Source: Sipunculus nudus
Taxonomy: Eukaryota > Annelida > Sipuncula > Golfingiida > Sipunculidae
Assembly: GCA_026874595.1 (NCBI GenBank)
Contig: CM049310.1
Span: 79,105,056 to 79,169,055, forward strand
Length of the DNA: 64,000 nucleotides
Direction: 5' to 3'
A program made the position numbers and the translations under genes. Below, one piece after another: positions 1-64,000 of this stretch. Within the stretch, counting starts at the first letter, position 1. Each line of letters begins with the position of its first letter. The notes under the pieces were generated by a model. It was not told where the DNA came from. It worked only from the letters and a program-made list of their open reading frames with translations, and ran no database searches.

Positions 1-222
1 TATTTATACAAGAGAAACATGTTTGCTTGTCTAAATGTTTGCCAGTATTTAATTTGTTTCTTCCGAATCTCTAAATATCTCAGAAGTATTCATCCTGTTT
101 AGACCCATGTCTGAACATAATTTATTTGTGACTGAATCAATCATACACTTAGAATAAGAAATTACACCAGATTTCAAGATATAAATTCCTTTTCTTTATT
201 GAATTTGTGTTTTATTTTTCAG
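1..222 (+). other. 3' end of an upstream ABCA2 intron
   Basis: AT-rich sequence ending in a pyrimidine tract and AG at 221-222. The first exon in the window begins in mid-codon, so at least one coding exon lies to the left. Nothing else is visible here. Confidence 0.8.
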
Positions 223-380
223 GGTCAGTGACTTTCTGGAACAGCTGAACAGTGTTGCTCACCACAACAACTTCTTTGAGCCAGGGTTTTCTGTTCAGGA
301 ACTAGACCACTTGCCTAACATCTATCGCAGTATTATAGAGGACCCAGCAGCAATTCACGATGCTTTTGCTCATGCTCATG
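223..380 (+). CDS. ABCA2: ABCA2 exon a (first in window), ECD1
   Basis: Acceptor TTTTTCAG, donor G|GTAAGG. The first base completes a codon begun upstream. Encodes residues 1-52 of the first extracellular (lumenal) domain, starting VSDFLEQLN, which resembles the LLERL region of vertebrate ABCA2 about 100 residues from its start. The open frame continues past the donor to 505, but the next exon joins in phase 1 at the GT. Confidence 0.85.
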
Positions 381-3300
381 GTAAGGGGGTAGACACTCTT
401 GCGCAGCAGGAGTGGGAGTGTGTTTTGGTGGAAGGGAAGGGAAGCATTAACATTAAGTATAGCCATCAAGATTTTCTGAAATTAACAGAGAAGAATATTT
501 TGTGATGTATTACTGAAAATCTAACAAAAACAGATTGTATTGTGTAGTCAATGAACTAATCTTTTGTAAAATGATTGAAATAAGATTCTGATGTCAAGCC
601 AGGGCTGGACCCAGGATTTCTGAAAAGGTGGGGGAGGGGCCTGGGGCTAATCCATGAAAAGGCTAATAAAATATAATTGTATCCGCCAAAACAGAGTTTT
701 GCGGATACTATGTTTTCAGCTGCATGCCACCGCCGCCGCAGCTGCGTAGGTGTCCGGAGAACTCCTCTGTAACCGCTGGGCGGAATTTTACGAAACCCGG
801 GATTATGTTCGGGTCACATGTGAACTGCTGCGCCCCGATTTTGTTTTGACCTCTGACCTTTCCTCTGCGCTCTGCGTCCGTTTGTGCGTCTGTTTCCACA
901 CATAAACCCACATATCTCGGGAACCGTTTGACCGATCAGGAAATTTTTTTTACACAAATGTAGCCCTTGGAGAGCTTTATAACATACACAAAAAATGGTG
1001 GCGCCACCTGCAACCATTTTTGCACAGTGTCCATCTGTTAGTCTGCCTTGGGTTAAAATCACTCATTTCTCTGCAGTGACTAGACTAATTCACCTGAAAC
1101 TCGGCATGCGTAAACATCCTGGATAGCTTTTCTGATTTTATGACAGGTGGCGCCACCTACATTCATGTTTACGCTGCAGACATCTAAGCTCATATCTCGG
1201 GAACCGTTTGGCTGCAGACATCCATGCTAATATGCAACACTCAATTTTCCCTTGCCACTCAATCCATGCCTCACTTCACCCGTTCCACTCTGATTTAGGC
1301 GGATACACGTAGTCGCTTGTCGACTACCCGTATTCTAGTTTAAAAATGAAATTTTCATAATTATAATTTGCATTTTTGGTGGTTTTTAGACAAATAATGG
1401 TTTTTTATTGATATTTGTTAGAGGGGCTAGAATCCCTCATAAACCTTCCTCTTGAACCAAGCACTGTAGGCATCTGTGCATGACTATACAGGAAGCTTTA
1501 AGTTATTTTGTATGTTTGTGATAATCTGAATTAATCAGGTAGATTGTGAAATAGAAAATACTCAGAGCCTCTGATAATACTGGACTGTGTGATTATTGTC
1601 ATTCAGTCATAGAGGAAATATTTGTTGCTTTGAAGCCCTAAAGATAAATATAGTTAATTGAATGTAGGAGTCAACTTTATTCTTCAGATTGTCAGTAATG
1701 CTTGTTAAGGATCAAGGAATGGGAATTTCATAGGATTAAATAAATCTATTGATCATGAGCCAGAAATTGAATATTATGAGAGTTAAGAGTTTTGAGACAC
1801 TGAACTGTGATTCCCATCACTGTATGCTATGTATGTGTGTAACTGAAATTCACTCTTCACTATGCCATGTATATGTGTAAATTAAATTCACTCTTCACTA
1901 TGCTATGTATTTGTGAAACTGAAATTCACTTATCACTACACTATGTATGTTTGTAACTGAAATTCACTCATCACTATGCTAATTGTGTGGGTAACTTACT
2001 TCACTCATCACTATGCTGTATGTATGCATAACTAAAATTCATTCATCACTGTGCTATTTGTGTAACTGAAATTCACTCATCATTGCGCTATTCATGTGTG
2101 TAACTAAAATTCACCAATAACTATGCTATTTGTGTGTGAAACTAAATTCACTCATTACTATGCTATTTGTGTGTGTAATTGAAATTCTTTCACCATCGTA
2201 TGCCATTTATGATTGTGTTACTAAAATTCACTCGTCACTAAGCTATGTTGATATGTAACTGAAATTCACTCATCACTATGCTATTTGTATATGTAACTGA
2301 AATTCATTCATTACTATGCTTTTTGTATACTGTGGTTGTCTACTTATTTGCGGTGGTTTCAAATTCGCGATATTCGCGGTCGCTCCCTGACCGCAAAATT
2401 GAAACCATGCAATTTTGAATGCATATATATCGAACATGATCATAAATTTCAGAAGGTGCCGATAGTTTGCGACAGATGAGAGATTTATCTTCAGCTATGT
2501 AGTGATGTTTATCGAGCCTGGTTCAAATACGTTACATTATTCAAGGAGAATGACAGGGCCCATTTAAAATAATATCGGTTGGCTTAGATGCAAAAACTGG
2601 AAAGTGTATGTGTCCGCTGGGCAGTAATATTTAAAAATTACGTGTATGTGTGCCAAGTTAGATGACATCCAGTGACGCTTAAAATGAATATTGAGTAGAA
2701 GTACTCTTTCACATTGTACCTTATTTAGTCATGTTAATGAAAAAATTTGCCACTGAAGTAGTAAATGTAGCCGCTAGGGTTGCGCCACCTTTTAACTGTA
2801 TAAAGGGCTTATTCTGTGAAATCATGACTCGCCAAACGATGTATGATTGGCTAGTGATAACGTGAATTTTTAATATTATTGAAGGGTCACAATTCATTTT
2901 GGGGCCAAAATGCCGTAAAACAGTGGAATATTATGTTTTGCTTCAGATTTTAACTGTAAGAAACTGAATACGGTTCCTTCTTCCACCTATATGGAAGTAA
3001 TTAGCAACATAAACGGCACTCAAATTAATCTGGGCACATCCCTGCCCCTGATACTGAAACAAGGGGGCTACCTACAGGTATCCCTTGTTGGTTGAGCAGG
3101 TGATTACGACTCAACTTTAAATTAACAGGAGTAAGATACCCTTATCAAGACAGTTTCCCTAAACAAACTTAATATACGGTTTTGTAGTAACAGGTTGGTT
3201 ACTCGAAACACCTTAATAACATGTGAGTTGTTTTTAATGAGCCTCGGCCCTGAACTTATTACAGCCAGCGGGGTCAATGCTTCCCGCATGTGTCGTCTCA

Positions 3301-6300
3301 GCCGTCTGTGAATGTTCGAACATGCGATATCCAGACAGAGAAATCATAGACCTAGATAATAGGGAAATCTCTGGTTAATGAAATAATTTTTGATAATAAA
3401 ATATACTACTAGACCGATGATAGAACTTTTAAAAAAATAAAAACCGCGAAAATTCAGCCCCGCCGATATAAAGGCAACCACAGTATGTAACTGATATTCA
3501 CTCATCACTGTATTGTTCATTCATCACAATGCTGCTTGTGTGTTGTAGATTTCCAGTTAGATTCCATACTGAAGGACAACATTACACTGTATAATTTATT
3601 GCTGAAGAACCTGTCCATGCCAGCTGTGGATGTAGATGCGTTAATGAATGCCAAAGTCAACATTTCAGAGGTACATTAAAAAACAGTTGTTTAATATTCT
3701 TAAAAACAAGTGTTGATTTGTAATTGTTTCAACCATGATTTAACAAACAGTGAAGCATAGACACAACATTACAAGTAAGTTAAAGTTTAATTTATGGGTA
3801 GAAAAAATGCATGTATTTTGCATAGTATTTAATAATTTAACATTAAAATTTTATAAAATATGCTATTTAGTCCACATTTCTATTAAGGATGCACAGTATC
3901 AATATATAAGAACAAGGAACAATTGGAATCTGTTTATTCTTTTATAATTTTATTCAATGAAACGTGAATTTTTTATCTGGAGTTGTTGTGGAATATTCTT
4001 ATTAAAAAAAGGCCATACTCTTCCTATATTGATGATCCCAGTGCATTGGTGTTCTGTCAGTGTTAAAAAAAATGTCACAAAATACTCCCCTTGGCATAGT
4101 GTATGTGGGTTGGTGTGCCACCAATTTTTAAACAAAATTGAACAATATTGGCTGTGCCCTGGGTACATACTCTGGCCTTGGTGCAGGCTGGAACATTGAT
4201 ATGAAAGAATTGCCTTGATGTTGTAATATAGGATAATGGAGTGGGAACATTTAAGGAGATTAAAATATGTTCTATTATTTCATAAAAATAGTTGAAGGAT
4301 AGTTCCTACCATATCATATACCATGTTCTGAATTAATTTTAAATATTTTTAGCTCAGCTGACTATAAGTCATCTGAGCTATAGTCGTGGTCCATTGTCCG
4401 TCTGTCCGTCCGTGGCACGTAGATGTGGCACGTTTTGAAACTGTAAGACCTAGGAATCCAAAATTCGGCATAATGTTAGATGTCCCCAAGATCTCCTACC
4501 AAGCCGAAAACTGGGTCTTTGCGACTTCCTTCCTTTTAGAAATTAAGAAAAAACCTCAATTTTTTATTAAAAACCTATTTTTACACTTCAGGACTGCCTA
4601 ATATCAAAACCACTCATCTGTTTTTCCTCATATTTACCATAATTATTCCTCTATATAGTTCCTATGTACATGCCAGAATTTATGTCTGTATTATATAATT
4701 TAAAAAAGTTATGGGCCCAAACATAATGCATTGTGTAAACAATCAGGAAAGATATTTGATCACTTAACACAAAATATGTTAAAGCTATAAACTTTTTTTC
4801 CAGTAATATAACTTTAATTAATCAAAATTAAATTGTATACCCAAAATTAGATCAAAATCTTTTAAATTTTTTAAAATATTAACAAAAATAAAAAATTGGT
4901 ACCTTAAATTTTGCCCAAGTTTGACCATGGCACGTTTTTTTCCTGTAGGTACTGTGGATTTAATTTTCACAGCATGTTTTTTTTAGCATTTTGTCTGTAA
5001 ACACCAAAAATTTGAAACCAGTTGATCAAAAACTGTAGATTTTATTCAAGTTTTCAAGCACCATGTAACATATTGTTTACATCAAGCTAGTGTCATGCAG
5101 TTTGCAAGTGCGCAGCTCCCCAGCTTCAGCTCTCAGTTCCTAAAATTTGGCATGCAATTAGATGTCTCAAAAATCCCCTACCATGACAAGAATTTGGTCA
5201 CTAGGACTTAATACCTTCGAGATATTAATGAAAAACTTCATTTTTCCATTAAAAACCCATTGTTACACTTCAAGACTGCCTAATATCAAACCACTGATCT
5301 GACTTTAATCATAAATAATATACATATTTTTCTATACATTCTCTATGCACATGCCAGAAATGATGTCAGTATTTCATAATTGTTTTAAGTTATGGGCCCA
5401 AACATAATGCACTTTGTAAAAAATCAAGAAATATATTTACTCCCTTAACAAGAGGATTGCTGAAGCTAGAGATTTTTTGTCAGGGATGTAACATTATTTA
5501 ATCAAGATTCAATTGAATACCCAAAATTAGTTCTGAATTTTTCAAATTTTATAAGTTATTAGTATAAATATAAAATTAGTACCTTAAATTTTGCCCAACT
5601 TTGACCATGGCATGTTTGTTTCCTGTGAGCACTGTTGATATAATTTTCATATCATGCACACATACAGATTTCAGCTTTTTAGTTTTAAAAGCTGAAAGAA
5701 ATTGGCCAAAAATTGTAGCTTTTATTAATGTTTTTATGAGACCATGTCAGACCTTGGCTCTCTGTAGCACCTCTTGAGTCACCTGTATGTTGACCTTGTT
5801 GAACTTTCAGCAAATTATGCATGCTTGAGGCCAGGCATAAACTGGGGCTCCAGGCAGCTTATTATATAATGGCCAGCCACAGTTGATCCAGGTGTCCAAC
5901 CCAACTCATCTAGTAGTTTTAACCAACAACATAACAATAAACAATAAATTAATAAATTTTTATTGGTTTTTAATAACAAATTAAAGAAAAATAGAAAAGG
6001 AATTTGTTAGTTGATAATAACAGGAAATTAACTTGCTACCGATGATATAAGAATCTTGTATCGATGGATAGAATGTCACATATTCCAAATAACACCATGC
6101 AGTCACCTATGGTATTTTTCAGTTCAATTTTAATGATAAAAAAGTAAATCATATTATTCATTACTAATCATTAGGGATCATATGAAGGAAATTAATGATA
6201 GACAAAGACGCAGTTGATAATATTATTATCTAGATTCCTACTGTGTCTATAGTTAGTACATCGATGTGAAATTAGTCCAAAATGAATATATTACATTTTT

Positions 6301-9300
6301 TTTAATATAAATAAAAGCCATAAATTCAGGTACTTATGATCATTATGTAAATGTGTGAATTTTGTATGTTCTGGATTCTCAACATCATTGTTTGGTGAAA
6401 ACTGAATAAATACCAGACATGGTGCGAATACTTTGCAATTGTATTTAAACACGAATATGAATATGTACTCCATTATAAAATTTCTTTCATAAGAATGGGA
6501 ATTCAGGTAAAAATGAAAGTATATGAATACCAGTGCAAATACTTTCAAAATGTATTAATGAATGCATTCATGAATATATTCTTTAATATTATTTTAATAA
6601 TCATTTCAGTTATATTTTATTTGAAAAAATCATACTATTCTCTTATTATTTTTAATAAAAATCATATTTGGGACAGTATTTGTAATTTTTTTAATAAATA
6701 GTTAAACTCTTATATTATATGTTCTGCTTATAAGTTATATGGCCAAGTCAAAATCTGTGTGACAATCGCACTCCATTTGTTAATAAAATAAATGAAATTA
6801 ATCCTCTTTCCTGTCTCCAAAGGTACTATCAAAATCATACATAAGCTAAACAACAACAACTCATAATACAGCTTATTTTTATTACCACATAAAACCAGCA
6901 TGTGCCTCATTTCTAAATCATATTTTTTTATCATATATAACAGCTGAGAGCCGTGACCCATAGGTTCCTTGTTTTTTCATTCCAGCTGTATCATTTAGTA
7001 TTTGGCTACGAGGGGGATGATTACCTTAAAGTACAACATAGATGGAAGAGGGACTTGTCAGACACGGACGACACAGCCGGATTTATAAACCCCGCCCAGG
7101 AGGTCGAGGACAGTGTAATAGATGATACTCTCAAAGGTTTTACCACAGGAAAAGGACTGTTATATCAGTATCTATCTAGTTCTTATGTAGATGATTTTTC
7201 ACGGAAGGTCATCCTTCATATATTAGGACTTCAAGGTTCAGCGACTCCAGACGACACAGTCCAGATTATTGAGGTAAGCAGTTTCTGGCGTTGTTCACTT
7301 ATCAGTGATATAGAACTCGAGTCCACTTTGTTTAGGGACATAGACTCGGACTTAGACTCAGGGGTCCTGGACTCAGGACTTGACCTCGAGGGTCCTGGAC
7401 TCGGGACTTGTACTCAAACTCAGAGGTTAGGACTTAAGAAATCTGGCCCTAGTCCATCATGGAATAATAGAGAAAAACATACCATAAAGACTTCTATACA
7501 TGCTTGTGTGAACTACTAACAGAATATTACTTAATAATAAGACTGTATATACCAAGCTTTAGGCCAAAAATAATAAAAGGTGTCGTTCTCAGGCACCACC
7601 TGTGTCAATTTTAAACCCCTGCATCAAAAATTTTTATTTTGATTTTCAATAAAAACTGACCAATTTTGAGCTCCAGCCGCTTGCACATTTCTTTCAAGTA
7701 GATAAAATCATACAAATTTGATAAAATTTCCTTTGTTATGTAGTGCTTTTACTTGTTGATCAAAATAAATCTGTTATTATCATGATTTTCCCTTATCATT
7801 TGAAAATTTTATCGAAACATACAAAAAAATTTAAAATAAAAAAAAAAAAAAACGTCCGCCTGCATTGATTTCTGAAAAAAATGCCTGAGAACCAAACCTT
7901 ATTTTTTTTTTGGCCTTAGCTCTCCATCAGGAGTTCAATGGAATTAACCATTCCTGTAAAAGCATGTGTAAACTGACTTAAAAATGTCCCTGATAATCTA
8001 AAATTTCCATTATAAATTGCTTTTTAAGGATAATTGTATTAGACTTGGACCCAGACTTTGACTTGGAATCCAAATGACTTGGACTCAAAGAAGCTGGACT
8101 TGGACTCAGGCCTCAAAGACTCGGATTTGGACTTAGTGGTCTGGTCTTGGACTCACTTGGACTTGGGTAGTGTGTACACTACTTTCACTTATATAACTAC
8201 AGTTAAAGGCTGATTTCTTGAATATTTCAAATGTTTGTCATCATTGTCTGATAATAATTCAAAGCAAATTGTCCCAATGTTAAAAAGATATGGTCATTTG
8301 CTGCCATGCTTCACCTTATAATAATGAAATCTTCATTTAAGGGGTAGGATGTTACTTAGTGGTTAAAACATTGGACTTCCGAGCCAAATGTCCCATTTTC
8401 GAGCCCCAAGTGTGCCTCAATGGCATAATGGTGAAATCTCATTGTTGAACCTCAGAGATTTGCTCTAATGTCTTAATGACAGGTTATGACTTCTGGATTA
8501 TTCCGAACCCTAGGCATATAAAACAAAAATCCAGAGGGCTTATTAACATCATGTCATTCTCATCATATGGATACCTTCATTCTTATTTAATAGATAGTGC
8601 CATCAACAGGCCATGGACTTATCCGTAAAAAAACAAAACAAATAAAAAATCTCTTAATTATCAATTTTGTTATTGGAATATGCTGGCTGACTGCAGGCGC
8701 ATTGTGCATGTTAAAAGCAAAGGACAATGTGAAGCAAAATGTTAAAAAATATGTTATTTAGATTAATTCAGTGTTAATAAAATGTGAAGATGATTGTTTT
8801 TTATCACGACATGACATGCTTTGTAAGATAATTGGTTTTAAATTGTACTGTGTATTGAATGTGAAATAAATCTTGAAAATAAAATATAGAAATATGATTG
8901 TTTCGATCTTTAACCATTTAAAGAATTTATATATATAGATTTGTTCATAGTATTTGTTTTACTGATAGTATAAATATTTACCTCTCATCTTTCAATATTT
9001 TTTCAGACAATGATTTATGATTTTCTTGCAGAATCTCTTGTTGTCTTACAAATCCCTTCATATGGTCTCATGTGATCCTGTTGAATTCCAAAAACTTCTG
9101 ATTCCTGCATCCCCTAATGACACAGCAGCACTGGTAAGTGCCTCATAGATAAAAAATGAATTTTAGACATATTTACAAATGCAGTAGAACCCTCTAATTG
9201 CAGACATTATAGAAGAGCTCCAGGTTTTGGTCATAATATAAGGTTTTCATATGTGAGTGTGTCAAGCATTCACTATCTGCTTTTCACAGGACCGCCCTTA

Positions 9301-12300
9301 ATGCCAACAGCAGAGAGATGATTTTAATAAAAGATTGCCGTTTAGACCATTTTAAACAAGTTTTTTTTTTCTAAATTTTAAATACTTCTGGTTTATATTG
9401 TTTATGATGGAAAACTAGATGTAGAATCTTTTAATGACTGAATTAGATTAGTAAACCTTGTATTGAACTCACTTAAGTCAAAATGCTTTTATATCAAACC
9501 AAAAGCTGTAGAAACAATCCTTATACAGTAAAATCTCAAAATTATGACCACCATTGGGCCCTAAAAGTGTGGTCACATTTTTGAGGTGGTTGTCTAATTG
9601 AGGTTTTATATAAAAAGCAATAAAAAATCTGGACTGTGAACAAATGGTCGTTATTCTGGGGTGGTCGTTTAACTGAGATGGTCATAAGGTGAGGTTTTAC
9701 TGTTTTAAATGTGAAGCCATGGATGTTTGAGATGCTTTAAGATGCTTTGACAAATGATTGTTCCTAACATGCAGAGTTAAGCTAAGATTCCATATGCACG
9801 GAATGTGGATCTGACATGCAGATCTGGTACGTGGAATGTGAATAAAAAACAGTATTGACTAAATATATAAAGTGAGATTCCATATGCATGGACGCAGCAT
9901 GCAAAAGGTGTATCAAGCAAAATGAATCATTACATGTAGCGATTTTCGATGGTTCTTCATGGGATATCTCATGTGACATGTAGAAAATATAGCATATTGC
10001 TGTACTGGAAGGCCCAGTACATATAAAAATATCTCGACATGCATTCCATGCTTGCCTTGCATATTTGATCTCAGCTTTATCCACTGTTAGGTGCAAGATA
10101 TATTGACAGAAACCCTTTTCATCTAGTGATAGTAAGATAATATTTTGCTGTTTTGTGACAGGCTGGTGCTGGCAGGATTCTGTGTAACCTCACAAAAGAT
10201 CAACTCGAAGAACTATCAAAAGTGCTCATATCAGATATTAACAAGGACAAGCTGGTAGAAATTGTGAGTATATTCATCATATGACATTTTATCAGTCGAC
10301 TGATTATTTGCAGGCCTGCCAAATCACTCTTTTTAAAAAAGTCACTCTTTTTTTGAGGATTTACTGAAATTGATGCTAATGATTCTTTTTCACTCTTTTT
10401 TAGCAGCACTTTTTTATCCCTCTTTTTTTCAGAGAAAGAATCCCGATATATACTATTTCTCTCCTGCTATAAAAGTCAAATTGGAATAAGAATGGGACAC
10501 TTCACATTTGTGTGCAAATGTCCAGCATGTGTCATAACATGAGGAAAATGCCCTAATCTTCACATGCAGTAGGATGTGCACCATGTATGTTTCTGACTTT
10601 TTGAGCAATAGCTTCACACACACGTAGTATGCGAAGCATATCTTTATTCAGTCTGTGATAAGAAAATAGGGAATTGCCATAAAGTTTACTCTCTTTTCAC
10701 CTTTTATTTCAAAGAAGTCTACATATACCTGAGCTCCTACTCTTTTTTCGGTCATTTCCCTTTTCGCAGGCTTGATTTGGTTTTACTGTTCAACTCCAGT
10801 GCTAGGAACATTTAAGACGTGTCAGCTAGCTCAGTCACTGGAGTCATTTTCTGGCGCTATGAGCTGATTAAAACACCAGAATAACCATTCTGACATGTCT
10901 GTAGTTTTTGAATGGTATTTTGTTTTGGCGTCTGTCTGTAACTTATCAGTATTACCTTTTGATAAATGACATATACACAGGTAAAATCAGTGTTACTATC
11001 ACAGCAAGAAAAATGTGTGCATATTTATTTGTTAATTAACAGACTGAGGGTTCTGATAATATTCAATATATGCTGATATAGTTGATGGAAACATCTGTGT
11101 TGTTTCTCCTTGCAGTTTAATCTTCAAGCAACAAACACTACCATTGCCATAAAGAGACTGATGGAATTTGTGAATGATGTAAGTGTGGTCAGTTTATATA
11201 CAAAAAAAAAGTGTAATGAATGCAATTGAAAAAGCAAGAAAAGAATAGGATGAAGTTTCAGTATTTTACAACCCTTAATTTACCACTGAGGCAAAAACTG
11301 TGTATACTATTCTTGATTAATTTAATTTACATATTTTTTTTGCAGTACCATACATTCTCAATTAGTTTAAAATAGAATAGAATAGAATTAAAAGATTATT
11401 ATCACAGAAATTTGAATTAAACAACAAAAATTAGTAAATACACTTTGCTGTTGTTTGTACCTTCAATCTAACATATTTTGTTAGTGCCTTGTGATAATAC
11501 CAGTAGTTATATAAGAATATCTGCCTCATATTGTACCATGTCTGTGAACTAAAATATTTGTGAATAAAACTGTTTTCTTGTCCTTTGTGTGCTTATTAAT
11601 ACTTGTTACATACAGTATTGAAATGAGGAACTTGTCATGTCACACGGTTGGGGGGGGGGGGGCATCAGGGGTCAGGGGTCACCTTTCTAAATTTGGTCGT
11701 CAGTTGGGAATGAAAACTCTCCCTCTCAGATGCATGAGCAATAGGTCATTTGTTTGCAGTATAATTCTTCCATTCTGCTGAGTGTCATGGGCCAAGGGTA
11801 ATCTTTCACTGCAGGTAGAAGAATTTGTCTTGTTTGAGAAGAACCTGCAACAGCTGAGCATCCTGGCTTCAAAGATGCCACAGGATGCATGCAGTGTTGG
11901 CCCGTTATCTAATATCACGATCGATACCAATAATAGCACAGACTCTGATGACAGTGGCTCGGGTGATGGGTCCAGGAACAAGTTAATTGGGCTGATGAAG
12001 ATATGGCTGGGGATGCAGAGGACACTGTGTGGACAGTCTAAGGAGATGGATGAGGAAAAGCTGGAAAAGTTTGTCAAGACCAGAGATCCAGGTGACCTGT
12101 TGTGATGTGACTTAAGTAAATAGTAATACAGCAGCCAGCAGACAGGCTTCTCTGGCTCAGGGGTAGAGTACAGGGCAGGGAGATCGTGGGTTGTTAAACT
12201 CAGCCAAGGCTGTAAGATTTTTCAGGGTCAGCTCCTACCCAGGGTGGATGCTCTGCAGGCTTAATATTGGAAGGCTGTGGGCATGGCCATGTTTCATTCA

Positions 12301-15300
12301 CAAACGAGTGCGCAATCAGGGCTTCCTTGGTGGTAATACCCAGCAATGGGGGTGATTACACACCCAGGACCAGCAGGTGCAGTAGTCACCAGGCCTGGTT
12401 AACACCAGGATATAAAATGAGAGGAAGCATGTGATACTGCCTTGTCACGTAGTTGGAAGCCAGAATCTAATTCTGCAGATATACATATACTTAGAATTAA
12501 GCCAGGATTATTAAAAATGGAGGTGGTTATCTCAAACAACAAAAAATATTTAAAAAAAGGAAATACAGCAGCAGCACTATGATACAAATGTTTTATTAAA
12601 TGATAAAATTGCATTAAGACTATTCTATGAGTTTATGAAATATATTTGTCAAATCTATGCGAGTTCTATGATTATCCAATACATGGAAGTGACATATCTT
12701 AAAAGCAGTTAATTGATTTACCAGTTATATTGTAATGACTAGATGTAGTTACCATATTTATATATATGGCAATTACATTATCATGTATGCATCTAGAATG
12801 CTGTTTACATTGTTATCCTTATTCATGTGTACAAAATATCCAAATGAATGGAAATATACTCAGTTTTGTACAAAACAGATGGTAGTACACATCTTGACAA
12901 TACTAAAAATATGGTTACTTAAGTAACCTTTAACTGTTAATATTATAAAACAGTCTGTGCATTCACAGCAGTAGGATAAACCTAATTAGTACTTCCACAT
13001 GACCAGTAGTAACATACCTACTGCCCATGGTTATTTGATTACAGTGTCTTTATTTAATACAGGTGTCCTTGGCCTAACTCAGGAACAGACACAGGATCTA
13101 ATGATTCTGGTACATGCCTTGTACAGCAATATGAGGGTGCTCTACGCCCCTAATGATACACAAGTTGATGAGGTCATTGACAAGGTAAGAGACCTTTACC
13201 CCTCCCTCAAAAGTTACCCATGTAAAATTTCATCTGTCATTGTATCGCCAGACATAGTCTGGAGATACTATGGTTTAGGCACGGTTGCGCCGCCGCCGCC
13301 GCCGCAATTTCTTTTGGACACAATAACTAAAAAAATTTTTCAAGGATCTTTTTCAAACTTGACACATTTATAGATAAAGGTGAGAGGACGAAGCCTATTT
13401 AAAATGGGGTCATGACCTCAACTAGGAGAGTGACCTTGACCTTGAATAGATCCATTTTTGGGGAAAATCACACAAATTCTTAAATATCTCAAGAAATCTT
13501 TCATGGATTTATTCAAAAATCAAGTTGGACAAAGATCTTGGATAGTGATGTCATGTACCGGAAACTGGTGGTGCCACCTAGTATCCTTTTCTTGTTTTTG
13601 TGCCGTTTAATACCCCCATCATTGCCACTTGACAGTACTTTTAGCATCACAAGTCAAAAACTGATTGACAGATTTCTTTAATATTATGCATGTACATAGG
13701 TATGGGTTATGGGATGATGTATATTAAAATTGGGGTCATGACCTTTCCTTTGAGAGTGGCTTTGACCTTGTATATTACCATATATGGTGAAAATCACATA
13801 AAATCATGAATATCTTAAAAAGGGATGCATGGATTGGTCCAAAAATCAAGTTGACGGAAGGTCTTGGATAGTTTTGTCTTTTGCAGAAGATAGGTGGCGC
13901 CACCTGTTGTCCTTTTCTTGTTTTTTGCGCCTTTGAATACCCCATCATTGCCACTTGACAGTATATACTGTGAGCATTACAAGTCAAACAGTAATGGACA
14001 GATTTCTTTCATGTTATGCATGTATATAGATATGGTTTATGGAATGAGGTATATTTAATTTTAAATTTAATGTTAAAATTTAATTTAATTTAAATTATTT
14101 TTTTTTTAATTTAATTTTTTTTTCAAATGTTGGATATTTTGGAATGCAGTTTATTGATTTGGGGTCATGACTGTGACTATGAGAGTGACCTTGACCTTGA
14201 ATATTCCCATATTTGACAGCACTGTGAGCATTATAAGTCAAAAACCCTTTGATCAATTGTCCTTCCCAATCCAAAATATTCCTATATTTTGTACAAATGT
14301 TTCTCACATTCATTGCTAAAATACAAATACATCACATTATATCAACAAAATACCACAAAACCTCATTTGTCTGGCGATACTATGGCACCAGCGGTGCCAG
14401 GAAATGTCTAGTTGTCTGTTGGATTTCATGTGAATGTGAGAACCTTTGAAGCACCACATATGTTTTCCTCAAGTTTGATGCACAAACTGTTTCAATCAAG
14501 TTTGTATTAGTTCAAGAACTGTTGACCTTGGCCTTGATCTTTATTGTCAAAATTAGCTTCAGTAAAGGATTCTGGTAAATCATTAGTTTGAGTCAGAAGT
14601 CTTTTTTTTTTATCTAATGTAGATAACTTGTATATATAGTGTCAGAAATTGGCACAAAATGTTATTGCTGCTATAGATGCTGAAATTATTCATAATGATT
14701 AAAAAAAAACAACATGGCAATTGATGTATGCAATAGTATATTCTTTCGTTACAGGCTAATAGCACTTTCATGCTCCTGGACACAGCTTCAGCTTATGCCA
14801 GGAAATGGTTGAATGTATCAGCTCAAATCAGAGAATACTTAGAACTGAATACTACAGCACATAACCTACAGTCAATAAGGGAGGTCAGTATTGTGATTTT
14901 GATGTGGAAATTAAAGGTAAAATATCAGTTACATTGATGTAATGTGATTAAAATAATGCTGCTTACACAATGACCTGCATAGTGTATGAAACATAGGTTT
15001 ATAGGTTAAAATGTATCATCAGAATGAAGAGAGATAACACAAGTATTATTGTAAAAATACAAAATGTTGTATGCTTTAGCTCAACAGAAGACAGAAAAAA
15101 TACCATGTCCTGTCACAAATTATATACAGGCTCTAACACTTATGAACTGTTGATACTACTTACCCATAATAGAAACTTTCACTAACAGTTTCTGTGAATG
15201 TTTTGGAATGATTTATTTTAAAGATGAGATACTTTGAATATTTGAGATAATTAAATATCATAATCATTGTTGTTATTATCATTTCAACATGTTTTAATGG

Positions 15301-18300
15301 TAGTGTAACCAAATGTTTAATATTTATCAGTTTTTATCAGTCACACTGTTATTATTTTGCTGTACAGATGCAGTATGATCTACGCCGCATACCAGTATTA
15401 AGGAAGATGTCACATCTGCTGGGGTTGGATGAGTTTGTATATAACACCACAGTCCCGAGCGTGGAGTTCTTCCTTCATCAGCTGGATGAGGTCGACATCG
15501 CCGCCTGCAGCTGGCTCTCACTCACGGATGGCATGAACCTTAACATCTTCCATGGTTTCAGCTCTGAAGAAGAAATTGTGGACTACTTTCTGCATGAGGC
15601 ATATGGACAAAATGTTTCTGTACTTGGAAGTGAGTTATAAGATCATATATTACAATAAGACTCATCACATGCAAATATGCAATACAGTTCAGAACAATAC
15701 AGTGCAGTGCAGTTTAAAGGTAATGTAAACTCTGAAAATAATTATGGTAATAAATGAACCTATCCCAATATTCAGCTGTCTTGTATGAAAAAAGATTCTG
15801 TGATTTATTATTTTGTCAGATTCTTTGAGGATATTATAAAATTTAAATTTTGCTGAATAAATTATCTTAATTTCATTAAGCCTTTTATGATGATGACATG
15901 CCAGCCCTAGTAAGCTTATTCAAAGAATCTTTTTGCTCATTTCTATTTTGATATACTTGGCTATTTCTCTGTAAGAAATATGTCCAGGTCTTTTTGGAAT
16001 ATTTGAAATATATATATTATTACATATTTACTGATAGAATTTTTTCTCTTATTCAGCCCAATGTGATAGGCTGTGGTATATGTTTATTTACAAACATTTA
16101 TGCCTTGTTTATAGGTGTGATCTTCACGAATGTGAACAGTAACGGCAGCCTGCCACCCCATGTGATTTACAAGCTGAGACAGAACGCCTCCCTCACTGAG
16201 AGTACAAAGATGGTCCGGTCTCGGTACTGGTACCCCGGACCTCGCAGGTGGCACCAGAACTACTACAAGTTTGGCTTTGTCTGGATACAGGTATTGGTTC
16301 AACTTTTATACTTTCATCAATAATGGCACATTGTTGCACAACATTATCATTTGCTTTGAAAAGCAGTGGTGTAATTATTGTATCCTCCAACACAATGTTT
16401 TGCGGATACTATGTTTTTGACAGGGTTCCGCTGCGGCATTCGTTACCGGAATAGAACTTTGAGGCCACTGGACAGATATTTCCCAAACTTTACACCATTA
16501 TTGAGTCACATGTGAACTGGTGCCAAAATATTTTGCGTTGACCTCTGACCTTTCCTGTCTCCAGTGCGTCCATCTGTGCATCTGTTTTGACACATTAACC
16601 CCACATCTTTAGACTCATTTGACCAATCAGGCTAAAAATTTTGCACAAATGTAGCCCTTGGATAGCTTGATAACGTACAAAAAATGGTGGCGCCACCTGC
16701 AACCATTTTTGCACAGTGTCCATCTGTTCATCTGCCATGGGATAAAATACACTCGTATCTCAGAAGTGGTTTGACTTATCTGCCTAAAAGTTTGCATGTA
16801 TAGACATGGATAGCTTTCTCAATTTTGTGGCAGGCACCACCACCTACATTTATGTTTACGCTGCATACAATCAGGTTTATATTTCAGGACTGGTTTGACA
16901 TATCCCCCTGAAATTTTGCTTGTGTATAGATCTCACATAGCTCTTTATCATACACAAAATGGCGCCACCTGCAACCATTTTTGCACAGCATCTTTCTGTT
17001 TGTCTGCTTTTGGGTAAAACCACTCATGTACATGCACTGGTTTGACTTATCTGCCCAAAATTTTGCTTATGTATATAACTTGGATAGCTTTCTCGATTTT
17101 GTGGCAGGTGGCGCCACCTACATACACATTTCGGCTGCAGACATCAATGCTAATATGCAACACACCTCACTCTATTTCCCCTTGCCACTCAATCCATGCC
17201 TCATTTCATGTTTTCCACTCTGATTCCAGCCGAATAACTTGTCGACTGCTCATATTCTAGTTTTGGCACTGACTTGGTAAATTTGCAGCAATCATCAGGA
17301 TTGATATGGTACTGGTCATGGGTTTTATATAAACTGTAACTTCAATCAAGCCTTGTAGTGCCTTTTGTGGCTTTATGCTCTCCATGGGACTAAGAAAAAT
17401 TACAAAAGTAAATGGACTTAAAATACCAGGAAGAAAAAAAACTGTAAATTTAGACTTTGCTGGCAACATTGGATATCAGATTATAAATCCACTATCTTTA
17501 CCTTCAAGTGCATAGAAATTAAGATTTATTTGTGGTATATATATGGCATATATGCTAACTCACATATGTTATCAAAATTTGCATGTATTTAGGAAACTAA
17601 CTAAACTCAATAGACAACAGACCTACTGTTCTTGTTTTGTAATTTTACATCCAGTGTCTTATATTATATATTGTTTTATTCCATTAGGATGTCATTGAGA
17701 GAGCTGTGATAGATGTTGTCACTGAGCGTGATGTAGTGGAGCCGGGGAGCTACATACAAGAATTTCCTTATCCCTGTTACATGGATGACACGTAAGTGTT
17801 GAATACTGAAGTTTAATTGATAATTTCTGCCAGTCTGTGCCTTTTGATAGAGAATATACTGGAGTTTTAAAGGTAAATTTCAAGAGTATATTGGTATTTC
17901 ATTCCATGAATTCATACAAAATGTATGAACTGTAAAACAAGTTATACCAAAAAATCAGTAATGTATGGTGTCATTATGTTGTTAAATGACGATTTCACAA
18001 CTTAAGTGATATTTAGGTCCTTGAGGAACATTTTAGAAGAACACTTAAAAATATTTGCATGGGGAATGTCATACCCTTTCTGTTTTTCATTTAATCTTTT
18101 CTGTTAGTTTCAAGTGCTTTTGCCTGCACTCCTTTCCATTACAATGTATGTAAAAAGCATTCTCTAAGGCCTGGTGGTTTGTCATTCTTGTTGATAAACA
18201 TACTTGTTGTAAAGCAAGTGAATATTGATTTGTTACACATATTTTTAGATTTCTTTAGATAATGCTGAATACTGTCAGGTGACATGATTCATTAGAATAT

Positions 18301-21300
18301 TTTGACTGGCCCAGTTCACAGTATGGAGATAAATAAATGGACAAACCCAAACTGATAAATTGGTACTTTTCTCAGTTGTTATGCCTAATGTGTAAATAAT
18401 ACTATGGATATTTAAAAATGCACATTTTTATTATATGCTTCAGATTCCTGTTTATGATTGAACATGTGATGCCCCTGTGTCTGACTGTATCATGGGTGTA
18501 CACAGTGGCCATGCTGGTTCAGAGTATTGTGTACGAGAAAGAACAGAGGCTGAAAGAGGTAAACAAAGACTGAAGTCATAAAACCTAAAACTAGGTCAGA
18601 AGAAAGTCTCATTTAGGAAGATGAACAGTTAAAAATTGTTATTTATCCAAATGACAAACTTCTTATAATACAATTGATGGGATAGTGCAAAAGTATCCAG
18701 ATATTTGCAGAATTATTGGTTTACTTACTTTCTGAGTCACACTAAGACTGATTTTAATTTTCTCAAGTTCCATGTTTGGTCTATGATTTATTCTTAAGAA
18801 GGCCCCTAAGGCTCACTCAATATTGGCAAATAGAACTCCCCGCCATTGGTCTAGGTTCCATATATTGCTTACTTATCTTCAGTTATACAGGTTATCATTA
18901 ACCCAAAACAAACCTTTTCTGTAGTAGCTTTTGCATATTTTGTAAAATTACAACTGAAGCTAAGAGTTACCTGTAATTAAATTTTAAATAGTTTCAGAAC
19001 TTGTCAGAAATTTGAAATACACCTGACCAGTAATTATAAAGGACAGTAGCCCATATAGAGCAGATTTTATTATCTGTTATTCATCAATTAAATCTGTATT
19101 ACTTACATCATTTGACATGATTACAACATTTACAGGTGATGAAGATGATGGGATTAAATAACTCTGTCCATTGGCTTGCCTGGTTCCTAACTAGCTTCAC
19201 ACAGATGTCCGTTACCATGGGAATCCTCACCATTATCCTTAAAGAAGGCAGTGTCCTGCAGCATAGCAACCCATGGATCATATTCATGGTGCTGGAGATC
19301 TTTGCCATAGCAACCATATCCTTCTCGTAAGTTTCTTAGCACAAGCCATTGCTCTCTCCTGAGGTGTTAAACCCAGAAATGTAAGTACCCAACACCCAAT
19401 CAGTTTCCTGTAATTATGTCTCCTACCCTCTCCAGGGAAGACATTGTATTCATGATGTCTCCACTATCCAGGGAAGACCTATTATTTTCAGTGCCATCAT
19501 CTGTCGTAGTAGTGAGTCATCATCTGTAGGATATCTTGTGAATGCAATAACTTTTGAAGGGCTGCATATTTTTCCCAAATTTTAATAACAAAACTTTTTT
19601 TCTACCAAAATTTCAGACAAATTTGAAAACTGATGACCTTGACCCTCATCTTCAAGGTCATATCTGCTGAAATGTAACATTTTTGTGAACCCCATAACTT
19701 TTGTAGTATTTCACATTTTGTCCTCAAATTTGGTTTCAACAAAGTTCTTGGATGGGTTTGAAAAAACAGGGGACCTTGACCTTGATCTTCAAAGTCAAAT
19801 CTGCTGAAATCTAGAGTCATTTTTATGAGATAGTGCATATTTTAACCCCTAATGTTTTGAAATGGCCTATAGGGAGGGGCACGTATATCTGTTTTGTACT
19901 GCCAAAAACAAAGCCATTCTAGTTGCATTTATTTATGGTTCCTGTTGAGTGTTGAATATTCAATGTCAGTATTTAGTTCACTAGTGATTCTGATGTATAT
20001 GATATCTTTTTCAGGTTCCTGGTTAGTGTTCTGTACTCAAAGGCTAAGTTGGCTGCAGCCTGTGCTGGAATTGTGTACTTCCTGGGTTACGTCCCTTGTA
20101 TGTACGTGGCCATCAGAGAGGAGGCCGCAGGAGACAGGATCCCCGTCTGGACCAAAATTCTTGCCGTAAGCTTTATTCTGTACTGTATCAGTCTAAAGTT
20201 GTGTATACTATACATCAGCCAAAAAAGGGCTGATACTGTTAAAAAGGGTTTAGACTGTCAAAAGTTGTTAATTCTGTGCATAAATAAATTCAACTATTTG
20301 ATGCTGTTTATTGGTCTGGCTGCATGTACCCTCCAACCAGCCAAAATGGTGCATGATAGAAGGAAACTGTATTCACAAGCTTTACTGAATGCATAACACT
20401 TTTGGGCTTTTACCTTCAACAAAATTATAATATATCAAGTGGAATTACATGGGAAGTGGCTCATTTAAACTTTCTGCTTGTCAGAATGCAGGCCTTCACC
20501 ATTCTCCACCATACTGTCTGCTTAGAATGACATCTGGTGAATATTATTATAATTATGTTGACCAGATGTTAGACAACATCTTATTGATATGGTATGTGTT
20601 TGAAAATAACTTTATTTAACAGCATTTAGCAGAAGGCATGCAACAGGATGAGGAAACAGGTCCTTTCTCTCTCTAATTTATACCCAACCATAACCTAATC
20701 TATAATACAATTACTAACAGATTGGCTAATTTGTTAATCTTTTTAGTTTTAATCGCAGCTTTATTTAAATAACTAATTGTATGTTATATATAAAATCTGA
20801 TAATTTTCATTACAGTCCACCTTCTCCACAACTGCATTTGGCCTGGGAGCCAAGTATTTCGGGTTTTATGAGAGAGAGGGTGTTGGTGTACACTGGGACA
20901 ACATGTACAAGTCTCCTGTTGAGGATGATGACTATAACCTGTTCTGGGCCACCTTAATGATGTTGATTGATGCTCTGTTTTATGGCCTCCTTACCTGGTA
21001 TATTGAGCATGTCCATCCAGGTAAGTGCACCTCTAATGAAGATTATACTCTGTGCACGAAAAACAACCCATTTATACCTTGATGATTCTTATTGACGTCC
21101 TGCTTTATGCAGCTTTTACATAATACATTTAATGTATCCATCCTTAAGTACACCTGTAACAAGCATCATATTGTACAGATATGATATAATTCACAGTATG
21201 TACACCTTGAAGCAATAAATGACATAAAAGTTATAGTCTTAAATCTGTCTTAAAACATTACATTTACTCAGCCTTAATTAGATCTCTTTTGTTACATGAT

Positions 21301-24300
21301 TTAATGACTGAATTATATATCTATTGTATGATTTTATCTAAAGATAACACATCTGAATCAAGTATATGCTGTAAATATGCGTTATATTGATAATAAGTTA
21401 TTGCTAGTCTTATCAAGGGAGGTATCTTAGCCTGTTATTCAGTCTATGTCCTTGATCATGCACTAAGAGGTTATCAGATTTACCATTTGCTGAGTAAAAT
21501 TTAAAATTGAAATGCCACCTTTAAACTAGTTCTTAAGTATCACATAGAGATTATTACTGTAATATTCCAGGTACCAGCCAAGATCATCCTTCATTCTTTG
21601 TTTTATATAGTCAGATTTGAGTGTGAATCATATTTTTTCAGGATCATATGGTTTGCCCAAGCCCTGGTACTTCCCATTCACCAGGTCATACTGGATGAGT
21701 GGTATGGTGAAGACAGAGGCACATCAGTGTAGCTGGCGACAGTGCTGTCAGAGAAACATGGCCCTGTCTGTCATGGAGGAGGACCAGGCTTGTGCTATAG
21801 ACCATGGTGAAGGTTTGTCAATCTCTAACAGACCACTTTGATATATACCTTTTGTTTCATGTTACTGAGGAATGAATGTTAAATAAATACTGTAAAACTC
21901 CCATTTGGGGACACTTGTGAGACCTAGGTTTATGGACATAATAAAGAGGTTCAATATTACATAGATTTTATAGACCTCTGTATTTATTTTTCACAGACTG
22001 CCTTAAGCATCCTTAAAAGATTGGTGCACGTGATTGAGGTATCCCTAGCTATGTATTATGCATAATCACTGTAGCTTCTAGGCATCTCAATGTTTTTGGT
22101 AGGATTTATTTTTAAAAAGTATAAAAAAAGTTAGTCATCTCTTTAAAGCTTTGAAAATTGCAATCACAGACCTGTTGAAATCTGTAACTTTTGTTCTTTT
22201 GTTATCTTTTTTAAAGAGAGCTAAAACTTTAAAAAGAACCTTTCGTTTGTATTCTTACAGATACACAGGACAAATTTGAATCAGAACCAACTCATCTTCC
22301 TCTGGGAGTTTGCATTGACAACTTGACCAAGGTTAGTGGATGTTGTGTGTAACTGCCAGGGAACAACATATTTTGATCGGTATTCTGTAGAATTAATATT
22401 AACAGTGAACATTATCAAGCCCCACTTTTAGTACTTGAGCATCATTCAGATGTTGATATCCACATTTTCATTATACTTGCTTGTAACCCAGGGGGTTGAG
22501 TGTAGGAAGAATAATATTTTACATACCATTTGTTTACTGTTGTAAAAACTGACCACTGTAACATTTTGAAGGTCAGGCCATTGTAATTTGGTTATGATCT
22601 GTTCTTTGTCTTTTAGGTATACAAGACTGGAAAACTGGCTGTGAACAAGTTGTCCTTGAATCTGTATGAAGGTCAGATCACATCATTCCTTGGACACAAT
22701 GGAGCCGGCAAGACAACCACTATGTAAGTTTATACTATTAATTAAGGAAGTCCAAAAACATATGCTACTGTATAATATAGAAAGAAACAGTATTAAATAT
22801 GTGGTAAAATACATGTGTTGTTCACCAGATGAATGAACTTTATTTGAAAGATATATCCCTATATTTTTCTAACCTGGTTATCCACACTTATTTTTCCTTT
22901 GACAATCTAAATCAGGTATTTTATGTTTGTTACAGGTCTATTTTGACGGGTCTTTTCCCACCAACAGCAGGATCAGCCTCAGTGTATGGTTACGATATCA
23001 GAACAAACATGGAGGAAATTAGAAAAAGTCTTGGAATGTGCCCTCAGCATAATGTCTTATTTGATAAGTAAGTATTAAAACCATGGAGTGTATGAAAAGA
23101 TGAAGGAGGGAATGTGGTAAAGAACAGAAATAGAAGTGGAGGCGGATATTAAAAATTAAGCAGATTTCTGTCAATAACAGAATACATATTTAACAGATTT
23201 ATGCATATATACAGTGGTTTAGATTTTAAGTTCACACCTAATATAATGTTTATGAAAGCACTTTACTTTTTAATTACAGGATGACAGTTGAAGAACATTT
23301 GTGGTTCTATGCCACCCTGAAGGGTATATCAGCAGATAACGTGGATGAAGAGATGGACATGTGGGTACTTCTATGCTAGTATTTTAAACTGCCTCTAATT
23401 CATCTGTAACAAGGGCTTTCATTCTTCATGTAGAATAAATCCCAGCCTTTATTATAAATGTTCTATGAACTCTGATAAATATACAGGGGGTCGGCTGGAA
23501 GCAAAGAAATCTGCAGCACTTTGTCTTGTTTGGAAGTCTTTTTTTACTGCATTTCAGTATTCACAGAGGGCTTACCCCATGATAAAAATTCTATGTGTAA
23601 TGTTTATATTTTATTATCCTGTTTGCTGGATATATATAAGTGCTGCTTAATCAGGATAGCCAGTTTGATGTTTGAATTTCTTAATTCAGTATTGTAAGAT
23701 TTGTATCATAAATTGCATTAGTTCATGAAAGCACACGAATACCAGGAATGGGTTTGAAATTATGTCCTCAGTACTAAGATAATCCCTAATATGAATACCA
23801 TAGTTTTATATTAAGGTTTGAAGATTTGTTTATTATAATATATAATCATACATATAAAATTAGTTATTATAATATCTCAGACTAACATGTAGTTGTTAAC
23901 TCAGCAGAAAATGGTTCTGATAAATTTATCATTCATACATATTATGAATATAACAGTATAATTAAAGGCTCATGCAGATCATCTGCTACAATATTACAGC
24001 ATGATTAGAGATCTAGGACTGCCAAGTAAACGCCAGCACACAGTGGACAGTCTGTCTGGAGGCATGAAGCGCAAGTTGTCTGTAGCTATAGCCTTTGTAG
24101 CTGGATCAAGAACAGTTATACTGGATGAGCCTACAGCCGGTGTAGATCCATATGCAAGACGAGCAATCTGGGACCTCCTTGTGAAATATAAACAAGGTAA
24201 GAGCAGTTATTCTTAAATTTAATGTCATAATTGTCATGGCAAATGTGCCATTATAATAATCACATGGTCAAACAGAATATAAACTTAAGATTTGAGACAT

Positions 24301-27300
24301 TATGTTCTGAAAGACTACTTAGATATATAGAATAAAGTTAAGAATTAAGTTCCGGCCTAAATAGTTCATATGCTTTTGAATAGGTTTAACCATACAGACA
24401 CAGCTTAATTTGTTTGATCATCATGATGGAGTTTCTGCAGAATCTTAATTTGACCACCCTGTAGGTCTATACGGACTTCAGTATCATCGGGTTTCACTGA
24501 AGTGAGTTTGTTTTATCATGATACCTCTCCAGAGTGAACTTTCTGAGGGAATGAATAGCATATATACTGTGATTGGCGTCATATTTGTCAGGTTAAAATT
24601 TCACTATTTTTAAGTTTTTCATCATTTCACAAGAGTTCCATTTTTGAGATCGCACCATATAATAACCTACACAGCGTATCTCAATAAATTTTTTGTCCAA
24701 TTATAAAAAATTAAATGAAATTTTTTCCTTTTGGCCAGTGACCCAATGAACTTCAACCAAGTAGAATTATTGTTCATAATTGACTGATCATTTGAAACAT
24801 ATGATATTTATAATAGCAATCTTTGATCTATGAGTAACATACAAGATCTACAGTTATATATGACATTGATCTTTTTCAGACTTCCTATTCACAAAGGTTT
24901 TATTTTTGTGATAATTTCCCTAGCTTTAGTGAATATTGCGAATTGGAAACTGTCAGTCACAAAATATCAATGACAGTATGCAAAAGTGCATTGAGCATGT
25001 ATAAGAGAGAAAGGTCTGATTCATATTTTATACCTACATTAAAAAAATTGATGAATGTGAGCATATAGTGCAGCTACATATATTTATTATTTACAGGGAG
25101 AACTATTCTTTTGTCCACCCACCATATGGACGAGGCTGACATTTTGGGTGACCGGATAGCTATTGTATCACACGGCCAGATGAAATGCTGCGGGTCTTCT
25201 CTTTTCTTGAAGAGCACGTTTGGTGAAGGCTACCACCTGACTGTGGTTAAAAAACACTGTGAAGAGGATCTTCAGAGCATTGGTAGGTTGTACTGTGACA
25301 TTGAAGACTTAAGCTAAGATTCCTTATGTATGGAATGCAGAATCCCACATGCAGAATGAGGAATGTGTGTTGAGAAATTTCATAAGGACTACCACAGCAG
25401 CATGCATGTTTTCTATGTGTTACTCTCGATACCATGCTGAACCAGTAACATTTGCCCAATGTAGCAATTTGTTTTGCTGGATATTCATTCCCCCATGCGG
25501 ATCTGCACATAAGGAATCTCACCTCAATAGGAAATTTGTCTGCATTCCGCATTCCACATCACACATTCCTTACATAAGGAATCTTAGCTAAAGTTGGGTC
25601 AGTAAACCATACCTTTTATACATTATCATGACATTAAAGTCTTCATTATTTTATATAGACCAGAACAATTTTTTATCAGATTATTTATTGTGACAGAGTC
25701 TGGTAATAAAATACTTGTAATTATCAATTGACAGAGTTTATTTTATGTTCAAAGTTTTATCATGGTTAGTTATGTGAGAAAATATGTGTCCATATCCACT
25801 GTAAGCCTGTTCACAGTTTTCCTGTATATTTGTATTTATCTCGTTTCAGATAAATTGAATATATTATTTCTCCAGATGATGGTGTGAATTGTCACATAGA
25901 AATATATGAACCAAGATGACAGATATTAAATTTAAATGTTAAAAGAAATGAGTTAATAAATGATTTAAAAATTTCTTATTTTTTCTTAATTTCAACAGAA
26001 ATGGGAAGATATGGTACCCTCTTTTTATCTCAATATTTTAACTTGTACTTCTCTAAACCATTACAGCTGAGACTATGTCTCAGAGTAGCCAGACTACATC
26101 AGTTCCTCCGATGCCGTTCAGTAAGTGCTGTGAGCCCAGAGTGACACGCTTCATACAGCGCTGTGTCCCGTCAGCTTACCTGAAAGCTGAAAGTCTACAA
26201 GAGCTGCACTATATCCTGCCATTCGAGGCTGCCAAGAAGGGCCAGTTCGAGAAGCTGTTCAACATGCTGGACCCTGCATTGGCTGACCTAGAAATTAGCA
26301 GCTATGGCGTCATGGATACCAGTCTCGAAGAAGTATTCCTCAAGGTCACAGAAAGGGCACAGAAGGCCCATGAACAAGACAATGCAGGTACTGTGGTTGG
26401 CTTCATATTAGCAGGATTAAAATTTCGTGAATTTTCACCATTTCATTGTTTTGCGAAGGTTCCATTTTTGCAATCTCACAATACAAAAGATCTATACACA
26501 GAGTATAACCATTATTATTTGAATTAATTATATCAAATATTATGTGCACAAAATCTTATTAACAAAGATATTGTTCGTTAAATGCGGACGGTTGGAAAGA
26601 TCTGATATCATTTAAATATCAACCTTTCAACATACACAGTCTAATATTATTCACAATGTCAGCCTTTTATTTTTCAACTTATTTGGTAAGGTTTTATTTT
26701 TGCAATTCAGGAATATCACGAATTTGAAACCCTCTAAAAAAAAGGCAACCTCTGTATTTGAATATAAAGGATTAATAAAAATTTATCAAGAATGCTCATT
26801 CTGGTTCTTTAAAAAAATTTTGAAAGATAAAAGAATCCACATATTGGGATTATTGTAGGACATTTTGTTGTTATATAAAATGTTAAAAGTACATTTGTGA
26901 ATCACATCACTTCCTACTTAGAAAAGTATTTATGGCAGCAGTAATGGGCAAGTGTGTGAAGTATTCCTTCTTGATGAAAGTTTTAGTTATTTACTGATAA
27001 CTAACAGTGGAACTGTACTAACTAATAGTTAGTATAGTTCCATAGTGAAGCTTTCAGGGTAAAATGTGATATGAATTATTCAATTGACAGTTAGTGTTCT
27101 GCACTATCCATAATTTTGTTTGAGTTGAGTGTATCATTGCATTTAAAAATTGATATAGAAGTACACTTCCTTCTTTAACAAGATTCCTGAAAGAAGAAGG
27201 CATTTGATAGTGTTATATTTTACTGTATTTTAGAAAACACAGAAAAAGAAAACAACACCAGTCTGCAACAAACTCTTGTCCCAAAAGAAGGAACAGGAGG

Positions 27301-30300
27301 CCACAAACGGGAAGCCAGTGATGCATCCATCTTGTCAGATACTGTTTTTCGGCCTGATGATCTAGAATCAGGGCTACCTGCCCAAAGAGAGCTACAGCGC
27401 ACCCTAAGTGATTCCTCAAACACCTCTGACTTACTCTTTATTCCTGGTGTGGATGAGCCTGTATCAGTGCTGCCAACACAGCCAGGTCATGCCAGAATGC
27501 CGAGTGACGCTTCTCTCCTGTCTGATATCATGATGAAGAGCACCGATGTAAAATTGGAACAAATTGCAGGCAGGGACCAGTCTAGAATTGTTCCTGCAGG
27601 GTCACACGTGGCACCCAGCTATCAACAACACAGAAGACATGCAAGTGATGTACCGTTGCTCACTGATCACCATTTAGACCCCTTAGATGTTGCTACAAGA
27701 TCAGCGACATCTGGTGGTAATGCCGGAACTATAACGGGCCATCGCAGGACGCCAAGTGATGTCCCACTTCTCAGTGATGCAGGTGCCCCTCACAGAGAAG
27801 TTCTTAATTTCGTCCAGTCTAGTTCAGTCAGCCACCACCAGAGGTCACCCAGCGATGGCTCTCTGATGGCAAATTTATTGCTTGGGCGTAAAAAGAACAG
27901 CCCTACACACAGAAGGAACATTAGTACAGGCACGGTCCTGTCAATGCAGAGTTGTGATGGGGCAGAGCTTCCTGGTGTACAGAGAAGAAGAACATTCCAT
28001 CGGGGCTCAGGGCCTAAATATGTGTCTCTAGATACTGAAGATGATGACAATAAAGGTATGTGTCATTTTAAGAAGTAACTGAGTCAAAACAGGACACTGT
28101 AGTCACACCATTGCACTGCTGTTGTGGATATCAACGGTTCCACTTACTTAGAAATGTAGGACAATGTAGCCTAATTATGAATATAGTTCAGAGTCAAAAT
28201 AACGAGTCCTATAAAAGCATGCTGTTCTAGGGTGCACACAAAATTTTAAGAGAACTGTCTCTCTATTGAGGCCTTGCTTAAAACACAAGCCTTGTGCTCC
28301 ACTGACATTGGTTTTTAATTTTGTATTGACCCAATATTTTCCCACAAGCAAATGTTTACTTAACAGTGTAAATAATATGGCATCTTTATCTAGAACTAAA
28401 GGTCTTCTCTCACTTGATGAATTAACATTCAGTCACTGTCAGCTGTGATCTGTCATACAAAAAAAAGGATCCTACCTCTTTGGTGTTCCTTATTTAATTT
28501 AATCTTTGTTAAATTTGTTTTCCTCTTAGCAAATGGGTGTTTGAATGTTTTCATCACTGATGTTCTGTCCTGCTTATACACATAATAATTTGCTAAAATA
28601 TTTTGTTAAAATTGAGCATATGCAACGTCTTAAATTTTTCATCAATGTTTTTTCAGGGAAAAATGGGCGAGATTCTTTAGCAGAAGGCAGAGGTAGTTAT
28701 GTAGTGACAGGTTACTCCCTTCACTTTCAACAGTTCCATGGTGTGATAAGGAAACGTTTTGCATACACAACACGTAACTGGAAAGGACTTTTTTCTCAAA
28801 TCCTGTTGCCAGCCTTGTTTGTATGTGTAGCGATGACTGTAGCCCTTACGGCCCCGCAAGTTAAAGATTTACCAGAAATGGTGCTCAGCCCAGCTCAGTA
28901 CTATAACTACACACAGCCTCGTGGAAATTTTATTCCCGTGACTATACATAAAAAAGTTGTTCTTCCTGAGTGGAACAAAGATGCAGGTCCTGATAAACTG
29001 ATGGATACTATGTACCTGCCATGTGGAACAGGAGCAACGTGCTTACTGAACTCACCGTACAACAAAACTGATGACCCAGCAGTGCTAAAGCGCTACCTGT
29101 TGGCACAAAATTATAACTCGCTTCTGAAGAAATATTACATTCCGGAGTGCGAGAGTGTCTTTGCAAGATGGCAGCCTCGAGATACATTCCTACCCAGACC
29201 CCCCACAGAGCCACCACTGCCAGAACCAAGTGCAAATAAATCAGGTGAGAAAATTGTTACCTACAATGTTTACAGTAAAACTGCCTTTGCTGCTCAGTGC
29301 TGTCTAGTTTTCATTCAGGGAATAAGCAATTTCTGAAGAATTCATACAGGAAAACATTTGTGCATAGTCATAGTGGGTTCAAAGTTAAAAGCACTGTTAA
29401 CTACAGTAAAGAGAGATAAAATTGCTAAGTAAAATATTAACTGCAGATCTTTTTTGTTGTGCTCACTAGATGGCATTGATAAGTAAGTGGGGTACAACCA
29501 AGTATGATTATAATTGTACCAAACTGTTACCCACTTGTTATGCCTTAGGATCAACTTGAGCATATTATAATTACATACTTTTGTCAAGTCAAGAATGAGT
29601 GTTTCTGTGGTTTAATTGTCTTGAGTAGTTATCAGAGTTTATTATCTGGATTTACAACTGGAAAGTCCTGTCATTTTAAGAAATATTCTTTATCTTTCAT
29701 ATTATCCTTTACCACTGATATTTTAAAATATTATTAGAATATCAGAGCAAAATAAGACTTGATTCAAGTAGGGCCCAAACAAATAAAGAGGTGTTTCCCT
29801 GTGTGCGCATATGCATGAAAAATCACTCATTGTATCACCAGACATAGTCTGGAGATACTATGGTTTAGGCACGGTCGCCCCGCCGCTGCCGCCGCCGCCG
29901 CCGCCGCCGCAGAGATTTCTTTTGGACACAATAACTCAAAAAATATTTCACGGATCTTTACCAAACTTGGTATATGTATAGATATGGGTGAGAGGACGAC
30001 GCCTATTTAAAATGAGGTCATGACCTGAACTAGGAGAGTGACCTTGACCTTGAATAGGTTCAATTTTGGGGAAAATCACACAAATTCTTAAATATCTCAA
30101 GAAAACTTGCATGGATTGATCCCAAAATTAAGTTGATCGAAGATCATGGATTGGGTTGTCATGTTCCAGAAACTGGTGGCGCCACCTATTATTCTTTACT
30201 TGTTTTCATGCCGTTTAATATCCCCAAAATTGCTACTTGACAGTACTGTGAGCATTATAAGTCAAAAACTAATGGACAGATTTCTTTCATATTATGCAAA

Positions 30301-33300
30301 TACATAGATATGGGTTATGGGATGATGTTTATTTAAATTGGGGTCATGACCTTTCCTATGAGAGTGGCCTTGACCTTGAATATTGCCATATATGGTGAAA
30401 ATCACACAAAATCATTAATTTCTCAATAAGGGATGCATGCATTGGTCCAAAAATCAACTTGACCGAAGATCTTGGATAGTAATGTCATGTACTGGAAACA
30501 GGTGGCGCCACCTGTTATTCTTTTACTTGTTTTCGTGCCGTTTAATACCCCATCATTGCCACTTAACAGTACATTTATAACCTGTGAGCATTATAAGTCA
30601 AAAACTAATGGACAGATTTCTTTCATATTATGCATATACATAGACATGGGTTATGGGATGATGTATATATAAATTGTGGTCATGACCTTTCCTATTAGAG
30701 TGGCCTTGACCTTGAATATTACCATATATGGTGAAAATTTACACAAAATCATTAATATCTCAATAAGGGATGCATGCATTGGTCCAAAAATCAACATGTT
30801 CGAAGATCTTGGAAAGTATTGTCATGTACCGGAAACAGGTGGCGCCACCTGTTATTCTTTTACTTGTTTTGTGCCGTTTAATACCCCATCATTGCCATTT
30901 ATCAGTACTGTGAGCATTATAAGTCAAAAACTAATGGACAAATTTCTTGCATATACATAGACATGGGTTAGGGGATGATGTATATTGAAATTTGGATCAT
31001 GACCTTTTCTATGAGAATGGCTTTTCTATGAGTGTGGTCTGATATTAATTGTTGCTGAAGATGGGGGGCCTATTCTTAAAGGGGGGGGGATTAATTGTCT
31101 GGCGATACTATGGCACCTGCGGTGCAAAGAAATATCTAGTTTGACTTTGTAACTGGGGTGTTTCCATGTGTCTGTCAGGGTATTTGGGGTACATTGACAT
31201 CACTTCACCATCTTTTATGTGCAAGGCTTGATGGATCAACTGTACAAATATGTTAGCCTGCCAGTTCACACATAGACACATATTGAAACACATTTTTTCA
31301 CACATATATGCAAGTATGCATATACCTGCACATGGAAACCACACCTTAATAGTTTTTTAACTACAGAGCTTTTAATTGTGCATATGGTTAAAGAATTATA
31401 TCCTTTATTTCAGCCTGGACAGATCTTTTTCCTAGCAAGAAGATCACTCGTTATTATCCTCAATGTAAATGTGCTGATGATAAAACTGGCTTTATGTGCC
31501 AGGCTGATGGTTTCCAGAACCCTCCCAGCTATCAGCTCGTCACTGGGGATATCTTACAAGACATTCAGGGGCAAAACGAGAGTGAATTTTATCTGTTTAC
31601 TACAGACATTTACAGACTTCACAGGTTAGTATAAGGAATGATATTGTACTGATATATGATGGTATACAATTGTTATTGACTCTGAAAATAATCATGAACC
31701 TTTGAAATTTCCTGTCATTGAAATTAAAGCATGATCTGGTGTATGATTGCAGAAAAGGTATGACATTTGTTATCATACTTATACCTGTTAAACAAAAGAA
31801 AATTTTACCTTCAGCCAAAGTATAATGGATCACAATTCTCATTTGATATTCAAACATAAAAATTTTGGTATTAGCAGTAATATTTTTGTTTCCTGTAATA
31901 CAAATATGGAGGTATGTACTTTATTTTTGTGACTATTTGATTTAACCATAGTATGTACAACCTGACAGTGGTAACTAATTACAACAGGTTGATGTATAAA
32001 ATAAAGTTTGTTGGGCTTTTACAACCAAGCCTACTGTCTCATCAGGCTGGAGCTTATCCCAGTTTCTGTAGCCTGAAGCTACTGAGGAATTAAACCCCTC
32101 CAGGATGGGCCATTAGTCCATCCCAGGTTACCTTCTCAGTATTTACTGGTAACCATTTCTACTGCTGGGTGGACAGAGGTACATTTGCGGTTGGGACCTT
32201 GCCCAAGGGTCTTGGCACGGTAGGGGTCTGACTGGGATTCAAACGGACTACCTCTTGATCCTGAGCTTGTCATCTTGACCATTACACCACAGGATTCATT
32301 TCACATTAAAGTCAGCTATACACCTACTTGTTCTATAGAATTTATGTGATCTCTGGCTTACTTTGGGTACATTTCAATGAACTCTAGGTACTTCCTGTTC
32401 TTATAACACCTCTGTTATGAAGGTAAGGGCTTGTTTATCTACAAGCTGTTAGTAAACACAGCAGGGTTGACAAATAGTAAAACCATGTAGCCTAAGGTGG
32501 TTGGTTGTATATGTACAGTAGTTGATAGGTCACTTGTTGCAAAAAGATGCTTACAAAACTCTGGTTCATCTGATTGCCAATAGGTGTTCTTGATGAATGT
32601 GTTTTGATTATTTTGTCAGATCCCCCATGTTATAAACTTGTTTTAAATATGATGAAAGGCCTTCATGTGGCTCAGAGATCAACGTTTTCTGGCCTGTTAT
32701 TATAAAAGATCCAAGGGATTATCTCTAGTTATAGATGTCTGATATCAGTATAGGCCAGCCAGGGCTTTAAGGGTGAAGGGGTGAGCAGGAATATCTTTGG
32801 TCAGACTTGAAGTCTGTGATCCTTTGTTTAGGTTTGATATATTAACAGCTACCCTTAATATTACATGATCGGTTATAAGTAATTTTGATTAGATATTTGA
32901 TGAGTGCTGGCACATTGTCAGTTTGTATTTCTTCCCTTTGCAGATATGGAGCAGTATCGCTGGGTAATGTGAGGGATTATGTACCAGTTGATTTTGGAAA
33001 AGATGCTCCAACACTCTTTAGAAAAATTGGAGTGAGAAATGTTGCCAAGGTGAGAAAAAAAGTATTTGATGGAATTTAATCAGTTTATTTGAAATAATCA
33101 AGCTACACTCAGAATGGTCATAAATCATATAAAAGTTGATTGTGTGACCCAGAATTTCTAAATTTTAGATTTATTAAAAAAAAAATGGAAATTCAGCTTA
33201 TTTTCCATGATAATAATAAATGTTGTTTAGATTTTTCATTTTATTCAAACTAGACCAATGCTTAATTGGGTTTTAAATATATTCCAGTAAATTCACCTGC

Positions 33301-36300
33301 ATATGTTATACAATTTTATTCATGTTAGGTCATTTTCATGCTTTGTTGATGTGTGTGTCTAGATTGTGTTTGTAATATTTCATGAATAATTATAATTTAC
33401 ACTTAATCATTGTGAATAAATATTGGTGATTAATTAATATGAAATGCAAATCATTTCTGTAACCTGATTGGAATGCACAGTATTGAACTTTATGTAGCTG
33501 TTGGGCTAAGTTTCAAGAAATGCAAGTAACAGGAGTATTAACTGAAATTGAACATTCTTTTATCCTGTTACAGACTTTATACAACAACAAGGGTTACCAT
33601 GCAATGCCTGTGCTTATTAATGCCTTAAATAATGTGATACTGAGAGCTAATCTGCCAAAATCCAAAGGAGACCCAGCTGCTTATGGTAAGACACCTTTAT
33701 CAATTCAAGGATTTATTTATTGCTTATCCAACCATATATCATAAAAACTTGTCAAATATTATTAATCATTTAACAGATGAATATTTATCATATATTAAAG
33801 CAACAACATTCCTGCTCTGTTGATTAGCAGTAGGGCTATAATGGTAAATTATTTCATGATATGATATATGTTGCAATACTTCACTCCCTCTGTGATACAT
33901 GTAAGAGTACCGTAAAATCTCCACTTAAAACTGCACTTCTGATTAAAACCACACCCAGACTTTGCCGAAATTCCAGGTGAGACATCGCGAGGGGCTCAAA
34001 TACTAAGACCCCTCCTTTAAATCCGCACCAACTTTTGCTACGGAATGATTTGACAAAAGACACAAATTATCATCTAGAAATGAACACGCGTAGGTTGCGA
34101 CTTGGCCATTCCTTTCCACTTTTAAATTCCTGGGGCATTTTATTTAAACACATAACACTTTTTTGCAGGGTCACTCAAGCATGAAGTTTGGGAAGACTTA
34201 ATGGCCGGTGAACCTCTGCCTGTTTATACAGATTTTATATTCCATGCTGTATACTTGTTTGCTACTGATTTGTCATTATATTTTGAAAAAAAATTTTCTG
34301 CAGATCCATTTCAAGTCACTGTATATTTTAATTCTAAAAATTTTTGATGAAAATTCCATTTTCTGGAATTACTCGGAAGATTCAAATCATTTTCATACCG
34401 GTTACTTCGGTATTATCATCTTCACATCATACCTTGACATCGCTCCATGTCACAATTTGCTGGCGCATTTGAAAACATCGCTGGTCAACTTAACTAAATA
34501 TCAAAGTAATTGAAGTTACCTTGTCGAGATACGCGTGTATAGGAAACATGACGCGTGATAACGAGTGATTTTAAGGTAAAATTAGAGTGGCCAGTCGGGG
34601 TAAGCAAGTTTTTTTTCCTGAAGAAAGTTTCCGTGTGGGGAGCCATTTTGTCAAGGCAGTATTCACGCAAGGCATGCTTGGATGAAATAGGTGGCTGTTC
34701 TGTTTACCACCCCCCGCGTACAGCCGTTCAAAATTTTCTTAGCAGAATACCGGGGCGTTTCAGCACATGGCGGCACTCAAACTTGATTTTAAAACGATCG
34801 TTTGCCATTGTGTGACTCCTTACGATGTCAGCTTTTTATTCATTTTACGTTTTAAACAAATAATCATAGCTAAATAATGCCGCAAATGGATTTAAAGTAG
34901 GCTTTTATTTCAATTTTGCTTGACCATGCCTAACAAAGTTGGCTGCTGTGTGTTACAGCAGGGTTGTTGTAAAGGTGTTATTTGGTGACAATTACCAAAA
35001 TTTTATAACAAGTTATATATCACACGAAAACTAATCAGCAATATTTAATTTATAAATAACAAATAATCGATGCATGCGAGACTGCTGCTAAGAACGTCCT
35101 TCGAAAGTTGCAATATTATCGCCCACTCGCCGGTCCCAAAACGATGTCTGTCAGGAAGATATTCAGGAAACCTTCTAGTATAAACCGCACAGTGCTTTCA
35201 ATAAATCAACCTGATTTCAAGATTTTGAATTTCTTGATTAAACCAAGGTTTTAAGTGGAGATTTTACGGTAGTATAAGAGATCAGATGTCAAGTAATTGC
35301 TCTCCTTTGTTCAGGTCAGTCATGTTGCATGATGAAACAGACCCTGTAATTGGTTTGATCATAGCATAGTTAGCCAATCAGATGCAGATAAACTAATTTC
35401 TGGCCAATGATATTTCTTAGCATAGTTAGCCAATCAGGTGCAGACAAACTAATTTCTGGCCAGTTATATTTCCTCATACTTATACAGGGCCACTTACTTA
35501 TCAGACTTCCATTTTGATTGTCATAAATCTTCCTTCTATCAGTTGAGGGACATCTGATTATATTAATCTGACTTTGTATTGTAGTATTTCAGCTAGTGCC
35601 CCAATGAAACAATAAAGCCCTGTATGATAATGCAGGGTTGCTAACAGTCAGAGAAAATTCAGGGAAAAATTATTTTTCAAGGTCAGGGGAAAGTCCGGGA
35701 ATTCTTTGATATTTTTGGGAAGTTAGGGAAAAGTCAGAGAATTCTTAATGGCTTTGGCAATCACAGTTAGTTATTAGGTTGAAAGGGTTTAGCATCTCTT
35801 ATTAAGTTGTGGTGTGTTTGCAGATTTAATCCTGTTTCCTTTTAATTTTTGTATAAACATTTAAGGCTGATGATGCAGGGTATTGATACAAAATATATAA
35901 CACATACAGATAATGATGGACCAATTCTGTTTCTGATCAGTAACATACAAAAAAAAACAGCATCTGATGTATGATTCTGGTGTTCCATATGTTTTTCCAA
36001 TGAAGATTTGTCTTAAGTTGGCTGTAAAATGTTGTCTTTGAGACCAAGGTTCAAATTTGCATTATGAATTATCCTTGAAAACCAGCTGAAAGTCAGGGAA
36101 AAGTCAGGGAATATTTGGCTGCTGGCAACCCTGCAATGAACAGTATTTTAAAGTAATATGTTTGTAAAAACCTTGGTGAATAGTTGATTAATGGTTCAGT
36201 TTGTGAAATCAATCCTTTCAATATCTTTGTGATTTCTTTGTTTAAGGGATCACTGCCATTAATCATCCAATGAACAATACAAACAACCAACTTAATATGG

Positions 36301-38517
36301 AGTTTATGTAAGTATATATAGCTGTATTTTAACCATGCAGTAAGTTTGTGATCTGTTGTCATGTATTTTATCTTATAGTGTCAACAATTGCAAAAATTGA
36401 TACATTTGAAAAATGAAAAAATTTCCTCTAGAACTTGTCTCAACAGACTACTGCAATGGTATAGATACTTTGATTTCAAAGTGTGACTAATACATTATTA
36501 TTCAAATGCTTAACCATTTTTGAAACACTGTGATTATAGATAAGTGTCTCGCATAGTCTGATATTTTATGTTTCTACTTGACAGACACAGTTTATGTTTA
36601 AGAAATAATGTAAATGGTGGTCTCTGATATATACGTAAACTTTATTCATTTTACATGGACTGTACTGCTAGTTATTATAACTAATACAATGCATGCTACA
36701 TGACTCTGATGGTGGCATTTTGGTATTCTTTGGAGGTGGATGAAACCACAGGACTCAGAGAAAACCACCAACCTGGGACAGGAAACTAAAACCCACTTTT
36801 ATACCCATGCTGGGGATCGAACCTGGGTTGCCAGCTCTATGAGAGTAACAAGCGTTTTACCCCTCGCCTGTCCAGACATGACTGTCTCTGATATATGATG
36901 TTCTGTTTTATTACAGCTTCTTAGTGTTACAATGTAAGATGAAGAATTTCATACAAGTGTTATCCTGAATTCTTGTTACAGAATGCAGGGATCAGATGTG
37001 CTGATTGCTATCTTCATCATCGTCGCCATGTCATTTGTGCCGGCCAGCTTCGTTTTGTTTCTGGTGTATGAACGCTCAATCAAGGCCAAGCATCTTCAGT
37101 TTGTGTGTGGTATGAACCGTGTGGTTTACTGGATCGCCAACTATGTATGGGATATGGTGAGTACAAAGAGCGACTACAACTGATTATTGACAGACTATCA
37201 GTACTGTGCTTAGCTTTCTTGCGAGGGTTTCCAGGCCTGCCAAATCTCTCTTTTTTATAAAAAGAGTCACTCTTTTTTTAGAGGATTTACTGAAAATGAT
37301 GCTAATTACTCTTTTTTCACTCTTTGCTTTAGCAGCATGCCTTTCCACTCTTTTTCCAGTGAAACTGCTATAACAGTCCATTTAGAACAAGAATGGGAAA
37401 CTTCACAATTTTTGTGTGTCCAAATGTCAAGCATGTGTCACAAAATGTGAAAAATGCCTTTCTCCTCATGCAGGGGGATGTGTAATGTCTGTTTCTGACT
37501 TTTGGAACGATATATTTATAAACATACATAGCGCATCTTTATTCTGTTTATTGTAAAAAAAATGGGGAATTGCTGCTAATTTTACTCTTTTTTTTTTCAC
37601 TCATTATTTCAAAGAAGGCTACTCATTTTACCAGCACACTTACCCTTTTTTAGCTCAGCTGACTATAAGTCATCTGAGCTATAGTCGTGGTCCATTGTCC
37701 GTCGTCCGCCCGTCCGTCCGTAGATGTGGCACGTTTTGAAACGGTAAGACCTAGGAATCCAAAATTCAGCATAATGTTAGATGTTCCCAAGATCTCCTAC
37801 CAAGCCGAAAACTAGGTCTTTGCGACTTCTTTCCTTTGAGAAATTAAGGAAAAACCTCAATTTTTTATTAAAATCCTATTTTCACACTTCAGGACTGCCT
37901 AATATCAAAACCACTCATCTGTTTTTCCTCATATTTACCATAAATATTCTTCTATATAGTTCCTATGTACATGCCAGAAATTAAGTCTGTTAAGTATAAA
38001 TTCTTTAGGTTATGGGCCCAAACATAATGGACTTTGTAAAAAATCAGGAAAAATATTTACTTACTTAACATGAACAATTTTGAAACTAGAGTATTTTCCC
38101 AAGTATATAACTATGTTTAATTAAGATTCAATTGTTTACCCAAAATTAGATCTGAATTTTGTAAATTTTTTAAATAATTAGCATAAAAATAAAATCAGTA
38201 CCTTAAATTTTGCCCAACTTTGACCATGGCACGTTTTTTTTCTGTAAGTACCATTGATTTAATTTTCACAGCATGTAAATATAAATATATAATTTGTTTA
38301 AATCTGAAATTTGGAAGTAAAAGCTTGAAAATTAAGCTAGTTATTGATTTTTTTCTTGAGGCTCTATTGTAGTCATTTGCTTTGATTACAGATGCAGGGT
38401 CCCACTCCAGGTCACTGGAAGTCAGCTATGCCAGGGTTTCTGATTTGTTACAGTCACTGGGGGAGATCCCCTGCTGTGACAGGTGTACAGTTATTCTCAT
38501 ATCACCACCCCAATCAG

Positions 38518-38548
<31 letters not shown>

Positions 38549-41500
38549 CAAGCAAACCCAACCCACCAAGTGTTCACTGTATCTCCTTAATTGTAATGCT
38601 GTATATGCAAAAACTTTCCTTGAAAAAGTAATTCAAGGTGTAATCCAGAAGATGCAATGTTGTGTAATGTAGCATTTTTAAAGAAATCATTTTTCTTTTA
38701 AATATTTTCCAATCATAATGGAACCCATCAGTATGCTTAAATTATGATAAAATATGAAGCACATTATGGATAAATAAAGACACAATTAAAAATTGTGAAA
38801 CTAAATGAAGTATTTTTTTTAGATATTTATTGTTTTGCAGATTTAAAAGATATATTTTTGTGGTAAAAAATAAATAAACATTTGTATGCATGATGTGGTA
38901 TTATCTGACAAGATTGAGATTTATGATGATGCAATTGAGAATTATGAATCAACTTTAATGTTCAGATATATATGTTATATTGAAAATGTATAGAAATATA
39001 AACTTAAATTAAAAAAAAAAATTGATGTGATAAAAAAATGAGGATTTATTACAAACATTTTTTCATTATTTTCCTGCATCAGCAGAATTTGAGATCAGGC
39101 TTTGTTTGCCATGTTTTATGTTGTTAATTAGTTATATTTCAACTGTATACATTTCATAAAAAAACATATATTTAATAATATATATTATACAAAAAAAAAG
39201 ATTTGATTGAACAAATGTGTAAACTACTGAAATGTCAACAGTAGCATTGTGTAAAAAATCAGGAAAGATATTTGATCACTTAACACAAAATATGTTAAAG
39301 CTAAAAACTTGTTTTCCAGTAATATAACTTTAATTAATCAAAATTAAATTGTATACTCAAAATTAGATCAAAATCTTTTAAATTTTTTAAAATATTAACA
39401 AAAATAAAAAATTGGTACCTAAAATTTTGCCCAACTTTGACCATGGCACGTTTTTTCCTGCAAGTACTGTGGATTTAATTTTCACATCATGATTTTTTTA
39501 GCATTTTGTCTGTAAACACCAAAAATTTGAAACCAGTTGATCAAAAACTGTAGATTTTATTCAAGTTTTCAAGCACCATGTAACATATTGTTTACATCAA
39601 GCTAGTGTCATGCAGTTTGCAAGTGCTCAGCTCCCCAGCTTCAGCTCTCAGTTCCTAAAATTTGGCATGCAATTAGATGTCTCAAAAATCCCCTACCATG
39701 CCAAGAATTTGGTCTCTAGGACTTAATACCTTTGAGATATTAATGAAAACCTTCATTTTTCCATTAAAAACCCATTGTTACACTTCAAGACTGCCTAATA
39801 TCAAAACCACTGATCTGACTTTAATCATATATAATATACATATTTTTCTATACATTCTCTATGCACATGCCAGAAATGATGTCAGTATTGCGTAATTGTT
39901 TTAAGTTATGGGCCCAAACATAATGCCCTTTGTAAAAAATCAAGAAATATATTTATTCCCTTAACAAAAGGATTGCTGAAGCTAGAGATTTTTTGTCAGG
40001 GATGTAACATTATTTAATCAAGATTCAATTGAATACCCAAAATTAGTTCTGAATTTTTCAAATTTTATAAGTTATTAGTATAAATATAAAATTAGTACCT
40101 TAAATTTTGCCCAAATTTGACCATGGCATGTTTGTTTCCTGTGAGCACTGTTGATATAATTTTCATATCATGCACACATAAAGATTTCAGCTTTTTAGTT
40201 TAAAAAGCTGAAAGAAATTGGCCAAAAATTGTAGCCTTTATTAATGTTTTTATGAGACCATGTCAGACCTTGGCTCTCTGTAGCACCTCTTGAGTCACCT
40301 GTATGTTGACCTTGTTGAACTTTCAGCAAATTATGCATGTTTGAGGTGAGGCATAAACTGGGGGTCCAGGCAGCTTATTATATAATGGCCAGCCACAGTT
40401 GATCCAGGTGTCCAACCCAACTCATCTAGTAGTTTTAACCAACAACATAACAATAAACAATAAATTAATAATTTTTTATTGGTTTTTAATAACAAATTAA
40501 AGAAAAATAGAAAAGGAATTTGTTAGTTGATAATAACAGGAAATTAACTTGCAGTTACCGATGATATAAGAATCTTGTATCGATGGATAGAATGTCACGT
40601 ATTTCAAATAACACCATGGTATTTTTCAGTTCAATTTTAATGATAAAAAAGTAAATCATATTATTCATTACTAATCATTAGGGATCATATGAAGGAAATT
40701 AATGATAGACAAAGATGCAGTTGATAATATTATTATCTAGATTCCTACTGTGTCTATAGTTAGTACATTGATGTGAAATTAGTCCAAAATGAATATATTA
40801 CATTTTTTTAAAAATATAAATAAAAGCCATAAAACCAGGTACTTATGATCATTATTTAAATGTGTGAATTTTGAAACAACTCATAATACAGCTTATTTTT
40901 ATTACCACATAAAACCAGCATGTGCCTCATTTCTAAATCATATTTTTTTATCATATATAACAGCTGAGCGCCGTGACCCATAGGTCCCTTGTTTTGGTCA
41001 TTCACCTTTGGCAGGCCTGGGTTTCAAATTTGCAATATTCATGAAAGGAAAATTATCGCGAAAATGAAACCTTCATGAATAAAAGACTTCCTCTGCTCAA
41101 AAGAATGGTCATTGATAATACAGTCAAGCCCACTTTGTGTCATATCGGTTAATAGAAAATCCCGTTTATTGTCACATAAATCTGAAATCCTATACCATTT
41201 CCTATATAATCAATGATAATTTGACCATTTAATATCATGAAATATTGTCATAATCCCGTTTATTGTCATGCTTGGAACCCTTGGCAGTGATACCCGTGTG
41301 CAATTAATATCACATCAAACCCCGACACGGCGATCAACGAGGCCAAGAGCCTGTAATTGGTCAGGCGTATCAAACGATCACATCTGTTACCTATGTGCTG
41401 CAGGCAAGCATACTGATGCATCCCCGTCACTTAGCTAATTACCGTCTTAAGATACCATGGTAATCCAGATCATTGTGTTTCTTCGTACATTAACAAGGGC

Positions 41501-44500
41501 GAAGTTTGCAATCACATGCCATACATAATGAACACCTGGCCTTTGCTAGGCCGTTGTTTACATCTCGTTTCGTTTTGCCAAGATAATATGAAGCACCAAC
41601 TGTAAACGTTGCTTACGACTGGAAATCCCCTTTAAGGGTCCATGAAAAGCTGGAGGTTTTGTGAGCTCTGGAGGAGATACCTGGTCCAAAACCACAATCA
41701 CGGCGAAATTTCAGAATGTATACAAAGGCAGGACGATACCCGCTCTCTGAACAGTCCTATCATAAAGACGATCATGGAAGCTTGAGTCATTAATAAGATA
41801 TCCGAAAAAAGGCGCAATAGTTTGGGAAAGAATTATCTAGTAAAATAGTTTGCTACGCATAACGTTTTTAACTGTGCCGCATATTTCCAAACATTTGACC
41901 TCATGACCCAGACGCTACATCTCTTTCTGATGGCAAGTCGGATTTTTGTCAGTTATTGCGGCATGCGGCACAAAACTAACAGGAAATAAATAGTCAGGAC
42001 CGCATTAAAGTAATTTGATATGCTGTTGTGCAATAAAAATATTCATAAACGTTTCTGTTTCCTTTTTATTGAAGATTTTTTTATATCATTTGAGACATGA
42101 CACTTCTTCTATGATTCAAAAGGACATCGAGGTTGAAGCCCGCATAATGTTACATCCCGGTTATTATCATAATTTATGCATGCCCCGCCGACATGACAAT
42201 AAGCGGGCTTGGCTGTATAACCTCGTTGGCATTCAGTGTATGTTATCATTGCAACCACACCTGAAAGTTTAAAAGTCAAAAGGCAGAGACTCATATTACA
42301 GATGATAATATATATATTTTGTTGCCTATGCAGATTATAATAATTTCAGCTCTTGTATTATTTGCCTATCAGGAACAAGAATTTCTATTGGGACTCATGG
42401 GTCCTCCTCAAATTGATAAGATTTAGTGCATATATTATTAAATAAACAGTGTGATAATAGATCTATGTACTACTTGTAGGTTACTGCTTGGTAAGATTGC
42501 AAAAATGGAACCTTCGCAGAGCAATTAAAAAAGTTAAAACCACAAAAAATTAGCCTCATGAATATGAAGCTAACTTCAGTATGCCTAATCTCTGTTCTTG
42601 ATCTCACTCTCAAGTAATGGAGTGTAATAAACAGAGATACTCTGGTGTAAAACTGGCTCATTCAGGATCTGTCCAGAAAGAAATCAAAGTTAAATTCCTT
42701 TGAAATTAGAAATTGTTTGTTATAAATAATTGCCTTAGGCTTCTATTCTGACAAATTTTAAAAAGTGTTCCAATGTCAACAAGCATAACAAAGTTTTGAA
42801 TTATTTTTGTTCCCCTCCATCACCTAATACACCATCAGCAGAGTATATCTATCACATTTAGTGAAACGTAGAAGTATACTACCTAGGAGTTTATTTATCT
42901 GAGCAAAAAAAATTTTTAAAAATCTGACTCTTCGGTAGATATTATAATTGGGATAATTGTCATGTCATATAAACTTTAAATTATTTGTAGTGTATGAGTA
43001 TATCAATTTAATGTTCATTTTCTGTGGTCAGCCTGAAATGGAAAAATGAGTTGAACAAATATTGAAATACTTAAAGTTTGATAAAAATCTATGGAACTCA
43101 TCATATTTTGTTTCTCTTTGTTTCAGTGCAATTACCTGATTCCTAGCGCATGCTGTGTTATCATACTAAAGGTGTTTGATATTCCTGCATATGTTTCATC
43201 TACCAACTTTCCTGCGGTCATGTCCCTATTTTTGTTGTATGGGTAAGTATATTATACCCCAAGTTAAGTTTTAATTTGAATCAATATTGAAAAGTCAAAT
43301 GTTCACTGCACTGTTGGCACAGTGCTCTTATATAAAACATTCATAGCAATGAGCATCTATCCCATTTATTTTAACTAATTAATTTTCATTTCTCATTTAA
43401 TCATATAAATAATTACTCCTTGACTGAATATTTCATACTTTATCCTATTTTGTTGTTTCTCATTGAAGCATAATAAATAAGCACCCAACACTATTTAATG
43501 TTGAATCATTTGATAGTTAACTTAAGTCAGTCAGACTCCCAAGTAATGTCACATGTCACCAGTACTATAACCATGATTATGAATAATCAGTCTGATTGTG
43601 TGTCAGCCATTAGATTATTGATGTGACTGTAAAATTAACCAATGAACCAATACACAACAATTCAAAATGAAAACAAATTATCGTCAGATGTTCCTATATA
43701 AATAAGCTGAAGATATATCCCCATCCAACAAGAGGGTTTGCAATAAACTAGTGACATGTGACATTTAAAGTGAAACATCATTGGCCAGAAATCAGTTAAA
43801 TTGCATCTCATTGGCTAAATAGTCAGATGATCAATCAATTAAAGGGGCTGTTTCATTAATCATAAAACTAGGAGACAAAATCATGGCAAACTTGAAATAA
43901 TGAAGAGCAATGACTTAAAGGGGCCTGTCACACCACACACGCAGCAGACATATATTCCTGAGTTCTTTCACACTGAAAAGTCCAAAATACCACTCGTTGT
44001 CTGAACAGAAGAACACGGTTTATTCCGGTAACATCCAACAATTGGCCACCGTCGTCGTTGACTGGCTCCAATCTCACAATAACAAAGTCTTCAACAAATA
44101 TCAATCACGTATATCTTCTGACGCCCTGATCGGCTACAACTATCTATATTCTCTCCAGGACTAATACTGTCCTCGCGGAATTTATAACACACCCTGCTCG
44201 GTGTTCAAATAATCCGTCGTTGACATAAAACGACCTGTCACCAGTTGACGGTAACTTCCAAATTCATTCACTTCTCTTCCCCTTCCACCGGCCTTGAAAG
44301 CGCCCTATTTATACCTGGGTAACCGAAACTTCTAGAAATCTCTAGAATAATCAAGTCGTTTCTTGTCAAGCCTAGCACCTACGGGATTTTCTAGAATTTA
44401 CCTATTGGAAATTACACATTACCTGAATTCTCTAGAACCTTCTGTCATCAAATTATAATAAACCTTGGTACAGTAAGTCCATTTACTTACATAATAAATA

Positions 44501-47500
44501 AAATTCTATGGAACAATTCCCCAGTGTCGTCAGCACGGATGTAAACAAACATGATGACAACAACAGCTGACAACTTTACCAAATATTATTAGCTCTGTCT
44601 CTCAAACTACACTTTATAATCTGATATTTCATTTTAATATAAACTGACCTTTTAATGCACTGCAGAAATTATGTTTTCCCTAACTTATTTCATTATTTAT
44701 GACATTCCATTTGACATACACTAGGCGGGTAGCATATTTGTGTCAGGGCCCAATCACCTATAAAGCATGTTGAATTAACATGAAAAATAGCTTCTTCCCT
44801 TTAAAATAAATCTGTACATGCCAGAATATTGCCTTGAAACTATTTGCCTACTCATATAAATGAGTGTTAAAAACAGTGGACTGGGTGTGATCACAGGAGT
44901 AAACATAAACACTGGGCATGGGGCCATGTGCATTGCGGAGTCAAAACACGTTTCAATCAGGAGATGCCTTGACTGACTTGCCCGCAAAAAATGTAATACA
45001 TGTTCCCACTGGCTGAAACACCGCATGTTGCAGCTCGCAATTGGACCTGCGGTCACGCCGCCTTGTTATGGTTAACAGACACACATGGACTGTTTATACC
45101 AACATGCAAAGCCATAACAAGGTGTTAAACAGCCATATGTGAGGTACCGTACTGAGGCTGTGTGCTGGAATGGTTTTGTTCAAAACTTTTGTGTAATATC
45201 ATAGATTATTATCATGAGTGTCAACATATTTGTTGTATTGTGAGGTAATCATTCCAGCTCTACCCATTGTGACATCATGGAATATCAGTGTCAGTATATA
45301 TTCTATGACTGCTATTTCTACCTTCACAGCTGGTCCATCACACCGATGATGTACCCAGCATCCTTTGTGTTCAACGAACCCAGCACTGCCTACATCTGTC
45401 TGATTGTGGTCAACCTGTTCATCGGTATCACCTGCATTGTGACTAGCTTCCTCCTGGAGCTGTTCCAGTCAAACCCGGTAGGTTCTTTGTGGCAGTAAGT
45501 TGCCTGACAATTGACCTAACCATGAACTCTATGTGACCTTAATTGCATATTCATTCAATGAATAATTATAAGCAAAGGAGTTGTAAGCAACCAATCAAAT
45601 CACTGTTGGCAATGTAAACAGTCAATTACCAGACAAGCACAAAAAATTTGCATAATTTAACTGGCGCAAACAGAACATTAGGTTTGTACTGGTTCCCTGC
45701 TCGCATGTTTCCCAGGATATGTTTATACAAAGTAGATAGTATATAAAGTCCTAATCCAAAATTTGCAGGAATTACGTCAGTCAACTGCCAAGTGAATAAT
45801 AATGTCTTACCTTACATTAAATTTGTATGAGACAAAGAAACCAAAATTTGGTAAAACACTTCACATTGGTTGCGTTATATTCACCACTGGAGAATAGAGA
45901 TAAAGTAATTCCGCCTGGTGAAGTCAGTCAATGTGACATCATATGCGGCCGACCATATTGACTACAATATTGATTTATAATCAGCTCTCACAACCACAGA
46001 TATGGAATCTCTTCAATGCAGGAGCACTTTAAGGGTTCATTTACATAATAAGGTCAAAGGGGCAGAGCATTAGGGCTGTGGTGATTAGATCAATTCCTGT
46101 GTTAATGTGTTAACATCTAAGGCAGGGCTATAACAAGTGTGATGTAAATATATTCTGATATTGTGATGGTGATTTTGGCCTTTGATAAAATATTATTTAG
46201 ATGATCTTCTATCTAAAAATGTAAAAGTAGTCATCTTGCCTATTGTGCATCCAGTATCATATCATGGATGGCTCATGTTTTCTGTTGTAACAGCTGAGGT
46301 CATATTCATGTAAGCATCTGGTTATGTAGATGTGTAATATTGATGATCTAGCTAGTGAAATAGATAACATTAATGTACAAGTTACTTAAAAAGTAAGCAG
46401 TTATAATAGATTACCAATTCGTGACTTTAGCATACAATATTCCATGACACTACATCATTTTAATTATAGTTGACACTATCCTGTATATATTTTTCAGTAT
46501 TTCACCTGACTTTCATGACTTTTATCAGTTGTAAATTGTATTTTGTTTTTAAGGACCTAGCACGGGTTCACAACATCTTGAAGAACATATTTGTGATGTT
46601 CCCTAACTACTCACTGGGGAGAGGACTCATGGATATTGCCTTCAATGAGTACCAGAATGAGTACTACTTCAAAACAGGTAACACTAAACTTGATAAATTC
46701 TTTTTTTAAACACATAGATAATAAATATTTGTTCAAAAATTCTTTATAACAAAGTTAATGCTACTCAGAAGTTGCAGAGAGAGATATTTATATGTTTTGG
46801 AAAAATAAGAAAGAGAAAAGAAACAACACATGCCTATAAATAAGCTTTAATAAATTTTGATTAGAATTTCAGCAAATGGGTAAAGATGTGCTGATGATCT
46901 TACACATTTTGTTTAGTTTATTGCTCTAGAATACACTAAGCCAGGGTCTGTAGATAAATCTGGTAAATTCTGGCTTCTTGTTTTAACACTGAGTTCTGAC
47001 TTTCTCTTCATTATGTAAAGGCAGAACCTTCTCTCTATTCTTTGTGTAAAGGCAGTATGTCTCTTTTGGATGATTTTGGAATTTACAAAGTTATCTTAAT
47101 GGTGGTGAAATGTGTCTGAGTAGTCAAATTTCAGCTGTGTTAGTTCCATTCTATGATTATCTCCTCCTTCCAGTAACCACTCTGTAATACTTGTATCTGA
47201 ATGGCAAGTCTTTTGTGAGTGGTTGTGGTTTGATAAACTTTACTTATGTTATAGGTCAATATGGGAAGATGAAGTCCCCCTTTGCGTGGCATCTCACCGT
47301 TAAGAACCTTGTTGCCATGGCAGGGATGGGGCTAGTGTTCTTCCTCATCACTCTGCTTTGTGAGTTCAACTTCTTCAAAAAGCCAAGGTCAGTTCTATAC
47401 ATTATTAGTACCACATTCTCAACAAACTGTTGGTATACATAAGATCAGAACATTACCACATCAGGACGTTCAAGTTGTCTAATGTGGTGAAACTGAGAAA

Positions 47501-50500
47501 TTATGAATACCAACAGGACCGAGATAAATTAGTCATGTTTTTGAGATGGTTATCTAATCAAGGTCTAAAAAAAGAGCACAAAAAAAAAGTGGGACCATGA
47601 AAAAGTTTTTGTTATTTTAAGTTGGTAGCTAAACTGAGGTTTATAGGTGAGGTTTTACTGTATATGGTATTTTTACCTCCCGTTGTCTGGTATATGCTTG
47701 CACTTTGTGTTCAACATGGGAAATGTTCTCTGTGATGTTCTCACCCTGCTGTTGAGATTATATATCTGTGCTAGATGAAATGTCTAGCACATAAAGATTC
47801 CATTGTACCTCCAGCTTAACCAGCTATTTCCAGCTGTCTTTCAAATATCATATTAAAGTTCTCATGCACAGTGATTCTTTTCAAAAGAAAATATATATGC
47901 ATATATTTACATAAGCGTTATAAGTTCAAATTGCAACGATTATGGCCATTCAGCTACCTGGAAGTTCATTTAGTGCAGCTGAGTAGTAAATATAAGGTAG
48001 TGTATTAGACTTTACATACAAATGTTGTTTGATCAATAAGAATATTTGGTTATTTCATAAAACAGGAGGATTCCCATAAATCCAGCAATGTCCCCAACAG
48101 ATGAGGATGGAGATGTCGCTCATGAAAGAAAGAGAGTGTTACGAGGCAGCGGGAAGCGAGATCTGCTGCGTGTCGAGAATCTCACAAAGGTAACCCTGCT
48201 GGGAATTTGTATCCTATAATCAAGACTGGCAGTTAGGAAATTAAAAACTTTTCTTGGGCAATTATTTCCATAGCTTAAACAGTTACACATATATAACAGT
48301 TAATATTGTAGTTACTAATGTTGCATCAGATTTAATCATTCAATTGGAACAGGTACTGGAAGTGAAAATTTAGCAAATTAATTCCATTTCCCTTTACAAA
48401 TTCCTGTGAGAATTTATACACAGAATGTATAATTTTATTGGTTGAGACTGTGTATATTAAGGTTTTTGTATGTATCTGAAAAAGTTCTATAAACATCTGA
48501 AGAATGGATATGTCAAGTTGGATGTAATTCTTGTTTTCAAGTTAAGAAGTAGGCAACACTTAAAAGAACACTTAAAAGAGAATTTAAGATTCACCAAAAA
48601 TAAAGTGAATAAAATATATTATGATGTTAAAGTTTGTTTTCTTTCAAACATACCTCTTGAGACTAAGGAATTATATTTATAATGCACAGTGTATAAATTT
48701 TAAATGTATTGCAACTGATTGATGTTATTTTGTTATGTTCTAGGTGTATGTGACAAGGAAGCTTGGACGGAACTTGGCTGTTGACAGGCTGTGTCTGGGA
48801 GTCAGAGAAGGAGAGGTACAGGAGTTCACCAGTGATAAAGTTTAATAGTTATGATTCATGTATATCAATTACAGATATTCATGGTGTTATAAGTGTATTG
48901 TAAACCACATAAAAAGCTGTCTGTATAATGCATTATAATGATATTTTGTGTTTGGTAAATAAAAGGCTTCATGCTTTTTTTCCACATACTTTACAGTATC
49001 AGTATTTAAAAAAAATATATAAAATAAAGAATCACACCTGTAAAATTTGTTCAACCACAGTCATTTGAGTAACCTCTTAAATTACATTTTATTGGTTTTA
49101 AGGATAGGATCCAAGTTATGCAGTGATATATGTTTTAATTAAAAAGTTATTTGTTATGTGATAAAGATCTTTCTATATGCCCGTATATGACGGTAGTATT
49201 ATCCCCAAGGTTGGTCAATCCGTTAATTTTTAGTGTTGCTGGTATAATTTACTGTCAGAGGTCAGAGGGCACCAGTCTTGGGTGGCACCAGGATGACTTA
49301 CCAAAAATCTTATGCATTTTCATGAAACTCTGTATGAATATTGACCAATATAGTTTCTCAATGTATTACATTCTCAGCAAAATTCACACATGTTAAGAGG
49401 TCAGAATTCACCAGACTATTTGGAGGCACCATGATGACTTACCAAAAAATCTTATGGATTTTCATGAAACTCTTTATGAATATTTATCAGTACAGTTTCT
49501 CACCTGTATTACATTCTTAGCAAAATTCACACTTATTTAAGTGGTCAGAGGTCACAAGATATGCGATGGATGTATTATGCACCATTTGCGGTGCTCTTGT
49601 TTCAACTTTCTTCAGATTTCATATCTGTCTGCATTCCAAACCATGGAATACATGCTTTATATTTGATTTGTATTTTTAGTGCTTTGGCCTGCTGGGAGTG
49701 AACGGAGCTGGAAAAACGACCACTTTCAAAATGCTGACTGGAGACCTGCCACCTACTGGGGGAGATGCATACCTGAATAGAAATAGGTAAGTACAAATGG
49801 TTTCAAAAGTTTCATGTTCATATTTTTAAATCAGTTAATGTGAGGCTGATAATTTCCCAAGAACATCAAGGCCATTGTTGTAGCCTTTAATAATAACAAA
49901 GGGTTTAAGAAGATGTCTTTTAACAGTTCAGCATTATTTCTATAATTTCTATAATTCTAAAGCATTGAAATGCTTACTTATAATCGGGGCCCTTTGTTTA
50001 GAATGATATTACACAGGTTTATTTTCAGACACAGGCACCTGACACACTATATATCATATCTTATAACCTTATAACAGTCTTATAGTCTTATAACAGTAAT
50101 TTTGGTAGAGATGTTCCTAACTGTAACCAGTAGCCACTGGTACTTTTCTTATTTTTATCCCTGCAGGTTACTTTAGTAATCCTGTTTCTCTGCTGATTAT
50201 CAGTAACCATATTTAATTTACCAATTTACATAGTTAATTGGTTGAAAAGGGTTTAATATATCATGTAAACTCTGAAGTATGACTGAATGTCGTGTGTTGT
50301 TTGATTACAGCATTGTGAAGGACATGTTGAAGGTACAACAGAACATCGGTTACTGTCCTCAGTTTGATGCCCTGTATGACGAGCTGACAGCCAGGGAACA
50401 TCTCATGCTCTACGCTAGACTCAGAGGGGTACCCTGCAAGGATCAAACCAGGGTAAATAGTGCTACAGTTGAACCTCCAATTTTGGTATCTCTTTTCCCT

Positions 50501-53500
50501 GAAATACCTTTTTTTCTGAATTTAATTTGAGGAATGAAACTTTACCTCTTTTAACTGAAAAGTAAAAATTCGACCTTCGAAAAAATTTTTTTCCAAAATT
50601 TAGAATGTGACAGGGTTAACTGGCTGAGTAGCCTTCACTCACCCGTGAAGAATATCAGCCTAGTTGAATTAAACTTAATGTGTTATTGAGAGCCATAGTT
50701 GCCAAGCCATAATAGTGCATGCATTCTTCCGATCACCAGTAATTGTGCTGACGTAACACTGTCCCCTTAAATATCCGTAACATCAAATACCACAACAAAT
50801 GTTATGTCCCCAAAACTATTCAGATATTCGAGCTTCTACTGTTTGGTCTTAACTGTAGGATTTTGGATTAGGTCTCCTTCATATAAACATTCTCAACAAA
50901 TAACCTCTCTCCCCTGTAGCTCTCAAGTACTCTGATTATCACCCTGAATACAGTTATATACAGTCTTCAGTCTACATCCCCTATAAATTACCTAGTGTAC
51001 ATATAATTGACATAACTTAATCTATTATTCCCTCATAGCTGGTCAACTGAATATCATGCATCAGTTTGTGACATTATTTTCTTTTTTCCTGCAGTTTGCA
51101 TAATAGACACAGTAGCTGTGACTCTAAAATCCTTTGAATCTGGTGTCATTGAAAGAATCATAATAAATGTATGCAGTATGTAGAGATTATGTTCTTAAAA
51201 CTTTCTGTGTATTTGTGATTTTCACTATGTCCTGAATGAAATAAATCTGGAATGTTTATTTGTTATGGGCAATATGTTGCAGCAATTATATGTGGAATCT
51301 CTATGTTTTTTTTGCTCTGTTTAGGTTGTGAATTGGGCTCTTAAGAAGTTGGGACTGACAGAGTATGCTGACAAACTGTCAGGGACCTACAGTGGGGGAA
51401 ATAAACGGAAACTTTCAACAGCTATTGCTCTTATTGGCCATCCACCTGTCATCTTTTTGGTAAGCACCTGTAATATTTAGTTTAAATAGTTTAAATTAAA
51501 TTAAGAACGTAAGTATGTGTTCTGTTATTTTCTTATGCAATTTGACTTAAAATATGTTTGATTTTTATAATATTATGGTTACATGCTCAATTTCAAGATA
51601 TATTACAGCCTTATTATTAGTATTTACAGTATTTTATTCAATCTATACATATCATAGATATGAACGTTTGAACACCACATAATCCTGAAAATATATACTT
51701 GTATGTAATTCAGTAATGTTTGTATCTTATTGCTCAATTAAGTAAATTTAAGTTTGTTTTAAAGCTATAAATGCGTAGGTAGATAAGAGATAACCACAAG
51801 AAAAGCCCTTTATAAATACATACTTGAATTAACCACAACATCCATCTTGTACAACAACAAAAAAATCTGTTATGATTATTATTCTTTGATGACTGATTTC
51901 AGTGTTCATGACAATGTTAAATGATTCTTTAATTTTTATGGTAGGATGAGCCCACCACAGGCATGGATCCTCACTCCCGGAGATTTTTATGGGATTTAAT
52001 TCATAAACTCATTAAGAAAGGAAGATCTGTCATCCTAACCTCTCACAGGTAAGTCTCAACTGATAACCCAATCTCAAAGTGGGCTGTCAGTAAAATCTTA
52101 AATCAGTTTTCGGCCTGGATTCAGAGCTTGGTTAATAATATTTTTTTGGTCTGTGAAACAAGAGAAAGTTTGATATCAAATATAGGCACAGTGCATGTAC
52201 AGTATAGGAAATTATACAATAATTATTGAAAAAAAAATGAAAATATTGAACAAAAAATGTTATACATACATAATTGCTGTAATGTTTGCTTGAGGACGTT
52301 TCACTTCTAACATAAATGATACATTTAAATTGAAAACAATATAGATATTAAGGATTTAACTTGCACATTTTTAATTTCATAATCAGCAACACCTGTTGGG
52401 GGAACTGTTTGCTAAACTTCCATTAAGATAAGTTTTGATTGTGAATTACTTCATATATTGAATCTGCATTTCTAAGCTGACAAATTTGTTTACTTGTAAG
52501 AATGTTGAATCTCTAATGGTTTACTTATAATTACTTACAGTATGGAGGAATGCGAGGCATTATGTACAAGGTTAGCCATCATGGTGAATGGCAGTTTCAA
52601 GTGTTTAGGCAGCATTCAGCACCTGAAAACCCGATTTGGAGAGGGTTACACAGTGTCTATACGAGTCAAGGGGCCCAACTTTGAGAGACAGGTCTTGATG
52701 GTCGAACATTTCATGAACAGACATTTCCCTAGGGCAATACTCAAGGTCAGCAAAAACAAAAAATTGTAGTTGAAGAAAAAGTTTTAAAATGTTTTAAAGG
52801 GTGTACAATTATACAGTTATACAGTGTCATCCATATCTTTTAGAATAATAGAATAATAAAAATTTAATTTTCTTTAATTAGTTCAGAAGGTCAGTAATGC
52901 TAAGCTTAGAAATAATGTATTTGTTTATATATGTTTACACATATTTGTATATAAATTGCATATTTATAAAAAAATATATGATGTAATTGATACATGAAAT
53001 ATAAAAGACTGCTTTATTTGATGTATAATTAATGTAATATTAATTATGTGTTATCTTTCATAGTTCAACTGCTAGGACTTGACCCTTGTTTTTTTTAAGA
53101 CTACCAGTTTTAGATAGACAAATGTCCTTTCTCAGGCAGGATTAATTGTGATTTTGAAGACTTATTTTGAAAATTAATTTTTTCATTATAATTCTGTATT
53201 TTAAGCTTAAAATGAGGTAGAAGGATAGTTCACATTGGTTCTCAGGACTGTTAAATAATATGAATATTGTTCTGTATGAATAGGACAGCCATCATAACCA
53301 GGTCCAGTACGAGCTGCCCACCAGGGAGCTGTCGTTATCAACTCTGTTCTCTCACATGGAGACCATGCAGAACGACCTAGAGGTGGAAGATTACTCTGTC
53401 TCTCAAAATACACTGGATAACGTAAGTAGCATTACATCAGGCAATCTGTCTCTCAAAAAACATTTGATAAGGTAAAAAGCATTACATCAGGGAATCTGTG

Positions 53501-56317: not shown

Positions 56318-57091
56318 GAAGATGAGCCAGAAGAGCTATATTTATTTACTAATCATCATGATGAGGTCGCAAACAAGAGGATAAAGTTGTTCAGAAGACA
56401 GGCCCTGGGAACAGTCAGTTGTGACATCTGTTGTCTTATTCTGGAAGGAATTCCTGAAAGAAAACTCCAATCCTGAATAGATGCATATGATGTAAATTTT
56501 AAGTCTGTGAAGTCATGCAGAGAAAAATATCAGTGATGTGTGCTGAATGTGATGATTCAACTTATCTATTATATAATGTGCATATATTAAATGACAAATC
56601 TTCTCTTTTCTTGACAACTGACTTTAGACCTTGAATGATTTTTTTTCGAGCCTTCATAAAGTTTTAACAGAAACAGATTTTCGGGACCTGTTTGATACTG
56701 TTCGTGTTCAGGAGATGGTCATTACAGTGCTGCCACCGAGGTGACACAAGTGTAACAGATATATACTGCAGACTTAAAAATCTAGTCTTTTAAAAATAAC
56801 AAAATACCCTCTAATAGATAATACTTTTCATTCATTTATATCTAATTACTTTCATGTGTTTATGGGTCACTTGTTTGCAGTAAACAATCTTTTTTAGACA
56901 TATTAAAGCCAACCTCAGGCCCAGTATGGTCAAATATCAGAAACTTACAGGAAGCAGTGAATAAACTTACCATGACATGCATAAAATAAATGCATAAACT
57001 GTGAACGCTGAATGTAAAATAGCAGCGTCAACTTGGCAGCTGGTACAAGAAATGTAATATTAAGAGGAAAACACTGCAGCATATTAGAAAC
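56318..57091 (+). other. Probable ABCA2 3' untranslated region
   Basis: Begins right after the stop codon. AATAAA occurs at 56960-56965 and 56985-56990 (candidate polyadenylation signals), and more follow at about 57995, 58608 and 60134. I cannot tell which is used. Confidence 0.6.
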
Positions 57092-57253
57092 ATATTAAAC
57101 ATGTTACTTACATAATGATTTGCTACACTTTCAGTTTCATGCATGCAGGTGTTGATTCTGCGGCTAACTTTTCCCTGAAGATTGCCACAGAGCAACACCT
57201 GCGTGCATGAAACTCAAGAGAAGCTATTCATCATGTAAGTAACATGTTTAATA
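57092..57253. repeat. Long palindrome of about 160 bp (hairpin)
   Basis: Outer arms ATATTAAACATGTTACTTAC and GTAAGTAACATGTTTAATAT pair almost perfectly. Inner arms AGTTTCATGCATGCAGGTGT (from 57133) and ACACCTGCGTGCATGAAACT (to 57214) pair with one mismatch, which becomes G:U in RNA. The loop is about 38 nt. It may be a short MITE or a transcribed hairpin in the 3' UTR. Confidence 0.85.
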
Positions 57254-58369
57254 TACATACTGAGCTAGGTAACTCCTCCCAGAATGTGGTATTCATGGTG
57301 TGCATTTCATTGAATCTTTGTCCATGTTTTGGTGTGAAAGCTGGCATTTTTCCACAGAAGATTGTGTCGAAAATCAATAATCTGCACTTCCTTATTGTGA
57401 AGATGTGGAAGGTAAAAAAAGCCAATGTTAAGTTTGTTTTATTTGTTTCTCATCTTTTGAGTGTATAACTGACCAAAATGTTTGTGGTGTGTTTTAATGA
57501 TATGGGTATGGCATATCTTTCTTATATATAAAAAGCCCATTTATTGACACTTATGGTTTGATGATTATTGTATTATTTTCAAAGTTGCTCATGTACATTG
57601 TGTTCGACATGCTAAATATGTTATTTTATACCAGATATGGCCAGTATGTATTTATTATGTAAATAATGTCACCTCATGGGAAGACTCTCATAAATTTTAA
57701 GATCTCTTGTTTTCTGGTTCCAAGATGAAAATGAGGAGCCAAATCTTCTCATGGGCATGTAAGTTGTATGATTGAGATATATATATAATTTAAGCACATG
57801 TTGTGGAAAAATTTGAAAAAATTTATAGGCAGCACATAGAAGAATTCTGTTTGCGTTAGTACACTTGGCTAATTCGTCTCTAACTCTAAACTCAAGTCTG
57901 AAAGTGCTGCATGTTTTTGGGCTGGCTGGGAAAGTTAAAATCGATAATTAGCCTACTGGTATGTTCTGTGTGTTATGGATAAAATTAGGGCTGTTAATAA
58001 AGTTATATTTTAATATTATTTCTCTGGGTCTAGTGATTGGATATTGATATAACGTAAATATTTGAAAAGATTGAATCTGTCACATTTACTAAAGTAACTC
58101 AAGATTGTCATTGGATTGACAGCAGTTTAGCTGCATTTGATTGATCAAAAAGAAAATATTTTTTGTCTTTTATTGCCACAGAGCATCCCCATAGATTATG
58201 ACAGTCTTTATTGGTTGGTTTTTATGGCAATATAGTTAATAATATACAAACATGATTTGTCTGTTGCACCAAGTTTGTATTTATTTTTCCATACATCTCA
58301 CTAGGCCTACGATATGTACTATGCAGTGTTTATTTTCTGTACCTGATGTGTTTCATACACTTGCTATAA
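57254..58369. other. Downstream sequence, nothing recognised
   Basis: AT-rich. May still be 3' UTR. Short open frames are unsupported. Confidence 0.5.
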
Positions 58370-58762
58370 CAGTGGCGTCAATTTATCTTAAAGGGTGGGG
58401 GACTGTTTTCAAAAGTTGGGACAACTTAAACATATATATATACACCTTTTATATTGTCTATGCAACACATTTCATATATATTACAGTTAAGTTTAAGGTT
58501 TTTAAAAATAAGGTATGTTTCCAGTATATATTAATTCTTAACCATGTTAAGATGTATAATATTTCACAGTAAACTTAGAAATTGAACCAAAGTATATAAT
58601 TCTAATTATTAATAAATTTCATTTCCAATTAATAAATAATATTCTATGAATATCAGGGGAGGATGATTACATTGACCATACCCCCTTGCTAAAAAATGGG
58701 GGATATATACCCCCCCCATCCCACATCCATCCCCCCCCCCCCCCTCTGTAACCACACCCCTG
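58370..58762. mobile_element. hAT-like MITE
   Basis: Left end CAGTGGCGTCAA, right end CCACACCCCTG. Flanks TGCTATAA (58362-58369) and TGCTGTAT (58763-58770) agree at 6 of 8 positions, consistent with a decayed 8-bp hAT target duplication. The interior has C-rich runs (58711-58744). Confidence 0.65.
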
Positions 58763-58770
58763 TGCTGTAT

Positions 58771-59396
58771 ACCAGCTTTCAAGCAGCTTGCTGTATACTG
58801 GCACTTTTATTCAGCTCATAAACATCAGTGGTAATATTGATAGCAATGATGTCTTGTATAACCATGTTATACATTCCAGCAGCAGGGATACAAGCCTCAA
58901 ACTATTTATATTTTGTTCAGTATTGGCGAGTCCAAGCAGATCTGCAATCTTTATCCACTGTTTCCATATGTTCTTTTGTTTTAATGCTGTTACTTTTTAT
59001 TTTTAGACTGTACATGCATCTTATTTTTCCGTTTCAGTGAGATATTGTACCTGTAGAGGCATTTCATTATATTCTGTACATACTACTTAAGTAAAACTAA
59101 AAATTAAATTGGGGTTTCTGTAGCTAGGACTGAATATGTTACACTAAGTTACACAATACCTCACATGGTATGTCCTCAAATTCCACTTTTTGGCTGCTAC
59201 AAATTTCTTATATGGAGTACCAGTTAGTTGGGTGGTATTTGATCTTGTGACATGATAAGTGGAAAAAGATGCTCTGTTGCATTTAATTACATCTTTACTT
59301 AGAAGGAACTGAGCAGTAGACCTGTCAAAATACTTGTTGACTTGTATTATAATATTAAATATTATAGGTGACATTGTCAAACAGGTGCTTGCCTTA
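58771..59396. other. Downstream sequence, nothing recognised
   Basis: AT-rich, with no repeats or genes I can support. Confidence 0.5.
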
Positions 59397-59608
59397 TTGC
59401 TTACCAGCATGATTGGCTGGTCCTTTTTGCCACGTGACTGCTTACCAGCCAATTATATTGGCAACATTTACTGTGTGATTTGCTTAATGGCCAATCATAT
59501 TGGCACCATTTTACATGTGATTGCTTACCAGCCAATAATATTGCTGGTAAATGTTGCAATGTGACTGCTTATCAGCCAATCATATTGGCCTCTTGTGTCA
59601 TGTGACCA
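59397..59608. repeat. CCAAT-rich minisatellite, about 5 units of 41-45 bp
   Basis: Units read TGCTTACCAGCCAATYATAT then TGGCA...(CACGTGA, CATGTGA or TGTGTGA). Most contain the small palindrome GCCAAT-xxT-ATTGGC or a variant of it, followed by an E-box-like CANGTGA. Repeated open frames across the array are artefacts. Confidence 0.8.
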
Positions 59609-60540
59609 GCAGTTCTTGGTTGCACGTATATTCAAAAAGCTATGTTGTTATATCCATGAATCTCTGTAGGATTGCATTGTGTATCTTTTTAACCTTGTGG
59701 ATAGTAATCATTGATTTATTAAAGATGATTTGTTGTATTCACTTCACAGGTACCCACTGTCACAAAGTGATTTTTAAGACAGGTACTTTATAGGTGAATT
59801 ACTGTGAGCATTATAGAGTCATGATGGTGAATATGGAATAATTTTACAGTATGTATGCAGAACATGAAAATAGAATAACTTCACTGTGTGTATGAAGAAA
59901 TAGTACAAATATATATTTCTATGTTATTATGAGTCAGTATATAAGGTAAGGGTGTAGTAAAAGTCCTTGTAGAATATATTTATTTAGGACAATGAATGTG
60001 ATTATTCATGTGATATGTGTCCTGTTACACAAAAGTTAATCGTCGTAAGAATTCTGAATGCTTAGAACTGGAGTATTCCACAATTTTGTGATTCCATGAA
60101 GCTGTCATAGTGAATGCTGTCATGTGTATTGTATTAAATAAAACATTCATGTCACTGAACATGAGGCTCCTGTGTTGTCATTCAGTGGCTGAAATGATCA
60201 AGTGTGCATCTGATCAACTGCAAGGGGTCCCTCATATTTTCTCCACTGGGATAAGTTTTAACAGTGAATTTCATAAGAAAGATATGCATAAATTGTAGTT
60301 ACAAGTACTTTGATGGTCTTGTTAAGAGCGCCAGGTCAGGCTTCAACAGCACTTGTCTGGGAATGCTCTTCATTCAAAATCCCAATGGTGTGTATTCTGA
60401 GACTATGATTAGATTTAAGTTCATCATACAGAAATCTTTGAACTGGCCAAAGTGAATGAAATTGGATTATGAGCATGACCTCTCAGTTGTCTCAATAAAT
60501 CTCCTGAGAAAAGGGCATTTATTTATTTTACAAAAACAAA
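59609..60540. other. Downstream sequence, nothing recognised
   Basis: AT-rich. An AATAAA occurs at about 60134. No genes supported. Confidence 0.5.
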
Positions 60541-61790
60541 GGTAGGTGGCACCACCTGTCTTGTTTACGAGCAAACTTTTAAAAATGGATGAACATGCCA
60601 AATTTCAGAAATTTCAAAGGTCCCTACTTGAAATAACTTTGAATTATACAGACTTGCTCTGACTTGTTTAAAATAATACAATGACCTTACCATGAAAACA
60701 CTACAAGCTTTTATAGTAGTTATGCAGCACATTGGCTTCTTCCAATCTATAAATGGCACTGTGCCAAAGCTATTTATAGAGCTGACATCATCTTGCAAAT
60801 GGCCAACATCCAGGCACTGGCAAATCTGGGCAATCTGTCAATGGTATACCAAGTTGGCTTCAACAACAAATTGGCTTCAGTGGTGTCAGTCGAAAAACGT
60901 TTAGCAGGTTAACAACTCATTTAGGAAGATACAGCAAACTGGCATAGTTCAGCTTCCCGTAACTCGGCCAAAAAGCACTGAACCAAAATCATTTGAACAA
61001 ACTTGATTTATCAACATGTGAGGATAATTAATGTGTGAGATTTAAGGATTTGGCCCAGTGGTTTTAGAGAAGATCTTTGTAGCCACTGAGCTAAAATGGG
61101 CTGTTATGGCACATGACTAAATTTAGCTTCCCATAACTCAGCCAAAAGTCACTAACAGAGACCATTAGAACAAACTTCAGAAAGCACTATCCTAGGATCA
61201 TTTCTGTGTGATATTAAACAATCTGGCCATATGGTTTCAGAGAAGTTTTTTGTAGCCCTCGGTATGATACAGGCACTGATGACCCTCGTACAAAAAAGGC
61301 TGATGCAGGTGGCGCCACCAATACCTCAATTTCAGATATGACTCGTGTGACCAACATTGGCATAAAATTTGGTAGTGATAGCTCCAGCCGTCTCTGAGAT
61401 TGAAATTTTAGTATGCTTTTTTGGACAGATGACAAAGTTAAACTTTCCGTAACGGGGGCAAAAATCACCAAACTGGAACCATTCGATCAAACTTAAGAAA
61501 AATTGTTTCTGGGATTATTTCTGTGAAATTTTGGACAATTAGGATGGATGGTTTCTGAGAAGATTTTTAAAGGTTTTAAAGCTTTTTCCCTATAAAATCT
61601 AAGTTAATGCAGATAGGCAAAAAATTAATAAAATTTGATAGAGATTTTTTTTTAGATGACTGATTTTTTGCATAAAATTTGGTGATGCTAGCTCCTGTCG
61701 TTTTCAAGATAGTATGGGTTAACGTACAAACGACGGACAACGCACAAAGCTGCACAGGCTCACTAAAAATAATCCTGCACCCTTTGAAAA
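60541..61790 (-). mobile_element. Pearl-like element with tandem cores, minus strand
   Basis: On the minus strand it opens near 61790 with AGTGAGCCTGTGCAGC and GTTGTCCGTCGTTTGTACG. Three diverged core units follow (plus-strand starts about 60948, 61124 and 61430, each with TTCCSRTAACKSRGSCAAAA and CAAACTT). The palindrome occurs at 61307 (AGGTGGCGCCACC) and in degenerate form at 60544 (AGGTGGCACCACCT). Confidence 0.6.
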
Positions 61791-61834
61791 GAGCATGAGA
61801 CAAAAAAAAAACAAGAAATAAATAGTTAAATGAA

Positions 61835-61840
61835 TTTATT
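61835..61840 (-). terminator. Candidate polyadenylation signal, minus-strand gene
   Basis: TTTATT on the plus strand (AATAAA on the minus), about 1.1 kb beyond the putative minus-strand stop codon at 62927. Weak evidence on its own. Confidence 0.3.
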
Positions 61841-62926
61841 TATGACTTAGGGCTCAGGCCATGAGACTCCATGCAGAATTACAGGGTTGTGTACAGTAAA
61901 TACAAGTGTGTTACATCAACAGTGGCAAATTGTTACATACTTCCATGATGCTGTCATAGATTGAAGTTAGAAGTCTGTGTGACTCTAATATAAAACTTGT
62001 AACCACGGTGTCTATTACAAACAGAACATTTCAATTAAACTGCACAGAAATGATGATAAATTAATATAAACTTGTATTTCCAAATGTTGATCACAGTTAA
62101 GGTATTAATTCTATACATTTCATAAAGCAAAAAATATTCAGTGACATACATATTCATCATCACTACATGAGCTGACATAACTTGAAGCCTATGGTCCATT
62201 CTCTGGTCTTATACATATTTGTGCAGCAGATAGATTGTGAAATGATAAATTGCTATATATATATTCAGTATACTCCCATTTATTTGCCAATTTCAGGATC
62301 TAGAAAAAAAATTTCCAATAGGCGAGGGTGGTAGTACATCAAGAGTGATGGGGGAAAAAAGATATATATAAAGAAGGGTAATCAGGAATTTTATGAATAG
62401 TTGGTAAAAGACAATTCTAGCGGTAAACGGGCAAACAAGATAAACGAGTGCAGAGCTATAGTATATATGAGCAAAAATTTGACCGACTCTTGTTTCATGT
62501 ACCATGGGCCACTACTTGATGAAAATGAAATAGCAGGAACCTTTAATTCCAGTCTAAAACTATTGCACTATGAAATTGAGAAGAGGTTCCTTATTTCAAG
62601 TATATGATGAAGTGGCATTTTAATTTAAAGATGGTTTTTCTCCAATAACTGTTAATAATAATATTAATTGTTTGACATTGAAATTTGTTATTCTTTGAAA
62701 CACTGCACATCTATAAAAAATAGAACAATTAATGAATCCTTTGCTATTTTGCAGATTTAATTCCATTCACATTATCAGCACCTGTTCTTGGCATTAATTT
62801 TAAATCCTTGATACCTGTTGGTATTACTAAATGCCTATATCCAGACACTTGTAGGTAATATTAATAATTTACTTGTTGACCTAACATGAGCATTCCTGGC
62901 AGATTAAGGTTTTCATCTACTAAGAG

Positions 62927-62995
62927 TTACTGTAACTTAGCAAGGGTTTCCATGGCAGCTGCTAGTTTCTCTATTTCTGCTGTTATCTGAGACAT
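62927..62995 (-). CDS. Possible last exon of a convergent gene
   Basis: Read on the minus strand: acceptor CTTTTCAG at 62996-63003, then MSQITAEIEKLAAAMETLAK, LQ and stop. The 22 residues form a good amphipathic, coiled-coil-like helix. Base composition is more coding-like than in the flanks. I do not recognise the protein and found no second exon in the remaining 1 kb. It may be chance. Confidence 0.4.
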   Translation of the reverse strand: MSQITAEIEKLAAAMETLAKLQ

Positions 62996-64000
62996 CTGAA
63001 AAGAAGCGAACAGGATATTATAATCAAAATCAGTTCTAGCTACTTCAGAATTAACTATATATAACATTAGAAACATAATGTCAATCTCCTTTTTTGGCAA
63101 TTAAGCTGATGTTTAAGAGTCCTAAATGACATACTTAATGTCCACATTTAATGTTATATCCAAAATCAAATATGTTGACTTTAGGGGGGTACAACCATCA
63201 TATGGCACCATACTTGTACAAACTAGCTGGTTGATACCTAAGAACTTTCAATTTTTATAGTAATTTTAAGATTTGACCTCATCACCAGTACCCTTGTGTT
63301 CCACCCTTTTGACCTTGTTATTATAATGGGCCCCCAAAATGCTCCTACACAGGTCTTGGGATAGCTGTTTACAAGACAATAATGATGTCACAAAGGTCAA
63401 TGATATGGACATCACACTGACTGACGTCATCAACTTGAATCACTGCACTGATGAATATATTGCAGTCATTGTCAACTGTCTTGAAATATTCTGGATTATT
63501 TGTTTCATACGAATTACGTGCCATGCAGGTAAAACATTATTATTCACTCAATAATTGGAGGAATGGCTCCTGAACCTTTGGCCTAGAACTTTTTATTCTG
63601 TCTCCTTTGTATAAAAAATATCCCGGAATACATGCCAACATTGGTAATGGTACAGACTACATATGTTCTGTTTATAAGAGGTCTCTTAAATTATGAAAAT
63701 TTTATTATTGTCAGATGATTAACGATTTACAGTAATATTGGAAACCTGATTGGCTGAACGGAACAGTTATGCTCATGCTTATATACATTAAATGAATATG
63801 CTATTAAGGTCACGTAAAGGCTGTGGTTAGGTCAATTACCAGAAATTTCAGAAACAGTCCTGATGTAAGAGCTGAGATTTTTACAGTTATCCTAATTGAT
63901 TTCATTCATCATATTTTTATATATACAATGTATATAAAACTGACTTGAAGATAAAGACCATAAGGAAGTTAAGCTGCTGGATAACACTGTGGTGTAATAA
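62996..64000. other. Right end of window, nothing recognised
   Basis: If the minus-strand exon at 62927-62995 is real, this is the intron before it. The open frame at 63339-63554 (+) has no similarity that I recognise. Confidence 0.45.

Follow-up and report, generated by a model that had tools for sequence, protein, structure and literature searches.

Seven H-x-R-x-x-S-D-x-x-L-L-[ST]-D units in a linker exon of a likely ABCA2-type transporter gene of Sipunculus nudus hint at Hippo-family (NDR/LATS) control

The + strand of the window (the whole 64-kb stretch of Sipunculus nudus DNA that was analyzed) carries a portion of an ABCA-type transporter gene. The R1 regulatory domain is situated in an exon ending at 26387, with a donor after that position, and is followed by a linker exon and by the exon in which the second transmembrane domain (TMD2) begins, as listed below.

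26138 to 26311, + strand: R1 regulatory domain after NBD1 (Pfam PF23321 R1_ABCA1, E 2.6e-5, 24.6 bits, below the curated cut-off of 27)
27234 to 28055, + strand: linker exon, 822 nt, phase 1-1, coding the linker from NBD1/R1 to TMD2 with seven repeat units
27302 to 27340, + strand: unit 1, with a near DXXLL match, DASIL
27392 to 27430, + strand: unit 2, with Leu in place of His at -5 and no LL at +4/+5
27488 to 27526, + strand: unit 3, with an exact DXXLL at 27506-27520
27629 to 27667, + strand: unit 4, with an exact DXXLL at 27647-27661, and 81% identical to unit 5 at the DNA level over 26 nt
27740 to 27778, + strand: unit 5, with an exact DXXLL at 27758-27772
27836 to 27874, + strand: unit 6, with a near DXXLL match, DGSLM
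27908 to 27946, + strand: unit 7, without Asp at +1 and resembling the NDR site of Raph1
28657 to 29336, + strand: open frame of the next exon, where TMD2 starts, with the acceptor TTTTTTCAG before 28657

The linker thus lies in frame between an R1 domain upstream, scored below the curated cut-off, and the start of TMD2 downstream. The exon coding it is bounded by the acceptor TTTTAG before 27234 and the donor AAAG/GTATGT after 28055, contains no stops in its own frame (10 and 24 in the two other frames) and has a GC content of 0.483, compared with 0.289 and 0.335 in the adjoining introns. Joining it to both neighbors, ending at 26387 and starting at 28657, is in phase 1 on both sides and produces no stops, and the product lacking the 822-nt exon (26387 joined to 28657) is also in frame. 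With its phase of 1-1 and a length divisible by three, the exon could be alternatively spliced to turn regulation by the linker on or off; an isoform that skips it would lose the entire array of seven without a frameshift.

Against the PDB, the 28657-29336 frame scored 48.8-48.9 bits to human ABCA1 chains, followed by ABCA7, ABCA4 and ABCA3, and a Pfam search of the same frame found no family above its cut-off. PDB searches with NBD1 and with TMD2 matched 13 sequences each, all of them ABCA1, ABCA3, ABCA4 or ABCA7, with no ABCA2 chain among the matches of either search. The TMD2 start is 69.9% identical over 73 residues to what we take to be the human ABCA2 segment and 42.5% identical to ABCA1. 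We regard the assignment of the gene as an ABCA2-type transporter as likely and no stronger. To our knowledge, the linker of human ABCA2 is shorter and lacks the array found here. ABCA2 is described as an endolysosomal protein (PMC8717091).

The seven-unit array in this ABCA2-like linker exon is real. A preliminary description of this DNA had placed seven units at 27302-27946, and all seven were found there, sharing the 13-residue consensus H-x-R-x-x-S-D-x-x-L-L-[ST]-D within a single exon; S. nudus is so far the only genome in which the array is known. Arg at -3 and Ser at 0 are present in every unit, and His at -5 and Asp at +1 in 6/7 each, in agreement with the six H-x-R starts and six S-D sites counted previously; five units combine His -5 with S-D. 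In the 3' part of the unit, a hydrophobic residue at +4, a hydrophobic residue at +5 and Ser or Thr at +6 each occur in six units and Asp at +7 in five. The three exact DXXLL motifs (units 3, 4 and 5) and the two near matches (units 1 and 6) were likewise as described, and the count of seven R-x-x-S sites holds for the repeat units, but the exon has eight such sites, the extra one being RDQS at 27572, outside the repeat. Successive unit serines are separated by 30, 32, 47, 37, 32 and 24 residues. A basic stretch at 27977-28010, 3' of unit 7, has Arg at -3 of a Thr and carries neither His at -5 nor S-D.

The significance of these patterns was assessed with 20,000 composition shuffles of the 273-aa linker for each. 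H.R..S occurred six times (shuffle mean 0.125, maximum 3), R..SD six times (mean 0.22, maximum 3), H.R..SD five times (mean 0.011, maximum 1) and D..[LIM][LM] five times (mean 0.38, maximum 4), and for each of the four patterns the observed count was reached in 0/20,000 shuffles. Enrichment was weaker for R..S alone (8 versus a mean of 2.67, reached by 38/20,000), for exact DXXLL (3 versus 0.22, reached by 29/20,000) and for DXXLL or DLL (4 versus 0.43, reached by 20/20,000). Across all six frames of the window (127,996 residues) there were 22 occurrences of H.R..S, six of which fall in the 273-residue linker frame. The column likeness of the units was 64, compared with a mean of 35.5 and a maximum of 55 for 20,000 random sets of seven serines drawn from the linker. 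When positions -5, -3, 0 and +1 were held fixed and the remainder of the units was shuffled 20,000 times, the hydrophobic residues at +4 and +5 were matched in 0.0006 and 0.00045 of shuffles, respectively, and S/T at +6 and D at +7 in 0.00005 each. Since the residues from +4 to +7 are conserved beyond chance, the repeat unit is longer than the R..SD..LL motif of the preliminary description. The search for paralogous arrays in this genome was negative, the linker protein matching only its own locus among 7 candidates scored at E up to 1, and a profile of the seven units had no PDB match at E up to 10.

The units had also been said to share residues but not codons. Over whole units, codons were more alike than expected, with 16/5,000 synonymous shuffles reaching the observed likeness, or 2/2,000 when only identical residues were considered. 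This excess is attributable to the acceptor serine, because it disappeared when Ser0 was removed (575/2,000 shuffles reached the remaining likeness, and 626/2,000 when +1 was removed as well). The earlier statement is therefore only partly right and fails at Ser0, which is encoded by AGY in 7/7 units compared with 8/28 of the other serines in the exon (Fisher p 0.00096), the six nucleotides AGTGAT being identical in units 1, 2, 4 and 5. Because a single substitution cannot convert an AGY serine codon into a TCN one, common ancestry of the units is probable, and shared descent alone could explain part of their likeness. That residues were kept after synonymous sites had drifted apart argues for selection on the protein sequence of the units, within the limits of a modest test on seven short units.

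Six of the seven units fit HXRXXS/T, the consensus of the NDR/LATS kinases, which occurs at five sites in YAP and four in TAZ (PMC3849777) and is the same for yeast Cbk1 (PMC4428629). For two sites in Kif23, NDR and LATS kinases were reported to need His at -5 in vitro, and according to that study reliance on it had been reported for no further basophilic kinase (PMC4320110, 2015). The presence of several such sites in one protein is a feature that the six in the array share with YAP and TAZ; those LATS substrates, however, are transcription co-activators rather than transporters, and the likeness was compared only up to the phosphoserine. Further NDR sites are HRRILpS in AAK1 and HTRNKpS in Rabin8 (PMC3849777), and among 11 candidate substrates of NDR1/2 the eight ranked highest have a role in endomembrane trafficking (PMC9711861). 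The NDR1/2 substrates AAK1, Rabin8, Raph1, PI4KB and Rab11fip5 combine HXRXXS/T with endomembrane trafficking, as appears to be the case here, but AAK1 and Rabin8 are described with one site each and Raph1 with two motif matches, and none of these trafficking substrates is an ABC transporter. The peptide used to raise the Raph1 NDR-site antibody is TNQHRRTAS*AGTVS (PMC9711861), of which HRRTAS*AGTV resembles unit 7. The genome contains exons of the MOB family, with nine matches over the cut-off. Presumably, the AAK1, PI4KB and Rab11fip5 sites carry Asp at +1, as do most units here; searching the literature for these three sites as 7-letter peptides returned one match, unrelated by its title, which lent no support to a preference of NDR for Asp at +1. 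Taken from the motif, the array hints at control of a lipid pump by Hippo-family (NDR/LATS) kinases.

Several observations count against this assignment or limit its weight. Unit 2 lacks the His, and HXRXXS leaves the L, L, S/T and D at +4 to +7 unexplained. The sites of MYPT1 and 14-3-3 gamma, both listed LATS substrates, and the NDR site of p21 lack His (PMC3849777), indicating that NDR/LATS kinases are not strict for it, and Kif23 S716 is phosphorylated in vivo without need of the His (PMC4320110). A match to the consensus can also stay unphosphorylated, as is the case for Raph1 S571 (PMC9711861). The fungal NDR docking motif [YF]xFP occurs 0 times in the linker exon; it was shown for fungal Cbk1 and is not in all probable Cbk1 substrates (PMC4428629). 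Nothing on His -5 was found in the excerpt of the kinome atlas (PMC9876800). A limited literature search found no link between ABCA transporters and NDR/LATS, the 'abca' text inspected in one paper being the name 'Abcam', and among the matches listed no title concerned ABCA2 linker phosphorylation or a mollusc ABCA2, results that do not imply absence in print.

Other kinase consensus sequences were scored as basic residues at -3 and -2 for PKA, R at -5 and -3 for Akt, a basic residue at +2 or +3 for PKC, an acidic residue at +3 for CK2, and hydrophobic residues at -5 and +4 for AMPK; the scored features of all five were found in 0/7 units and these candidates were rejected. With respect to AMPK, unit 2 has Leu at -5 and lacks the hydrophobic residue at +4. 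Ser or Thr at +3 is present in 5/7 units (1, 2, 3, 6 and 7), which corresponds to the CK1 priming spacing pS-x-x-S, as in the YAP degron. The suggestion in the preliminary description of a multisite phospho-linker served by generic basophilic kinases accordingly survives in its multisite aspect, but it noted H-x-R without recognizing His -5 as diagnostic of NDR/LATS, and the features scored for PKA, PKC and Akt, which it named, are absent.

The interpretation that we prefer, and to which we assign a probability of about 45%, is that the array forms a linker whose NDR/LATS sites are read by 14-3-3 proteins or as an R region; the kinase, the phosphorylation and the readout are all inferred. The exon would code a regulatory linker of an ABCA2-type lipid transporter, inserted between NBD1/R1 and TMD2 in the manner of an R region. 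This linker is probably disordered, as judged from a single-sequence AlphaFold model with a pLDDT of 45.6 and a pTM of 0.14; it matched no Pfam family at E up to 1, and its charge-hydropathy value is borderline (0.420 versus a boundary of 0.4185), not clearly disordered. Judging by the motif, an NDR/LATS-family kinase with a MOB co-activator would phosphorylate the unit serines at endosomes or the Golgi. Less firmly, the output could be the binding of dimeric 14-3-3 to pairs of phosphorylated units, whose separation of 24-47 residues would suit such a dimer, or else the phosphorylated units might lie against NBD1 as in CFTR and Ycf1; in either event, the dose of phosphorylation would set the destination or the speed of the transporter. 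Binding of 14-3-3 to NDR/LATS-type phosphosites is reported for YAP S127 (PMC3849777) and Kif23 S814 (PMC4320110), 14-3-3 is reported to stabilize CFTR and to raise its biogenesis and activity (PMC9226124), and 14-3-3 exons exist in this genome. If correct, this interpretation would establish a direct connection between a lysosomal lipid transporter and the Hippo-family NDR/LATS kinases, which have so far been associated with growth control and vesicle traffic, and the ABCA subfamily would gain a CFTR-like multisite phospho-linker.

It is rather unlikely that the linker instead acts directly on the ATPase cycle as the target of a different kinase selecting Arg at -3 (of the CaMK, PKD or AMPK type), with no role in sorting or 14-3-3 binding. 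The linker is in the appropriate position, after NBD1 and before TMD2, as is the R domain of CFTR, and offers multiple R-x-x-S sites. The hydrophobic +4 residue of 6/7 units is also an AMPK-type feature, but the AMPK pair of -5 and +4 is found in none of the seven, and other -3 Arg kinases leave both the His at -5 in 6/7 units and the Asp at +1 unexplained. We know of no HXRXXS array in the R domains of CFTR or ABCC transporters. Phosphorylation regulates Ycf1, MRP2 and CFTR, acting through the disordered R domain in Ycf1 and, by PKA, at more than 10 sites in CFTR, and a phosphorylated R domain encircles NBD1 in an ABCC transporter (PMC8917219, PMC11361370, PMC10944535, PMC10912322, PMC11573500); regulatory domains of ABCA transporters have also been suggested as phosphorylation sites (PMC13161189). 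Although the R domains of CFTR and the ABCC transporter Ycf1 are, like the linker here, phospho-regulated regions adjoining NBD1, they belong to members of other ABC subfamilies, with PKA as the kinase of CFTR, and the likeness is positional. The CFTR-like mode had been offered as the alternative in the preliminary description; being topologically well placed, it is at least as likely as the phospho-gated GGA sorting array that was put forward there, in which GGA VHS domains would recognize the units as DXXLL signals, binding them more strongly once the Ser that precedes the Asp is phosphorylated and so setting placement between endosome and lysosome. That sorting array is possible but unlikely. 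The exact or near DXXLL follows the unit Ser directly in five units and is missing from two, no shuffle reached the five D..[LIM][LM] matches, hydrophobic residues occupy +4 and +5 in 6/7 units each, and an exon of a GGA-type adaptor is present in this genome (PF18308 GGA_N-GAT, one match, 60.1 bits, C2:19499271). Exact motifs, however, are limited to 3/7 units, a number that 29/20,000 shuffles reach, and DXXLL does not explain the equally conserved S/T at +6 and D at +7. The cargo proteins CI-MPR, sortilin, BACE1 and LRP9 have D-x-x-L-L, some with an upstream phosphorylated Ser as here, but in receptor tails (two copies in LRP9), and DXXLL cargo signals are, as far as is known, generally at tail ends, whereas the copies in the array are all internal. 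The CI-MPR signal is lost when the end of the tail is cut (PMC1891007), and the DXXLL motif is strict, since changing Asp to Glu alone markedly weakens binding (PMC13386808). In favor of sorting, phosphorylation of the upstream Ser raises the avidity of CI-MPR for GGA3 and of BACE for GGA1, LRP9 uses two DXXLL motifs, and an internal DXXLL in GGA hinges can bind VHS domains (PMC13386808, PMC3743005); the upstream serines of MPRs and GGAs are nevertheless CK2 sites (PMC3743005, PMC13386808), unlike the basophilic serines of the units. Overall, the observation made in the preliminary description is confirmed and its interpretation is partly supported.

We consider it quite unlikely that the units are bifunctional, with an NDR/LATS site and a DXXLL-like sorting signal sharing residues, an arrangement by which Hippo-family signaling would exert direct, graded control over where a lysosomal lipid transporter resides, and which would give the ABCA subfamily an R region made of NDR/LATS sites. 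Also quite unlikely is the view that a short unit was duplicated and drifted, with little or no function, in a disordered exon that can be skipped in frame. The phase 1-1 exon does permit such skipping, and duplication is suggested by the uniform AGY codon and by the 81% DNA match between units 4 and 5, but the residues at -5, -3, 0, +1 and +4 to +7 have been kept beyond shuffles, whereas synonymous sites show no such likeness outside Ser0, and the linker is confined to a single locus in this genome at E up to 1.

Elsewhere in the assembly, all 19 of the best PF00005 matches lie on contigs C61-C89 and C108-C138, in open frames of about 250-390 aa with no stops, and six of them share one score (2.3e-36, 363 aa frame). 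These PF00005-bearing contigs (C61-C138) look like intronless, bacteria-like DNA in the assembly, possibly from several related symbiont or contaminant strains.
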